This document shows positions 1 through 64,000 of a DNA stretch of 64,000 bases, piece after piece. Position 1 is the first letter of the stretch. Each line of letters starts with the position of its first letter. The notes beneath the pieces were generated by a model, which had not been told where the DNA came from, did no database searches, and saw only the letters and a program-made list of their open reading frames with translations. This DNA comes from an uncultured Opitutia bacterium (lineage in GTDB: Bacteria; Verrucomicrobiota; Verrucomicrobiia; Opitutales; Opitutaceae): the NCBI GenBank assembly GCA_903840415.1, contig CAIMFY010000118.1, forward strand, positions 1 to 64,000. The letters run 5' to 3'. The position numbers and the translations under genes were made by a program.

Positions 1-395
1 GCTGCTAATTGAGGACATGTTATTGTTGGTTCACAGGTCAGAATTTGCCGGCGGAACGCCACCGAGGCCCGTGTAGTGATTCTATCGTGCAGCATAAGTA
101 TTTCTTTAGCCGAATATGCTGCTGGGTGGAATTGAGCCGGCTCAAAGTGCCGCCTGTTGCCGAGAGGTACGATTCTGGAACGAGTGATTCGCCGGGAGGC
201 TTGCTCGATGATTGGTTCAATTCGCCGGCGGCGCTGCATCACGACGCACCACAACTTGCCCCGCTTTATCACCAGTTTCAAGTTGCCCGGAGTTAACCTT
301 TGGTCGTTCAATCCAACGCGATGAAATCGGCCAGTTGGCATCCCGTGGTGTGGTTTCTTCATGCGTCCGCCCGCTGCACTCGCGGGCACTTTGGG
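1..395. other. No recognisable gene
   Basis: I see no supported gene here. Open frames on both strands are short, overlap each other and translate to compositions that resemble no family I know. The region probably carries the promoter of the lipoprotein gene that follows and perhaps the decayed end of something outside the window. Confidence 0.5.
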
Positions 396-1199
396 ATGCT
401 GCGGTGCGTCATCTTGGGCATGGCAGGCGGCCTCTTGCTCGGCGGTTGCGCCAGTTCGACTGAGGTGAAAATCGAGTCGCTCGCAAAGCCGAAGGCCGAG
501 GACACGACCTTTTATCAGATTCACAACGCCAACCCCGCGATCAACGCCGATTTATTTCAATACAAGTTAGCCAGGGTAACAGGCGGCATCGCAAGCACCG
601 CGCCTTCGGTCAAAGGCATGCCGGATGCGCCGCCCGGCACACCCGCCGATCCGGCGGAGTATTTGGACGACAAAGACCTTGACGACATCGTGAGCACCGC
701 GCTTTCCGTCAAAGGCATGTATGTGGCTCCGCCTGGCACGCACGTCGAATTGGTGGTGGATGTGAAATACGGGATCAGTTCGCCTCAACGCCGCTACAAG
801 ACCGTTTCGGAGCCGATTTACGGCAGCGTGCCGGGCGAATCGGCCCCCAGCCGCCGAACTATGGGAATGGACTCTGATGGCCATCCGATAAACGAAACGG
901 TCTATGCGCAAGGACCATCGACCATAGGGGCGACCGGTTTCCGTGATCGCACCGGCGCCGTCGACATCTATGAAAAACACCTGCGCCTAACCGCGCGGGA
1001 AACCAAAGTCGCCGAAGGAGGCCAACCCGCGCCGGAAGTGTGGACGGTCGATGTCATCAGCGAGGGTGAAAACAGAGATCTGCGCAAAGCGCTCCCGATC
1101 CTCGCCGCCGTCGCCATCGACTATGTCGGCAATGACGCGCACGGCCGGAGGATCATCCGCCGGAAAGACACCGATGAGCATGTCGTCTATGTGAAGTGA
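396..1199 (+). CDS. Putative lipoprotein of unknown function
   Basis: The ATG at 396 gives a 267-residue protein with a short classical lipoprotein signal: a basic start, a hydrophobic run and the lipobox LLGGC, with the acylated Cys at residue 18. An in-frame ATG at 321 and a TTG at 300 would make an unusually long signal, so 396 is preferred. The mature part has no domain I recognise. It contains an internal duplication near residues 66-115, in which the short phrase SVKGM followed by APPGT occurs twice. It is predicted to be anchored in a membrane after export. No operon partner is visible. Being expressed is plausible; the function is unknown. Confidence 0.6.
   Translation: MLRCVILGMAGGLLLGGCASSTEVKIESLAKPKAEDTTFYQIHNANPAINADLFQYKLARVTGGIASTAPSVKGMPDAPPGTPADPAEYLDDKDLDDIVSTALSVKGMYVAPPGTHVELVVDVKYGISSPQRRYKTVSEPIYGSVPGESAPSRRTMGMDSDGHPINETVYAQGPSTIGATGFRDRTGAVDIYEKHLRLTARETKVAEGGQPAPEVWTVDVISEGENRDLRKALPILAAVAIDYVGNDAHGRRIIRRKDTDEHVVYVK
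591..740 (+). repeat. Intragenic direct repeat, two 51-bp copies
   Basis: Positions 591-641 and 690-740 inside the lipoprotein gene are similar 51-bp copies in the same frame, spaced 99 bp start to start. Both encode a peptide of the form S-T-A-x-S-V-K-G-M-x-x-A-P-P-G-T. The copies have diverged at several positions, so the duplication is not recent. Confidence 0.6.
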
Positions 1200-1386
1200 G
1201 GCTTGTGAGGCAATCGCACTTCGAACAGTTTTTCGGTGTTCCAATAAACACCGTATGCGGCATAAAACTACACCAAACGCTTTGCGTAAGTATGCCCATT
1301 CCATAACTCGTTGATGAGGGTTTTTGCTTCATGAGGTGTTTCACAGAGGTGCCTTTGAACGCTGGAAATTGCTTGCCTAGCTTGAT

Positions 1387-1410
1387 AACGTAATCACGTT
1401 TTCAAACGTG
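1387..1410. promoter_or_regulatory. Candidate brnTA operator, ACGT boxes
   Basis: Two overlapping inverted repeats abut the toxin start. AACGT at 1387-1391 pairs with ACGTT at 1396-1400. CACGTTT at 1395-1401 pairs with AAACGTG at 1404-1410, whose last three bases are the GTG start codon. BrnA-type antitoxins are known to repress their own operon, so this is the natural binding site. The assignment is inferred. Confidence 0.45.
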
Positions 1411-1674
1411 AATTTCGATTGGGATCCGGCCAAGAGCGCCAGCAATGAAGCCAAGCACGGCCTCAGTCTCGCTGCCGCTTGCGTCCTTTGGCAAGGTCCC
1501 GTCGTCACTCTTCCCTCGAATGATCCGGGCGAGATGCGGCATCTCGCCAGCGGCTTGATCGAGGGACGACATTGGACCGTCGTCTATGCCCTCCGTGGCG
1601 ACCACTTCCGTCTCATTTCCGCCCGCCGCTCCCGCACCAATGAAAAAGCTCTCTTCCAAGAACTCGTCGGCTAA
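1408..1674 (+). CDS. brnT: BrnT-family toxin (DUF497)
   Basis: This 88-residue protein has the BrnT pattern: FDWDPAKSASNEAKHG at the N-terminus, then W.VVYALRG and the closing RLISARRSRTNE. BrnT is a ribonuclease toxin that cleaves RNA and arrests growth when its antitoxin is lost. The start is GTG at 1408, which begins exactly at the first conserved residues. The antitoxin gene overlaps its 3' end by 35 bases in another frame, the usual gene order for this family. All family landmark residues I know are present, so the toxin looks intact. Confidence 0.88.
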   Translation: MNFDWDPAKSASNEAKHGLSLAAACVLWQGPVVTLPSNDPGEMRHLASGLIEGRHWTVVYALRGDHFRLISARRSRTNEKALFQELVG

Positions 1675-1921
1675 AACCACGGCCGCCAACCTTGAATCCC
1701 GTTTCGCCAGCGGGAGAAATGTTCTCGATTATTTTGATGTGGCGCGCGCCGTGGTGACCCACGGTGGCGCCCGGCCCGGTTCGGGCCGCAAGCCTACAGG
1801 CAAACTGCAAAAGACGGTCAAGCTGTCGCCCACGGCAGTTCGCCGGTTTCAGGCCTACGCCCGCCGCGAGCATTTGCCGGATTTCTCTGCTGCGCTCGAA
1901 GCTGCCTCTCGTGTGGTCTGA
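1640..1921 (+). CDS. brnA: BrnA-like ribbon-helix-helix antitoxin
   Basis: The ATG at 1640 gives 93 residues. The N-terminal half (LESRFASGRNVLDYFD) matches the toxin-binding arm of BrnA antitoxins. A GARPGSGRKP linker follows, then a basic segment with LSPTAVRRFQAYARRE that fits a ribbon-helix-helix DNA-binding fold. It should neutralise BrnT and repress the operon. A start in the same frame at 1586 would overlap the toxin more and adds nothing conserved. The GRKP linker differs from textbook BrnA, so the C-terminal half may come from a different ribbon-helix-helix lineage. Confidence 0.75.
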   Translation: MKKLSSKNSSAKTTAANLESRFASGRNVLDYFDVARAVVTHGGARPGSGRKPTGKLQKTVKLSPTAVRRFQAYARREHLPDFSAALEAASRVV

Positions 1922-1980
1922 GTTGGTGAAGTGTCTAGGCCGTCTGCGACCGCACTTACTCGTTTCCCAATTGTTGCCTA

Positions 1981-2075
1981 TTGTATTGGATAACCGGGGT
2001 TGTTCACACCCGGAGAGCTGCCGTTCTTCAGACGTCCGATCTCCGGGTGTGAACAACCCCGGTTATCCAATACAA
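1981..2075. repeat. Perfect 36-bp inverted repeat
   Basis: Bases 1981-2016 and 2040-2075 are exact reverse complements, separated by 23 bases. The arm starts TTGTATTGGATAACC and contains GGGGTTGTTCACACC. As RNA it would form a very stable 36-bp hairpin. It lies 53 bp after brnA and 78 bp before the group II intron. It has no T-run directly after the stem, so it is not a plain terminator. A small non-autonomous mobile element or an intron-attracting hairpin are the two best guesses. Confidence 0.8.
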
Positions 2076-2663
2076 AAAGGTATGAGGTCAGTCGCGCCAG
2101 CAAACAGTACATGGGGAAATAACGAAAGGAATGAAACATGTAATCGATACACAGTGGGTTAAAACTCCCACCCGAGAAAGGTTGGCAGCCGCTCGGAAGC
2201 GAACATTGCGCAGCGGTTCCGTAAGGGCCGCGCGAAGCGTATGGAGTGAGTACCAAAGCCGCGTAATTGAATCCCGAAATCATACACATCGTTCGGGTCC
2301 TCCTCTTCTGACACGGGGGGACAGCGCTGCCAAGCCCACAGTAAGACGCCGCCGGCACGGGGCGCAGGCCATGGGCATGGAGGCTGAACCGGGAGCTGCG
2401 GGCGGGGCAAAGGTACATGGGGGTATCCTGGAAAGCTGGGAGAGTCGCCCCGATCCTTCGAACAGCCGGAATCGGACGACACCGGCATATCAACGTCCTG
2501 GCGCGCGGACCGCGCTTCCCGCGGTCCATGCGAGCGAAAGTCGGGAAGCAGCGAAGGACCCCGTGAGCGAGGGAAACCGAAGCGAGCGGGGCAACGGTGG
2601 CGGCAGTCTTAGTGGTCTCATAGTAGCGATTGAAAGTGGGCGAACCGAAACCGGAGGGAGCCC

Positions 2664-4045
2664 ATGAGTAGCGAAGGGGACGACCGGGGAGAGTTCCGTG
2701 CTACCTGGCGAAACGCGGGGGAGAAACAGCCCCTGACAAGCGTTTCAACCCGCCAGCAGCACATTGCAGCATCGGCCAAGAAATACGCGGGCAGCCCGCT
2801 CACCACCCTGAGTCATCACATCGACCTGCTGTGGTTGAGGGCAGCCTCTGGGAGAGTTCGCCGGGACAGCGCCCCGGGAGTGGACGGCCAGACGGTGCCG
2901 AGTATGGCGAGAATCTGGAAGCAAACCTGAAGAGCCTGTTGGAGCGTGCCAAGAATGGCACGAACCGGGCTCCGCCGGTGAAGCGGGTCCACATACCAAA
3001 GAGTGAAACGGAAACGCGCCCCGTCGGGCTGCCCACCGTGGAAGAAAAGGTGCTGACCCGGGCGGTTACGATGTTGTGGGAGCCAGTCTATGAACAAGAC
3101 TTCCTCGACGGCTCCTACGGCTTCCGACCGTGACGCTCACCCCATCAGGCCCTCGACGCGGTTCGTGCCGCGGTGATGGGGATGGGAGGAGGGTGGGTGC
3201 TGGATGTGGACGTGCGAAAATACTTCGACGCGATCCCCAAGCAGCTGCTCCGCGAAGTTTTGAACCGTCGGGTAAGGGACGGAGTGATCGTTCGGTTGAT
3301 CGGCAAATGGCTCAACGCCGGGGTTTGGGAAGCCGGAAAGGTGACCTACCCGGAAGCAGGAACGCCGCAGGGGTCGGTGATCTCACCGTGCCTGAGCAAC
3401 GTCTACCTGCATGAGGTGCTGGATTGTTGGTTCGAGCGAGTGATCAAACCGAAATTGCGTGGCAAGGCGGAGTTAATCCGCTTCGCGGACGATTTTGTGG
3501 TGATCTGCGAGAAACGCGAGGACGCTGAAACTCTATTGGAGCAGGCGACCGCGCGGTTCTTCAGCTATGGACTGACGATTCATCCGGAGAAAACCCGGAT
3601 CGTGGACTTCCGACATCCTTGGAAGAGCGGTCGTCATCCACAGACCTTCGACTTCCTCGGCTTCACCCATTACTGGGGAAAGACGCGGGGTGGAGGTTAT
3701 GCGGTGACCCGTAAAACCAAGGCAGCAAAGTTCCGCGCGGCCCTCAGCAATGTCGGGGATTGGTGCAAGGACAACCGCCATAAGCCAATCGCGCAACAGC
3801 ACCGCGAACTTAGCGTACGAATACTCGGGCATTATGCCTATTACGGCATTCGCGGCAATAGCCGTGCGCTCGGGTGTTTTCGCGATCAAGTAAAGCGGCT
3901 GTGGCACTATTGGCTACACCACCGCCGGTCCCGCGAGGGCTCCGGTGGAATGGAACTGTGGAAGCGCCTCAGTGAGCACTTCCCTTTGCCACCGGTCCGG
4001 ATTGTCCACGTCGCCATGACGCGGCAATCAGCTTGGTCACTCTAA
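2664..4045 (+). pseudogene. ltrA: Group II intron reverse transcriptase/maturase, broken
   Basis: The reading frame begins at ATG 2664 and matches intron-encoded reverse transcriptases through APGVDGQT. It then loses one base near 2900 (CCGGAG expected, CCGAG seen) and continues in the next frame with [17 protein letters not shown] and ETRPVGLPT. At 3131-3133 a TGA replaces a Gly codon (GGA) after YGFRP. The rest runs to 4045 with the palm motif FADDF in place of YADD, TPQGSVISP, and a thumb/X region ending in LPPVRIVH. No endonuclease domain is present, as in group IIC-like introns. Two independent lesions make a functional product unlikely. Confidence 0.9.
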
Positions 4046-4067
4046 CTTAGCGAATGCTCTCCTTGAA

Positions 4068-4145
4068 GAACCGGATGCGTTACTATGCCGCTAGTCCGGG
4101 TCTGTGGGGGTGTCGGCGGGCAACCGCCGGCACTACCCGGAAAAC
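4068..4145 (+). ncRNA. Intron domains V and VI
   Basis: Bases 4068-4102 form the short hairpin expected of domain V (GAACCGGA pairing with TCCGGGTC). The usual AGC triad reads AAC, opposite a G. Bases 4110-4133 form domain VI: GTGTCGGCGG pairs with CCGCCGGCAC, closed outside by GGG and CCC with an unpaired TA. The A at 4135 is the likely branch point. The sequence match is to the general architecture, judged by eye. Confidence 0.6.
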
Positions 4146-4151
4146 GACCAC

Positions 4152-4511
4152 TCAGGCGTTGGCGATAGCGTCGGCGACGAATTGATTTAGGCTTTCTCCA
4201 CGGGTTGAAGCTTTGATAGCGGCTTTTTGGTGAAGGTCGGGTCCAACTCGAACGACGAATTTGCCGCTATAGCTTTTCCCAGCGGTGATCGGAGGCAGTT
4301 TCTCCTTATTGGCCAACAGGTCGCCGACGTGTTCCTCGACGATTTTGCAGACCTCCCGGAATACAGTGGTCTCGTCCTCGCCGTGGCATCCACCGAAGAA
4401 CAGCCCTGGGCAACGACCGACGAAACATTGATCCTCGTCTGACCACTCAACAATTTTGAGATAACGGGCCGCTGCTTCTTTAACAGCATCTTGGGTGTTC
4501 TTGTTCTTCAT
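4152..4511 (-). CDS. hicB: HicB-family antitoxin
   Basis: This 119-residue protein has the HicB layout. The N-terminal half (VEWSDEDQCFVGRCPGL, then HGEDETTVFREV) is the partial RNase H-like fold that binds HicA. The C-terminal part (YSGKFVVRVGPDLHQKAAIKASTRGESLNQFVADAI) is a ribbon-helix-helix DNA-binding segment. It should neutralise HicA and repress the operon. It starts four bases inside the 3' end of hicA, so the two are translationally coupled. Its 3' end lies beside the estimated end of the group II intron. Confidence 0.9.
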   Translation of the reverse strand: MKNKNTQDAVKEAAARYLKIVEWSDEDQCFVGRCPGLFFGGCHGEDETTVFREVCKIVEEHVGDLLANKEKLPPITAGKSYSGKFVVRVGPDLHQKAAIKASTRGESLNQFVADAIANA

Positions 4512-4711
4512 GGCTTTGGTTCCTTCGTGGCAACGATCGCTCGTTGCACGTCTTTCTCTTGGTAGTGATGCGCATCCGCCCCAGATTGACCTGAGATGAT
4601 AACGGTAGTCCCAATGGCGTGTCTGAATTTCCGATGGCTGCTTTTGGTTGGGACTCGCATGAAACCCGCGTGCTCTAAGTCGGCGATGAGTTGACGAATC
4701 TTACGCGGCAT
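4508..4711 (-). CDS. hicA: HicA-family mRNA interferase toxin
   Basis: This 67-residue protein has the HicA double-stranded-RNA-binding-like fold signature: an N-terminal helix, LEHAGFMRVPTKSSHRKFRH with the catalytic His at residue 26, and a TTVIISGQ strand. HicA cleaves mRNA when HicB is depleted. It is the first gene of the pair, which is the common order. The ATG at 4711 lies five bases from a 14-bp palindrome and a TTGACA box. Nothing suggests inactivation. Confidence 0.9.
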   Translation of the reverse strand: MPRKIRQLIADLEHAGFMRVPTKSSHRKFRHAIGTTVIISGQSGADAHHYQEKDVQRAIVATKEPKP

Positions 4712-4716
4712 TTCTT

Positions 4717-4747
4717 AGTATCATGATACTGTTATTCCAAATGTCAA
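4717..4747 (-). promoter_or_regulatory. hicAB promoter and palindromic operator
   Basis: On the minus strand a perfect TTGACA lies at 4747-4742. Downstream sits the perfect palindrome AGTATCATGATACT (4717-4730), which would overlap the -10 region and ends five bases before the hicA start. HicB proteins bind such palindromes to autoregulate. A clear -10 box at ideal spacing is not visible apart from weak matches inside the palindrome. Confidence 0.65.
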
Positions 4748-4851
4748 GCGATGCAGTTTTGCGGGGTGGTCGTTTCCGAATCATTCGATTTTGGAACAGT
4801 AAAACGGGATCGGCCGTTGGCAACCGATACTCGCGAAGCCAGGCATGGTCG

Positions 4852-4873
4852 CGGACCGGCGTAAGCCGGTCCG
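4852..4873. repeat. Hairpin, 9-bp perfect stem
   Basis: CGGACCGGC pairs with GCCGGTCCG across a GTAA loop. It lies just past the 3' end of the minus-strand stub. No T-run follows on either strand, so termination is uncertain. Confidence 0.5.
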
Positions 4874-4882
4874 TGAGACAAG

Positions 4883-5131
4883 TTACTTGGCGGGAGCGTA
4901 GCTATACTCTGGCCGGAAGCGAATAACGTCGCGGTGCATCGAGTTGACCGTGTTGGCCATTTTTTGGATGTAATCTTTGTAGGCATTGTCTCCCATGGCC
5001 GTGCGGATGGCCCCGCCCGCCGCCGCGAGCTCGGCCATCGAATCATACCCGACCACAACGTAGAACACATAGCCGTCGCCGCCGAAGGATACCCGGCCGA
5101 CGCAGGTGGAGGAAGGAAAGCTTGTCGCCCT
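4883..5131 (-). pseudogene. C-terminal stub of a small secreted or enzyme protein
   Basis: The minus-strand frame is open for 83 codons from 5131 but has no good start; a GTG at 5068 is internal to what looks like coding sequence. The translation (GGDGYVFYVVVGYDSMAEL, then AMGDNAYKDYIQKMANTV and HRDVIRFRPEYSY) looks like the end of a ferredoxin-like-fold protein, perhaps of NIPSNAP type. A TGA closes the frame upstream. I read it as a truncated remnant. The family guess is weak. Confidence 0.4.
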
Positions 5132-5303
5132 TCACGCCCGATTGCCGAAAATCTCTCTCGATCCTCGCGATCGCGATGTTTTCGAAGCCAACACGGCGCA
5201 TGTCGTATTCAATCGCGATTCAAACGGAAGCGTGACTGCACTTCGCTACTCTGCCGGCCGCGTGCGCAATCTCGAGTTTCGACGTCAAGGCCCGGCGCCT
5301 TGA
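5073..5303 (+). pseudogene. C-terminal stub, beta-lactamase/peptidase tail-like
   Basis: The frame is open from 5073 and ends at 5303. The segment HVVFNRDSNGSVTALRYSAG followed by RVRNLEFRR resembles the small C-terminal beta domain found after serine hydrolases and some peptidases, where a line of the form F.RD..G.VT is typical. No catalytic domain precedes it; instead it overlaps the opposite-strand stub. It is probably a leftover of a deleted gene. The family link is tentative. Confidence 0.4.
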
Positions 5304-5481
5304 ACCCGTGTGCCGCATAGATTAACTTTAGGAACGGCAAAAAGACGTGATTTAGGGGCGAACCTATGTGCCTTGGTTGCGGACAGATTTTGCTAGGGCG
5401 GCCAAAAAGATTCGCCTTCGGGTCGCCAACGCCTTGCCAACTGCCCCAGCGCTGGCTCATTGGTGTTCGTAGTTTGCTCCT

Positions 5482-6303
5482 ATGTCGCATCTCGGGCCAT
5501 TCTGGACATCTCTAGCGTATTGCACGAGCATCGGCGCAGTCGTGCTTCACGCACAGCCGACGGGAGTCCGGGGTCCAGTTGCTCGGCCTGAAGCCGCGAC
5601 CGAAGTGTGGTCGCCGGTGCCCCCGGTCGTAAACGCGCCGCTGGACAAGCCGCCGGCAGATGCGATCGTGTTGTTCGACGGCGCGAATCTCGACGCCTGG
5701 CAACCGGTGCGCGAAAACGGACCACGGTGGAAAATCGAGGATGCCGCGATGGTGGTCGTGCCGAGTCCGCAGCCCTCAGATCAACGAACCATACGCGCCT
5801 TCGGTGACGTGCAATTGCACATTGAGTGGCGCACGCCCGCACAAGTGCTCGGCGAGGGTCAGGATCGCGGCAACAGCGGCGTTTTTTTCATGGGGCTCTA
5901 CGAGTTGCAGGTGTTGGACTCGTTCAACAACCCGACCTACGTCAACGGCCAGGCCGGGGCCGTCTACAAAGAGCATGCGCCGCTCGTGAATGTTTCGCGC
6001 CGCCCGGGCACGTGGCAGACCTACGATGTCGTGTTCGTCGCGCCGCGCTTCGGCGCGGACGGCGCGCTACTCGCGCCGGCGCGAATGACGGTCTTTCAGA
6101 ACGGCGTGCTGGTGCAATACGACGTCACCCTCACCGGGCCGACGCCGAACGGTCCGACATATCATCGTTCGACGCTGCCCCCGTATGAAGCCCATGCAGC
6201 CAAACTCCCGCTCGTGCTGCAGGACCACCGTCATCCCGTCGCGTTTCGCAACATCTGGCTCCGCGAAATCGTCCTGCCCCAAAATCATTCTTCTCCCCGA
6301 TGA
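5482..6303 (+). CDS. Secreted DUF1080 (3-keto-disaccharide hydrolase-like) protein
   Basis: This 273-residue protein has a short hydrophobic export segment (about residues 8-25) and then a DUF1080 concanavalin-like beta-sandwich. Characteristic pieces are LFDGANLDAWQPV, RGNSGVFFMGLYELQVLDSF, YVNGQAGAVYK and RRPGTWQTYDVVF. Members hydrolyse 3-keto-glycosides or bind glycans in the periplasm; the exact substrate is unknown. The gene is coupled to the next DUF1080 gene by an ATGA overlap, so the two are made together. The start is the first ATG and fits the signal peptide. Confidence 0.85.
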   Translation: MSHLGPFWTSLAYCTSIGAVVLHAQPTGVRGPVARPEAATEVWSPVPPVVNAPLDKPPADAIVLFDGANLDAWQPVRENGPRWKIEDAAMVVVPSPQPSDQRTIRAFGDVQLHIEWRTPAQVLGEGQDRGNSGVFFMGLYELQVLDSFNNPTYVNGQAGAVYKEHAPLVNVSRRPGTWQTYDVVFVAPRFGADGALLAPARMTVFQNGVLVQYDVTLTGPTPNGPTYHRSTLPPYEAHAAKLPLVLQDHRHPVAFRNIWLREIVLPQNHSSPR

Positions 6304-7175
6304 AAAATCATCCCAAAAAATCTTGCGTGGTGTTACTGTGTGCCGCCGGTTTGTTCGGTGCAACATCCGCCGGATTGCACGCGACCGAGTCGTGGCGGCT
6401 GCTCTTCAATGGTCGCAACCTCGACGGTTGGGAGATGTTCATGACCTATCCCGATCCCGCGTGGGATGTGCCGGGGCTGAAGCGCGACGCCAGCGGCCGC
6501 TACCTAGAGCCGATCGGTAAAAACAGGGATCCGCTCAAGGTCTTCAATGTCGAGACCGTCGACGGTGGCCCGGTGATTCACATCACAGGACAGGGTTTCG
6601 GCGTGATCACGACGAAGGAGTCGATCGCAAATTTTCACGTGCGCCTGCAGATGAAATGGGGCGAGCGGAAATGGAGCATCAAGCTCAACTCGCCGCGCGA
6701 CACCGGTCTGCTCTACCTCGCGCACGGCGAGCCGGGATTCGATCACGCGACGTGGCCACGCTCGATCGAGTTTCAAATTCAGGAGCACGACATCGGCGAT
6801 CTGTACGCGCTCGGCTCGCAAATCACCGTCAACGCGACCCACAAAGACCGGCTGTGGCTCTACGACCCCAAGGGCCAACCCACGCTCTTTGTGCAAAAAG
6901 CGCCGATCGGCAATCGCTGCGTGAAACTCGGCGACCCGGAAAAGCCCAACGGCGAATGGAACACCCTCGACCTGTTCTGCGTGGGTGACGAGAGCGTTCA
7001 CGTCGTCAACGGCATTGTGGTCATGCGGCTCCAGCACGCACAGCGCCTCGATGGCCCAACCCCGGTGCCGTTGACCGGAGGACAAATCTGCCTCCAGACC
7101 GAGGGTGCGGAAGTTTATTTCCGCCAAATCGAAATCGCCCCACTCGGCGCCATCCCGCAGGAACTCCGGGAATGA
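6300..7175 (+). CDS. Secreted DUF1080-family protein, second of pair
   Basis: This 291-residue protein has a clear signal peptide (basic MKNHPKK, hydrophobic VVLLCAAGLFGATSA) and a DUF1080 fold: LLFNGRNLDGWEMF, the strand ITTKESIANFHVRLQMKWGE, DTGLLYLAHGE, SIEFQIQEHDIGDLY, and GQICLQTEGAEVYFRQIEI at the end. It differs clearly from its neighbour (different core motifs, no QVLDS), so the pair is not a recent duplication. The start overlaps the upstream stop (ATGA). A periplasmic role in glycoside or keto-sugar processing is likely; the substrate cannot be read from sequence. Confidence 0.85.
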   Translation: MKNHPKKSCVVLLCAAGLFGATSAGLHATESWRLLFNGRNLDGWEMFMTYPDPAWDVPGLKRDASGRYLEPIGKNRDPLKVFNVETVDGGPVIHITGQGFGVITTKESIANFHVRLQMKWGERKWSIKLNSPRDTGLLYLAHGEPGFDHATWPRSIEFQIQEHDIGDLYALGSQITVNATHKDRLWLYDPKGQPTLFVQKAPIGNRCVKLGDPEKPNGEWNTLDLFCVGDESVHVVNGIVVMRLQHAQRLDGPTPVPLTGGQICLQTEGAEVYFRQIEIAPLGAIPQELRE

Positions 7176-7540
7176 CGCGTGCGCTCCTGCGACCTCCCTC
7201 CCTAGCTACCGCGCCACGCCGCTCGCGAAAATTGGCGACGCTCACGCTGATCACGTTCCGTCCCCGCGCTGCCGTCGCTCCCCGCACACCGTGAGGTTGT
7301 TACCCTGATGACCGTATCTGGCAAAGAAACTACTATCAACGCTTAGCGTAACTCGGCCGAATGCGTAAATCATTAATGTGATCTACGGCGGAGCGAAGCG
7401 TTTCAAAATGGTATGGAAAGAGAAACAACGGTTGCTCGCTCTTGGCACGGCGTAGGTCGGAGCGGACGACTTGAACTTGCTGCCGCCTCGCCTTCCAGTT
7501 GCTCGACATTTGGTACGCCTTTTTGTACTCTGCAGTTCCT
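7176..7540. other. Intergenic, no gene; possible REP-like fragment
   Basis: No supported coding frame. A short stretch at 7451-7470 (CGTAGGTCGGAGCGGACGAC) shares its first dozen bases, with one difference, with the minus strand of 19514-19538, and may be a piece of a dispersed palindromic repeat. Nothing else stands out. Confidence 0.4.
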
Positions 7541-7747
7541 ATGACCAATAAAGAAATCGCCGATGCCATCATCCGTGGAAAGAAAAAGTCGTATCTCGCC
7601 AGGAATGTAAAATTGGCCACCGCCATCCGGGTGGCCGGGCACCGCTTGGGCGGTGTGCTGACCGCCAGGGCGGAGAAGAAAGGCTGGCGACTGGTCACGT
7701 CGGCCGCCCGCGTGTGGCACAAAAAGAAGGTCGTGAAGCGACGGTAG
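7541..7747 (+). CDS. Small basic protein, unknown
   Basis: The ATG at 7541 gives 68 residues, very rich in Lys and Arg (for example RGKKKSYLARN and KKKVVKRR at the C-terminus). I know no family for it. The composition would suit nucleic-acid binding, but that is a guess. It could also be a chance frame: no conserved neighbour or clear ribosome-binding site supports it. Confidence 0.35.
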   Translation: MTNKEIADAIIRGKKKSYLARNVKLATAIRVAGHRLGGVLTARAEKKGWRLVTSAARVWHKKKVVKRR

Positions 7748-7843
7748 GCGTAAGGGGCGAGAACCGCCGAGACCGGACTGCATCTTGCCGGAACGTTCCA
7801 TTGAAAACCGGGTGGTCTACCCGGACCTTATCCTGAGGGCATC

Positions 7844-8026
7844 ATGCCGCTTCAGCCCAAATGGGTCACGACCACCCACGTGGTTGCGTTCTTCCTCCAC
7901 GAGCTCGTCCTCGAACTTTTCGTCGTCGGTTTCGTTGCTCGCGAATCTGCCCGAGCACGTGGAGTCGCGCGCAACTACTACCGCGCGTTCATCGAGTCCG
8001 ACGCCCGCTGCCTCGAGGCAGCGTGA
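7844..8026 (+). CDS. Possible small membrane protein or gene stub
   Basis: This 60-codon frame has third-base GC and codon choice like the surrounding genes. It encodes a hydrophobic stretch (HVVAFFLHELVLELFVVGFVA) followed by a charged tail ending in CLEAA. No family is recognised. It may be a decayed fragment, since it sits in a gene-poor stretch before a pseudogene. Confidence 0.3.
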   Translation: MPLQPKWVTTTHVVAFFLHELVLELFVVGFVARESARARGVARNYYRAFIESDARCLEAA

Positions 8027-8086
8027 GGCCGGCCGGAGCTTCGACACTGCTCTTGGCTCTGGCTGAAAGTAAAGTCCAGATACATC

Positions 8087-9044
8087 ATGCCGGTGCTTAG
8101 CACGAACCCAGTATCAATCGAGCTAACGCAATTAGCCGCGACCCTGAAGTTGGGAAATGCCTTGGCGGAATTTATTTCACAGTATCACTCGACTATCCAA
8201 CTGAAGCGCGCGCGCTTCGGCACGGTCGAAAATGTATTGGCGCCAGCCTATCTGTTCACCCCGGTAAACGTGGTGCCGGGGAGAAAATATCCGGGTTTGG
8301 TCTTCATCCGCGGCAGCGCCCACGGTCAGTTCGGCAACCGATATTTCGATTTAATCGAGCAAGTTATCGTCCGTGGTTATGTGGTAATTTGCCCCGACAT
8401 TCGAGGCAGTATCGGCTATGGCTCGGCCTATTTTCGAAAGGTCGATATCGCTGGTGGAGAAGTTGGCGACGTCCTTTCAGCAGTAGACTTTCTCCTCGCG
8501 TCCACTCCCTTCGTCGATTCCCAGCGCTTAGCGATCATGGGGATCGGCCATGGTGGTTTGATGGCGTTGATCACAATTGAAAAGGCGCCCGATCGGTTCA
8601 AGGCGGCTGTTGATGTGGTGGGACCGGCCAACCCCACGGCTATGCCGCACGGCGAACTGCCGCGGCAGACCGCGCGGAGTTTTACGGGCAGCCAAGTTTG
8701 GCGGGGGCGGATCAGGATCCGAAGATCTTAGTCGAGAAATCGCCGATTGCACATGTTGCGCGAATTCGATCCCCCTGCTGATCGTGGCGGCCAGCAACGA
8801 TACGATCGTGCCTGTCGAATGGCATCAAACGCCGCTGCTCGCGGCCTTGGAGGCGGCCAAGATAAAACACGAGTATCAACTTTATACTAATACGCCGGGC
8901 GGGCATGAATTCTTCCCGGATACGCTCGTTGGCCACGAAGCCCTCGCCCGAGCGTTCGACTTTCTCGATCGGGCCGTAAATGCCAACGCCGCGGCAAAAA
9001 AGTCCGCACAATCTTCGTATTCAGCAAAGCTGTTGAACTGTTGA
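8087..9044 (+). pseudogene. Decayed S9-type alpha/beta hydrolase
   Basis: The first 200 codons match the intact hydrolase at 9103-10149: PGRKYPGLVFIRG, GYVVICPDIRGS and YG beside the nucleophile elbow. The elbow reads MGIGHGG, with Gly (GGC, 8546-8548) where the intact paralogue has Ser in AHSRGG. Near 8700 the frame shifts, and again near 8760. Later pieces in other frames give the remaining catalytic signatures (PLLIVAASNDTIVP and TPGGHEFF). There is no signal peptide. A lost nucleophile and at least two frameshifts make it non-functional. It faces its paralogue tail to tail. Confidence 0.8.
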
Positions 9045-9102
9045 TGTTGCACTATCGCCAGCTACGAGCACTGCGGAAACGAAGCCGCATCCGGGAGTAG
9101 GC

Positions 9103-10149
9103 TCAAGGAGATAGATATTTCGCGAACCAATCGAACGTGCGCTTCATGCTGTCGCGGGCTTCCGGCGTATCGGCGAACGGAAACTCGTGACCGCCGGGGG
9201 CGAGTTCATAGAGTTGTTCGTCATAGGTTTTGCCGTAAGCTTTCAGTGCCTCGATCACGCGCTTGTTGTGCAGTTGATAAGGGACAGTCTTATCGCCGGT
9301 GGTTGAGAGCAGGAGTACTGGCGTCTCGATTTTTTCGACGAAGAAGGCCGGCGAGACCGCGATGTAGGCGGGAAGGTTTTTGTCGGGCAGCTTGCCGCCA
9401 TAGTTTTTCTGGCTGGTAATATCCTGACGACGGGCCTCGGTTTTGTAGCCCATAAACGAGACGAGATCGCTCAGCCCAGCGATGCCAACCGCCGCTTTGA
9501 AGCGCTTCGGTTCCACCTCCAGCGCGCGCAACTCTACCATGCCGCCACGACTGTGGGCGAAGATGCCCAGCCGGGCCGGATCGACGTAATCCTTGCCGGC
9601 GAAATAAGCGGCCGCGGCCAGCACATCCGCGAGATCTGTGACCCCATAGTTATTTTCGTAGATGGTCTCACCGTGACCCGAACTGCCGCGATATTCGGGG
9701 TAGATGACGACATAACCGCGTTGCACGGCTGCTTCGATCCAGGGAAACCATTGCGGCGTGAGCTGGATGTGCGCGCCACCATGCACGAAAACGAGGGCGG
9801 GATATTTTTTGCCCGCCGTGAGATTGGCGGGCGTGAAAATCTCCGCGGGAATAGTTTCCTTGTCGGCCGTGCTGGTGGCGAACCAGACCTGCTGCAGGTG
9901 AATGCGCCCGGCGTATTCCTGTTGGAACCTAGAGGCGATAAGCTCGGTTTTAAGCCCATAGACCTCTTGCATGAGCAACGCGATCTGACCGCCGACATCC
10001 TTCGGATCGCGGCTCAGGAAGTTCGTGAGTTCGCCTTCCGCTGGCGCCGTTGTCGTCTCTGCACCTGACAACGAGAACGCAGGCCCAATTGCTGCGAAGG
10101 CCAGAATGGTACCGAAGAAGGATCGGTGAAAAAATCGGGATGTAATCAT
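9103..10149 (-). CDS. Secreted alpha/beta hydrolase, S9 prolyl-oligopeptidase-like
   Basis: This 348-residue protein has a signal peptide (TILAFAAIGPAFSLSGA) and one alpha/beta hydrolase domain: KKYPALVFVHGGAHI (oxyanion-side HGG), GYVVIYPEYRGSSGHG, nucleophile elbow AHSRGG, acid in TTGDKTVPY and His in APGGHEFPF. It lacks the beta-propeller of full S9 peptidases, so it may be a short peptidase or esterase acting in the periplasm. It starts 50 bases after the TonB receptor and is likely the last gene of the ggt-receptor operon. The decayed copy downstream shows it was duplicated. Confidence 0.85.
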   Translation of the reverse strand: MITSRFFHRSFFGTILAFAAIGPAFSLSGAETTTAPAEGELTNFLSRDPKDVGGQIALLMQEVYGLKTELIASRFQQEYAGRIHLQQVWFATSTADKETIPAEIFTPANLTAGKKYPALVFVHGGAHIQLTPQWFPWIEAAVQRGYVVIYPEYRGSSGHGETIYENNYGVTDLADVLAAAAYFAGKDYVDPARLGIFAHSRGGMVELRALEVEPKRFKAAVGIAGLSDLVSFMGYKTEARRQDITSQKNYGGKLPDKNLPAYIAVSPAFFVEKIETPVLLLSTTGDKTVPYQLHNKRVIEALKAYGKTYDEQLYELAPGGHEFPFADTPEARDSMKRTFDWFAKYLSP

Positions 10150-10199
10150 GATGAAGAGAAGTTTGGTTCCGGCGCAGATTTATCCGGTGGAAGGGTCGC

Positions 10200-12326
10200 T
10201 CAGAAGTTGGCCGAGAGACTGAGCTTGGCCAATCGGGGGGCCGTCACGCCGAGCAGGCTCGCACCCGACACCGCCCAGGCATTTTTGTCGGTGAGGTTGT
10301 CGCAGTTGAGCCGCACGGAATAGGAAATGTTGCCGAGCTTGAGCCGATAGCGCAGCCCGGCGGAATAAGTGGTGTAGCCGCCGATATAACCCTGATCGGT
10401 ATTGTTGACGGGGCGACGACCGACGTAGTAAGTGCCGACAGAGAGGCTGAGGTCTTTCACGGGCGTGGCCCATTCGACGAAGCCCGATCCGGTGTAACGG
10501 GCGGTGCCTTCCGGGGTCTTGTTGAGGGTGGTGGCGTTGAGCGCCTTCGTCTGGCGGGCATCGAGCGTCTGGCCAGAGACGATGAGCGACACATTCTTGG
10601 CGATTTCGCCGGACGCAAACAGCTCGAGCCCGCGGAAGCGCGCGAGACCGTTCGGCACGAAGGTGTTCGTCGCGGGATCGGTAAAGGCGCTGGGGCGCTC
10701 GATTTGATAAACGCCGAGTTGGAGCAACAGTCCGCCGAAGAGCTTCGCCTTGCTGCCGACTTCGTATTGGGTCGAGGTCAATGGCGGCAACACGGAGCCG
10801 GCGTTGACAGTGCCGATGGGAGCATTGCCACCGGCCTCGAGCCCCCTGAGGTAGCTCGTGTAGATGGAGGTGTCTGCCGTGGGCTTGAAGGACGCCGAGA
10901 ACATCGGTTGTGTCTGACCTTTGGTGACGTAATTGGTGGTCGCTGTTGTGCTGATGTAGTCTGTGTCGCGCACGCCGACGATCAGTTGCACTCGCTCCTT
11001 GAAGGCCGACATGCGGTCGGTGGCGTAGTAGGCAAAGTCGAGAATGCGGGTCGGCACATGCGTGATGGTCGTCGTGGTCGTCGCCAAAACAGGAACCGGA
11101 ACCGGATTGTAGTAGTTCTGGCTGAAGTTGACTGAGCCTTGCTGGGGTGCGTCGCTCCGGCGAGTGTTGCCCGTGAGGCCGAACGATACGTCGTGCCGGA
11201 TCGGGCCCGTGAGAAAGCGGCCGAAAATCTCGCCGCGGTAATTGGAATTGCGGTAGTCTTGGCCGGGGTAATAATTGATCTTCAGGGCGCCGGCGCCGGT
11301 GGTGATGTTGGTAAACGTGAAGGGGGCGTAGATACGATTGCGGTTAGTTTCGGCATTGCCGGCTTCGACGAAGACGGTCCACTGCGGGGAGATGAGGTAG
11401 TCGAGGCGCGTCCACCAGTTCGTCATGAAGGCATCGTAGCGCATCCAACTGCCGCCGATGTTTTGGGTGTTGGGCGGAAGCGGTGGAGGGGTGACGACTC
11501 CGGCGACTGCTGCCGGCAGCGTGATTGCGGCTTGCTCAGTGACGTTCTTCTTGAGGTGTTCGACATCGGCGCGGAACGTCAGCTTCTGGGTGATGCGCCA
11601 GTCGGCGGCGAGGGAGGCAAACGATCGGTCGCCGGCAAAATTATCGATTCCGGTTTCCTCTTTGTTGGAGGCGGCATTGACGCGGAGACCGTATTTGCCT
11701 TCCGCGCCGAAGCGGCGGCCGACGTCGATCGCGCCGCCGTAGGCGCCGGCTGAGTTGGCGGTAAAGGTAAGTGTCGTGATCGGATCGGGAGTGGCGCGCT
11801 TCGTGACGAGGTTGATCACGCCGCTGGGCGGCACGAAACCATAATAAAGCGAGGCGGTGCCCTTGAGCACCTCGACGCGCTCCTTGTTCTCGAGCGCGAT
11901 GTCCGCGAGGTTGATGATGGGCAGCGAGCCGTTAAGCCGGTAGTTGCCGCGATTCTCGATCACAATGCCGCGAATCGCGAGATTGTTGTAGGTGGCGCCG
12001 GTGAGTTGCGACTGCGTGACGCCGGCGGTGTTCTTCAGCGCGTCGAAGAGGCCGCGGGCGTTTTGAGCCTCGAGCACCTCTTTCGTGAGCACGTTGATGG
12101 TGAGCGGCACATCGACCGGATTCATGTCGCGAAACGCGCCCATCTGCACGCTTTCAGCCTGATAGCTCTGCGTCTTTGCGGCGGAGACGTTGAACGCCTC
12201 AAGGGTGACCGGCGGTAATTCCTTGGTGGCTTCGGAGGCCGGTGTCTGGGCCTGAGCTGACACCATCAGTGCAAACAACGCGCCTGAGATGGCGAGGGTG
12301 TGGCAGTTTTTTTTCACGGGGTTCAT
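10200..12326 (-). CDS. TonB-dependent outer-membrane receptor, siderophore type
   Basis: This 708-residue protein has a signal peptide ending in SAQAQ. A plug domain follows (VPLTINVLTKEVLEAQNARG, NNLAIRGIVIENRG, ERVEVLKGTASLYYGFVPPSGVINLVTK) and then a beta-barrel ending in an aromatic Phe (LSLSANF), as outer-membrane barrels do. The plug is closest to siderophore receptors, but substrate prediction from this is unsafe. No STN signalling domain is present. Its neighbours, gamma-glutamyltransferase and a secreted hydrolase, suggest the cargo may be a peptide or glutathione-like compound rather than iron. It is the middle gene of three on this strand. Confidence 0.92.
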   Translation of the reverse strand: MNPVKKNCHTLAISGALFALMVSAQAQTPASEATKELPPVTLEAFNVSAAKTQSYQAESVQMGAFRDMNPVDVPLTINVLTKEVLEAQNARGLFDALKNTAGVTQSQLTGATYNNLAIRGIVIENRGNYRLNGSLPIINLADIALENKERVEVLKGTASLYYGFVPPSGVINLVTKRATPDPITTLTFTANSAGAYGGAIDVGRRFGAEGKYGLRVNAASNKEETGIDNFAGDRSFASLAADWRITQKLTFRADVEHLKKNVTEQAAITLPAAVAGVVTPPPLPPNTQNIGGSWMRYDAFMTNWWTRLDYLISPQWTVFVEAGNAETNRNRIYAPFTFTNITTGAGALKINYYPGQDYRNSNYRGEIFGRFLTGPIRHDVSFGLTGNTRRSDAPQQGSVNFSQNYYNPVPVPVLATTTTTITHVPTRILDFAYYATDRMSAFKERVQLIVGVRDTDYISTTATTNYVTKGQTQPMFSASFKPTADTSIYTSYLRGLEAGGNAPIGTVNAGSVLPPLTSTQYEVGSKAKLFGGLLLQLGVYQIERPSAFTDPATNTFVPNGLARFRGLELFASGEIAKNVSLIVSGQTLDARQTKALNATTLNKTPEGTARYTGSGFVEWATPVKDLSLSVGTYYVGRRPVNNTDQGYIGGYTTYSAGLRYRLKLGNISYSVRLNCDNLTDKNAWAVSGASLLGVTAPRLAKLSLSANF

Positions 12327-12409
12327 ATCTGTTGGGGTTTTGGAGTTTGCGTTTACGAATTTGGTGGTGGGTGAAATTTATTGGACGGCCGAGCCGTCGG
12401 TTGGAGAGT

Positions 12410-14191
12410 TTACCAGCCGATCGCGTAGACCGAAGCTGCCGGACCGGCCCACGAACCTTCCGTGCCCCAGCGGCGCGGGTCCGCGCCACCGTAGAGAAAT
12501 CCGGTCGCGGCATCGCGCACGATGCCGTTCACGCAGCCCTCGTCAGACGGGATTGGTTTCAACGTGTAACCTTTGGCGCGCAGGCCCGCGAGCGTCGCTT
12601 CCGGCAACCGGTCTTCGACGGAAAACACCGGCGGAATCTCGGTGCCGGTCTCCTGGAAGCCGCCGTAGATCATCCGCGGCTCGGAGACGGCGCGCTGCAC
12701 ATCCAGGCCGAAGTCGAAAATATTGACCAACACCTGCGCCATACGCTGCCAGATGCCGTCGTTGCCCGGCGTGCCGATCGCCATGAATGGCTGGCCGTCC
12801 TTGAGCACGATGAGCGGCGATTGGTTCGAGCGCGGTCTGCGGCCGGGGCCGACCTTCGAGGGGCTGGCCGGATCGGTGTGGAGGTGGCGCATTTGGTTGC
12901 TGAATAGAACGCCGGTATCCGCGGCGACGACACAGGATCCGAACCAGGAGCCCAGTGTCTGCGTGAGCGACACCATGTTGCCGGCGGCATCCACGACGCA
13001 CAGGTGGGTGGTGTTGGCCTTGTCGGGCGGCGGTGTCGGGCCCGCGGGCGGCGGCACGCTGGGCATGGTCCGATCGAGGGCGATGAGTTTCCGGCGTTCG
13101 TTCGCATACTCCTTGCTCAGCAGCCGGCTGATCGGCACGGAGGTGAATTCCGGGTCAGCCACATAGCGGTTGCGATCGGCGATGGCTAGACGCTGCACTT
13201 CGCCGATCACATGCAGGTAGTCGGCGCTGTTGAGCTTGAGCGCTGGCAGATCGAAGGTTTCTAGGAGGTTAAGCTGCATCAGCAGGGCGATGCCGCTGCT
13301 GTTGGGCGGCTGGGTGAAGACCGTGTAGCCATGGTAGGTGGTCGAGATCGGCTCGACCCATTTGGTCTGGTAGCCGGCGAGATCGTCGTAGGTGAGCAGG
13401 CCGGAATTGTCTTTGTAGAACTTGGCGATGCTTCGAGCGATGTCGCCGCGGTAGAAAACGTCGGCGCCGTCCTCCGCGATGCGGCGGAGTGTGCGGGCGA
13501 GATCGGGTTGTTTGAAAATTTCCCCCGGCTGCGGAATGCGGCCGCCGGGAAAAAAGACCCGGCGCGTGCTCGGGTAATTCAGATTATTCTGCTGCAGCTT
13601 CACGAGCTCGGAGAACTCCTCGGTGACAACGAAGCCGTTTTCCGCAAGGTCGATTGCGGGCTGGACCACGTCGCGCCAGGGGAGCGAACCGTAGGCTTTG
13701 TGGAGCGCCTCGTAACCTTTCAGGTTCGAGGGCACCGGCGTCGAGAGGTAACCGGAGCGGTAGTCCTTGCCCTTGAGCGCCTCGATGGTCGCGGCCTGCG
13801 GCGCGGTGCCGTAGAAATTCAGCGCCTTTACCTGCCGCTCCTTCGCCACATACAACATCGCGAAACCCTGGCCGCCGATCGTCGAGTCCTTCGGATCGAC
13901 CACCGTGGTGGCGAAGGCGGTCGCGACGGCGGCGTCGAAGGCGTTGCCGCCTTTCAGCAGAATCTGCACGCCGGCGATCGAGGACAGCGGGTGCAGCGAC
14001 GTCACCATGCCGTGCCGGCCGGTGATGAGCGGGCGCGCCAGAGCGGATTCGTTCGAGCGGGGCATCACATCCGTCGCGGGCACTGTGCTGGGGACTTCCT
14101 GAGCGGAAACCGACGCTAGCTGACCGGCAACCACGCCGAGGATACAGCACGCGAGGCGTCTTCCGATCAACGGGGCGAGAGATTCATGCAT
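12410..14191 (-). CDS. ggt: Gamma-glutamyltransferase
   Basis: This 593-residue precursor is exported by a signal peptide (about residues 11-30) and should cleave itself into two subunits before Thr394 of the NTTH motif. It carries the family landmarks GGNAFDAAVATAF, STIGGQGF near the donor site, and NMVSLTQT and RPRSNQSPLIV in the small subunit. The enzyme removes or transfers gamma-glutamyl groups from glutathione and related peptides in the periplasm. GGT proteins are usually 560-600 residues, so it is full length. It is the first gene of a likely operon with the receptor, whose start lies 83 bases downstream. Confidence 0.93.
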   Translation of the reverse strand: MHESLAPLIGRRLACCILGVVAGQLASVSAQEVPSTVPATDVMPRSNESALARPLITGRHGMVTSLHPLSSIAGVQILLKGGNAFDAAVATAFATTVVDPKDSTIGGQGFAMLYVAKERQVKALNFYGTAPQAATIEALKGKDYRSGYLSTPVPSNLKGYEALHKAYGSLPWRDVVQPAIDLAENGFVVTEEFSELVKLQQNNLNYPSTRRVFFPGGRIPQPGEIFKQPDLARTLRRIAEDGADVFYRGDIARSIAKFYKDNSGLLTYDDLAGYQTKWVEPISTTYHGYTVFTQPPNSSGIALLMQLNLLETFDLPALKLNSADYLHVIGEVQRLAIADRNRYVADPEFTSVPISRLLSKEYANERRKLIALDRTMPSVPPPAGPTPPPDKANTTHLCVVDAAGNMVSLTQTLGSWFGSCVVAADTGVLFSNQMRHLHTDPASPSKVGPGRRPRSNQSPLIVLKDGQPFMAIGTPGNDGIWQRMAQVLVNIFDFGLDVQRAVSEPRMIYGGFQETGTEIPPVFSVEDRLPEATLAGLRAKGYTLKPIPSDEGCVNGIVRDAATGFLYGGADPRRWGTEGSWAGPAASVYAIGW

Positions 14192-14289
14192 GAGCGGTGG
14201 GGTAAGGATCAGGGCGCCCGGCCGAAGACGGATCTTGGCGCCATGCAGACAGCAACCTCCCGGACCGCGGCCGGCGCAACGCCCGCCTT

Positions 14290-14305
14290 TAGACCTATAG
14301 GTCTA
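14290..14305. promoter_or_regulatory. 16-bp palindrome between ggt and the sensor kinase
   Basis: TAGACCTATAGGTCTA is a perfect palindrome, AT-richer than its surroundings, lying between the divergent starts of ggt (14191) and the sensor kinase. It is a good candidate binding site for the NarL-type regulator encoded at the far end of the kinase gene. It also argues that the kinase starts downstream of it. Confidence 0.45.
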
Positions 14306-14359
14306 GTCTGGCGCCGCAATCAACTCGCCCCGCCTCCCCGTCTCGCTCAACTTGCCCGC

Positions 14360-17300
14360 GTGATCGGATCCCGCTGCGGTTTATTTCCGGCCTGCTGCCT
14401 AAGCGTGATGCTGGCGGGCGCCTCGGTGGTGCATGCGGCCGATCCGGAGCGCGCGTCGGACGCGGGGCTCGCGATCATTGAAACGCCCGATGTGGGCCGT
14501 GCCTTTGTAAGCGGGCCGGTGACGGCTTTCGCGCACAGTGCGGACGGCGTGCTCTTCGTCGGTTCGCATCGGCTGGCGGCGTTCGACGGTGCGGTCTGGC
14601 GCGCCATCGCGGTCCCGGATGCCAGTCGCGTGCTGGCGCTTGCGCACAGCCCGGTCGGAGCGGGCCAGGCGGCGCAGAGCGGCGCGTCGGGAAAAATGTC
14701 CGCGCTCCCGCCGGAGCCGGAACGCATCTGGGTCGGAGCGAGCGGCACGATCGGTTGCCTCGAAAAAGACGGTTCCGGGCAGTGGATTTTTCGTTCGTTC
14801 AAGGCGCAACTGGCGGCGGCCAAGCTGGGCGAGATCGACGAGGTCCGGTATGTGCATCCAGCCGGCCGGGGCGCGGTGTTCGTGGCACGGTCTAGGATTC
14901 TGCGCTGGGACGGCGAGACCATGACCGCGTGGGATTTGCCCTCGGCGACCCGATTGTATGCGTTTGCCGATGGCGACACATTGATGGTCTATCAAAGCGG
15001 CGTCGGCTTGCTCCGTCTGGAGGCAAACGGGCCCAAGCTCTGGCTGCCCGAGAGCACGTTGCCGGCGCGGCCGCCCATGGTCGGCTATCTGACGCTCGCT
15101 GGCGGCATTCGCCTGGCGGTGTTCAACGATGCCGTCTATCGGCACCGGGCGGATGGCTGGATGCGATTGGAGGAGGTATCCAATGTTCTGAGTGGAAAGC
15201 GGGCGATCCGTGCCTTGCCGCAAGCAGACGGCGCGCTCGTCATCGGCACTACTTACGGCGGCGTCGTGTTGACCAAGGCCGACGGCAAGCTGCTTGGCGT
15301 CACCAACAGCCAGAGTGGACTCCCTGACGACTGTGTGAACACGATGTGGGCCGACGGCGCCGGTCAGCTCTGGGTCGGTATGAACCGGGGTCTAACCCGC
15401 CTCGTGGGGGTTGGCGCGCTGTCCCTGTTTGATCAACGGGTGGGGCTGGCCACCCGGGACATCAAGGAAGTGATCTCGCACGATGGCCGGCCGATCGTCA
15501 TCACCGGACAGAGTGTTTATGCGTTGGTGCCGGCCACGGTATCGGCCGTGGCTCATTTTTCTAGGGTCGAAACCTACTGGACGTTTCTGCGCGATGGCGT
15601 GGTCGTGGACGGCCAGTTGTGGCTGGGCGACTCAAGTGGGCTCTGGCGGGTCTCGGCTGGCAAGGGCGTGCGCGAGCCCCAATTCGCCGCCGAGGTGTTT
15701 CTGCTGTTCAAGCCGCGGGCGCTTTCCCGGGGATTTCTGTTTTTCGAATCCAGCGAGTGTATGGCCTGGTTGTCCGACGAACGGGGCGGCGCCGCAGTCT
15801 CACTACATCAGAACCTCGATAGCGCGCCAGTCTCCGCAGTGGAAGATCGCAGCGGCACCATCTTCGTCTCCACGATCAACGGACAGATCCACGCCTTCGT
15901 CTGGAACGAGTCGGAGCGCCGGCTGGAGCGGGTAGCTCGTTATGTCCAGGGCCAGGGCCTGCCGGTCGTCGGCACGCGTCCGGTGCTTTCCACGGTCGAC
16001 GGGGCGGTGTTGGCCTTCACCGATCGAGGCATCCTTGCCTTGGGCCGGGAACGGAAGGAGTTCAAGCCGGCCGCGGAGTTTGCCGATTTCATCGCGGTGG
16101 CGGCGGCGCCCTCGGCCAGAGGCGGCGCCTATTGGGTGGTCCAACACAAGGAACTGGGTGAAGCTGGCCCCAAGGCCTTGCTTTGGGTGGAGCGGGACAC
16201 GGCGGAGAACAGGTTTCGCTGGCGGGCGCTGCATGCGCCCGGCCTCGATCAAGCTGGCGATGTTTCCAGCGCAAACCTAACCACCGAGAGGGGAGCGGAT
16301 GTGCTGTGGATTGGCGGAGCCAACGCCGTGCTTCGACTCGAGACCACGCAGTTGCGTCCCGCCGAGGCAGTGCCGGAGGTGTTCCTGCGAGCAGTCCAAC
16401 TCGGCGCTAGCGATCTGGCGCCGGTCGCCGCCGGCGCACGCGCGAACTTCCCGTCCTCGGTGAAACGGATGGAATTTGTGTTTGCCGTCGGAGCCGCCCT
16501 GACGACCGACAGTGCCTTCTCCTATCAGACTAGGCTCGAAGGCATCGAGCGGGAATGGTCGTCGCCGCACAACACACCGGACCGGGAATTCACCGGTCTG
16601 CCCGCGGGGCAGTATGCTTTCACCGTCCGCGCCGTCGATCGGTTCGGCCGGCCCGGCCCGCCGCTACGTTACAATTTCGCGGTCGAAGCGGCGTGGTATC
16701 GCCGGCCATGGACCTTCGCGCTGGACGCGGCGATCGCAGCGCTGCTGGTGTGGGCCGTGGTGCGCTGGCGGGTGCATCAATTGCAGCGGCAAACCGAGCG
16801 CCTGAACCGGCTGGTCAACGAACGGACGCGCGAGCTGTCGCTTTCCAACACCGCCAAGTCGGAATTTCTCGAGAATATCAGCCACGAGATTCGCAATCCC
16901 CTCAACGGCATCGTCGGGCTGATCAATCTGCTCGAGGAGAAAAGCCTTTCCGGGCCGGAGCGCGAGCACGCACAGGCGCTGAAGGAATGCAGCGAAAACC
17001 TCACCCGCGTTTTCAACGAGGTGCTCAACTTCTCCAAGCTGGAATATGGCTACGTGACGCTGGAGGAACGGGCGTTCCAACTGGCCGGGTTGCTGGACTC
17101 AGTGCGCAATTTGTTCAGTGGTCCGGCCGCCCAGCAGGGCAGCACCATCGCCGCGCGATTCCCGTCTGGATTTGCCGACGGCTTCTGGGGCGATGACGGC
17201 AAGATCAAAACCATCGTCGGAAATTTCGTCGGCAACGCCCTCAAATATGCCCCCGGCACTCCCGTCGAGCTGGTCGTGACGATCGACGAGGCCGCAGAGG

Positions 17301-18355
17301 GAAAAGCGGAGGTGCTGATCGAAGTCATTGATCGCGGCCCCGGCGTGCCGCCGGAGGAGCAGGAGCTGATTTTCAAAAAATTTGTGCGCGGCTCGAACCG
17401 CCAAATCGTGCAGGCACCCGGCGCCGGCATCGGCCTCGCCACCTGCCGCCTGCTGGCGAAGCTACTTGGCGGCAGCGTCGGCATCGAGAGTCCCGCGCCC
17501 GTTCATACCGCCAATGGCGAACCGGCGGACGGAAGCCGGGAGACCGGCCCGGGTTCGCTGTTTTTTTTGAAGCTCACCCTGGCGCGTCACGAGGCGGCCA
17601 AGGATCTGGCTGTCGATGCGCCGTCAACCGACACCATTGGCGATTGGGCGTTGATCGTCGAGGACCAGCACTACAACCAGGTGGTGCTGGCCGGTGTCGT
17701 CAGCAAGATCGGCTTCAACCCCGAATGCGCCCGGGACGCCGGCGAGGCTTTCGCGGCCATCGGCCGGAAAACTTTTGCCGTGGTTTTTCTCGATGTCGAA
17801 TTGCCGCAGATGAAAGGCCCGGAGATCGCCCGCCGGCTCCGGGTGCTGCCGCAAGGTCAGCACTTTATCATCATCGGCACCAGCGCCAGTGACAGCGACG
17901 AAGCGGCGCAGCGCTGCCTCGCGGCCGGCATGGATGCCTTTCTCCTGAAACCGCTCACCGCCGCCGGTATCCAGGCGGCCTTGACCAAAGTGCGGGGCAA
18001 CCGGCAGCACCGGAACGGCGCGAGCCCGGTGATCGATTTCAGCGCCCTGGAACTCTACGCCCAATCGGCCGGCGGAGGCATGACGGGTGCCGTGCACACC
18101 TATGTGAGTGCACTGAAGGGCGAACTGGCTGGCTTGCGCGACGCCACGGACCGGCAGGCGGTGGCGGACGTCGTGTTGGCTGCACACCGGGTGCGTTCCC
18201 ACGCGACGCTGATCAATGCTTCCGGTCTGGCTCAGGCCGCCGGTGATTTCGAAAAGATGGCGCGGGCCGGCAATCTCGCAGGGAGCGCAGTCCAATTGGA
18301 GAAAATTTTGGCGGAGGCCGAGGTCGTCAAACAACGGCTCACGGCCGGGCTTTGA
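14360..18355 (+). CDS. Giant hybrid sensor histidine kinase (propeller-Y_Y_Y-HisKA-HATPase-REC-HPt)
   Basis: The GTG at 14360 puts a textbook signal peptide (LFPACCLSVMLAGASVVHA) at the N-terminus of a 1331-residue protein. An ATG at 14243 or 14186 would add 39-58 residues and collide with ggt. Order of parts: periplasmic beta-propeller-like repeats, a Y_Y_Y domain ending near residue 780, a membrane helix near 785-805, HisKA with NISHEIRNPLNG (His842), an ATPase domain (DRGPGVPPEEQELIFKKF, GAGIGLATCRLL), a receiver with phosphorylatable Asp1145 (FLDVELPQMKGPE), and an HPt-like end with His1276 (AHRVRSHATLI). It resembles hybrid two-component systems that sense nutrients, but the HPt end needs a separate regulator. 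The likely partner is the adjacent NarL-type protein. Confidence 0.9.
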   Translation: MIGSRCGLFPACCLSVMLAGASVVHAADPERASDAGLAIIETPDVGRAFVSGPVTAFAHSADGVLFVGSHRLAAFDGAVWRAIAVPDASRVLALAHSPVGAGQAAQSGASGKMSALPPEPERIWVGASGTIGCLEKDGSGQWIFRSFKAQLAAAKLGEIDEVRYVHPAGRGAVFVARSRILRWDGETMTAWDLPSATRLYAFADGDTLMVYQSGVGLLRLEANGPKLWLPESTLPARPPMVGYLTLAGGIRLAVFNDAVYRHRADGWMRLEEVSNVLSGKRAIRALPQADGALVIGTTYGGVVLTKADGKLLGVTNSQSGLPDDCVNTMWADGAGQLWVGMNRGLTRLVGVGALSLFDQRVGLATRDIKEVISHDGRPIVITGQSVYALVPATVSAVAHFSRVETYWTFLRDGVVVDGQLWLGDSSGLWRVSAGKGVREPQFAAEVFLLFKPRALSRGFLFFESSECMAWLSDERGGAAVSLHQNLDSAPVSAVEDRSGTIFVSTINGQIHAFVWNESERRLERVARYVQGQGLPVVGTRPVLSTVDGAVLAFTDRGILALGRERKEFKPAAEFADFIAVAAAPSARGGAYWVVQHKELGEAGPKALLWVERDTAENRFRWRALHAPGLDQAGDVSSANLTTERGADVLWIGGANAVLRLETTQLRPAEAVPEVFLRAVQLGASDLAPVAAGARANFPSSVKRMEFVFAVGAALTTDSAFSYQTRLEGIEREWSSPHNTPDREFTGLPAGQYAFTVRAVDRFGRPGPPLRYNFAVEAAWYRRPWTFALDAAIAALLVWAVVRWRVHQLQRQTERLNRLVNERTRELSLSNTAKSEFLENISHEIRNPLNGIVGLINLLEEKSLSGPEREHAQALKECSENLTRVFNEVLNFSKLEYGYVTLEERAFQLAGLLDSVRNLFSGPAAQQGSTIAARFPSGFADGFWGDDGKIKTIVGNFVGNALKYAPGTPVELVVTIDEAAEGKAEVLIEVIDRGPGVPPEEQELIFKKFVRGSNRQIVQAPGAGIGLATCRLLAKLLGGSVGIESPAPVHTANGEPADGSRETGPGSLFFLKLTLARHEAAKDLAVDAPSTDTIGDWALIVEDQHYNQVVLAGVVSKIGFNPECARDAGEAFAAIGRKTFAVVFLDVELPQMKGPEIARRLRVLPQGQHFIIIGTSASDSDEAAQRCLAAGMDAFLLKPLTAAGIQAALTKVRGNRQHRNGASPVIDFSALELYAQSAGGGMTGAVHTYVSALKGELAGLRDATDRQAVADVVLAAHRVRSHATLINASGLAQAAGDFEKMARAGNLAGSAVQLEKILAEAEVVKQRLTAGL

Positions 18356-18995
18356 ACGGACCCCGGGCGATGCGCGTGAAGCCCTTTTCCATCGCATAGC
18401 GAATCAGCTGCGGCGTGCTGTGCAGATCGAGTTTCGCCATGAGATTGAGTCGGTGGTGCTTCGCCGTGCTGGCGCTGATGGCCAGGTGCCGCGCGATCAG
18501 CTCGTTCGACAGACCGTCGCCCACCAGTCGGAGCACCTCCTGTTCGCGGGCCGAAAGAATTTTGTCGAACGCCGCAGGATCGGCGCGCACCGAGGCGCGC
18601 AACTGCCGCACCATCGACGAGACATACTGCCGGCCCTCGAGCACCGCGGAAATGGCTTCGCGCAACACTTTGATCGGCTGCTCGTTCTTGTCCAAAATCC
18701 CGTGGACTCGCGAGCTGAGGGCGCGGTGCAGGGTGAACTCGTCGATATGGGACGACAGGGCGATGACCTTGGCCGCCGGCGCCACCGCAAAAATTTCCTT
18801 GAGCAGGTCGAGCCCGTCACCGTCGGGCAGCACCAGATCGAGAATGACGAGATCGGGCGCCTGGCGCCGGCAGGCAGCCAGCGCGGCAAGGGCCGTGCCG
18901 GCCTCGTGGAGCACGGCGCCAGGCAGCGCCTGCCCGCAGGCAATCACCAGCAGCTCGCGCACCATCGTCTGATCTTCAATGACAAGGATGATCAC
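18339..18995 (-). CDS. NarL/LuxR-family response regulator
   Basis: This 218-residue protein has an N-terminal receiver (VIEDQTMVRE, phospho-acceptor Asp53 in LVILDLVLPDGDG) and a C-terminal GerE helix-turn-helix (LSAREQEVLRLVGDGLSNEL, IARHLAISASTAKHHRLNLM). It should take a phosphate and bind promoter DNA. It is convergent with the hybrid kinase and the two overlap by 17 bases. Since that kinase ends in a phosphotransfer domain, this is its natural output. Target genes are not shown by the sequence; the palindrome at 14290 is a candidate. Confidence 0.92.
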   Translation of the reverse strand: MIILVIEDQTMVRELLVIACGQALPGAVLHEAGTALAALAACRRQAPDLVILDLVLPDGDGLDLLKEIFAVAPAAKVIALSSHIDEFTLHRALSSRVHGILDKNEQPIKVLREAISAVLEGRQYVSSMVRQLRASVRADPAAFDKILSAREQEVLRLVGDGLSNELIARHLAISASTAKHHRLNLMAKLDLHSTPQLIRYAMEKGFTRIARGPFKARP

Positions 18996-19561
18996 CGCAG
19001 GAAGGAGCCAAGCCCGGGACGTATTCGGTGACGAGGTGAGACATTCGGTGGGAATGAGGACTCAGTGCTCACACTCCCATCAAGCCGGCTTTCGGTTCCC
19101 AACGCGAGGGCGAACGAAACCGCAATTTGGCGCGAGAACTTGAATTGTAAATCTTTCCAGCCAGTGCCGAGCACCAAGAAGGCTGTGACTTCCATAGCAA
19201 TGCTGAGCCCTTGAACCAAAGTTACGAATTGGTAAGCATGAAATGTCCGACCCCCCGAAGTTAAGCATAAGCTGTCCGAACCGGACAACTCATGGTTAAA
19301 TCGACATATCCAAGGGCGGCTGGGGGTGCCGGCGAATGGGCCCTCCGGGATTCGAACTTTCGGACGAAAACGAAATGGCCAGTTTGCACAGCCCCAAAAA
19401 ACTTCCGCAAGCTACTGCAACATCGAACGGCTGCGACGTATCCCTTGGCCAAGCTAGAAACGACGTATCTCGTGTCCAAACCGGCCAAGTGATCTGTCGC
19501 TCACCACAACCAAGTCCGCAGACGGACTGCGACCTACGTCCTGCAGGGATTCGAACGACGC
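18996..19561. other. Intergenic, repeats and tRNA-like pieces, no gene
   Basis: No coding frame is supported. TGTCCG-AAC-CGGACA at 19273-19287 is a perfect 6-bp hairpin. GGGATTCGAAC occurs at 19347-19357 and again at 19546-19556; it looks like the antisense of a tRNA T-loop, but no cloverleaf can be built around either. The minus strand of 19514-19538 (CGTAGGTCGCAG, then TCCGTCTGCGGAC) has the look of a dispersed palindromic repeat. The promoter of the response regulator should be near 19000-19100. Confidence 0.5.
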
Positions 19562-19596
19562 AAAAGAAAAAGGGAGCGGCTTTACCCGCCACTCCC
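19562..19596 (-). terminator. Rho-independent terminator after rng
   Basis: On the minus strand GGGAGTGGC pairs with GCCGCTCCC (9 bp, one G-T pair) around GGGTAAA and is followed directly by TTTTTCTTTT. It lies 70 bases past the rng stop and should end the whole minus-strand transcript. Confidence 0.88.
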
Positions 19597-19666
19597 CGTG
19601 AATCTTACCCTCAGTCCTCGTGATTTTTACCTCTTACTCCTCACGATATTTACCCCCTTACCAAAA

Positions 19667-21412
<1,746 letters not shown>

Positions 21413-21508
21413 GGTGGGTGTCGTGTGGGTTGAGCAGGGCGGCACCCGGTGCGGCAGTTGCGGCGCAGGAAATTCCGGCAGAGCGGTCGTGAGCGCGAAG
21501 AAGAAATT

Positions 21509-22747
21509 TCATGCGAAATCCTTCCTGAAGCGCCAGACGCTCTGGACCAGTCCTTGCAGCAAGCAGCAACTGAGCACAAAGGAGCCACCGTAGCTGATGA
21601 AGGGAAGCGGTATGCCCGTAATGGGCACCAGGCCGATGGTCATGGCGATGTTCACGAACACATGCACTGCGAACAGCACCGTGACGCCGAGGGCGAGCAG
21701 GGTGCCGAGTCGGTCCCTGGCGGAACCGGCGATGCGAATGCCGTTGAACAACACCAAACCAAAAAGGCCGAGAACCGTAAGACTTCCCAGAAAACCTTTT
21801 TCCTCGGCGATGACCGAGAAAATAAAATCGTTGTGCGCAACCGAGCGCGGCAGGTAGCCGAGCTGCGCCTGCGTGCCTTCGGTCCAGCCCTTACCGAAGA
21901 GGCCGCCGGAGCCGACGGAAAGAAGGGATTGCCGCTGGTTCCACGCCACGCCCATCGGGTCGATCTTGTCAGGGGCGACGAAGGGGATGATGCGGTTACG
22001 CTGGTAGTCGTGCAGCGGCACGAGCTTCAGGCCCGAGTCGTCGTATTTGCCCATGTCGCGCGTGAACGAGTAATGGTGCTCGTCCATGAACGTCGCGTAG
22101 CGTCGCGCGTCGATCACCACCACGCCGACGATGAGCAGGAACGCGCCCAGCGCGCCGAGGAAAAACCGGGCGGACAGCTTGGAAACGTAGAGCATCGCGA
22201 ACACCATGGGGGGCAGGACAATCGCCGACTTGAGGTCGGGTTGGAGCAAAATGAGCAGCATGGGCGCACCTACCGCAAGGGCCAATTTCCCCAGCGTGCC
22301 GAGCGACTGCGCGATGGTGCCGATTTTGGCATGGACGAGGATGCTGGCGGTGATCATCAGCACGGCGATCTTGGCGGTTTCGGAGGGTTGAAACACGAAC
22401 AGCCACCGGCGCGAACCGTAAACTTCGCGACCGATGCCCGGGATGAGCACCAGCACGAGCGTGACGAGCGAGGCGGCGAAAATCCAATGCACCACGCTCA
22501 GCCAGAACCGATAGTCGATAAGCGACACGGCGACGTAGAGCCCCGCGCCGAGCCCGAGAAAGATCACCTGCTTGAACCAATATTGCTTCAAGAAATCCGG
22601 CCCATGGATCTGAAACTGCGCCGAGTAGATGAACGCCACGCCGAACAAACTGAGGCCGAGAATCGCGACGGGCGTGATCCAATCCCACGACGTGCGGGTC
22701 GTCGGTTTGAAGACGCTGAGGTAATCGGTGGGCGCGGCGAGATGCAC
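21509..22747 (-). CDS. rodA: Rod-shape peptidoglycan polymerase RodA
   Basis: This 412-residue SEDS protein has about ten membrane helices. Signatures are WLFVFQPSETAK, QPDLKSAIVL, SGGLFGKGWTEGTQAQLGYLPR, and AHNDFIFSVIAEEKGF with the catalytic-site Asp, then PLPFISYGGS near the end. RodA polymerises glycan strands from lipid II with a class B penicillin-binding protein during elongation. The partner is not in the window; it may lie elsewhere, since the upstream gene here is a polysaccharide protein 23 bases away. Confidence 0.95.
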   Translation of the reverse strand: MHLAAPTDYLSVFKPTTRTSWDWITPVAILGLSLFGVAFIYSAQFQIHGPDFLKQYWFKQVIFLGLGAGLYVAVSLIDYRFWLSVVHWIFAASLVTLVLVLIPGIGREVYGSRRWLFVFQPSETAKIAVLMITASILVHAKIGTIAQSLGTLGKLALAVGAPMLLILLQPDLKSAIVLPPMVFAMLYVSKLSARFFLGALGAFLLIVGVVVIDARRYATFMDEHHYSFTRDMGKYDDSGLKLVPLHDYQRNRIIPFVAPDKIDPMGVAWNQRQSLLSVGSGGLFGKGWTEGTQAQLGYLPRSVAHNDFIFSVIAEEKGFLGSLTVLGLFGLVLFNGIRIAGSARDRLGTLLALGVTVLFAVHVFVNIAMTIGLVPITGIPLPFISYGGSFVLSCCLLQGLVQSVWRFRKDFA

Positions 22748-22770
22748 AAATCGTTAAGGAGGGCAGAGGC

Positions 22771-24285
22771 TCAAGCAGACGGAATCGCGGTTGGCAACGG
22801 CGCGGCATCGGGGCTTAGCGATTTCTCCGCGGGCTCCTCGACGGGTTCCGGTTGGGCGAGGACGGCGGCACTCGTCGCGTTGGCGAGGCCGAGGGCCGTC
22901 CAAAAGACCACCGCGCCCATCGGCCCCTCCAGCACCACGCCAAAGCACCCGCTGACGAACAAAACCCAACTCACGCTCCACCACCCGAACGAGCCCAGCG
23001 CCTGATCGCCCGTGCGGACCCGGCGCAGCAGCCGCCAGGTGACTGCGCCCATCGCGGCTGCGATGGCTGCGAAGGCGGCGAGGCCGATCAGACCCATCCG
23101 GCCCAACATCGTGAAAATGATGCTGTGCGGGCTGCGCGCCGAAAAATCCTCCACCGTCAGCCAGTCGTAGTCGGCGAGAAATCGCGCCGACAGATCGTAG
23201 CCGAAACCGAGCCCGAAGATCGGGTTGGTCTCCCACGTCTCGCGGGCGACGGCTTGCCACCAGACGAGCCGGAAGCGGTTGTTGTCGCCCGGATCGCCGC
23301 TGTCGCGGTTGTGGTAAACGCCCTGACTCTGAAAATCGAAGATCGAGACGGCGTGTTCATAGGCGGAGTAGATGGGCGTATCCCGGACATCTTCCTTGAA
23401 CAGCATCATCACCGGCAGGGCGGCGACGGCGATCAGCACTACGCTGAGTTGCAGCGCGAGGATGCGGCGGCGCCGGGCCACCACCCACAACACCGTGACA
23501 CACGCGGTGGCGACCATCGCCGCCCGCGGTGAAGGCATCGGCGCAATCGCGGCGAGCGACAGGCCCGCGGCGATCAGCCAGACTTTGCGCCGCGTTTCCT
23601 CCCAGCGCGTCCAGAGCCAGAAAAATCCCACGGCCAGCGTGGTCGCGATGAGATCACTCTTGTGAAAAATCAACGGTATGCCGCGAAAGCTCGTGAGGCT
23701 GATAAAGAAATCCGGCGCGCGTTGAAACGCGATTGCCAGTGGTGGCAGCAGCAGCGCCGCGGCCGTTAGCGCCCTTCGCAGCAAGCCCAGCGACGCCGCA
23801 TGGGAGCCTAGCGCCTGACCGAGGAAAAAGAAACTCGCGTAGTAAATCGTCGCGAAATCCCGCAGCGCCAAAAACCCGTCGCGCCGCCAGTCGACCGGTA
23901 ACCGCGCCGCACCGACGACTATCCAGACCAAGACCGCGAGGTTGAGCGCATCGCGCCGCACGAAGGAGGCCTGCTTGATGCCGGCCCGAAACAGGATCGC
24001 AGGCACGCCGAGCAGCAGCGCCGCCTCGGCCGGGAGCAGTGGCAGCCGCGGCGCTAGGGAGAGTTGGGCGAAACCGCGGTTGCCGACGAGGTAGCCGAAC
24101 ATCACCGCCGCCAGCAGCCATGCTTCCGGCCGCGGTCCGCCCCACCATTCGGCCAGCAGCCAGAGCAGACCGAGCGTGACGAGCGTGCTCAGCGCATAAT
24201 TTTGGTCGGCGATTTGCGCTGCGAGCACGAGCGCGAGCGTCGCGCCAGAGGCGCCGATGAGCCAGTGTCGGAGCCGAGGGTTCAT
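22771..24285 (-). CDS. O-antigen ligase-like (WaaL/Wzy superfamily) membrane protein
   Basis: The ATG at 24285 gives a 504-residue multi-helix membrane protein. It has the layout of O-antigen ligases and polymerases: many short hydrophobic helices, then a large outward loop around residues 305-385 holding FRLVWWQAVARETWETNPIFGLGFGYD and PHSIIFTMLGRMGLIG. The R..WW..A and H in the loop are the positions conserved in the family. It would join or polymerise polysaccharide repeats at the outer face of the inner membrane. It overlaps the upstream glycosyltransferase stop by ATGA. Whether it is a ligase or a polymerase cannot be decided by eye. Confidence 0.82.
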   Translation of the reverse strand: MNPRLRHWLIGASGATLALVLAAQIADQNYALSTLVTLGLLWLLAEWWGGPRPEAWLLAAVMFGYLVGNRGFAQLSLAPRLPLLPAEAALLLGVPAILFRAGIKQASFVRRDALNLAVLVWIVVGAARLPVDWRRDGFLALRDFATIYYASFFFLGQALGSHAASLGLLRRALTAAALLLPPLAIAFQRAPDFFISLTSFRGIPLIFHKSDLIATTLAVGFFWLWTRWEETRRKVWLIAAGLSLAAIAPMPSPRAAMVATACVTVLWVVARRRRILALQLSVVLIAVAALPVMMLFKEDVRDTPIYSAYEHAVSIFDFQSQGVYHNRDSGDPGDNNRFRLVWWQAVARETWETNPIFGLGFGYDLSARFLADYDWLTVEDFSARSPHSIIFTMLGRMGLIGLAAFAAIAAAMGAVTWRLLRRVRTGDQALGSFGWWSVSWVLFVSGCFGVVLEGPMGAVVFWTALGLANATSAAVLAQPEPVEEPAEKSLSPDAAPLPTAIPSA

Positions 24286-25307
24286 GGGCGGGAGAGCATT
24301 TCGCGGCAGGCGGCTTCGACGGCCAGCACCGTCCAGTGGCGCAGGCACGCGAGCCGGTCGTGCGTGAGGGCACAGTCCCGAATCAACCGAAACTCGTCCT
24401 TCCACTCGCACGGCACGCACGGCAGCGTCGGGTGCCGCAGCACGCGCCAGCGTTCGCGGTGCCAGAACGGATCCCAGCCTGGCGCGGTCGGGCCGCTGAC
24501 GACGACGCCGGCGCAGCCGAGCGCGTTGGCGACGTGCATCGGGCCGGAGTTGTTGCCCAGAAACAGATCGGCGCCGGCGAGCAGCGACACTAGTTCGCGT
24601 AACGTCGCCGGGGCGGAGCGCCGCACTTCCGGCGGCAGCACGGCACCGCGCGTCTCGTCGCGATCGATCCAGGTGACGTCGCAGTCGCGGGCGAGGAGCG
24701 CGGCGGTTTCCGCGTAGCGCTCGATCGGCCAGCGCGTGAAGGCCTGGTTCGAACCGGCGTGAATCACGACGCGGCGGCGGCCGATGGTGTTTTCGTGCGG
24801 CGCGACGAGGTGGGTGAGGTCGGGCGGCGGGGGCGAGGCGGGCCAGTCGGTGCAGCCGTGGGCGCGGACGAGCACGCGCGCCATTTCCCAGTGCCAGCTC
24901 GCCACGCGTCCGTCGGGCGGCATCTTCACGTCGTGCGTGAGCGAGCCGCCGATCCGCACGTGGGCGATGCGCGCACCGACCCGCAGGCGCGCGCCGCTGT
25001 GGCGCACGAGGAGGTGCGCGGCGTTGCCCTGATCGAAACTCACCAGGCACGCGTCGGGCCGCCGGCTCCGCACCCGCGCCCACCACGCAGCGAGTTCCCA
25101 CGGGCGTTGCCACGAGGAGTTGAAGTGCAGTTGCGGGCACGTGAGAACGTCCGTGGCCGGCAGCACGGCGGCATAGAGTGCGGCTTCCTGCGGGGTCGTG
25201 AGCAACGTGATCCGCCAGGCGGGGAACCGCGCGCGCAGCGTCTGGACAACGGGGAGAAAAACGACGTTGTCGCCGAGCTGGACGAATTTGAAGATGACGA
25301 GGTTCAT
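24282..25307 (-). CDS. Glycosyltransferase family 9 (heptosyltransferase-like)
   Basis: This 341-residue cytoplasmic enzyme starts MNLVIFKFVQLGDNVVFLP, the family's N-terminal nucleotide-fold pattern. It has VVIHAGSNQAFTRWPIERYA at the second domain and FLGNNSGPMHVANALGC with GPTAPGWDPFW, the donor-binding region of ADP-heptose:LPS heptosyltransferases. It would add a heptose or similar sugar to a lipid-linked acceptor. Both ends overlap its neighbours by four bases (ATGA), so flippase, transferase and ligase are one translational unit. Confidence 0.88.
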   Translation of the reverse strand: MNLVIFKFVQLGDNVVFLPVVQTLRARFPAWRITLLTTPQEAALYAAVLPATDVLTCPQLHFNSSWQRPWELAAWWARVRSRRPDACLVSFDQGNAAHLLVRHSGARLRVGARIAHVRIGGSLTHDVKMPPDGRVASWHWEMARVLVRAHGCTDWPASPPPPDLTHLVAPHENTIGRRRVVIHAGSNQAFTRWPIERYAETAALLARDCDVTWIDRDETRGAVLPPEVRRSAPATLRELVSLLAGADLFLGNNSGPMHVANALGCAGVVVSGPTAPGWDPFWHRERWRVLRHPTLPCVPCEWKDEFRLIRDCALTHDRLACLRHWTVLAVEAACREMLSRP

Positions 25308-26650
25308 CGCGCGTCTCCCCGTCCGTCGCGCAGCGCGCGCGTCGCCGCGGTGGTGAGACTCGGCAGCCCGCCGAGGGCCAGCGCCGCGCCGCCCGCGGCG
25401 AGCACGCCCGTCGCGCCCCAGCCGAATCGTCCGGCGGCGAACATCGCGGCGACGGCGATTGCGGTCGCGATCGTGCCCCACGCGGCAAGTTCGCGGAGCC
25501 GGCCGATGCCGGTCAGAAAATACACGAAAAGTTGCCAGATCGCGAGGAGGCCGGCCCACGCGCCTGCGGGCCATGCGAGCGCCGCGGCGGTATCGGCCGC
25601 GTCGCGACCGACCCACACGCCGAGCAATTCGCGCGAAAAAAACGCGAGCAACGCCAGCGCCCCCCCGCAACTGGCCGTGACCAGCCATGCTCGCATCCAG
25701 GCGCGCCGCACCCACACGCCGTCGCCGCGCGCCGTCGCCTCCGTCCACGCGGCCGACACCGGGGTCAGCCAGAAAATTTGTCCCTGAGTCACCGGACTGA
25801 ACAATCGTTGCAAAAGATTAAATGCCCCCGCCGCGCCCGGCCCTGCCGCCGCCGCCAGCGCGAGTGGCGGCACGGCTTGCACCACGGCGAAACCGAACTG
25901 TGGAGCGGCGAACAGAAAACTCTCGTTGAACAAGATTCGCCGCGCGCCGCGCGGCAGCAGATCCGCGCTGTGTCCTGCCCAGCCGAGCCGACACCACAAA
26001 TGGACGGTCGCGCCGAGACCTTGGAGTGTCGGCACCAGCGCAGTCGCCGCGACGAACGCCACCAGTCCCCACTGCGCGTGCGCCGCCCACGCCGTCGCCG
26101 CGAGTGTGACCACGCTGCCCGCCGCGATCCAGATCGCTTGGAGCCAGCCGCACTGCGCGGCGGCGGCGAGTCGTGGCGCGGCGTTGAGCGGCAGCGCCAG
26201 CGCCGCCGCCACGAGCGTCACCGCGACCGCCAGCCCGACATCCGCGCGCAACCCCGCACCGTGGATTTTCAGCGCGTCGGCCCAGTTGAAAAAAAACGCG
26301 ACGGGCAATCCGAGCACGAGCAGCGGCAGCGCGAGCCCGCCTAGCGCCAGCGCCCCGGTGCAAAAGGCGCGCCGCATCCGATCCGGGTCGTTGCGCCCGA
26401 GTGCGTCGGCCATCGCGCGCTGCATGCCCACGCCCAGCCCCAGATCGACGAAGTTCACCGCCACTGTCCCGGCCGCGAGCGCCACCCACACGCCGAACGC
26501 CTCCGGGCCCAGGCAACGCAACGCGAGCGGCACCTGCACCAGCGTGCAGATCACCGATAGAGTTTTCGCCCCGACCGAGGCCGCGACCGTCAGCCGCACC
26601 GCGCGGTCCCGGCGCGCAGGGCCGGTGGGATCGTCGGGGCGTGCGCTCAT
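25304..26650 (-). CDS. Polysaccharide flippase (Wzx/MATE-like)
   Basis: The ATG at 26650 gives 448 residues with about twelve helices. The N-terminal pattern (RAVRLTVAASVGAKTLSVICTLVQVPLALRCLG split over helix 1, then FGVWVAL and VNFVDLGLGVG) is that of polysaccharide exporters of the MOP superfamily. These move lipid-linked sugar units to the periplasmic face. It is first in the minus-strand run and diverges from a GT4 gene. The protein is very rich in Ala, with high GC in this stretch. Confidence 0.85.
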   Translation of the reverse strand: MSARPDDPTGPARRDRAVRLTVAASVGAKTLSVICTLVQVPLALRCLGPEAFGVWVALAAGTVAVNFVDLGLGVGMQRAMADALGRNDPDRMRRAFCTGALALGGLALPLLVLGLPVAFFFNWADALKIHGAGLRADVGLAVAVTLVAAALALPLNAAPRLAAAAQCGWLQAIWIAAGSVVTLAATAWAAHAQWGLVAFVAATALVPTLQGLGATVHLWCRLGWAGHSADLLPRGARRILFNESFLFAAPQFGFAVVQAVPPLALAAAAGPGAAGAFNLLQRLFSPVTQGQIFWLTPVSAAWTEATARGDGVWVRRAWMRAWLVTASCGGALALLAFFSRELLGVWVGRDAADTAAALAWPAGAWAGLLAIWQLFVYFLTGIGRLRELAAWGTIATAIAVAAMFAAGRFGWGATGVLAAGGAALALGGLPSLTTAATRALRDGRGDAR

Positions 26651-26759
26651 GAATAAGTGGGGCGAGGCTGGCGCCCGACGGGCAAAACTCAAGGCGCACG
26701 GTGCGCGGGCCGGTGCTTTTCGTTTTGCACGCGCGGCGGTCCGCCCGGAAGCTCCGCGG

Positions 26760-27863
26760 GTGCCTGCCACTCTCGCGCTTTCCACGCTCTGCGAAAACCC
26801 GCACCGGCGCACCGGGCTCAGCACGTTCTTTTCCGAGTTCGTGGCACACGCGCGGCGGCAGTTTCCGACGGTGAACTGGATCGTGTTCGCCGGGCCGCGG
26901 CAGCCGTGGGCGATGTCCGATCCGGGCGTGGCGATCGTGCGCGATTTTTCCGCCAACGATCGGCGCGGGGCGCGGCTCTACGCGGATCATTTTCTGGTCG
27001 CGGCGGCGGCGCGGCAGCGCGGGGCGGCGGCGTTGCTCACCGTGGGTTTCGTGCCGTTGCGGACGGCGGGGCTGCCGATCGTGATGCACGTTTTTTCGCT
27101 GCATCACCGGCGGACCGGCGGGGGATGGGGCGCGTTTTATCGACGTGCGATGGTGGCGCGCGGCTTGCGCCGGGCGGCGCTGGTGATCGCGAACTCGCAG
27201 TGGACGGCGGCGCAGCTCGGCGCCGGGCGCGCGCCGGTGCTCGTGAGTCACGAGGGCGTGCAGCATGAAAAATTTTCGCCCGTCGGCGCGCACGGCGGCG
27301 CGGGCCTGCCGCCGGAGTTTCTGTTGTGGACCGGAAATTTCTACGCCTACAAACGCGCCGAGCTCGCCCTCGCCGCCTACGCGTGGCTCGCGCCCGAGCG
27401 GCGCGCGCGTTTTCCGCTGGTGCTGGCGGGCGGCGACTGGTCCGGCGGTCGCGCGCGGGCCGAGGCGGTGGCGCAGGCGCTCGGCGTCGGGAGCGACGTG
27501 CGTTTCCTCGGCTGGGTGGACGATGCGGCGCTGCCCGCGCTCTACCGCGGCGCGCGGGCGCTGGTGCTCGCGACCAGCGAGGAAACCTTCGGTCGCAGCG
27601 TCGCCGAGGCGATGGCCTGCGGCTGCCCGTGCGTGGTGCAGGATCTGCCGGTGTTGCGCGAGGTGACGGACAGCGCGGCGCTGTGGTGCGATTTCACCGA
27701 CCGCGCGACCGCTGCCGCAGCGTTGGAAAAAATCTGCACCGACGACGCCCTGGCGACGCGGTTGCGCACCGCCGGGCTGCGGCGCGCCGCCGATTTCAGC
27801 TTTGAAAAACTCGCGCGCGAGCGTGTGGCGGCGATCCTGGAGCGGTTGTCTATTTCCGCATGA
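26760..27863 (+). CDS. Glycosyltransferase family 4
   Basis: The GTG at 26760 starts the protein just before LALSTLCENPHRRTGLSTFF, the region that fits the family's N-terminal strand, and gives 367 residues. An ATG at 26649 would add 37 Arg/Ala-rich residues and overlap the divergent flippase start, leaving no promoter space. Later marks are VIANSQWTAAQL, FLLWTGNFYAYKR, DVRFLGWVDDAALPALYRGA and EETFGRSVAEAMACGCPCV, the GT-B donor site. It should transfer a sugar in exopolysaccharide synthesis. It overlaps the exosortase gene by ATGA. Confidence 0.85.
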   Translation: MPATLALSTLCENPHRRTGLSTFFSEFVAHARRQFPTVNWIVFAGPRQPWAMSDPGVAIVRDFSANDRRGARLYADHFLVAAAARQRGAAALLTVGFVPLRTAGLPIVMHVFSLHHRRTGGGWGAFYRRAMVARGLRRAALVIANSQWTAAQLGAGRAPVLVSHEGVQHEKFSPVGAHGGAGLPPEFLLWTGNFYAYKRAELALAAYAWLAPERRARFPLVLAGGDWSGGRARAEAVAQALGVGSDVRFLGWVDDAALPALYRGARALVLATSEETFGRSVAEAMACGCPCVVQDLPVLREVTDSAALWCDFTDRATAAAALEKICTDDALATRLRTAGLRRAADFSFEKLARERVAAILERLSISA

Positions 27864-29530
27864 ACGCGCCGGCCGATTCCAAACCCAACCGCTGGTGGCC
27901 GGCTGCGGCCTGTGCGCTGGTGGGGGTCATCCTGTTTCAGTTTTTCGGCAACGCCACCCACGGCTACAACAAGACCGATTCGATGTTCTGGTGGTGGATT
28001 AGCCAGTGGCTCGATCCGGCGGCGGAGACGGAGCACGGCTGGTTGATCCTCGGGCTGAGTGGTTGGCTGCTTTGGCGAAATTTGCAGGAAGGTAGGAGCC
28101 TGCTGGCAAGCGAGTGCTCAGAGACTCGCCTGTTAGGAGACTCCTACACGAGCGCGGCGGCAGCGATGATTGCTGGACTCGCGCTGCACGCCGTGGGTTT
28201 CGCGGTGCAGCAGACGCGTGTGAGCATCATCGGATTTTTGATTTTCAGCTGGGGCGGGCTGCGGCTGTGGGGCGGAGGGCGCTGGAGCGGCGCGGCGGCG
28301 TTTCCGCTCGGGTTCATGGCGTTTGCGATTCCGCTGAGCGCGTTCGACACAATCGGATTCTGGCTGCGCATGGCGGTGATCGATGCCAGCGCGGGGCTCG
28401 CGCATGCGGCGGGGATCGGGGTGTTGCAGAGTGGCACGCAACTCGTCGCGCCCGACGGCCGTTACCACTACGACGTGGCGGCGGCGTGCTCGGGCGTGCG
28501 TTCGCTCACGGCGCTGGCGGCGCTGTCGCTGCTCGCGGGCTACCTGAATTTTCGCTCGTGGTGGCGGCGCGGCGCACTGCTGCTGCTGTGTTTTCCGCTG
28601 GTGTATCTCGGCAACGTCGCCCGAATTTCGTCGATCGTGCTGGCCGCGCAATGGGGTGGGCAGGCGTGGGGCGAACATGCACACACCGTCATGGGCTATG
28701 GCGTCTTCGCGATCGTGCTCGGCGGCGTGCTCGGTGCGGCAGGCGCGATGCAGCGTTGGTGGCCGGAGATGTCGGAAGAAATTGAAAGTGAAAAAGGGAA
28801 AGAAGAAACGGAATCGCCGGCAAAGGCGCGCGGCGCCTGGAACATCGCGGCCGCGATCGTTGCGCTGGCGGTGGGCGAGATGTTTTTTCTCCACCACCTC
28901 GCGATGCTTCCGCCGCGCGGCGCGACGGGCGTGCTGCTCGCGCCAGACGAAAAAAATCCCGCTGAGCTCCCGGCGTTTCTTGGGATCGAGTGGACAGGCC
29001 GGCCGGTGGCGGTGACGCCGACGGAGCGCGAGATTCTGCCGCCCGACACGGGATTTTCCCGGGAGATCTATTTCAGTCACCGCGATCCGTCGCAGCAGGT
29101 TTTTCTTTCGATCGTGCTGAGCGGGCGCGATCGGACGTCGATCCACCGGCCGGAGCTCTGTCTCGTGGGCCAAGGTTGGACGATTACGGGTCGCGGCGAA
29201 CATCGCTTCGATTACCCGTCGCGAAGCGAAGCGAGTTTTTCGGCGACGCTGTTGCGTGTCCAGCGCGAGGCGCCGGCTTTGCGTGGGCCGACGATTGTGC
29301 CGCAGCTGACGGCATATTGGTTTGTGTGCAGCGATGCGGTCGTCGCGACGCACTGGCAGCGGCTCGTGCATGATGCGTGGAACCGGTTCACCCACGCCCG
29401 CACCGATCGCTGGGCCTATGTGTTGATGCAGACGGACGCGGCCGATGGCGAGACGGCGGCGCTCGCGCGGATGCAGGCGGTGTTGCGCGAGACGCTGCCG
29501 GCATTTCAGCGGCCGTTGCCGGGCCTGTAA
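27860..29530 (+). CDS. Exosortase fused to an EpsI domain
   Basis: This 556-residue protein has an eight-helix exosortase domain (to about residue 300) with the transpeptidase-like triad: Cys210 in AAACSGVRSL, Arg255 in GNVARISS and His275 in AHTVMGY. After a charged linker (SEEIESEKGKEETESPAK) and one helix comes an EpsI/DUF3485 domain with HRPELCLVGQGW. Exosortases cleave PEP-CTERM-like tails and send proteins to the surface; EpsI is usually encoded separately, so a fusion is compact. A 20-residue stretch near residue 78-97 comes from a palindromic repeat. No PEP-CTERM substrate was noticed in this window. Confidence 0.9.
   Translation: MNAPADSKPNRWWPAAACALVGVILFQFFGNATHGYNKTDSMFWWWISQWLDPAAETEHGWLILGLSGWLLWRNLQEGRSLLASECSETRLLGDSYTSAAAAMIAGLALHAVGFAVQQTRVSIIGFLIFSWGGLRLWGGGRWSGAAAFPLGFMAFAIPLSAFDTIGFWLRMAVIDASAGLAHAAGIGVLQSGTQLVAPDGRYHYDVAAACSGVRSLTALAALSLLAGYLNFRSWWRRGALLLLCFPLVYLGNVARISSIVLAAQWGGQAWGEHAHTVMGYGVFAIVLGGVLGAAGAMQRWWPEMSEEIESEKGKEETESPAKARGAWNIAAAIVALAVGEMFFLHHLAMLPPRGATGVLLAPDEKNPAELPAFLGIEWTGRPVAVTPTEREILPPDTGFSREIYFSHRDPSQQVFLSIVLSGRDRTSIHRPELCLVGQGWTITGRGEHRFDYPSRSEASFSATLLRVQREAPALRGPTIVPQLTAYWFVCSDAVVATHWQRLVHDAWNRFTHARTDRWAYVLMQTDAADGETAALARMQAVLRETLPAFQRPLPGL
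28092..28147. repeat. Palindromic REP-like doublet inside a coding frame
   Basis: GTAGGAGCCTGCTGGCAAGC at the left faces an inverted copy at the right (minus strand GTAGGAGTCTCCTAACAGGC). Both end in GCGAG and are separated by ten bases. The 56 bp lie within the exosortase gene and keep its frame, adding a hydrophilic segment between predicted helices. The two halves are imperfect copies of one unit, as in bacterial REP doublets. Confidence 0.65.
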
Positions 29531-29561
29531 CGGCATTGCTGCGTGGAATCACGGCACTCGC

Positions 29562-29580
29562 GCCTTCTGCATGAGAAGGC
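29562..29580 (+). terminator. Weak hairpin after the exosortase gene
   Basis: GCCTTCT pairs with AGAAGGC around GCATG, followed by TTGAGCTTTC. The T content is low, so termination is uncertain. It sits between the exosortase stop and RNase Y. Confidence 0.35.
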
Positions 29581-29617
29581 TTGAGCTTTCGGCGTCGCCG
29601 CCTACGTTGCCCGTCCC

Positions 29618-31198
29618 TTGACGTCAGTGAGCGCAGCCGACTTCGCGTTTCTGATCGCCGAGAGTGACCTGTTTGACTGGTCGCTCCCGGCGACGCTTGT
29701 CGTAGGCGGAGGCATCGCGTTCTTGGTGGTGTGGGCGCTCACCCGCCACACGCGCCGGGTCGCGCATGAGCAGGCCGCGGAACTCATCGAGGTCGCCCAC
29801 CGCGAAGCTGCCGTAGCTGCCGAAGAGGTGAAACAGAAGGTCGAGGCGGAGATTCAGGAGAAACGCGCCGAGCTGAACCGCGACTACGACCGCCGTGAGA
29901 TCGAGAGTGACGTGCGACTCCGCGAAATCCGTGCGCATGAGGAATCGCTCTCGCTCCTCGACTACCAACTCGAACAGCGCCAGGAGCGGCTCAATCGCGA
30001 AAACGCCGCGGTGCAGCAGGCACGCGATGCCATCCGCGCCCTTTCCAAGAGCGTGCGTAAGCGCCTCGAGGGCGTCTCGCAACTCGACGCCGATGAAATC
30101 CGCAAACAACTCCGCGAGGAAGTCCTCCTGGAATGCGCGGACGAACTCCGCGCCCTGCGGCGCTCCACGCTCGAGAAGTCCGAGCAGGAGCTGCAAAACG
30201 ACGCGCGCCGCATCCTCATCGCCGCGATGCAACGCCTCGCGAGCAAGCCCAACAACGATCTCACCGCGACCATTGTGCAGCTGCCGAATGAGGAGATGAA
30301 GGGCCGCATCATCGGCCGCGAAGGCCGCAACATCAAATCGTTCGAGTCCGCGACCGGTGTCACGCTCCTCATCGACGAGTCGCCGCAGATGGTGCTGCTC
30401 TCGTCGTTCGATCCCGTGCGCCGCGAAGTCGCCCGCGCCGCTCTCGAAGCGCTCGTGAAGGACGGCCGCATCCACCCGGCGAGCATCGAGGAGTTCGTGA
30501 AACGTGCCGCCGATGAAATCGATCTCGTGACCACGCAGGCCGGTGAAGATGCCGTGGCGAAACTCAACATCAACGGCCTCCACCCCGAGATCATCAAGCT
30601 GCTCGGCCGCCTCAAATACCGCTTCTCCTACAATCAAAATACCCTCGACCACTCGGTGGAGACGGCGTTTCTCGCTTCGGTGATGGCGAGCGAAGTCGGC
30701 CTCGACGCGAACCTCGCGAAACGCGCGGGTCTCCTCCACGACGTTGGCAAGGGTGTGCCTGGCGAATTCGAGGGCAGCCACGCCGCGGCGGGCGCCGAGT
30801 TCATCAAGCGCTTTGGCGAAACCCCGATCGTCGTCAACGCGGTCGCCGCGCACCACGAAGAGGTGAAACCCGAGACGGTTTACGCAGGCCTCGTGATCCT
30901 CGCCGACACGATTTCCGCCACGCGCCCCGGCGCCCGCGCCGAATCGATGACCGGCTACATCCAGCGCCTCGGCCGGCTCGAGAAACTCGCCATGTCGATC
31001 GACGGCGTGCAACAGGCGTTTGCGATTCAGGCGGGACGCGAAATCCGCGTTGTCGTCTCGCCCGACGAAGTCACCGACGATCGCGCGCGGGAAATCTCGA
31101 AGGAGCTCCGCGCCCGCATCGAGGCCGAACTGCAATATCCGAGCACTATCAAGATCACTGTGATTCGCGAATCGCGCTTCACGGAGACTGCTACGTAA
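29618..31198 (+). CDS. rny: Ribonuclease Y
   Basis: This 526-residue endoribonuclease has an N-terminal membrane helix (LVVGGGIAFLVVWAL, about residues 27-41) and a long charged coiled coil to about residue 210. A KH domain follows (GRIIGREGRNIKSFE), then an HD domain (LDHSVETAFLAS, LLHDVGKG, AAHHEE) and the family's C-terminal domain. It starts decay of many mRNAs from the membrane. The start is TTG at 29618; a GTG at 29627 is an alternative. It is followed after eight bases by queF, so the two are probably cotranscribed. Confidence 0.95.
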   Translation: MTSVSAADFAFLIAESDLFDWSLPATLVVGGGIAFLVVWALTRHTRRVAHEQAAELIEVAHREAAVAAEEVKQKVEAEIQEKRAELNRDYDRREIESDVRLREIRAHEESLSLLDYQLEQRQERLNRENAAVQQARDAIRALSKSVRKRLEGVSQLDADEIRKQLREEVLLECADELRALRRSTLEKSEQELQNDARRILIAAMQRLASKPNNDLTATIVQLPNEEMKGRIIGREGRNIKSFESATGVTLLIDESPQMVLLSSFDPVRREVARAALEALVKDGRIHPASIEEFVKRAADEIDLVTTQAGEDAVAKLNINGLHPEIIKLLGRLKYRFSYNQNTLDHSVETAFLASVMASEVGLDANLAKRAGLLHDVGKGVPGEFEGSHAAAGAEFIKRFGETPIVVNAVAAHHEEVKPETVYAGLVILADTISATRPGARAESMTGYIQRLGRLEKLAMSIDGVQQAFAIQAGREIRVVVSPDEVTDDRAREISKELRARIEAELQYPSTIKITVIRESRFTETAT

Positions 31199-31206
31199 TT
31201 CCTGCC

Positions 31207-31572
31207 ATGGCCGACCCGAAAATCCTCGAGACCTTTCCGAATCCTGCGCCGCACCGCGACTACGTGATTGAGCACACGCACCACGAATTCACGTCGGTGT
31301 GTCCGATCACCGGCCACCCGGATTTTGCAGCCATCACTCTGCGCTACATCGCGGACAAAAAGTGCGTCGAGTTGAAGTCGCTGAAGCTTTACTTCCACGC
31401 CTACCGCAACGAGGGAATTTTCTTCGAGGCCGTCACCAATGAGATATGCGACGATCTCGGGGCCGCGCTCCAGCCGCGTTCGCTGACGATCGTGGCCGAT
31501 TGGAAGGGCCGTGGCGGCGTCACCTCGCGGGTGACGGCGGAGTGGGCGGCGAAAACGCGCGGCCGCCGCTAA
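31207..31572 (+). CDS. queF: NADPH-dependent 7-cyano-7-deazaguanine reductase
   Basis: This 121-residue protein is a short-type QueF. It has EFTSVCPITGHPDF with the catalytic Cys and Asp, and ELKSLKLYFHAYRNEGIFFEAVTN with the substrate-binding Glu. It reduces preQ0 to preQ1 in queuosine biosynthesis, which ends in modified tRNA anticodons. Length and motifs match the unimodular family. No other queuosine gene is in the window. Confidence 0.95.
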   Translation: MADPKILETFPNPAPHRDYVIEHTHHEFTSVCPITGHPDFAAITLRYIADKKCVELKSLKLYFHAYRNEGIFFEAVTNEICDDLGAALQPRSLTIVADWKGRGGVTSRVTAEWAAKTRGRR

Positions 31573-31609
31573 GATATTTCTATTCAGCAACCCTACTCGC
31601 ATCCCCAAT

Positions 31610-32407
31610 ATGAAACTCCGCCTCTTCCTCCTCGCGCTGGCGACCTCGCTAGCCCTCCGCGCCGCCGACGCGGTGCCGCTCTTCAACGCTACCCTCGCGA
31701 TCGGCCACGAGTCGCGTTTCCTCCTGGTGAGCATCGCGGGCAAAACCAGTCCCTGGCTCAAGCTGGGCGACACCTTTGAAGGTTATGCGCTCAAGGCTTA
31801 CGACGCCAAGACCAGCACGCTCGATCTCGAGAGCGAGGGAAAAGTCGTCCGCGTCACGCTCGTGGCCGATGCCGCTGTCGCCAACGCGCCCGCTACGTCC
31901 ACGCCGGCCACGTTGGCCGACGCCCAAGAGGTTTTCCGCATCATGCGTTTTGACGACATGATGAAGAAGATGATGGATGCGCAGAAGAAGGCGATGGGGC
32001 CCATGATGCAGCAGCAGATGGCCCAGTCGATGGGGCGCTTGGGCGCGAACCTGAGCGATGAGGACAAGGCCGCGCTGGCGGCCATACAGAGCAAAATGCT
32101 AGACCAAACCATGAGTGTGGTCACCGGACCGGAAATGCGCGCGGCCATGGAAAAAATCTACAGCGATGTCTTCACCAAGGAGGATTTGAACAGCATGGCG
32201 GCATTCTACGGCACCCCGGGTGGTCAGGCCCTGGTCGAGAAGCAGCCGGAAGTGCAGCAAAAGATGATGGCTGTGATGATGCCCATGATCATGCAGAATC
32301 AGCAGGCCTCGCAGCAGCAGATGCGGGATTTTATGGCTGGGCTGAAAGCCAAATACAGCCCCCCGGCTGCGGCCGTTCCCGCACCGGCTCCCACGCCGAA
32401 GCCGTGA
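31610..32407 (+). CDS. Exported DUF2059 protein
   Basis: This 265-residue protein has a signal peptide (MKLRLFLLALATSLALRAADA). The first 80 residues resemble a small beta domain (SPWLKLGDTFEGYALKAYD). The rest is a Met/Gln-rich helical DUF2059 region (FDDMMKKMMDAQKKAM, DVFTKEDLNSMAAFYGTPGG, then NQQASQQQMRDFM). The tail is Pro/Ala-rich. DUF2059 has no settled function; these proteins are thought to be periplasmic. The gene lies 37 bases after queF and may share its transcript. Confidence 0.8.
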   Translation: MKLRLFLLALATSLALRAADAVPLFNATLAIGHESRFLLVSIAGKTSPWLKLGDTFEGYALKAYDAKTSTLDLESEGKVVRVTLVADAAVANAPATSTPATLADAQEVFRIMRFDDMMKKMMDAQKKAMGPMMQQQMAQSMGRLGANLSDEDKAALAAIQSKMLDQTMSVVTGPEMRAAMEKIYSDVFTKEDLNSMAAFYGTPGGQALVEKQPEVQQKMMAVMMPMIMQNQQASQQQMRDFMAGLKAKYSPPAAAVPAPAPTPKP

Positions 32408-32432
32408 AAGTAGCGCCGGCTGAAAGCTGGAG

Positions 32433-33197
32433 TTACTTCAACGCCGCAACGACTAGCGCGTGGAGCGCAGTCGTCGCGGTGGCGACGATCGATTCCGCCG
32501 GGTAGGGCGCGTCGCCGCGCCAGTCGGTGATCACGCCGCCGGCGCCGCGGATCACCGGCACGAGCGCGGCGATGTCCCACGAGTTCATGATCGGATCGAG
32601 CATGGCGTCGGCCTGGCCGCTGGCGACGAGCAGATAGCCGTAGCAGTCGCCCCACGTCCGCACGAGTTTCGCGCGGCCGGTGAGAGATTCAAACGCGGCG
32701 CCGTTTTGGTATTTCGCGGGATTAAGCGGATCGCTCGTGAGTAGCGTGGCGTCTTCAATGCGAGCCGTCGGCCGGCAACGGACGGTGCGACCGTTGAGCG
32801 TGGTCGTCGTGCCGTCGCCTACCATGAGTTGTTGCAAAACCGGCTGGTGAATCGCCCCGAGCACCGGCTGGCCGCGGTGCAGCAGCGCGATGAGCGTGCC
32901 CCACAATGGCACGCCGGTGATAAAACTCTTCGTTCCGTCGATCGGATCGAGCACCCAGACGAATTCGGCGTCGGCGCGGTCGCTGCCGAACTCCTCGCCG
33001 ATGATGCCGTGGGCCGGAAATTTTTTCGCGATGCGCGCCCGCATCAACTCCTCCGCGCCGCGATCGGCGACCGTCACAGGCGATTGATCGGACTTTGTTT
33101 CGACCGCAAGCCCGGGCGAGCCGAACAACGGTCGCACGAAGTCGCCGCTCTCGGTGGCGAGCTCGATCATGAAGCTGCGGTAGGGCGTGAGATCCAC
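32433..33197 (-). CDS. Inositol-monophosphatase-family phosphatase, HisN-like
   Basis: The GTG at 33197 gives 254 residues beginning V-D-L-T-P-Y, which matches the usual start of HisN-type enzymes. A longer frame would run through the palindromic repeat upstream. Metal-site motifs are HGIIGEEFGSD, WVLDPIDGTKSFITGVPLWG and SWDIAALVPVIRGAGG. The family removes phosphate from histidinol phosphate or inositol phosphates; the closest patterns I recall are actinobacterial-type histidinol phosphatases. No other his gene is nearby, so the substrate is open. Confidence 0.85.
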   Translation of the reverse strand: MDLTPYRSFMIELATESGDFVRPLFGSPGLAVETKSDQSPVTVADRGAEELMRARIAKKFPAHGIIGEEFGSDRADAEFVWVLDPIDGTKSFITGVPLWGTLIALLHRGQPVLGAIHQPVLQQLMVGDGTTTTLNGRTVRCRPTARIEDATLLTSDPLNPAKYQNGAAFESLTGRAKLVRTWGDCYGYLLVASGQADAMLDPIMNSWDIAALVPVIRGAGGVITDWRGDAPYPAESIVATATTALHALVVAALK

Positions 33198-33207
33198 GGA
33201 AGAAGAG

Positions 33208-33287
33208 TTGCCCACGGAACACACGGAACACACGGAAAAAAGTTTCGGCTTTCTGGCTTCCGTGTATTCCGTGTGTTCCGTGGGCAA
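33208..33287. repeat. Palindromic repeat of the TEHTEHTE type
   Basis: Bases 33208-33237 and 33258-33287 are reverse complements with one mismatch over 30 bp, around a 20-base loop. Each arm holds three 9-base units (CACGGAACA and its complement TGTTCCGTG), which in one frame read T-E-H-T-E-H-T-E. It sits in the divergent gap between the phosphatase and exonuclease genes and runs into the start of the latter. Similar palindromes recur in many bacterial genomes. Confidence 0.85.
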
Positions 33288-33951
33288 TATTTGGATCGAA
33301 CAGCCAATCATCTTCGTCGATTTCGAGGGGAGCCGCACGAGCGGCATCCTCGAGTTTGGAATCGTCGAAGTGCTCGGCGGTCAGATCGTCTCTGCCCGCA
33401 CGCGGCTGTGTCGCGCGACGGGTCGGGTGCGGGCGGAGGATGCAGCGGTGCATGGGTTGCGCGAGGAGACGCTGGCGCCGCACGCACCGTTTGCGGACGA
33501 GTGGGAATATTTTGCGAGCTTGCGTGAGCGTGGACCGTTGGCGGCGCACTATGCCGGCGTCGAAAACGCGCTGCTCAAATCCGTCTGGCCCTATCCGCGC
33601 AGTTCGCCCGACTTCGCGCGGCCCGGCGAACGCCTCGCTGAGTGGGGCCCGTGGATCGATTCGGCGCGGCTCTACGCGCAACTTTATCCGCAGCTGGCCT
33701 CAGGCCGGCTCGAGTCGCTGGTCGCCACGTGCGGACTGCAGGCGGAGCTCGACGCGCTGGCGGCGGTTCATTGTCCGCCGGTGCGGCGGCGTTATCATAC
33801 GGCACTCTACGACGCGCTGGCGGGGGCTCTGCTGCTCGCATCGCTCGCCCGCGAACCGCGACTCGCAGCGCTCACGACAATGCAACTCCTCGCGCTCAGC
33901 ACACTCGACGGCGAAAAGCGCGATGCGATCCAGCAGCGCGAGCTGTTTTAA
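33280..33951 (+). CDS. DEDDh-type 3'-5' exonuclease-like protein
   Basis: From GTG 33280 the protein has 223 residues. IIFVDFEGSRTSGILEFGIVEV gives the first D-x-E motif, AHYAGVENALL the second (with Glu where Asp is usual), and YHTALYDALAGALLL the H-x(4)-D third motif. It resembles the epsilon/DnaQ-type exonuclease fold, used for proofreading or RNA trimming. The start is uncertain: an ATG at 33187 would make the protein begin with repeat-encoded residues. GTG 33280 itself lies in the right arm of the repeat. The gene converges with a glycosyltransferase gene and overlaps it by four bases. Confidence 0.75.
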   Translation: MGNIWIEQPIIFVDFEGSRTSGILEFGIVEVLGGQIVSARTRLCRATGRVRAEDAAVHGLREETLAPHAPFADEWEYFASLRERGPLAAHYAGVENALLKSVWPYPRSSPDFARPGERLAEWGPWIDSARLYAQLYPQLASGRLESLVATCGLQAELDALAAVHCPPVRRRYHTALYDALAGALLLASLAREPRLAALTTMQLLALSTLDGEKRDAIQQRELF

Positions 33952-34709
33952 TCGACCGGGTATTTTTTCAGCCCGCTCCGTTGCGCGAGGACGCGCCACG
34001 CGAAAAGCGGTAACGTCATCAGGTAGCGCCGGCCGAGCCGCCGCGGCTCCGTGCCGAGCCGAAATAGCCACTCGAATCCGCTGCGCTGCAACCACCGCGG
34101 CGCCTGCCGCACGCGGCCTGAGTGAAAGTCGAACGCCGCGCCTACCCCGATGAGCACGCCGGCATCGAGCGTTTGCCAATGCTCTGCCATGAAATGCTCC
34201 TGCTTCGGCGTGCCGAGCCCGACCCAGATCACGTCGGGATGCGTGCGCGAGACATCGGCGCTCAGCGCGGCGAGTTCGTTCGCATCGAGCGGACGAAACG
34301 GCGGCGTAAAGGTCCCGACGACCGCGAGTCCGGGAAAGCGCGAGACCAGTTTTTGCCGCAATTCCTCCGCCACACCGGGCGCGCCGCCGAAAAAATAGTG
34401 CGTGAGCCGGACAGCCCGCCCCGCGTCGCAGACGGCGAGCATCAGGTCGGGTCCGTAAACTCGCTCGACGCCCCGCGGCCCGAGCCACACGAGCGGCATA
34501 CCATCTGGTGTCGTGAGCCACGACTCGTTGAAAATTTTCCGCAGCGCCGGATCGGTGCGCGCCTCGGTGAGCCCGGTCGCGGTGCCGAGGCACACGTAGC
34601 CGCGCCGCTTCTGACCGCGCACGCCGACCACGAAATCGCGTGCCTGCGCCAGCGTGAGCGCGGAGATACCGACGCCGAGGACGTTGTAGCGCGGGGGATT
34701 GGGCGGCAT
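33948..34709 (-). CDS. WecG/TagA/CpsF-family glycosyltransferase
   Basis: The ATG at 34709 gives 253 residues. Diagnostic parts are NVLGVGISALTLAQARDFV, the active-site region WLTTPDGMPLVWLG, HYFFGGAPGVAEELRQKL, and VIWVGLGTPKQEHFM with GVGAAFDFHSGRVRQAPRWL. The family adds N-acetylmannosaminuronic acid or similar sugars to lipid-linked precursors at the membrane. It belongs functionally with the polysaccharide genes at 22-29 kb but is separated from them. Confidence 0.9.
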   Translation of the reverse strand: MPPNPPRYNVLGVGISALTLAQARDFVVGVRGQKRRGYVCLGTATGLTEARTDPALRKIFNESWLTTPDGMPLVWLGPRGVERVYGPDLMLAVCDAGRAVRLTHYFFGGAPGVAEELRQKLVSRFPGLAVVGTFTPPFRPLDANELAALSADVSRTHPDVIWVGLGTPKQEHFMAEHWQTLDAGVLIGVGAAFDFHSGRVRQAPRWLQRSGFEWLFRLGTEPRRLGRRYLMTLPLFAWRVLAQRSGLKKYPVD

Positions 34710-34764
34710 GGAACACGCCGACCTTGCGCTGCCAGCCCTTCGTTGTCCAACCTGACCGGTTCCC

Positions 34765-36564
<1,800 letters not shown>

Positions 36565-36572
36565 TGCCGCGA

Positions 36573-37226
36573 CTATGCCTTCGTCGCGAAGCGTGCCGTA
36601 ACGTCAGCGAGCGACAGCTCTGCGAGTGAAGATAAGCGCAGGTCTGCGTGGGCGAAGTCGTGGTGCGCGGTGGATTTGTTCGGCACGGCGACGGTCCAGA
36701 TGTTCGCGCGCTTCGCGGCGAGCGAGCCGGTGTGCGAATCTTCAAACGCGATCGCTTCACCACCGCGCAGACCGAATTTTTGCAGCACCAGCCGATAGAG
36801 ATCGGGTTCGGGTTTGGGCGAAGACGCGTCGCCGCGGCAGGCGAAGAATTCGAAATGCGCGTGCAGCCCGAGGCGCTTGAGATGGCCTTCGACATGGTCG
36901 TGGCTGGAGTTGCTGGCGACCGCGAGGTGAAGCTGGGCGATGCGGGCCGCATCGAGCAACGCGACGACACCGGGGAGCACGGGCTGCCGGAGCGTGCGGG
37001 TCCGGTTGTGCTGGTGACGCTGCTCCTCGAGCGCAGCTTCGTTGGCGCTGGGGCCGAACGCGCGCCACGGGTTAAATGCGTAATCGTGGCCGCCAACTGC
37101 CTGAACAAATTCCGTTCGATCGAAAGGCTGGCCATGCGCGGCGTGGACGTCGCCGTAGGCGTCAATGAGCGGCGTCTCGGTGTCGAGGATGAGGCCGTCG
37201 AAATCAAAAACGAGTGCGCGAATCAC
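36573..37226 (-). CDS. HAD-superfamily phosphatase
   Basis: The GTG at 37226 gives 217 residues with the motifs in order: nucleophile DFDGLILDTETP, the cap domain, SNSSHDHVEGHLKRLGL, the Lys in PKPEPDLYRLVLQKFG, and FEDSHTGSLAAKRA. It resembles beta-phosphoglucomutase and phosphoglycolate phosphatase-like enzymes, which remove or shift phosphates on small metabolites. The substrate is not evident. It converges with the ABC-F gene (eight bases between stops). Confidence 0.85.
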   Translation of the reverse strand: MIRALVFDFDGLILDTETPLIDAYGDVHAAHGQPFDRTEFVQAVGGHDYAFNPWRAFGPSANEAALEEQRHQHNRTRTLRQPVLPGVVALLDAARIAQLHLAVASNSSHDHVEGHLKRLGLHAHFEFFACRGDASSPKPEPDLYRLVLQKFGLRGGEAIAFEDSHTGSLAAKRANIWTVAVPNKSTAHHDFAHADLRLSSLAELSLADVTARFATKA

Positions 37227-37367
37227 CCATCCGACGAAATCGCGCGCACGCCAAAACGAAAGCGCAGAGTGCGCGAAGGCTCGGCTCGGCGTGGCGGCTT
37301 GCGGCTTCGCCCGGAGTCTGGTGGGCGATTTGGCTGGAGTTCGAAGAGGGTGCGCGTTGAACCTCCG

Positions 37368-37916
37368 ATGGTTCGTTACCCAATGCCCCCGCAAGATCCC
37401 GAGCAAGCGAGCTGGTTTGCCAGCGAAGTGCAGCCGCACGAAACGGCGCTGCGCGCCTATCTGCGTGCGCAATTCTCCTCGCTGACCGATCCGGACGACG
37501 TCGTTCAGGAGACCTACGCCCGCTTGCTTCGCGCACGCGAACGCGGTCCGATTGAGTCGCCGCGCGGGCTGCTGTTTGCCACGGCGCGAAATGCGGCGCG
37601 CGACTTGTTACGACGCCGGGCGGTGGCGCAGACTTTTCCGATAACGGAAACGGACGAGTTGCACGTCTTCGACGATGCACCGGACGTGTCCGAGACCGTG
37701 AGCCGCCGGCAGGAAACCGACCTGCTGGGGGCCGCGATCGCGGAGCTGCCGCCGCGTTGCCGTGAAATCCTCGTCCTCCGGAAATTTGAAAACCTCTCGC
37801 ACCGCGAAATCGCTCAGCGGCTCGGCATCGCCGAGCACACCGTCGAGGCGCAGCTCACCAAGGCGCTGCACCGCTGCGAGGATTTTTTCGCCCGGCATGG
37901 CCTCCCGCCCAAGTAA
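37368..37916 (+). CDS. ECF RNA polymerase sigma factor, FecI-like
   Basis: The ATG at 37368 (or 37383) gives about 182 residues. Region 2 reads ALRAYLRAQF, DDVVQETYARLLRARE and GLLFATARNAARDLLRRR; region 4 reads AIAELPPRCREILVLRKFENLSHREIAQRLGIAEHTVE as successive segments. It should direct transcription of the receptor operon when the FecR protein downstream releases it. The next gene starts three bases after its stop, the standard fecI-fecR layout. Confidence 0.9.
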   Translation: MVRYPMPPQDPEQASWFASEVQPHETALRAYLRAQFSSLTDPDDVVQETYARLLRARERGPIESPRGLLFATARNAARDLLRRRAVAQTFPITETDELHVFDDAPDVSETVSRRQETDLLGAAIAELPPRCREILVLRKFENLSHREIAQRLGIAEHTVEAQLTKALHRCEDFFARHGLPPK

Positions 37917-37919
37917 CCG

Positions 37920-38966
37920 ATGAACGCAGCCAGAGCGCCCTTGTTCGATGACGCGATCCGCACGACCGCCGCCGCGTGGATTGTGCGCCGCGATCGCGGG
38001 CTCTCGGCGGCGGAGTCCGTGGAGTTTGAACTTTGGCTCGCCGCAGATTCGCGCCACGCGGCGGCGATGCGGCGCGCCAAGCTCACGTGGGTGATGCTCG
38101 ATCGTTTGCCGGAGAGTGCCGCCGCACCGGTGCTCGCAGCCGCAAGGCGGCGACGCTCATTTTGGAGAAAGACCTTCGTCGGGGCCTCGCTCGCCGCCGC
38201 CGCGGCGGTAATCGTGATCTTGTTGCTGCCGGCGCGTCGCGCGACGGGCGTCGCCGCGACCAGCGCGAGCGTGGCGGATGCCGCCGATGCGCCGCGCCAG
38301 GTGACGTTGTCCGACGGCTCGGTGGTCGAACTCAACCGCGGCAGCAAGATCGCCGAACATTTTTCGCCGGCCGAGCGACGTGTGACACTCCTGCTGGGCG
38401 AGGCGCATTTCAGCGTGACAAAGAATCAGGCGCGACCGTTCGTGGTGCGCGCAGGCAACGTCGACGTCCGCGCAGTCGGCACGGCCTTCAACGTCAATCT
38501 CCAGTCGGCCGCCGTCGAAGTGCTCGTGACGGAAGGCGTCGTGAAGCTGAATTCCGCGCTGGAACGTTCACGCCGCGCGGGCGCGACGGACTCGATCCCG
38601 TTGCTGAATCCCGGTCAGCGCGCCGTGGTGGCCTTGAGCCCGCTGTCGCCCGAGTCGGCGTTCGTCGTGACCACGGTCAATCAGGCAGAAATCGCGCGCA
38701 CGCTTTCTTGGCAGGAACCGCTGCTGCGCCTGACCGGCGCGACGCTCGCGGAGGTCGCGGCGAACTTCGAGCATCGCACCGGCCGGCGGGTGATTCTCGC
38801 AGATCCGGCGCTAGCGGGCCTGCGGCTTGGCGGACGCTTCCGCGCTGACGATGTGGACGGGTTTGCGAACGTGCTGGCGACGACGCTCGAGATCGACGTG
38901 GAGCGCACCGCCGACGGCGCGCTCGTGCTGCGGAAAAAAAATCAACTTCGCGATAGCGGAAAGTGA
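37920..38966 (+). CDS. FecR-family anti-sigma factor
   Basis: This 348-residue protein starts with the DUF4880-like sigma-binding segment (TAAAWIVRRDRGLSAAE, FELWLAADSRHAAAM). It crosses the membrane once (FVGASLAAAAAVIVILLLPA, about residues 84-103) and has a periplasmic FecR domain (LSDGSVVELNRGSKI, VTLLLGEAHFSV, VRAVGTAFNV). The end (LTGATLAEVAANFEHRTGRRVILADPALA split over two strands) resembles a secretin/STN-like subdomain. It carries the signal from the receptor to the sigma factor. Confidence 0.92.
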   Translation: MNAARAPLFDDAIRTTAAAWIVRRDRGLSAAESVEFELWLAADSRHAAAMRRAKLTWVMLDRLPESAAAPVLAAARRRRSFWRKTFVGASLAAAAAVIVILLLPARRATGVAATSASVADAADAPRQVTLSDGSVVELNRGSKIAEHFSPAERRVTLLLGEAHFSVTKNQARPFVVRAGNVDVRAVGTAFNVNLQSAAVEVLVTEGVVKLNSALERSRRAGATDSIPLLNPGQRAVVALSPLSPESAFVVTTVNQAEIARTLSWQEPLLRLTGATLAEVAANFEHRTGRRVILADPALAGLRLGGRFRADDVDGFANVLATTLEIDVERTADGALVLRKKNQLRDSGK

Positions 38967-39023
38967 ACCTCGGCGCGTCATCCCCGCGCCGGCGACTTCA
39001 CGGTCGTTGGAAACCCCCACTTC

Positions 39024-42000
39024 ATGTTTACCTTTTTACGCCGGTGGAAATGGCCAATGGGCCTGCCATGGGCGCTCCGGTTGCTCCTCCTTGGATGCCT
39101 GCTCCCGTCGCTGCACGCGGCGGAGGCGGCCCGAAAATCCTTCGCCATCCCGGCGGAGGAGGCGGAGAATGCGCTGGAGACGTTTTCCGATCAGGCGGAT
39201 ACGCAGGTCGTCTACTTGATCGAAGACGTGCGCGGTGTGGAGACCAATGCGGTCTCGGGCAAATTCGCGATTCGCGAAGCGCTTGAGCGGTTGGTGGCCG
39301 GCACCGGGCTGAGGGTGGAACAGGAGGAAAAATCGGGGGCGTTCGTTATCAAGCGCGACCGCGCGCAGCGGCTGCCGGCGCAAAATAATCCCACCTCACC
39401 CAATCAGACCAACACTGCTCCCATGAAATCCCGCACTCTCCTTTCGGTTCTCGCCGGCTGGCTCGCGACTAGCGGCGCCGCCAGCGCGCAAACGACCCCG
39501 CCGGCGGCCGCGGTCGTGCAGCTAAGTCCTTTCGAAGTTGTCGGCGACAAGGACAACAGCTACGGCGCGCTGAATTCGAATTCGATCACGCGCTTCAACG
39601 CCGAGTTGGACAAGCTGCCGGTCACGGCGGACATCTTCACCCAGGCGTTCATGGACGACGTCGGGACGAGCTCGATTGAATCGATGTTGGGCACTTACTC
39701 GGCCGGGTCCGGCAAGGCCGCCACGGATCCCACGACGAGCTCGGGCATGGCGGACGGCGATCACGTCGCGCACACCTACACCCAGTTGCGCGGCTTCAAT
39801 ACGACGATTATGCAGCGCGACAGCCTCATGCCAGTCGGCCCACTCTACAATCCGGGCGCGACCGCGCCGGGTGTCACGAGCAACTTCGACGTCGAGCGCG
39901 TCGAGGTAATTAACGGGCCTCAGGCGCTGCTCTACAGCGGCGGCGGCCCCGGCGGCGTGATCAACGTCGTCTCGAAGCAGGCACGGTTCGACAAGCCGCT
40001 CAGCGGCTCTGCGAGATTCAAAGTCGATCAATTTGGATCGAAGGAGGAAGAGGTGGACGTGGGCGTCGGCAATCGGCAGTTCGCGTTTCGCATTGCGACG
40101 CTGAATGACGACCAGCAAACGCGCCGCGTAAATGTCGGGCGGCTTGTGAGCGGCTACTATGGACAGCTCGCGGTCAAGCTGCTCGGCAACACCACGATTC
40201 GATTGAACGCGGGCGGCACCGCCGAACACGGCATGCTCGGTGGCGCGGCCACGCTTACCACCAACGCCACGCTCGACAGTCGCAGCGCCTCGTCGCTGAG
40301 CTACCTGCTCGCGACGAATCAGACCGGCGCCAACACGCTAAATCCCGCCACCGGGCTACCGAACGTCTCGGGCGCGCTCCTCAATGGAGAATTGAACTGG
40401 GGAAACATCGGCTCCCTCTCGGGCTGGCTGCGCACGGAGAAAACGATCGCCAAAACCGAGAGCCTTTCGGTGACGACCGTGTGGAGTCCGCATCTCTCTT
40501 CGGAAATTTCCGCGGGCTACACGTTCACCGACTACGCGTTTCGCGACGTGGGCAGCGTCCTTTCCGCGCCGCAGGCGCCGTCGAACCCGACCGGTGACTG
40601 GGCGATCAACGGCGCGCCGAATGAGACCGACGAGCCGGCGCACACGAAGGCGCTGCGCGCCTCAGTCGTGGCGACGAACGATCTCTTCGGCGGGCGGGCG
40701 CATGCGCAGACCATCGTCGGCGCCGACTACGTGAGCACGCGCGCGTTTTCGATTTCCTATTCGTATTTTCAGGCGGACGCGAATTTCAACGTGATCTATT
40801 CCCCGACTGCGCCGGCCACCACGAACGGGCGCATCGCCCTCACGACGCAGTATTACCCGATCGGCGGCGGCGTGCAGAAATATCCGCTGATGTCGCTCGG
40901 CGCGACACGCTTCACTCTTAACGGCGTGAACTATGTGCGGCAGTCGACGAACCAGGCCAACGCGGCGCTCATTTCGCCCACCAATCCGCTCGGCCTGCCC
41001 GCGACCAATCTTAACCAGCACAACGAACTCGTGAACAAGGGGGTGTTCGCCGTGAACCTCACCGAATGGATGGACGGCAAACTGAACACACTCGTGGGCG
41101 TGCGCGCCAACGGCAACTTCGACAGCCAGCTGCAAAGTCCTCCGACCCCTTACCGCCTCTCGCGGATCAACTCGATCGACTACGACGTGGGCGTCGACTA
41201 CGTGCTGAACAAATGGGTGCGCCCCTACGTTTCGTTCTCCGACGCAATCACGCCGCCGCAAGTCATGACGCCCGACCCGGCAGGAGTCACCCCGCAAGCC
41301 GGTCGAGGCCTCGGCGGTGAAATCGGTCTCAAGTTCGGCAACGTCAACCACACGGTCTCCGGCTCACTCGCGTTCTACGTCGCGAAGGGGACGAACGAGC
41401 AATACACGGTGCCGGCGGCCCTGGAGAACGACATCAATCCCACTGGCCTGAATGGCCGCGATCCCATCGGTACTTACGTCGACATCGATCGCTTCGCGAA
41501 AGGCGTGCAGCTCAATCTCACGGCCAACCCGACGTCGAACTGGCGCCTGCGGTTTAGTGCCGCTGAGGCGGACGGCACCGTGGGCAGCACGAAGACTTAC
41601 GGGCAGGTATACAACGATCAGTTCAATCAGAACAGCGCCGGTCAAGTGACCTACGCAGACAAGTCGCTCGTCTACGTCGCTCCGACGTTCAACGCCAAGC
41701 AACCCGTCGTCGCGTCGACGACCGCGGGCGCGATTCCGCTGACGATCGCGATGATGAACTCCGCCGCCAGTCCGTATTTCGCAAACCCCACCAACCCGAC
41801 TGGTGCGATCAACACGAGCTCGGCCGTCGCGACGGTGCTCAAGACGGTCGATCCCGTTCACGGTGCGATCCTCACTGGCGTGACGGGCCTGCCGATCTCC
41901 GCGATTCAGATCACGCCGCCGTTCGCGCTGCCCGGCACCATCAACGCCTTCACGAAGGGCGATCAGACCTTCGGTTATCCGCAGTTCAGCGCGAACCTGA

Positions 42001-42353
42001 CGAGCGTCTACACCGTCGCGCACGGTCCGCTCAAAGGGTTGGACCTCGGCGGCACCGTGAGCGGGAGCTGGAAGGCGCTCCAATATTACTACTATCCCAA
42101 CGGCTACACGCCGGGCGCGGCGCGCCTGCCGTTCTACGCACCGACGAGCGGCCGGGCCGATCTTATCCTCGGCTACTCGCACAAGTTCGGCCGGTTCGTC
42201 TGGCGGAGTCAGCTCAACGTCAACAATCTCCTCAACCACTACGTGGTCGTGATCAGGCCCAATCAAACCACCGGTTTTTCGGCGGGCAGCCTGACCGCCG
42301 CGTTCTACGGCGAGCCACGGGCGTTTCAGTGGACGAACTCGATTCGTTTTTGA
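39024..42353 (+). CDS. TonB-dependent receptor with STN signalling domain
   Basis: This 1109-residue protein begins with a signal peptide (LRLLLLGCLLPSLHA) and an STN domain (about residues 37-112: ARKSFAIPAEEAENALETFS, VVYLIEDVRG, LVAGTGLRV). Near residue 134 it has a second complete signal-peptide-like segment (MKSRTLLSVLAGWLATSGAA, then SAQ), then the plug (VEVINGPQALLYSGGGPGGV) and a barrel ending in SIRF. The STN domain contacts FecR and reports cargo binding; the barrel imports an unknown substrate using TonB. ATG 39423 could start a shorter receptor lacking STN. It follows fecR by 57 bases. Confidence 0.9.
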   Translation: MFTFLRRWKWPMGLPWALRLLLLGCLLPSLHAAEAARKSFAIPAEEAENALETFSDQADTQVVYLIEDVRGVETNAVSGKFAIREALERLVAGTGLRVEQEEKSGAFVIKRDRAQRLPAQNNPTSPNQTNTAPMKSRTLLSVLAGWLATSGAASAQTTPPAAAVVQLSPFEVVGDKDNSYGALNSNSITRFNAELDKLPVTADIFTQAFMDDVGTSSIESMLGTYSAGSGKAATDPTTSSGMADGDHVAHTYTQLRGFNTTIMQRDSLMPVGPLYNPGATAPGVTSNFDVERVEVINGPQALLYSGGGPGGVINVVSKQARFDKPLSGSARFKVDQFGSKEEEVDVGVGNRQFAFRIATLNDDQQTRRVNVGRLVSGYYGQLAVKLLGNTTIRLNAGGTAEHGMLGGAATLTTNATLDSRSASSLSYLLATNQTGANTLNPATGLPNVSGALLNGELNWGNIGSLSGWLRTEKTIAKTESLSVTTVWSPHLSSEISAGYTFTDYAFRDVGSVLSAPQAPSNPTGDWAINGAPNETDEPAHTKALRASVVATNDLFGGRAHAQTIVGADYVSTRAFSISYSYFQADANFNVIYSPTAPATTNGRIALTTQYYPIGGGVQKYPLMSLGATRFTLNGVNYVRQSTNQANAALISPTNPLGLPATNLNQHNELVNKGVFAVNLTEWMDGKLNTLVGVRANGNFDSQLQSPPTPYRLSRINSIDYDVGVDYVLNKWVRPYVSFSDAITPPQVMTPDPAGVTPQAGRGLGGEIGLKFGNVNHTVSGSLAFYVAKGTNEQYTVPAALENDINPTGLNGRDPIGTYVDIDRFAKGVQLNLTANPTSNWRLRFSAAEADGTVGSTKTYGQVYNDQFNQNSAGQVTYADKSLVYVAPTFNAKQPVVASTTAGAIPLTIAMMNSAASPYFANPTNPTGAINTSSAVATVLKTVDPVHGAILTGVTGLPISAIQITPPFALPGTINAFTKGDQTFGYPQFSANLTSVYTVAHGPLKGLDLGGTVSGSWKALQYYYYPNGYTPGAARLPFYAPTSGRADLILGYSHKFGRFVWRSQLNVNNLLNHYVVVIRPNQTTGFSAGSLTAAFYGEPRAFQWTNSIRF

Positions 42354-42493
42354 ACAACGACGCCCCGCGGTGGCAGATTTCATTTCTGTCATCCCGGCGG
42401 TTGTGGCCGCGTAATGTTTTCACGCTAGGATGGCCGCGACGCACTTCGTCACTCCCATCAACATCAACTCAACTCCAAGATCAGTCATCCATC

Positions 42494-42934
42494 ATGAAAC
42501 ATAGAATCGTCGCCTGCTCCTTCCTCGTTTGCGCGGCACTCTCCTCCGTTCTGGTTACCCGCGCCGGAGCGGAAGATTCGGCCAAGAAACCCACGCAGGC
42601 CGAGTTGCAGGCCCAAGCCAAGGTGACCGAGGCGCAGGCACGCGTCCTCGCACTAACCAAGGCACCCGGCGGCAAGGTCGAGTCGAGTGAACTCGAGGAG
42701 GAGAACGGTCGCTTGATTTGGTCCTTCGACATTTCCACTCCAGGGACGAAGAACATCACCGAAGTCCAGGTCGATGCGAAGGAAGGCAAGGTCGTCGCCG
42801 TGGACATCGAGACGCCCAAGGATCAGGCGAAAGAAGCGGCTGCCGACAAGAAGGCCGCGAAGAAAACAAAGAAAGAAAAGGACGAGGACGACGAAGACGA
42901 GAAGGACGAAAAGCCGAAGAGTAAGTCCGAATAG
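42494..42934 (+). CDS. Exported PepSY-domain protein
   Basis: The ATG at 42494 gives 146 residues: a signal peptide (ACSFLVCAALSSVLVTRAGA), a PepSY domain (ALTKAPGGKVESSELEEENG, WSFDISTPGTKNITEVQVDA, GKVVAVDIETPKD), and an extreme Lys/Glu/Asp tail of about 35 residues. PepSY domains are found in periplasmic inhibitors and in iron or flavin reductases near TonB receptors. Here it follows the receptor by 140 bases and may share its regulation. The charged tail may bind metal or simply be disordered. Confidence 0.82.
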   Translation: MKHRIVACSFLVCAALSSVLVTRAGAEDSAKKPTQAELQAQAKVTEAQARVLALTKAPGGKVESSELEEENGRLIWSFDISTPGTKNITEVQVDAKEGKVVAVDIETPKDQAKEAAADKKAAKKTKKEKDEDDEDEKDEKPKSKSE

Positions 42935-42961
42935 ACGGCGGCCTCGTTTCGTTTGAACAAC

Positions 42962-42984
42962 TCCGCGCTCGTCACGAGCGCGGA
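42962..42984. terminator. Hairpin between pepSY and glcD, possible terminator
   Basis: TCCGCGCTCG pairs perfectly with CGAGCGCGGA around TCA (10 bp, very GC-rich). No T-run follows, so it may stop or pause transcription only weakly. Confidence 0.4.
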
Positions 42985-43007
42985 CGCGTCGCTAACGTGA
43001 AGGGCGA

Positions 43008-44465
43008 ATGGAAACCTCGCCCCGCACCGCCGTGTTGCGCCGTCTCGCGGCGATGCTGCCGGCGGGCCGCGTGCTCGAGGCGCCGGCGCAGCTCGCGGCT
43101 TACGAGAGCGACGGTCTCACGGCGTTTCACCAGCGGCCGGTGGCGGTGGTGGTGCCGGAAACGTCGGACGAGGTGATCGCGACGGTGCGGTTTTGCCGGG
43201 ACGAAAAAGTGCCGTTCGTCGCGCGCGGGAGCGGCACGAGTCTGTCGGGCGGTTCGCTGCCGGTCGCGGGAGGCATTGTGATTGCGTTGAACCGGCTCAA
43301 CAAAATCCTGCGCCTCGATCCTATCCAACGGATCGCGGTCGTCGAGCCGGGCACGATCAATTTGGCGGTGACGGCGGCGGCGCAGCCGCACGGTCTGCAC
43401 TACGCGCCGGATCCGTCGAGCCAGCCGGTGTGCACGATCGGCGGCAATGTGGCGTTCAACGCCGGCGGCGCGCATTGCCTGAAATACGGCATGACTTCGA
43501 ATCATGTGCTCGGCCTGAAGGCGGTGCTCGCGACGGGCGAGGTGGTGGAGTTTGGCGGCGCGAGCCGCGAACAGGTCGGGCCGGACTGGACCGGATTGTT
43601 CGTCGGCAACGAGGGACTTTTCGGCGTCACGCTCGAAATCACGCTGCAACTTCTGCCGCGAGCGGAGACGTTTCACACGGTGCTGGCGGGCTACAAAACG
43701 CTCGAGCAGGCGGGCGATGCGGTGTCGGCCGTGGTGGCCAGCGGGCTCCTGCCGGGAGCGCTCGAAATCATGGATGCGTTGGCGCTGGAGGCGGCGGTGG
43801 CGGCGGTGCATGCCGACTATCCACCGGGTTGCGAGGCGGTCGCGATCGTCGAACTGGAGGGTCCGCGCGAAGTGGTCGCCGCGGATCGCGTGCGGCTGGA
43901 CGAAGTGCTGGCGAAGAGTGGCGCGGTCGAAGTGCGCGTGGCGCGCGATGCGGCCGAGCGGATGGCGATTTGGAAGGGCCGCAAGAGCGCCTTCAGTGCG
44001 GTGGGCCGGCTCTCGCCGGACTTTCTCGTGCAGGATGGCGTGGTGCCGCGCCGCCGGCTCGGCGAGGCGCTCCGCAAGATCAACGCCTGGTCGCACGAGA
44101 TGGGAATGCGTTGCGCGAACGTGTTTCACGCGGGCGACGGCAACCTGCATCCGCTGATCCTTTACGATGGACGCGTGGCAGGCGAATTCGAGCGCGCGGA
44201 AAAACTCGCCGGCCGGATTTTGCGGATGTGCGTCGAGCTGGGCGGCTCCATCACCGGTGAACACGGCGTGGGCGTGGAGAAACGCGACTATCTGCCCGAC
44301 ATGTTTTCCGCCGACGAAATCGACTGCCTAAAGCGGGTGCGCGCGGCGTTCGATCCACTCGGGATCGCGAATCCCGGGAAAATGTTTCCGGCCGTTGGAG
44401 CGCCGGCGCTCACGCAGCATGGGCTGCATCCGCTGGAGAAGGCCGGCGTGATCTCGCGCGAATGA
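43008..44465 (+). CDS. glcD: Glycolate oxidase, FAD-binding subunit
   Basis: This 485-residue protein is a flavin oxidase of the FAD-linked oxidase family. The FAD site is [20 protein letters not shown] and [24 protein letters not shown] read as two segments. The C-terminal domain has [12 protein letters not shown] and [15 protein letters not shown]. It oxidises glycolate (or D-lactate) to glyoxylate (or pyruvate) together with GlcE and GlcF. A GAAGGG ribosome-binding sequence precedes the ATG. It overlaps glcE by ATGA. Confidence 0.92.
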
Positions 44466-45526
44466 ACATCCTGCTCCAGCCGTCGACTCCGACTGAGCTC
44501 GCCGAGGCGGTGCGCTCGGCGCCGCGCGTGCTGGCGGTGGGCGCAGGCACGAAACCGCGGTTGTCGCGCGTGGCGGACGATGTGGTGAAAATTTCGACCG
44601 CGAAGCTGCGCGGGATCGTGGAATACGAGCCGAGCGAGTTCACGTTCACCGCGCTGGCGGGCACGCCGGTCCGCGAAATTTCGGCGGCGTTGGCGGAAAG
44701 CGGACAGTATTTGCCTTTCGATCCGCTGTTCGCGGAGGCGAGTGCGACGCTTGGCGGAACCATAGCGAGCGGGCTGAGCGGGCCGGGGCGGTTTCGATTT
44801 GGCGGGCTGCGCGATTTCATTCTCGGCGTGCGTTTCGTGGACGGTGGCGGACGGCTGCTGCGACTCGGCGGGAAAGTCGTGAAAAACGCGGCGGGTTTCG
44901 ACCTGCCGAAATTTTTCGTCGGCAGTCTCGGGCGTTTCGGTGCGCTGGCGGAAATCACGTTCAAGGTTTTTCCGCGGCCATTGGCGACGCGCACGCTGCA
45001 ACTCGAGGCGACGGATGCGGCGGCGATGACGGAGATTTTCGCGGCGGCCGGCAGCGCGCGCTGGGAGCTGGACGCGCTGGAGGCGGCGCCGGGCGAAGGC
45101 GCGGTTTACGCGCGGCTCGCAGGGCCGTCTGTGGCGCTTGAGGTGCTGGCGGCGGAAATTCTGGCGCGCTGGCCGGGCGCGATTTTGCCCGAGGATGCGG
45201 CGATGAAATTCTGGCGCGACGCCGGAGAAACGTCCTGGGCGCACGCCGACGGAGCGCTCATGAAGATCGCGTTGACGCCGACGCAAGTGCCGGAGTTTGT
45301 CGCGCGGATTCCGGCCGGGGCGCGGGCGCGGATTGGTGCCGGAGGAAATGTCGGCTACTGGTCACTCCCGGCTGGTGCTGGACTATCGTCTCCGCTCGCC
45401 TGGCCGGCGGTGACGTTGCGCGGGGAGACCGCGTTGTGGCCGGGCCCGCGGTCGCGTTTCGAAGTGATGACGGCCGTGAAGACGGCGCTCGATCCGCAGG
45501 ATCGGTTTCCGCTCCTCGACGACTGA
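44462..45526 (+). CDS. glcE: Glycolate oxidase, second flavin-type subunit
   Basis: This 354-residue protein is a shorter relative of GlcD. The FAD domain has [32 protein letters not shown], and [24 protein letters not shown]. GlcE is needed for glycolate oxidase activity, though its exact part is less clear. It sits between glcD and glcF with four-base overlap on one side and a two-base gap on the other, so one operon is certain in practice. Confidence 0.9.
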
Positions 45527-45528
45527 CC

Positions 45529-46782
45529 ATGCTGCATACGATCAAAAGCGATTCTCACGGGCCGCTGGGTGCGCCGATGGCGCACGCGGTGGAGGCGTGC
45601 GTGCACTGCGGCTTCTGTCTCGCGGTGTGCCCGACCTATCAGGAGTTCGGACAGGAAATGGATTCGCCGCGCGGTCGCATCGTGCTGATGAAACAGGTGC
45701 TCGAAGGCGGGCTCGCGTGGAGCGCCGCCCAACCGCACATCGATCGCTGCCTCGGCTGTCTGGCGTGCGAGCCGGCCTGCCCGAGCGGTGTGCCGTATCG
45801 CGATCTCATCAGCCCGTTTCGCGCGGTGGCGCGGGAGAAATTTGCGCGCACGCCCGGCGAGAAATTGCGGCGCTGGCTGGCGGCGCAGACGATTCCCTTT
45901 CCCGCGCGGTTCCGGCTGGCGCTGACGGGAGCGAAGCTCGGAAAACGCATTCGTTCGCTCGTGCCGAAAGACCTGCGACCGATGCTCGAACTCTCGCCTG
46001 ATCATGTGCCGCCGGCGATGGCGCTGGCGCGGGTGACGCCGGCCCGCGGCGAGCGTCGCGCCCGGGTCGCCTTACTCGCTGGCTGCGCGCAACAGGTGCT
46101 CGATCCGGATATCAACGTGGCGACGATCGAGGTGCTCGCGCGCAACGGCGTGGAGGTCGTCGTGCCGGAGGCGCAGGGCTGCTGCGGCGGCCTCGCGTGG
46201 CACACCGGCGATTTGCAGGCGGCGCAGAAACTGGCGCGTCGAAACCTCGCGGCGTTTCCGGCAGACGTGGACGCCATTCTCACCAACGCCGCGGGCTGCG
46301 GTTCGGCGATGCACGAATATCATCTCATCCTGCGCGGCACACAGGACGAGGCACGGGCTGAGAGTTTTCGGAAACGCGTGATGGACGTGAGCGTGTTTCT
46401 CGCGCGGCTCGGGTTGCGCGAGTTGCCTAGCGGTGGTGTGGTGAGAAAAATCGCCTACCACGATGCCTGCCATCTGGCCAACGCTCAGGGCGTGCGCGAG
46501 GAACCTCGAAAGTTGCTGCGGGCGATTCCCGGCGCGACGCTCTGCGAACTGCGCGATGCCCATCTGTGCTGCGGCAGCGCTGGCACCTACAATCTCGACC
46601 AGCCGGAGACGGCGGCATCGCTCGGCGCGCAAAAAGCGCAGGCGGTGATCGCGACGGGCGCGACGGTCGTGGCGAGCGGCAACATCGGCTGCCTCACGCA
46701 ACTCCGGGCGCATCTCGTGAAGCTGGATTCGCCGGTGCGGGTGAGGCACACGATGCAGGTGCTGCGCGACGCCTATCGCTAA
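45529..46782 (+). CDS. glcF: Glycolate oxidase, iron-sulfur subunit
   Basis: The ATG at 45529 gives 417 residues. Two 4Fe-4S sites lie near the N-terminus (CVHCGFCLAVCPTY and CLGCLACEPACPSG), and two CCG-type domains follow (LAGCAQQVLDP with EAQGCCGGLAWHTG, and YHDACHLANAQG with LCCGSAGTYN). It passes electrons from the flavin subunits to the respiratory chain. Upstream in-frame sequence belongs to glcE in another frame and is not used. Confidence 0.93.
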   Translation: MLHTIKSDSHGPLGAPMAHAVEACVHCGFCLAVCPTYQEFGQEMDSPRGRIVLMKQVLEGGLAWSAAQPHIDRCLGCLACEPACPSGVPYRDLISPFRAVAREKFARTPGEKLRRWLAAQTIPFPARFRLALTGAKLGKRIRSLVPKDLRPMLELSPDHVPPAMALARVTPARGERRARVALLAGCAQQVLDPDINVATIEVLARNGVEVVVPEAQGCCGGLAWHTGDLQAAQKLARRNLAAFPADVDAILTNAAGCGSAMHEYHLILRGTQDEARAESFRKRVMDVSVFLARLGLRELPSGGVVRKIAYHDACHLANAQGVREEPRKLLRAIPGATLCELRDAHLCCGSAGTYNLDQPETAASLGAQKAQAVIATGATVVASGNIGCLTQLRAHLVKLDSPVRVRHTMQVLRDAYR

Positions 46783-46791
46783 TTTAATCTT

Positions 46792-47283
46792 ATGAACCGA
46801 AAATATTCGTTAGTTCTCTGGCTCGGGATCGTCATCGCCGTGCTCGGCTTGTTATATTTCACGCCAGCGAAGCTGAAGTCCGATCCCAACGCGGTCGCGG
46901 CGGTGCTGCGCTTGGATCAGGCGCGATTGGAGGCGATGCGGGCTGGCGACGGCCCGGCGCTGGCCAAGGTCCTGTCTGACGAAGTGATTTTCGTTCATTC
47001 CGACGGGCGCACCGAAGCTAAGGCCGACTACGTCAAGAACCTGACGGCGGGCGACACCGCTTATTCCGATCTGAAAACGACGGAGGTGCAGACGCGCCAA
47101 ATCACCACCGACGTGATCGTGCTGGCGGGCGGGCAGGAGATGAAAAAGAAACTCGGACCGTCGTGGTCGGAGGTGAAGCTCCGTTTTATTTCCGTGTGGC
47201 GAAACGAAGCCGGCACGTGGCGGATGATCGCGTGGCAGTCGATGCGGCCATCAGGCAACAGCGTGGTGCCGCCGAAGACTTAG
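46792..47283 (+). CDS. Membrane-anchored DUF4440 (NTF2-like) protein
   Basis: This 163-residue protein starts with an N-terminal helix (YSLVLWLGIVIAVLGLLYF) that anchors or exports it. It then has one SnoaL/DUF4440-type domain: RLDQARLEAMRAGDGPALAKVLSDE, VIFVHSDGRTEAKADYVKNL, and LRFISVWRNEAGTWRMIAWQ. The fold binds small molecules or has simple enzymatic roles; nothing more can be said. It follows glcF by nine bases, so it likely belongs to the glycolate operon. Confidence 0.8.
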   Translation: MNRKYSLVLWLGIVIAVLGLLYFTPAKLKSDPNAVAAVLRLDQARLEAMRAGDGPALAKVLSDEVIFVHSDGRTEAKADYVKNLTAGDTAYSDLKTTEVQTRQITTDVIVLAGGQEMKKKLGPSWSEVKLRFISVWRNEAGTWRMIAWQSMRPSGNSVVPPKT

Positions 47284-47298
47284 CGCGTCCGCGGCCAA

Positions 47299-48942
<1,644 letters not shown>

Positions 48943-49118
48943 GGGGTAGGGGAAATCGGCGGCGCCGATGCGGGGTATGCGTCGGAGGGAGTCACGCCGG
49001 CGGGCGTGTGGCGAGAATTTTAGCGCGGAGAATGGCGACTGCGCGGTCGTCAGGCGAAGAAAGCGATTTCTCGCCGCCGGCTGGACGGGAAAGTTTTTTT
49101 GTCCACACTCGGTCGCCT

Positions 49119-51026
49119 ATGAAATCACCCCACCTTCTCCGCGGTGCGACTGCCGCTGTATTCCTGCTGCTGGCGGCGCCGGCGACCATCGCGAAACCGG
49201 ACACCCGCAACCGTGCGGAAATTCCCGCCCAATACAAATCCGACTTCACGCAAATCTTCCCGAACTGGGCAGCGTGGGAGAGCGCGTCGAAGGACATGGA
49301 GGCGAAGATGGATGCGTTCGCCGCGCTCAAGGGCACGCTCGCGCAGGGCCCGGTCGCCGTGCTCAAAGCCTACCAAGCGTTCGACGAAATCGGGATGATG
49401 CAGGAGAAGGTCTTCCTCTACACCGCGCTGCAGCGCGACGTGGATTTGCGCAATCAGGACATTGCGGGAAAATTTCAGCGTGTGGGGACGATTCAGGCGA
49501 AGTTCGGCACGGCCACCGCGTGGTTCACACCGGAGTTGCTCAAGGTGTCGCAGGCGACGATGGGAAAATGGATCGCGGAGACGCCCGCGCTGGCGCCCTA
49601 CCGTTTTACGATTCTCGACAACTACCGCCAGCAAGCGCACGTGCTCGACGAGAAAGGCGAAAAATTGCTGTCACTCGCCGCGCGCTTCAACCAGACACCG
49701 CGCGCCACTTATCAGGAGCTGAGTACCGCTGACATCAAGTTTCCCGAAATCACGCTCGCCGACGGGAAGAAGGTCATGGTTTCGCCGGGTGCGTATCAGG
49801 CGTTGCTGGCGACCAACTATCAGCAGGCCGATCGCGCGAAGGCGCTTGAGGCCCATCTCAAAACCTACGCGGCCACCGCCAACACCTACGCCGCGATCTA
49901 CAACGGGTTGCTGCAGCGCGACTGGTTCCGTGCGCAGGCGCGCAACTACCCGACGACGCTCGATGCCGCGCTCGACGGCAACGACATCCCGCCGGCGGTG
50001 GTCAAGACGCTGGTCGAGACGGTGCGGGCCGGCACGGCGCCGGTGCAGCGGTATATGTTGCTCCGCAAAAAACTCCTCGGGCTCGAAAGCTACCACCTCT
50101 ACGACGGGCAAATCCCCATCTTCCGGTCCGACAAGGTGTATCCTTATGATGAGTCACGCGACCTCGTAATCGCGTCGGTCGCGCCGCTGGGTGCCGACTA
50201 TGTGGCCCGCTACAAGCAGCAGATGGCGAGCGGCCGCGTGGATGTTTATGAGACCGACGGCAAACGCAGCGGCGCCTACAACTGGGGCGTTTACGGTGTC
50301 GGGCCTTACCTGTTGCTGAACTACACCGACACGCTCAACGACGTCTTCACGCTCGCCCACGAGGCGGGCCACGCGATGCACACGGTGCTGTCCTACGCGA
50401 ACCAGCCCTATGTCACCTCCGACTACACGATCTTTGTCGCCGAGGTGGCCTCGACGACGAACGAGCGTTTTCTCCTGCGCAAACTGCTCGAGACGACGAC
50501 GGATCCGAAGGAGCGTTTCCTGCTGCTCCAGCACGCAGTCGATGCAATCTTCGGCACGTTTTACACGCAGGTGCTCTTCGCTGACTTTGAGTTGCAGGCC
50601 CATCAACTCGTCGAGCAAGGCCAGCCAATCACGGCGGATGTGCTCAGTGGGATTTACGCCAAGCTCTTGAAGAATTACTACGGCGACGCGGTGACGATCG
50701 ACGATCTCTACAAATTCACCTGGGCGCGCATCCCGCACTTCTTCAACTCGCCCTACTACGTTTACCAATATGCCACCTGCTTCGCCTCGTCCGCGAAACT
50801 GTTTCAGGACATGAACACGGGCGGCGGCGCGGCGCGCGCGGCGGCGACGGATCGTTACCTCACGCTGCTGAAGAGCGGCGGCAACGACTTCCCGATGGCG
50901 CAACTGCAGAAGGCGGGCGTCGATTTGACTAAACGCGAAACCGTGCAAGCTGTCGTCGACCAGATGAACGAACTGGTCTCGCAGATGGAAACCGAGGCGG
51001 CGAAAATTGCGGCCACCGGAAAATAA
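49119..51026 (+). CDS. Secreted oligoendopeptidase F-like M3 metallopeptidase
   Basis: The ATG at 49119 gives 635 residues with a signal peptide (GATAAVFLLLAAPATIA). The M3 catalytic region has HEAGHAMHTVLSYANQPYVTS, with the zinc HExxH, and the downstream Glu in FVAEVASTTNE. PepF enzymes cut oligopeptides, normally in the cytoplasm; here the signal peptide places it in the periplasm. The frame upstream of 49119 covers the lldP promoter region and is not part of it. Confidence 0.92.
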   Translation: MKSPHLLRGATAAVFLLLAAPATIAKPDTRNRAEIPAQYKSDFTQIFPNWAAWESASKDMEAKMDAFAALKGTLAQGPVAVLKAYQAFDEIGMMQEKVFLYTALQRDVDLRNQDIAGKFQRVGTIQAKFGTATAWFTPELLKVSQATMGKWIAETPALAPYRFTILDNYRQQAHVLDEKGEKLLSLAARFNQTPRATYQELSTADIKFPEITLADGKKVMVSPGAYQALLATNYQQADRAKALEAHLKTYAATANTYAAIYNGLLQRDWFRAQARNYPTTLDAALDGNDIPPAVVKTLVETVRAGTAPVQRYMLLRKKLLGLESYHLYDGQIPIFRSDKVYPYDESRDLVIASVAPLGADYVARYKQQMASGRVDVYETDGKRSGAYNWGVYGVGPYLLLNYTDTLNDVFTLAHEAGHAMHTVLSYANQPYVTSDYTIFVAEVASTTNERFLLRKLLETTTDPKERFLLLQHAVDAIFGTFYTQVLFADFELQAHQLVEQGQPITADVLSGIYAKLLKNYYGDAVTIDDLYKFTWARIPHFFNSPYYVYQYATCFASSAKLFQDMNTGGGAARAAATDRYLTLLKSGGNDFPMAQLQKAGVDLTKRETVQAVVDQMNELVSQMETEAAKIAATGK

Positions 51027-51055
51027 GCGGCCGCGCCGGAGTCAGACGGTTTCGA

Positions 51056-52453
51056 CTACAACCCCTGTGTGTCCACCAGCCAAATCAGCGACGCCAGCGC
51101 GGCGGCGCCGAGGTGGAGTTCGCGGGGGTTCACCTTGTCGAGCGAGTCTTCGGTCGTGTGGTGAACGTCGAAGTAACGCTGTGAGTCGGGCGTCATTTCG
51201 CCCACGGTCACGCCCTGCACGAGTAGCGGCGAGACGTCAGTGCCGGCCGCGCCTTTGCGAAACTCGAAGATGCCGTAGGGCCGGAAGAGCGGGAGCCAGC
51301 GGGAGGCGCGGTCGGCGGCGTCGCCTTGCGTGCTGCCGAGCGTGAAACCGTGAGGCTGGAAACCGCCGTTGTCGGTTTCGACGGCGAAGAGATGTTTGTC
51401 GGCGGAATCTTTGGCGGCGCTGGCGTAGGCGGTGGCGCCCCGCGTGCCGTTCTCCTCGTTGACGAACAGCACGCAACGCAGCGTGTGGCGCGGCTTGAGG
51501 CCGAGCGCGCGAAAGAGGCGCAGCACCTCGATCGATTGGACGAGGCCTGCGCCGTCGTCGTGCGCGCCGGGCGCGATGTCCCACGAATCGAGGTGGCCGC
51601 CGACGAGGATAATCTGGTTGGGAAACTCGGAGCCGCGAATTTCGCCGATGACGTTATGCGACAGCGCATCGTCGAACCACTGCGAGTTGATCTTCACGTG
51701 GACCTGTGAGTGCGAATTTGCAGCGAGGGCGGTGCTGAGACGATCCGCGGCGGTGGTGGAGAGTGCGGCGGCGGGAATCTTCGGCTGGCCGGGAATATAA
51801 TTGGTCGCGCCGGTGTGCGGGATGTCGTTGTTCGCATGGGTCAGCGAACGGCTCAGCGCCGCGACTGCGCCAAACGTCGCCGCGACGCCCGGCCCGCGAT
51901 TGCGCTGATCGCCGGCCTGACCGTAAGCCGGGCCCGGATTGACCATCGTGGGATCCATCGGGCGGTTGAAGAAAATGATCTTGCCGGCGATTTTTTCGCG
52001 ACCGAGTTGGGTGAGTTCTTCGAGTGACTTTACCTCGATGACTTCCGCGGTGACGTCGCCGGCCACGGAGCCGCCGAGGGCGACCGCGCTCAGGGCGACG
52101 GCTTCACCTTTGACTCCGGCGGCTGGCAGCAGCGCGATGGATTCCTTCGCCCCACGCTCCCAATGCGGGACCATCACATCCTGCGTGTAAACCCGATCGA
52201 GCTTGAGCGTAGTGAGGGTTTGCTCGCCCCACGCGACGGCGCGATCGAGCGCTTTCGAGCCGGCGAGTCGGCCGGGGGCCGTCGTGACGAGCACGCGGAG
52301 GTTTTCAAACGCCTCGCCGTGACTCAACGCCTCGGAGTAGATTTGCCGCAGCGTGGCGGCTTCGGGTGTGGCGGTCGGTGCGGTGGGTTGGGCGTCCAAC
52401 GGCGCAGTGAACAAAAGTGTGGCGGCGAAGATCAGGCGGCGGTGTGGGAGCAT
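51056..52453 (-). CDS. Secreted M28 metallopeptidase with PA domain
   Basis: This 465-residue protein has a signal peptide (LIFAATLLFTAPLDA). A protease-associated insert spans about residues 125-245, and the M28 zinc core follows: GGHLDSWD, GAHDDGAGLVQS, VNEENG (catalytic Glu pair), ETDNGGF and VHHTTEDS. The layout matches carboxypeptidase Q-like exopeptidases that release amino acids from short peptides. All metal ligands of the family are present. It converges with the M3 gene (29 bases apart), and the pair flank a peptidase-rich stretch. Confidence 0.92.
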   Translation of the reverse strand: MLPHRRLIFAATLLFTAPLDAQPTAPTATPEAATLRQIYSEALSHGEAFENLRVLVTTAPGRLAGSKALDRAVAWGEQTLTTLKLDRVYTQDVMVPHWERGAKESIALLPAAGVKGEAVALSAVALGGSVAGDVTAEVIEVKSLEELTQLGREKIAGKIIFFNRPMDPTMVNPGPAYGQAGDQRNRGPGVAATFGAVAALSRSLTHANNDIPHTGATNYIPGQPKIPAAALSTTAADRLSTALAANSHSQVHVKINSQWFDDALSHNVIGEIRGSEFPNQIILVGGHLDSWDIAPGAHDDGAGLVQSIEVLRLFRALGLKPRHTLRCVLFVNEENGTRGATAYASAAKDSADKHLFAVETDNGGFQPHGFTLGSTQGDAADRASRWLPLFRPYGIFEFRKGAAGTDVSPLLVQGVTVGEMTPDSQRYFDVHHTTEDSLDKVNPRELHLGAAALASLIWLVDTQGL

Positions 52454-52518
52454 GGGAGGAGTTTTTCGTTGCGATGGGCGCGACTCAAGCGGCGAATCAC
52501 TGCGTGCTTTCCCCGGCG

Positions 52519-53106
52519 ATGAATCTCTCGGCGGTCACTCTCACCGGCCGCCACGTGCGGCTCGAACCGCTCGCCGCGGGGCACGTCGCTTCGCTCGTGC
52601 GGCACGCCGCGGACGACGAGGTGTGGACGCATTTCGGCGGCGCCCGCATGAACGACGAGGCCGCGCTCCGCGCCCGCGTCGAGTCGGCGCAACGCGATCT
52701 GGCGCAGGGCGTGGCGCTGACGTTTGCCGTGATTGATCTGGGGCGGGCCGAAGCGGCGGGCACGACGACTTACTTCGATGTGTCGGTGCCCGACCGGCGG
52801 CTGGAAATCGGCAGCACATGGCTCGGGCGCGCCGTGTGGCGCACGGCGATCAACACCGAGGCGAAGCTGCTGCTGCTGGGACACGCGTTCGAGGTGCTCG
52901 GCTGCCTGCGCGTGCAGTTGAAGACCGACATTCGCAACCTCCGCTCGCAAGCTGCCATCGAGCGGCTCGGCGCGGTGAAAGAAGGCGTGCTGCGTGCCCA
53001 CATGCGGCGGCGCGATGGCTCGCAGCGCGACTCCGTGATGTATTCCATCATCGCCGACGAGTGGCCGGCGGCGAAGGCGCGACTCGCGGAGCGGCTAGCG
53101 CGGTAA
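52519..53106 (+). CDS. GNAT-family N-acetyltransferase
   Basis: The ATG at 52519 gives 195 residues. The pattern RHVRLEPLAAGHVASL at the start, IGSTWLGRAVWRTAINTEAKLLLLGHAFEVLGC and NLRSQAAIERLGAVKEG (two separate segments) is that of RimJ/RimL-type acetyltransferases, which modify protein N-termini or small molecules with acetyl-CoA. It diverges from the M28 gene (65 bases between starts) and precedes the S9 peptidase on the same strand. Confidence 0.88.
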   Translation: MNLSAVTLTGRHVRLEPLAAGHVASLVRHAADDEVWTHFGGARMNDEAALRARVESAQRDLAQGVALTFAVIDLGRAEAAGTTTYFDVSVPDRRLEIGSTWLGRAVWRTAINTEAKLLLLGHAFEVLGCLRVQLKTDIRNLRSQAAIERLGAVKEGVLRAHMRRRDGSQRDSVMYSIIADEWPAAKARLAERLAR

Positions 53107-53169
53107 AACGGTCGCACGGGTGGAAAAAACGTCTGGCCTCGGCGTGCGGCGGCGAGCCATCGTGGGGCC

Positions 53170-55260
53170 ATGCGAAACAAATTCCCCGTTCGTAGTTTGG
53201 TGTGCGCGCTGTTCGTAGGTGCGTCGTTCGGCTCGTTTTCACCGGCGCGCGCGCAGTCGCGCCCGATGACGCTCGACGATCTGTTTAAGTTTCACCGCGT
53301 GTCCGATCCGCAGATATCGCCGGACGGGATGCGCGTGGCCTACGTCGTCACCGAGGTAATGAAGGACGAAAATCGCACCAACGCCGACCTCTGGCTCGCT
53401 AACGCCGACGGCACCGGCGAGCCGCGCCAGCTCACCCACTCGCCGAAGCGCGATGCGCACCCGCGCTGGTCGCCCGACGGAAAATGGATCGCGTTTGAAT
53501 CGACGCGCGACGGCGACTCGCAGCTTTTCCTCCTCCCTACCGACGGCGGCGAGCCGCGGAAGCTCACGACGATTTCGACGGGCGCGGCACAGGCGCGGTG
53601 GTCGCCGGACGGCAAGGCGCTCGCGTTTGTCTCGGCGGTGTTTGCTGAATTTTCCGGCAAACCGTTCAAGGAATCCGACAAGTTGAACAAGGAAAAGCTC
53701 GAGGCCCGCGGCAAGAGCAACGTGAAGGCGCGACTCTTCGATCAGTTGCTTTTCCGCCACTGGGATTCTTGGGTCGAGGGCAAGCGCCAGCATCTTTTCG
53801 TCGTGCCGATCGCGGCTGACGGCAGCGCCGGCGAGCCGCGCGACGTGACGCCGGGCGAGAACGACGCCGTGCCGACGTCCAGCACGTTCAGCGCGGGAGA
53901 CGAATTTGCGTGGTCGCCAGATGGAACAGTAATCGCGTTCACCGCGCCGCCCGCCATGCTGCGCGAACAGGCGTGGACGACGAACCACGATATCTGGACT
54001 GTAAATCTCGCGACTGGTGCGCGGAAAAATCTCACCGCTTCGAACCCGGCCGCTGACGGTTTTCCCCGCTACTCACCCGACGGAAAATTTCTCGCCTATC
54101 GCGCCCAGACCCGCGACGGCTTCGAGGCCGATCGATGGCAGGTGTGGGTGCTTGATCTCGCGAGCGGTGTGCGCCGCAGCCTGACCGCGAACTGGGATCA
54201 ATCGGTGAGCAGCTTCGGGTGGTCGCCCGACGGCAAGACCGTTTACGTCGAAGCGCAGGCTGGCGGCAGCGAGCCGATCTGGAGCGTTCCGGCGAGCGGT
54301 GGCGAAATTTCGCAGCTCGTGAAAGGCGGCGTGAACAGCGATCTCTCGCCCTCCGCCGACGGCCGCACGCTGGTGTTTTTGCGACAACAACTCACGGCGC
54401 CCCCGGAGATCGCGCGGGTGACTCTCGCCGATGGCAAACTGCAGCCGGTCACGCACGCGAACGCCGCACTCCTCGCACCGATCGCGATGAGCGCGCCCGA
54501 GTCCGTCACGGTGCAAGGCGCCGGCGGCACGCCGGTGCAGCTGTGGATCGTGAAGCCGCCGGGGTTCGATCCGGCGAAGAAATATCCTCTCGTGTTCTGG
54601 GTGCATGGCGGGCCGCAGAGCGCGTTTCTCGACTCGTGGTCCACGCGCTGGAATGTGGAACTCTGGGCCGCGCAGGGCTACGTCGTGTCGATGGCAAATC
54701 CCCGCGGCTCGACGGGTTTCGGCCAGAAATTCACCGACGAGATTTCGCACGACTGGGGCGGGAAAGTTTACGACGATCTGATGGCGTGCCTCGCGCACCT
54801 GGAGGCCCAGCCCTACATCGATACCACGCGCATGGCGGCGGCGGGCGCGAGTTACGGCGGATACATGATGGCGTGGTTCGAGGGTCACACGGACAAGTTC
54901 AAGTGCATCGTCGACCACGACGGCGTTTATAACTTCACCTCGATGTATGGCACGACGGAGGAGGTGTGGTTCGACGAATGGGAGCACGGCACGCCGTGGG
55001 AGAATCCTGATGGGGAAAAATTCTCCCCGCACAAATTCGCGGCGAACTTCAAGACTCCGATGCTGATCATCCAAAACGATCAGGACTTCCGGGTGCCGGT
55101 GCAGGAAGGCCTTGCGCTTTTCACGACGCTCCAGCGCAAGGGAATTCCGTCAAAACTGCTGATGTTTCCCGACGAGGGCCACTGGGTGCTCAAACCCGCG
55201 AACAGCGAACTCTGGCACCAGACGGTCTTCGATTGGCTCGCGGAATACTTGAAAAAATAG
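53170..55260 (+). CDS. Secreted S9 prolyl-oligopeptidase-type peptidase
   Basis: This 696-residue enzyme has a signal peptide ending at SPARAQ. A WD40/TolB-like beta-propeller (about residues 35-430) has repeated SPDGKW-type turns. The S9 catalytic domain has VFWVHGGPQSAF, the nucleophile GASYGGYMMAW, Asp in IQNDQDFRVPVQEG and His in FPDEGHWVL. It resembles dipeptidyl or acylaminoacyl peptidases and should act in the periplasm. It is full length for the family. Its start is 63 bases after the acetyltransferase stop. Confidence 0.93.
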   Translation: MRNKFPVRSLVCALFVGASFGSFSPARAQSRPMTLDDLFKFHRVSDPQISPDGMRVAYVVTEVMKDENRTNADLWLANADGTGEPRQLTHSPKRDAHPRWSPDGKWIAFESTRDGDSQLFLLPTDGGEPRKLTTISTGAAQARWSPDGKALAFVSAVFAEFSGKPFKESDKLNKEKLEARGKSNVKARLFDQLLFRHWDSWVEGKRQHLFVVPIAADGSAGEPRDVTPGENDAVPTSSTFSAGDEFAWSPDGTVIAFTAPPAMLREQAWTTNHDIWTVNLATGARKNLTASNPAADGFPRYSPDGKFLAYRAQTRDGFEADRWQVWVLDLASGVRRSLTANWDQSVSSFGWSPDGKTVYVEAQAGGSEPIWSVPASGGEISQLVKGGVNSDLSPSADGRTLVFLRQQLTAPPEIARVTLADGKLQPVTHANAALLAPIAMSAPESVTVQGAGGTPVQLWIVKPPGFDPAKKYPLVFWVHGGPQSAFLDSWSTRWNVELWAAQGYVVSMANPRGSTGFGQKFTDEISHDWGGKVYDDLMACLAHLEAQPYIDTTRMAAAGASYGGYMMAWFEGHTDKFKCIVDHDGVYNFTSMYGTTEEVWFDEWEHGTPWENPDGEKFSPHKFAANFKTPMLIIQNDQDFRVPVQEGLALFTTLQRKGIPSKLLMFPDEGHWVLKPANSELWHQTVFDWLAEYLKK

Positions 55261-55263
55261 GCC

Positions 55264-55482
55264 TTACTTCGCGACGGGGATGTGCGCGGCCTGGCGCATC
55301 AATTCCGGTTTCGAGATGCCGAGGCGGTGCGCGATCGCGTTGAGCCGCGTGGCTTCGGCCTGCGTGAGCGCGGTCTGCCGCTCGCTGCCGTCGCGGTCGG
55401 GCCACTTCACGACGTGAATTTTCTGGCGCGACGCTTTCACGAGATCGCGCAGGAAGGTTTGTTCGTCGTCGGGGAGATTCAT
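55264..55482 (-). CDS. Small hypothetical protein
   Basis: The ATG at 55482 gives 72 residues (starting MNLPDDEQTFLRDLV). The rest has a helical look (QTALTQAEATRLNAIAHRLG, ISKPELMRQAAHIPVAK). I do not recognise it. It overlaps the hydrolase stop by ATGA and ends four bases from the S9 stop, and the third-base composition fits coding, so it is probably real. The C-terminal ISKPELMRQ part could be a small DNA-binding helix pair, but this is a guess. Confidence 0.6.
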   Translation of the reverse strand: MNLPDDEQTFLRDLVKASRQKIHVVKWPDRDGSERQTALTQAEATRLNAIAHRLGISKPELMRQAAHIPVAK

Positions 55483-56744
55483 GGATTCGTTTTCTGAGCC
55501 TGAGCGGACTTGGCGGCGGCTGTCCATGCCGCGAACGTCAGCTCCGGCTTGTGCTGCTCCCACTCGGTGGGCGTGAACACGCTCAGATCCTCATGTAGGT
55601 AGCCTGGCACGTGGTCGCCGATCGCACAAGTGCCGCCTTCCATCAGCTCAACCATGTAGGTCTTGTCGGCGGCGATGTGATGCTGCTCCACCCATTCGCC
55701 GATGTGGGTTGTCGGCAACGCCCGCACGGTCGCCTCGCTCCAGTTCGGAAAACCGAAATGGTTCGCGAGCCACAACACCGCGGGCCGTTCCAGAAAACCG
55801 GGCCGGTGCCCCGTGTTGTCCTGAAACCCGTAGTCAAACACGCCCGCCTTCGAGCCGTGCAACTGCGTTGTTCTCGCGCGCAGGTCGTCGAAAAACGGCT
55901 CATAAGTTTTCTGCGGGACGATAGTGATGTCGAGCCGGCCGTTCCAAATGAAGGTCGGTCCGCGCGCCGCGTGGAGCGCATAGATCGTCGCCGCCCGATC
56001 GGCGAGAAACGCCAGTGACTGCGACGGCAGACCTTGGCACATTGTCTTGGTCGACGAATCCCAGTAATCGCCGGGGCCGCCGAGATTGCCGCCACCGGCG
56101 AGCACGCACGCCGTCAACCGCGGCTCTACCGCACCCGCCAACGCCAGCACGAACGATCCCATCGAGTAGCCGCCGGCGCCGATCCGCGCCGGATCGACTT
56201 CGGGCAGCGCAGCGAGATACGACACCGCCTGAAACACGTCCGTCAGCATCAATCCGCACAACCGCCGCGCCAGTGCCGCATCGCCCTTGAGTTGGTCGTG
56301 TTCACGCGTGCCGGAAGCGCGCGCCGAATTGCGTTCGCCTTCTCCCGCCTGGTCGTAGGTGAGCACGGCCACGCCGCCGCGGGCAAACGCGACGCCGGTG
56401 AAATAGGAATACCACGAGTATTTGTCGCCGCCGTGTCCGCAGACGACGACGAAGCCGGGAATCTTTCCGCCCGCCGGCAGCGGATCCGGCAAATAGAGAA
56501 TCGCCGGGACGCGCGTGCCGAACTCGGTCGCATACGTCACCGCTTCGGTGACGACGCCCGGTGCTGGCGCGAAATGCCGGTGGGTCTTGGCGTCGAGCGC
56601 AGGCAGCGGATTCGGCACGAAAAAATTCTCGCGGATCTGGTTGCGCAGCTCGGCGACGCGCTCCGGCGTGAGCGCCTCCGCCTGGCTCCAACCGAGGGCA
56701 ACGAAAAACAGCAGGATGCGCTTTACGAGGGGGTTCGCAGTCAT
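55479..56744 (-). CDS. Large secreted alpha/beta hydrolase, esterase-like
   Basis: The ATG at 56744 gives 421 residues with a signal peptide (VKRILLFFVALGWSQAEA). Upstream residues of the longer frame do not look coding. The alpha/beta hydrolase core has VTYATEFGTRVPAILYLP, VVVCGHGGDKYSWYSYF, the nucleophile elbow GGYSMGSFVLALAG and a His-containing QDNTGHRPGF near the end. It resembles the acetyl-xylan-esterase/dienelactone-like hydrolases found with carbohydrate or xenobiotic genes. The substrate is unknown. It is coupled to the small gene downstream. Confidence 0.8.
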   Translation of the reverse strand: MTANPLVKRILLFFVALGWSQAEALTPERVAELRNQIRENFFVPNPLPALDAKTHRHFAPAPGVVTEAVTYATEFGTRVPAILYLPDPLPAGGKIPGFVVVCGHGGDKYSWYSYFTGVAFARGGVAVLTYDQAGEGERNSARASGTREHDQLKGDAALARRLCGLMLTDVFQAVSYLAALPEVDPARIGAGGYSMGSFVLALAGAVEPRLTACVLAGGGNLGGPGDYWDSSTKTMCQGLPSQSLAFLADRAATIYALHAARGPTFIWNGRLDITIVPQKTYEPFFDDLRARTTQLHGSKAGVFDYGFQDNTGHRPGFLERPAVLWLANHFGFPNWSEATVRALPTTHIGEWVEQHHIAADKTYMVELMEGGTCAIGDHVPGYLHEDLSVFTPTEWEQHKPELTFAAWTAAAKSAQAQKTNP

Positions 56745-56874
56745 GCCCGCGAACCTGTGGCCGGCGCACCTCGGTTTCAAGGTCGCGCCATGGCAGGAAA
56801 AATTGCTCCACTGTCAGATGGAAAAATCCAACCGATTTGAGTCGCCGTGGAGCGTTGCGCCACGCTGAAATGAC

Positions 56875-58443
56875 ATGCCCCGCTACTGTCCGCCGTCTTT
56901 TCTAGTCATGCTTTCGATCAGTTCCCTCGCACTCGCCGTCGTCTCGCCGAACACGCTGACGTGGCTGGATTATTTTTCGCTTGCCGTTTATTTTTCCATT
57001 AGCCTCGCGATCGGCTGGTGGTGGCGGCGGAAGAAACAATCGAGCTCGCAGTTCATGATCGGCGACCGGAAGCTGCCGTGGTGGGCGGCGTCGATCAGCT
57101 TCATGGCGACGGCGACGAGCAGCATCAGTTTCATGGCGCTGCCGGCGCGGGCCTTTGCGACCGACTGGCTGTCGTATGGCTCGGCGCCGGCGCAGGCGTT
57201 TGCGGGTGTGCTAGTGGGCGTGGTGTTCGTCGGCGCGCTACGGCGGCTGAATCTCACGACGATTTTCGGCTACCTCGATCAGCGTTTTGACTGGCGGGTA
57301 CGGCTCGTCGGAGCGGGTCTGGCAATTTTGCTGAAGGTCGGCGGTCGCATGAGCGTCGTCATGCTGCTGCCGGCGCTGGCGCTCTCGACGGTCACGGGCT
57401 TCAACGTTTTCGCGAGCATCCTGCTCATGGGTGTCGTCACCACCATCTATGCGATGGAAGGTGGCTTCGAGGCGGTGGTGTGGACCGACGTGATGCAGGT
57501 GGGCGTGACGTTGTGTGGCGTGTTTGTCGCGCTGGCCTGCATGGCACGGGGTGTCGACGGCGGGTTTTCCTCGATGATTGCCACCAGTCACTCGGCGGGA
57601 AAATTCCATGTGCTTTCGACGGATTGGAATCTCGCGCAGCCGACCGTGGCGGTTTTCGTCGGCATGTTTCTCGGCCACATCTTCACCGTGCTCGGCGATC
57701 AGCCGTTGATGCAGCGGATGCTCGCCACCTCCGATCCGCGCGAGGCACGGCGCACCGTCGTGACCGGCAACCTCATCGGCATGGCGGGTTCGACGATGTT
57801 TTTCTTCGTGGGCACGATGTTGTGGGCGTTCTATCGCGCGCATCCGGAGCGGCTCGCCGCCGGGCTCGCGAACGATGCGATTTTTCCCTACTTCATCGCC
57901 AACGAGATTCCGCACGGCGTCGTCGGCTTGATCATTGCGGGCCTCTTCGCTGCCGGCATGGGCGCGCTCAGCAGCGCGATGAACGCGACCGCCGCGATTG
58001 TCGTGAGCGATTTTCAGGGGACGCTCCAGCCCGACGCCACCGAGGCGCAGCGGTTGCGGTTGGCGCGTGGTGCGACGCTGGTTGCGGGCGTCATCGCGAC
58101 AGTGATGGCTGCATTCCTCGCCTGGCGCGGGGCCGCCTCGCTTTGGGACGAATATCTGAAACTGGTCGCGCTGATCGGCGGCGGGTTTCCCGGGGTGTTT
58201 GCGCTCGGTCTGCTCTCGCGTCGCGCGAACTCCACGGGCGTCATCATCGGTGCCGTCACGAGTGTGTTTGTCACCGGGCTCGTGCAAACCTACACGACGG
58301 CCAACGCCTTTCTCCACGTCTTCGTCGCGGTCTCGTCGTGCATGGTGGTCGGCTACGTGGCGAGCCTGATCTTCGGACGCAACGACGCGAAAAAAGATCT
58401 GATTGGACTGACGATTTGGGATCGGCGGAAGAGCGCGATGTGA
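56875..58443 (+). CDS. Sodium:solute symporter family protein
   Basis: This 522-residue protein has about thirteen helices and the SSF patterns: QFMIGDRKLPWWAASISFMA, YAMEGGFEAVVWTDVMQ and LIIAGLFAAGMGALSSAMNA, the core helix region with SSAMN. It imports a sugar, organic acid, amino acid or similar solute with sodium; the substrate cannot be assigned. The ATG at 56875 is preceded by a divergent gap with the hydrolase gene. Confidence 0.9.
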   Translation: MPRYCPPSFLVMLSISSLALAVVSPNTLTWLDYFSLAVYFSISLAIGWWWRRKKQSSSQFMIGDRKLPWWAASISFMATATSSISFMALPARAFATDWLSYGSAPAQAFAGVLVGVVFVGALRRLNLTTIFGYLDQRFDWRVRLVGAGLAILLKVGGRMSVVMLLPALALSTVTGFNVFASILLMGVVTTIYAMEGGFEAVVWTDVMQVGVTLCGVFVALACMARGVDGGFSSMIATSHSAGKFHVLSTDWNLAQPTVAVFVGMFLGHIFTVLGDQPLMQRMLATSDPREARRTVVTGNLIGMAGSTMFFFVGTMLWAFYRAHPERLAAGLANDAIFPYFIANEIPHGVVGLIIAGLFAAGMGALSSAMNATAAIVVSDFQGTLQPDATEAQRLRLARGATLVAGVIATVMAAFLAWRGAASLWDEYLKLVALIGGGFPGVFALGLLSRRANSTGVIIGAVTSVFVTGLVQTYTTANAFLHVFVAVSSCMVVGYVASLIFGRNDAKKDLIGLTIWDRRKSAM

Positions 58444-58458
58444 AAATGCCGCGTGCCC

Positions 58459-59262
58459 TCACCACGACGGCATCGGCGGTTTCAATCCGTCTTTAATCCA
58501 CAGGAATTTTCCGTTCACCGCATCGTTTTCCGATGCTAGCATTTCGAGGACGAGCTCGGCGGTCTTCTCCGCGGGATCTCCGCCGGTGCGCTCGACCTTC
58601 TCGACCCATTTCAACATCTCGCGGCCCGGCCCGGTGCGCGACGCAGCGTCGGCTTTGATCGCGGCAAACATCTCCGTTCGCACCTCGCCGGGATGGAGGA
58701 CGTTGGCGGTGACACCGGTGCCGGCGAGCTCCTGCGCGAGCTGCCGCGTGAAATGGTTGAGCGCGATTTTGCTGAGCTGGTAGGCCGAGGAAACGTGATA
58801 GATCGGCGCGAGCGCCGCGGCGGAGCTGACGTTGAAGATCCGTCCCCAGCCGGTGCGAACCATCTCGCCCATGAACGCGCGGCACACTAGGTAGGGGCCG
58901 TTCATGTTGGCGCGCAGCGTCTCAAGCCAGATTTCCGGTGTCGATTCGGCGATGGTCTGGCATTCGCCAAAAATTCCCGCGCCGTTAAACAAAATCTGGG
59001 GCGCGCCGAAATGCGCGAGCACAGCGACCTTGAGCGCATCCACCGCCGCGACCTCGGTGACATCGCAAGGAAACGCCTTGGCCGTGCCGCCAGTTTGCAC
59101 AATGGAAGCTGCGACCTCGGCGAGCCGCTCGCGGCGACGACCGACGAGCGCGACGCGGTGTCCGCGTTGGGCGAGTCCGCGTGCCACGACTTCGCCAACG
59201 CCGCTGCCAGCGCCGGTGACGACGGCGGTGCGAGATCGGGTCCGATGAGAAATTTCTGTCAT
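58459..59262 (-). CDS. Short-chain dehydrogenase/reductase
   Basis: This 267-residue NAD(P)-dependent enzyme has the Rossmann turn VVTGAGSGVGEVVARGL, NGAGIFG, catalytic Ser in IFNVSSAAA and Tyr/Lys in SSAYQLSKIALN. An Arg-rich GRRRER after the second strand suggests NADP preference. The reaction is unknown. It converges with the symporter gene by 15 bases and lies 38 bases downstream of the ChaN gene on the same strand, so they may share a transcript. Confidence 0.9.
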   Translation of the reverse strand: MTEISHRTRSRTAVVTGAGSGVGEVVARGLAQRGHRVALVGRRRERLAEVAASIVQTGGTAKAFPCDVTEVAAVDALKVAVLAHFGAPQILFNGAGIFGECQTIAESTPEIWLETLRANMNGPYLVCRAFMGEMVRTGWGRIFNVSSAAALAPIYHVSSAYQLSKIALNHFTRQLAQELAGTGVTANVLHPGEVRTEMFAAIKADAASRTGPGREMLKWVEKVERTGGDPAEKTAELVLEMLASENDAVNGKFLWIKDGLKPPMPSW

Positions 59263-59300
59263 CTCGCGTTGGGAAATTTTCTCAAACGAGGAGCACGAAA

Positions 59301-60290
59301 TCAGGGGATCGGCGGATGATTGGGAGGCAGAGCCACGAGTGGCAGCACCCGCAAGTAGTCGGCCGGCGGCCGACCGACGGCGCGAAGATCGGCATGGGCG
59401 ATGGTGATGTCGCGGGTCTGCGCTTTTTGGGCGTCGGTCATCTTGCCTTCATCGCTTTCGGTCAGGATGACGAGGCGTTCCACGATGCCGGGATCACGCC
59501 GACGCACGCGTTCGGCGGTGCCGAGGCCGAATCGCATGTGACCGGAGCCCAGCACCACGAAGGCAGTGCGCGGTTGGTCCGCCGCCGTCTCGGTGCGCCG
59601 CCCGGCGACGATGTTGGCCGCCATAGTCTCGTCGCGCGCCACTTGGGCCTCGAACACCGGGCGGAGCTTCGCCGGATCCATCGCCATGTGCATCGCGAGT
59701 TCGAGATTGGTGAAGTGCTCGTAAACCGAATCGTCAGTGAAGATTTCGGCGGGGAGCTGCGTGCGGAGTTCAGGGGTGAGTTTTGCGATGCCGCCGCCGC
59801 GACTTACGGCGCGAATCGTATCGGCGGGAGCGTTGAGGGCGCGAATCGGGATGTGGTGGGCGCGGGCAAATTCGCACAGCGGCTGGTAGTCGGTGTAATT
59901 GGTCCACTTTTTTGGCCAGTCGATCGTTTTGACGAATGCCGCCAAATCGATCTCGCCACGAGCGTAGCGGTCGACGGCTGGCTGGTCGCGCGCCTCGAGT
60001 TGCTCGAAGCAGAGGACGAGCGGAATCTTGCGGAGGAAAAGCTCCTGCAACAACTGGAGTTGCAGGTCGTGATGCCGCTTGATCGTGTGTGCCTCGCCCA
60101 CATAAACCACACCAGCGCCGGCCAAATCGGCGATGACTTCGGCATCCGAAACTTCGTCACCGCGGTTGAGATCGATCCATAATTCGGGACGGACGGCGTG
60201 CGGAGACTTGGGTATGACGGGCGGTGGCACAGTGGTGCAAGCGGCGAGCAGGCTGAGGACGGCGCTCGCGAGGATGGGGAGAGTTTTCAT
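59301..60290 (-). CDS. ChaN-family lipoprotein
   Basis: This 329-residue lipoprotein has a lipobox (LSLLAAC, Cys near residue 18). The ChaN/haem-binding-like domain follows: VVYVGEAHTIKRHHDLQLQL, ELFLRKIPLVLCFEQLEARD, and AFVVLGSGHMRFGLG. ChaN was proposed to handle haem or iron at the membrane. Conserved His and Glu residues are present. It ends 27 bases upstream of recD2 in the opposite sense of gene order (recD2 is upstream on the same strand). Confidence 0.88.
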   Translation of the reverse strand: MKTLPILASAVLSLLAACTTVPPPVIPKSPHAVRPELWIDLNRGDEVSDAEVIADLAGAGVVYVGEAHTIKRHHDLQLQLLQELFLRKIPLVLCFEQLEARDQPAVDRYARGEIDLAAFVKTIDWPKKWTNYTDYQPLCEFARAHHIPIRALNAPADTIRAVSRGGGIAKLTPELRTQLPAEIFTDDSVYEHFTNLELAMHMAMDPAKLRPVFEAQVARDETMAANIVAGRRTETAADQPRTAFVVLGSGHMRFGLGTAERVRRRDPGIVERLVILTESDEGKMTDAQKAQTRDITIAHADLRAVGRPPADYLRVLPLVALPPNHPPIP

Positions 60291-60317
60291 CGGGAGAAGT
60301 GGGCGAATCTGAAAGAA

Positions 60318-62576
60318 TCAGCGCGGGGCCGATTGGGCCGCGAGGATTTTTTCGCGCAGGTGGGTGACGCGCTGCTTCGATTCGCTGTTGCGGACGGCCA
60401 TCGCGTAGGCGGCGGGTTCGCCGACAAGGAAAACTTTTTTCCGGCCGCGCGTGATGGCGGTGTAGAGGAGATTCCGCTGGAGCATCATGAAGTGCGCTTT
60501 CAGCAGCGGCACGATCACGACGGGATATTCGCTGCCCTGCGACTTGTGGATGCTGATTGCGTAGGCGAGGGCGAGGTTGCCGAAATCACCGCGCGTAAAC
60601 TCGTGCTTCTCGCCGTCGAAGCTGGCTTCGAGCGTGCCGCGGTCGGCGTGGACAACGGTGATCATGCCGATATCGCCGTTGAAGAGGTTTTTGTCGTAGT
60701 CGTTGCGGAGTTGGATGACTTTGTCGCCGGGCCGGAATTCTCCGGTCGGCGAGCGTAGGCCGCGGGCGTGAGGATTGAGCGCGGACTGGAGCTGCACGTT
60801 GAAATTCGCGACGCCCGCGACGCCCTTGTGCATCGGCGCCAGCACCTGCACGTCTGCGATCGGGTCGGGCCATTTCAGTTTTTGCGGGATAAACTCGGTG
60901 ACAAGTTGAACCACTTTCCGCACGCAATCCTCGGTGTCGGTCGCGGCGATGAAGTTGAGATCGGTCCAGACTTGCGCGTCGGCGACATTTTGGACTACGG
61001 GCGGCAGCGAGGGATCGCCGGCGTTGATCGCGTGGGCAGTGGTAACGATCGCGCTCTGATCCTTTTGGCGGTAGATGACGGAGAGCCGAGTGACAGGCAC
61101 GCGCTCGGTGGCGATGAGATCTTTCAGCACATTTCCCGCACCGACGCTCGGGAGTTGATCGGTATCACCGACGAGGAGCAGGTGTGCGCGCGACGGCACC
61201 GCTTGCAGGAGCGCCGAGGCGAGGCGCGAATCGAGCATCGAGGCTTCGTCGAGCACAAGAAAGTCGGTCGCGAGTGGCGCGTTCTCGTTTGACAGAAAGC
61301 CGCCGCCAGCGGGGTCGTATTTGAGGAGACGGTGAATCGTGGAGGCGAAGCCGCCGGTCGTCTCGGCCAGCCGTTGCGCGGCGCGGCCGGTCGGAGCGGC
61401 GAGGTGCAGGCGAACCTTCTTCGCTTTGAGAATATCGACGAGCGCGCGGAGGATGGTCGTCTTGCCGGTGCCGGGACCGCCGGTGAGGATCGTGAGTTTG
61501 TGTGTGAGCGCATTTTTCACGGCAGTGCGCTGCAAAGCATGAAATGTGATGCCTGCTTTTTTCTCGGCCCACTCGATCGCGGCGTCGGCCTTGATCGGCG
61601 GCAGGCCGCTGGTAACGCGGGTGAGCCGGGCGACGACACCTGCGATTTTTGCCTCGGCGCGATCGTTGTGCGGGAGTTGGAGCAGCGCGGCGCCGGGCAG
61701 GGGACTCGCGACGCCGGCGGGTTGATGGCGGATGAGGGCTTTCGCTTCAACGAGCGCAGCGATACGCGCGGCGAGGAGTTTCGAGTCAGTTTCGAGCTGA
61801 TTTGCCGAATAGTCGATGAGGTCGGCTTCGCGGAAGGCGGTATGGCCTTCATCCTGCAACGTTTCGAGCGCGAAGATGAGTCCGGCGTCGAGGCGCGGTG
61901 CGGCGTCGTTCGCGAAACCGAGGTTGATCGCGATGCGATCGGCGGTTTTGAAGCCGATGCCATCGATTTCGCGGGCGACGCGGTAGGGCTCGTTTTGCAG
62001 GATGGATTTTGCCTGCGCGCCGAAATGCTTCACGAGTTTCACGCACTGGCTTGGCGTGACGCCGTAGGTTTGTAGGAAAATGTAGAGTTCGCGCTCGGTG
62101 CGTTTCTCGTCCCACGCCTGCTTGATCGCGGTGGCGCGCTTCTTGCCGATGCCGTCGACGTCGCGGAGCTTGCCGGACTCCTCCGTTAGGATCCGAAATG
62201 TCTCCGTGCCGAACGCATCAACGATTTTGTTGGCGTAAACTTTGCCAATGCCGGGGACGAGGCCACTGCCGAGATATTTGCGGATGCCGTGCACGCTCGA
62301 TGGCAGTTCGCTCTTGAACGCGATAATTTTGAACTGTGCGCCATGTTGCGCGTGGCGCGTCCATTCGCCGGTGAGGTTAAGGGTCTCGCCGCACTCGACG
62401 CCGGGCAACGGGCCGACGATCGTGACGGGCTCGATGCGTGCGCCGGGCGGATCGTCGCGGCCGGGGTCGGGGCGAAACTCCGCGATCGTGTAGTGGTTTT
62501 CCTCGTTGGAGAACACGATGCGCTCGAGGACGCCGGTGAGCGTGGCGGAGGGAGAAGGTGACGGAGGTTTAACCAC
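60318..62576 (-). CDS. recD2: RecD2-like ATP-dependent DNA helicase
   Basis: The GTG at 62576 gives 752 residues, a normal RecD2 length. Parts: an OB-like N-terminus (ERIVFSNEENHYTIAEF), helix-hairpin-helix region (YLGSGLVPGIGKVYANKIVD, VDGIGKKRA), Walker A LTGGPGTGKTTI, motif II-like LDEASMLDS, LLLVGDTDQLPSVGAGNVL and IHKSQGSEYPVVIVPL. It unwinds DNA 5' to 3' in repair outside RecBCD. The longer frame upstream runs through the CACGGAT repeat, so GTG 62576, which lies in that repeat, is chosen on similarity to the usual start. Confidence 0.92.
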   Translation of the reverse strand: MVKPPSPSPSATLTGVLERIVFSNEENHYTIAEFRPDPGRDDPPGARIEPVTIVGPLPGVECGETLNLTGEWTRHAQHGAQFKIIAFKSELPSSVHGIRKYLGSGLVPGIGKVYANKIVDAFGTETFRILTEESGKLRDVDGIGKKRATAIKQAWDEKRTERELYIFLQTYGVTPSQCVKLVKHFGAQAKSILQNEPYRVAREIDGIGFKTADRIAINLGFANDAAPRLDAGLIFALETLQDEGHTAFREADLIDYSANQLETDSKLLAARIAALVEAKALIRHQPAGVASPLPGAALLQLPHNDRAEAKIAGVVARLTRVTSGLPPIKADAAIEWAEKKAGITFHALQRTAVKNALTHKLTILTGGPGTGKTTILRALVDILKAKKVRLHLAAPTGRAAQRLAETTGGFASTIHRLLKYDPAGGGFLSNENAPLATDFLVLDEASMLDSRLASALLQAVPSRAHLLLVGDTDQLPSVGAGNVLKDLIATERVPVTRLSVIYRQKDQSAIVTTAHAINAGDPSLPPVVQNVADAQVWTDLNFIAATDTEDCVRKVVQLVTEFIPQKLKWPDPIADVQVLAPMHKGVAGVANFNVQLQSALNPHARGLRSPTGEFRPGDKVIQLRNDYDKNLFNGDIGMITVVHADRGTLEASFDGEKHEFTRGDFGNLALAYAISIHKSQGSEYPVVIVPLLKAHFMMLQRNLLYTAITRGRKKVFLVGEPAAYAMAVRNSESKQRVTHLREKILAAQSAPR

Positions 62577-62603
62577 GGATGGACACGGATAGACACGGAT
62601 TTT
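62574..62603. repeat. Three 10-bp CACGGAT units
   Basis: CACGGAT occurs at 62574, 62584 and 62594 with spacers GGA, AGA and TTT. The first unit overlaps the likely recD2 start codon. It resembles repeats seen in many verrucomicrobial and planctomycete genomes, and its core CACGGA is shared with the palindrome at 33208. Confidence 0.7.
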
Positions 62604-62658
62604 CTGCGCGAAGCAAACCGGTGTTGCACGTGCGATTTTCACCACCCACGCTGCACGC

Positions 62659-63114
62659 ATGGATCCTGTCACGCCGAGTCCGTTTCTGCCGGTCATCCAA
62701 TTGGCGATCTCGCCTATGATTTTGATGACGGGCGTCGGCGGGTTGATGCTCACGCTTACGAACCGGATGGGCCGTATCGTGGACCGCACGCGTGCGCTGG
62801 CGGAAAAAGTGCGCAGCGCGGCAGAGTTGGACCGCGTCCATCTCGAGACTCAGTTGGCGATTTTGTGGCGCCGGGCGAAAATGATCCGGCAGGCGGTGAC
62901 GTTTGCGGGGTTGAGCATGCTGCTGTCGTGCCTGCTGGTCGTGGTGGTTTTTGTCGACGCGTCGGTGCGGCGCGAGTTTGGCGTCGAGCTGGTCGTGACA
63001 TTTCTAGCCAGTGTGCTGTGCCTCATCGCGGCGCTGGTAAATTTCCTGCGCGACATTTGGGTGTCGCTGCACGCGCTGCGGCTGGAGGTGGAACGCGCGC
63101 TGCCGTCGCGATGA
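62659..63114 (+). CDS. DUF2721 membrane protein
   Basis: This 151-residue protein has three predicted helices (IQLAISPMILMTGVGGLMLTL, VTFAGLSMLLSCLLVVVVFV and VVTFLASVLCLIAALVNFL as separate segments) and the family marks LTNRMGRIVDRTRALAE and LWRRAKMIRQAV. DUF2721 has no known function. It diverges from recD2 with the CACGGAT repeat between them. A chaperone or small channel role is pure speculation. Confidence 0.88.
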   Translation: MDPVTPSPFLPVIQLAISPMILMTGVGGLMLTLTNRMGRIVDRTRALAEKVRSAAELDRVHLETQLAILWRRAKMIRQAVTFAGLSMLLSCLLVVVVFVDASVRREFGVELVVTFLASVLCLIAALVNFLRDIWVSLHALRLEVERALPSR

Positions 63115-63133
63115 GGACGCGGCGGCGGAGGTG

Positions 63134-64000
63134 TTATGACTTGGAGCTGCCTTTGGCGAAGTGCTCCTCGATTTCCTCAAGGGTGCGGCCCTTCGTCTCG
63201 GGCAGGAAAAACGCGGCTGTGATAAAATAAACGACGGTGCAGCCGGCGAAGGCGAAGAACATCGTCGAGTAGCCGAAGCGGCCGACGGTCGGCAGGAAGA
63301 CGGCGGCGATGCCGGTGGAGACGGCTTGGTTGATGAGGAGCGCGATGCTCATGCCGTTGGAGCGGATGCGCGTCGGCATCAGCTCGGAGAGAGCGAGCCA
63401 AACGCACACGCCGGGACCGACGGCGAAGCACGCCATGAAGGCGAAGATCGCGATGGCGGTGATCCAGCCGTTGCGCTCGCTCGGCACGGGGGTGATGAGG
63501 GCGTTTTCGATCTTGAGCGGCGCGGTGCGTGCGACGGCGAGATCGGCGAACGGATTGGAGAAAAACGCGACGACCTTGTTCGGCGGCAAGCAACTGTCGC
63601 GCGTGATTTCGACGGGCTTCGCGGTGGCGTCGTCGGAGCGGACGACGGTCGTGGCAGCGCGGAAATCGCCATAGGAATAAATCACGACGAGGGTCGCCGG
63701 TCGGCCGGCGAGCGCGCGGGCGGCCTCGCCAGAAGTGGCGAGGAGTTTCTCGGCAGTCGCTTGGTTGAACGAAATCGTGGCGCATTGTTCGTTCGTGACG
63801 AGCGCTTGCACCGCGGCGCCGGTATCGACGCGGAGTTTTTCGGTGCGGTGAAACAGCGTGCCGACGACGAGCAGCGAAACGATGATGCCAGCGCTGCCGA
63901 TGGAGAGCAGGAACTTGCGGCCCTTGCGATCGACGAGCGCGACGCCGGCCATCGTCACGAGAAAATTCACCGTGGTGAGAATCAGATAACCCCAGTGCGC
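63134..64000 (-). CDS. Sugar porter (MFS) C-terminal part, cut by the window
   Basis: At least 288 residues are visible; the frame is open at the window edge, so the N-terminal half lies beyond it. Seen features: VDRKGRKFLL after helix 8, helices from IAIFAFMACFAVGPGVCVWL, the sugar-porter signature SELMPTRIRSNGMSIALL, and the end PETKGRTLEEIEEHFAKG. These are proton-driven sugar transporters. Between helix 9 (SAGIIVSLLVVGTLF) and helix 10 an extra loop of about 115 residues with two Cys residues is inserted, which is long for the family. Confidence 0.88.
   Translation of the reverse strand, partial: AHWGYLILTTVNFLVTMAGVALVDRKGRKFLLSIGSAGIIVSLLVVGTLFHRTEKLRVDTGAAVQALVTNEQCATISFNQATAEKLLATSGEAARALAGRPATLVVIYSYGDFRAATTVVRSDDATAKPVEITRDSCLPPNKVVAFFSNPFADLAVARTAPLKIENALITPVPSERNGWITAIAIFAFMACFAVGPGVCVWLALSELMPTRIRSNGMSIALLINQAVSTGIAAVFLPTVGRFGYSTMFFAFAGCTVVYFITAAFFLPETKGRTLEEIEEHFAKGSSKS

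Follow-up and report, generated by a model that had tools for sequence, protein, structure and literature searches.

An exosortase/EpsI fusion gene with an in-frame REP doublet in its TM2-TM3 loop, at a site where relatives carry tandem seven-base arrays

An inverted doublet of a GTAG-type REP unit (a REPIN) lies in frame within the exosortase gene of the 64,000-nucleotide stretch of DNA analysed here (the window), in a loop between helices TM2 and TM3 that is occupied in many relatives by other repeats, mostly tandem arrays of period 7. We read this REPIN, with a probability of roughly two in three, as one episode of a lineage-by-lineage overwriting of a tolerant exosortase loop by repeats. 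One expects repeats to avoid genes; here a single loop of a conserved enzyme carries arrays at a higher density than intergenic DNA, with units that differ between genomes. The features of the window on which the analysis turns are collected in Table 1.

Table 1. Features of the exosortase gene in the window, with the basis for each; GTAGGAGCCTGCTTGCAGGCGA is the commonest form of the unit among the matches listed from the genomes searched.
Feature	Position	Strand	Basis
Decayed GTAG-type REP doublet (REPIN), coding for residues 78-96	28092-28147		Sequence, recurrence in the genome, window scan, RNA fold
First REP unit, GTAGGAGCCTGCTGGCAAGCGA	28092-28113	+	2 differences from GTAGGAGCCTGCTTGCAGGCGA
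Second REP unit, GTAGGAGTCTCCTAACAGGCGA	28126-28147	-	4 differences from GTAGGAGCCTGCTTGCAGGCGA
Fusion of an exosortase with a C-terminal EpsI-type domain (556 aa; frame intact)	27860-29530	+	PF09721, PF11984, TIGR02914
Coding sequence for the variable TM2-TM3 loop (residues 76-100), where repeats turn over recurrently in relatives	28085-28159	+	Alignments, model, array counts
Variable linker from exosortase to EpsI domain, about residues 300-324	28757-28831	+	Alignments; period-7 arrays in relatives, not in the window species (score 4)

The doublet spans 56 bp: a 22-bp unit (GTAGGAG-N-CT-N-CT-NN-CA-N-GCGA) is followed by a second, inverted copy, the order being GTAGGAGCCTGCTGGCAAGCGA, a 12-bp spacer and the reverse complement of GTAGGAGTCTCCTAACAGGCGA; the two copies differ from each other at five positions. 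Its GTAG start, palindromic form and inverted pairing place it with the GTAG REP superfamily and the REPINs, in agreement with the first-pass annotation of this DNA, in which the two halves had been taken for one REP unit in two orientations. When the 64-kb window was scanned at up to 3 mismatches, the unit was matched at the two places of the doublet only (0.16 matches expected), and two or more matches were obtained in 2 of 100 shuffled windows. Folded as RNA, the doublet gave a single hairpin of -31.9 kcal/mol (z -4.8) that none of 200 shuffles matched; the fold with DNA energies was weaker (z -3.1, matched by 3 of 200 shuffles). A chance palindrome is ruled out by the window scan against shuffles and by the RNA fold. 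Two further inverted repeats were seen in the window, one at 1981-2075 (arms of 44 nt, 93% complementary and separated by 7 nt), and one at 33208-33287 with 30-nt arms (97% complementary) composed of ACGGAACAC-like units.

The reading frame that holds the doublet is not broken by it, as had been noticed at first pass, and the gene, which has a glycosyltransferase gene on one side and an RNase Y gene on the other, encodes an exosortase fused to an EpsI-type domain. PF09721 (exosortase) matched with E 8.9e-41 and 140.4 bits against a cut-off of 25.7, which assigns the protein to Exosortase/EpsH; PF11984 (EpsI-type C-terminal domain) matched with E 7.3e-20, and TIGR02914 (EpsI) with 49.6 bits against a cut-off of 42.8. 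The score for TIGR02602, an NCBIfam exosortase subfamily, was 93.5 bits and below the cut-off of 105.55, and membership in XrtD (TIGR04152) was rejected at 134.4 bits against a cut-off of 400. The invariant residues were present in the alignment. The predicted structure was confident overall (pLDDT 90.3); stretches of at least 3 residues with pLDDT below 50 were confined to residues 1-5 (N-terminus), 89-92 (loop) and 310-316 (linker before the EpsI domain), and the mean for residues 81-90 was 55. In the alignments with relatives and in the model (structure alignment of 54 rows, being the window and 53 of 55 references, with 12 loci excluded by name earlier and L098 and L124 absent), the doublet lies in the TM2-TM3 loop, and the placement of the insertion between helices, proposed at first pass, is borne out. 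By the positive-inside rule, and with helix 161-183 taken as non-spanning, both this loop and the linker would be cytoplasmic.

A palindrome at this place might mark a decaying gene or a misassembly. Metagenome-assembled contigs can err at repeats, and in one relative, a metagenome-assembled genome from Lake Pavin (L089, about 10001-10200), the loop and TM3 are affected by a deletion and a change of frame. The intact frame, the invariant residues and the confident model all speak against a pseudogene or artefact in the window, as does the finding that loops are also repeat-rich in the single-contig genomes G004 and G021, and we regard this explanation as extremely unlikely.

The loop was compared across 96 loci (17 + 79; L044-L050 were excluded from the set), which gave 84 genes after 12 duplicates with identical last 400 residues were dropped; the 80 loops of at least 40 nt were scored, and those of L089, L112, L143 and L145 were dropped. 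In the window the REPIN codes for 19 of the 25 loop residues. About 20 residues had been expected to be extra at this point, and the element does encode nearly that number, but the loop is not simply longer, being 25 aa in the window species and 26 aa, of unrelated sequence, in a species of the same genus. Loops of 16 aa are the most frequent, 9 aa shorter than the window loop, within a range of 14-95 aa for loops of at least 40 nt. The window loop holds its REPIN without a period-7 array (score 2), and many species have differing repeat-like sequences at the loop. Three of these recur in their own genomes by whole-genome pattern counts, in which some matches overlap or fall on both strands: the loop pattern of G001 (35 partly overlapping matches in G001), the loop palindrome of G004 (52 matches in G004) and the loop palindrome of G016 (7 matches at 5 places in G016, loop included). 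The reversed control gave 0 matches in these three genomes and was non-zero in some other genome of the G001-pattern search. The loop array of G031 had no second match in the G031 genome (87% complete).

The strong predicted RNA hairpin of the window doublet would suit a role for the REPIN as an RNA or DNA hairpin, in pausing or in mRNA stability, with the protein segment being incidental. Only 11 of the 80 loops have an inverted-repeat score within the top 5% of their gene, so no common hairpin has been kept, and the two units of the doublet have already diverged from each other; such a role therefore appears very improbable.

The REP unit is dispersed in the genome from which the window comes, at low copy. 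A genome search for the unit had been proposed in the first-pass annotation, and it revealed more than a single occurrence: at up to 2 mismatches, the draft genome (G000; 4.91 Mb, 124 contigs, 98% complete) has 7 unit matches, forming three inverted doublets (on contigs C82, C118, which is the window, and C74) and a half unit (C47), with 0 matches for the reversed-pattern control. One doublet is that in the exosortase, one is near the N-terminus of another frame, and the third is outside any conserved gene by the frames seen. The second of these (C82:19127-19186; about 3127-3186 of L054) is in frame within the gene of a PSCyt1/PSCyt2/PSD1 protein, close to the N-terminus, where it separates the first ten residues from the apparent remainder of the signal peptide; a downstream start codon is possible. 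At up to 1 mismatch the unit was found in 13 of the 57 genomes searched, G000 included (reversed-pattern control 0 in all), and the six richest have 101, 52, 36, 25, 24 and 19 units. The copies elsewhere in G000 and in relatives rule out a repeat confined to the exosortase gene. In G018, with 52 units, 14 of the 15 REP groups examined (25 of the units) lie outside any open frame with a coding appearance on both flanks, as judged by our own approximate codon score. The relative L081 has a window-type REP unit in the equivalent loop, in reverse orientation and beside a heptamer array; of the 79 loci, the only other with this unit is L086, in its flank.

A RAYT transposase, which had also been proposed as an object of search, was not found in the G000 draft by any of three queries (PF01797, NF047646 and the RAYT of the relative G030), and two queries gave no Y1_Tnp or RAYT match in the REP-rich G018. 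A Y1_Tnp/RAYT gene is present in G030, with a doublet of the window-type unit on either side. Overall, the first reading of the doublet stood as to its unit, frame, loop and recurrence; the RAYT, and the simple addition of 20 residues, did not.

What had been missed is that the loop is recurrently hit by repeats, with period-7 arrays in 26 of 80 loops and other palindromes in others. These 26 loops have a tandem period-7 score of at least 12 and hold heptameric tandem repeats of several copies; at the same threshold every other period from 2 to 15 was found in 0 or 1 loop, except for 14, the double, in 15. When codons were shuffled within the loops for 200 rounds, the mean number of loops reaching this score was 0.01 and the maximum 1, and since 7 is not a multiple of the codon, the period is a property at the level of the DNA. 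The loop outscored all other windows of the same length in its own gene in 35 of the 80 genes with the linker excluded, and in 30 with the linker included. Array densities were counted at loci of at least 9 kb (56 of the 84), using approximate gene calls from our own simple codon model, and were 6.04/kb in the loop (24 arrays), 1.97/kb in the linker (10 arrays), 0.107/kb in intergenic DNA (16 arrays), 0.025/kb in the remainder of the exosortase gene (2 arrays) and 0.005/kb in other genes (4 arrays); the variable N-terminal tail of the exosortase gene had 0 arrays in 3,915 nt. With segments of equal length (53 loci, again of at least 9 kb), arrays were present in 20 loops versus 0.77 expected from intergenic and 0.09 from genic DNA. 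The loop thus exceeds intergenic DNA 56-fold per kb and 26-fold by equal-length segments (19- to 36-fold across thresholds 10 to 18), and its arrays are 200- to more than 1,000-fold denser than those of other genes. The linker is array-enriched as well (score of at least 12 in 10 of the 80 genes, 78 of which had a linker long enough).

In a sample of 1.2 Mb from one single-contig genome (G021), with approximate gene calls of the kind described above, array densities were 0.113/kb in intergenic and 0.002/kb in genic DNA; period 7 was the commonest but less dominant, with 27 arrays versus 20 of period 9 and 13 of period 6, and the unit of the G021 loop itself was found in 2 of 25 intergenic arrays. 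Eleven of the 16 intergenic heptamer arrays counted at the 56 loci share a single location, 1.67-2.01 kb downstream from the exosortase gene (in L075, L076, L077, L086, L090, L095, L098, L099, L140 and L145), which in the window is about as far away as the end of the RNase Y gene. Arrays were rare in the other exosortases examined. Among 30 loci from the best phylum-wide PF09721 matches, one of which is another exosortase of the family member G004, there was no period-7 array scoring 12 or more (scores of 10 or 11 in five), and among 20 chosen loci of other exosortases from six same-family genomes, 15 of them also matched by the window protein, only L208 has arrays (two, one of them at the apparent linker position).

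The arrays differ from one genome to another. The 26 array loops hold 30 arrays, 20-54 nt long and often imperfect, with 26 distinct units; at one mismatch the units form 10 clusters, and one unit is common to three loops. On a 77-row tree made with the loop and linker columns removed (a quick search, 7 of 84 rows left out), array presence changes at least 17 times, some of these changes being threshold effects, as for L075 and L077, whose loops are alike and fall on opposite sides of the cut-off. The genes of L030 and L087 are 83% identical and their loops are unrelated (identity 0.22 for 23 versus 72 aa, where the ceiling of the measure is 0.32). The contrast in turnover between array and array-free pairs is not clean: array-free close pairs have loop identities of 0.75 (L109/L147) and 0.88 (L121/L123), L104/L108 (92% identical), a pair with arrays, has 0.68, and L116/L129 (74% identical), which is array-free, has 0.33. 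Loops with arrays have a median length of 25 aa, versus 18 aa for those without, and in 10 of the 26 fewer than 14 aa of non-array sequence are left, so the arrays partly replace the loop; too little non-array DNA remains in these ten for a simple insertion into a loop of at least 14 aa.

Period 7 in a coding frame has the geometry of a frameshift switch. A contingency switch, in which changes of heptamer copy number would shift the frame and so move the exosortase between on and off states, would fit that geometry, and the enrichment far above intergenic DNA suggests something more than tolerance. The arrays, however, are short and often imperfect, each of the 26 array loops shares the frame of its flanking helices in the consensus sequences (0 out of frame), and related genomes differ in the unit and not in copy number alone; we consider a switch improbable. 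Frame changes were seen at the linker in L139 and L146.

The rival that we weigh most seriously, at somewhat less than even odds, differs from overwriting by repeats only in the source of the arrays: the loop DNA would be unconstrained and would generate arrays in place by 7-base slippage, the REPIN being a separate, ordinary insertion. It is favoured by the diversity of the arrays, of which few share a unit, by the G031 array being unique in its genome, and by the arrays composing rather than lengthening the loop in 10 of 26 cases; a polymerase-slippage hypothesis for heptamers is cited in the available sections of PMC4692102. Against generation in place, a single 7-base step breaks the frame, and steps of three units or compensated changes would be needed; the G001 loop pattern recurs genome-wide, two of the 25 intergenic arrays in G021 share the loop unit, and slippage does not itself account for the excess over intergenic DNA. 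Nine loop arrays (6 loci) have some array in their flanks, and in none of these cases does a flank unit match the loop unit. The opposite view, that import of a dispersed repeat lies behind every array, is weakened by the unique G031 array and by these non-matching flank units.

We return to the overwriting of a tolerant loop as the preferred reading. A GTAG-type REPIN, presumably mobilised by a RAYT, would have landed in the TM2-TM3 loop of the exosortase/EpsI fusion, and the RAYT would since have been lost from the window lineage. The REPIN may have been retained on account of its open frame and of a loop tolerant of very varied hydrophilic sequence. The loop of the orthologues would have been overwritten again and again, mostly by tandem 7-base arrays and sometimes by palindromic units, with the catalytic membrane core staying conserved meanwhile. 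On this best-supported reading, heptamer arrays, which may be imported or made in place, occupy most of the other repeat-bearing loops. Tolerance would explain why repeats survive here, but not their density above intergenic DNA, the empty N-terminal tail or their rarity in the other exosortases examined. Tolerance alone predicts a density no greater than that of neutral intergenic DNA, and the excess in the loop counts against it as the sole cause; the excess might be due to local slippage, to selection in favour of change or to a switch. It could also be, and we think this rather unlikely, that the loop is an actively rewritten, diversity-generating locus, in which repeats arise or are captured well above the neutral level and change is favoured by selection; if so, the changing loop could, for example, vary or switch surface-protein sorting. 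The loop offers a natural assay of the origin of heptamer arrays and REPINs, in which events can be placed between sister species and are bound by the frame, and a test of the idea that protein loops draw raw material from repeats.

Among the results listed by searches of one open-licence library, no title or start of an abstract concerned repeats in an exosortase; the in-frame REPIN itself adds a case to an already described type, GTAG REPs in genes. The comparisons that follow refer to the available sections of the papers cited. Like the Pseudomonas REPIN-RAYT systems (PMC3116915), the element is an inverted REP doublet, with a RAYT beside doublets in the relative G030; unlike them, G000 has three doublets only, with no RAYT found. 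Rickettsia palindromic elements (PMC10969869) are likewise palindromic and in frame in protein genes, and differ, as compared by description, in being about 150 bp long and in unrelated genes. The arrays resemble the heptameric tandem repeats of Xanthomonas and Nostoc (PMC4692102) in having 7-base units, over-represented in bacteria, that vary among close relatives. Those repeats belong to particular unit families and lie for the most part between genes (89% and 93% in two xanthomonads, 68% in Anabaena/Nostoc), whereas here many units are concentrated in one coding loop. A close likeness is to the intragenic GTAG REPs of Opitutus terrae, which has the most of them in the survey of PMC3733652: GTAG units, in dimers, in frame and of 20-30 aa, in a verrucomicrobial relative. 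A RAYT is often associated with GTAG REPs there but may be missing, and the authors suggest that intragenic inserts may be neutral in flexible linkers and loops. In the survey, as far as the available sections describe it, the insertions are at various sites, with one recB pair at about the same site; here the loop of one orthologue group has been struck repeatedly by unrelated repeats, mostly heptamer arrays.
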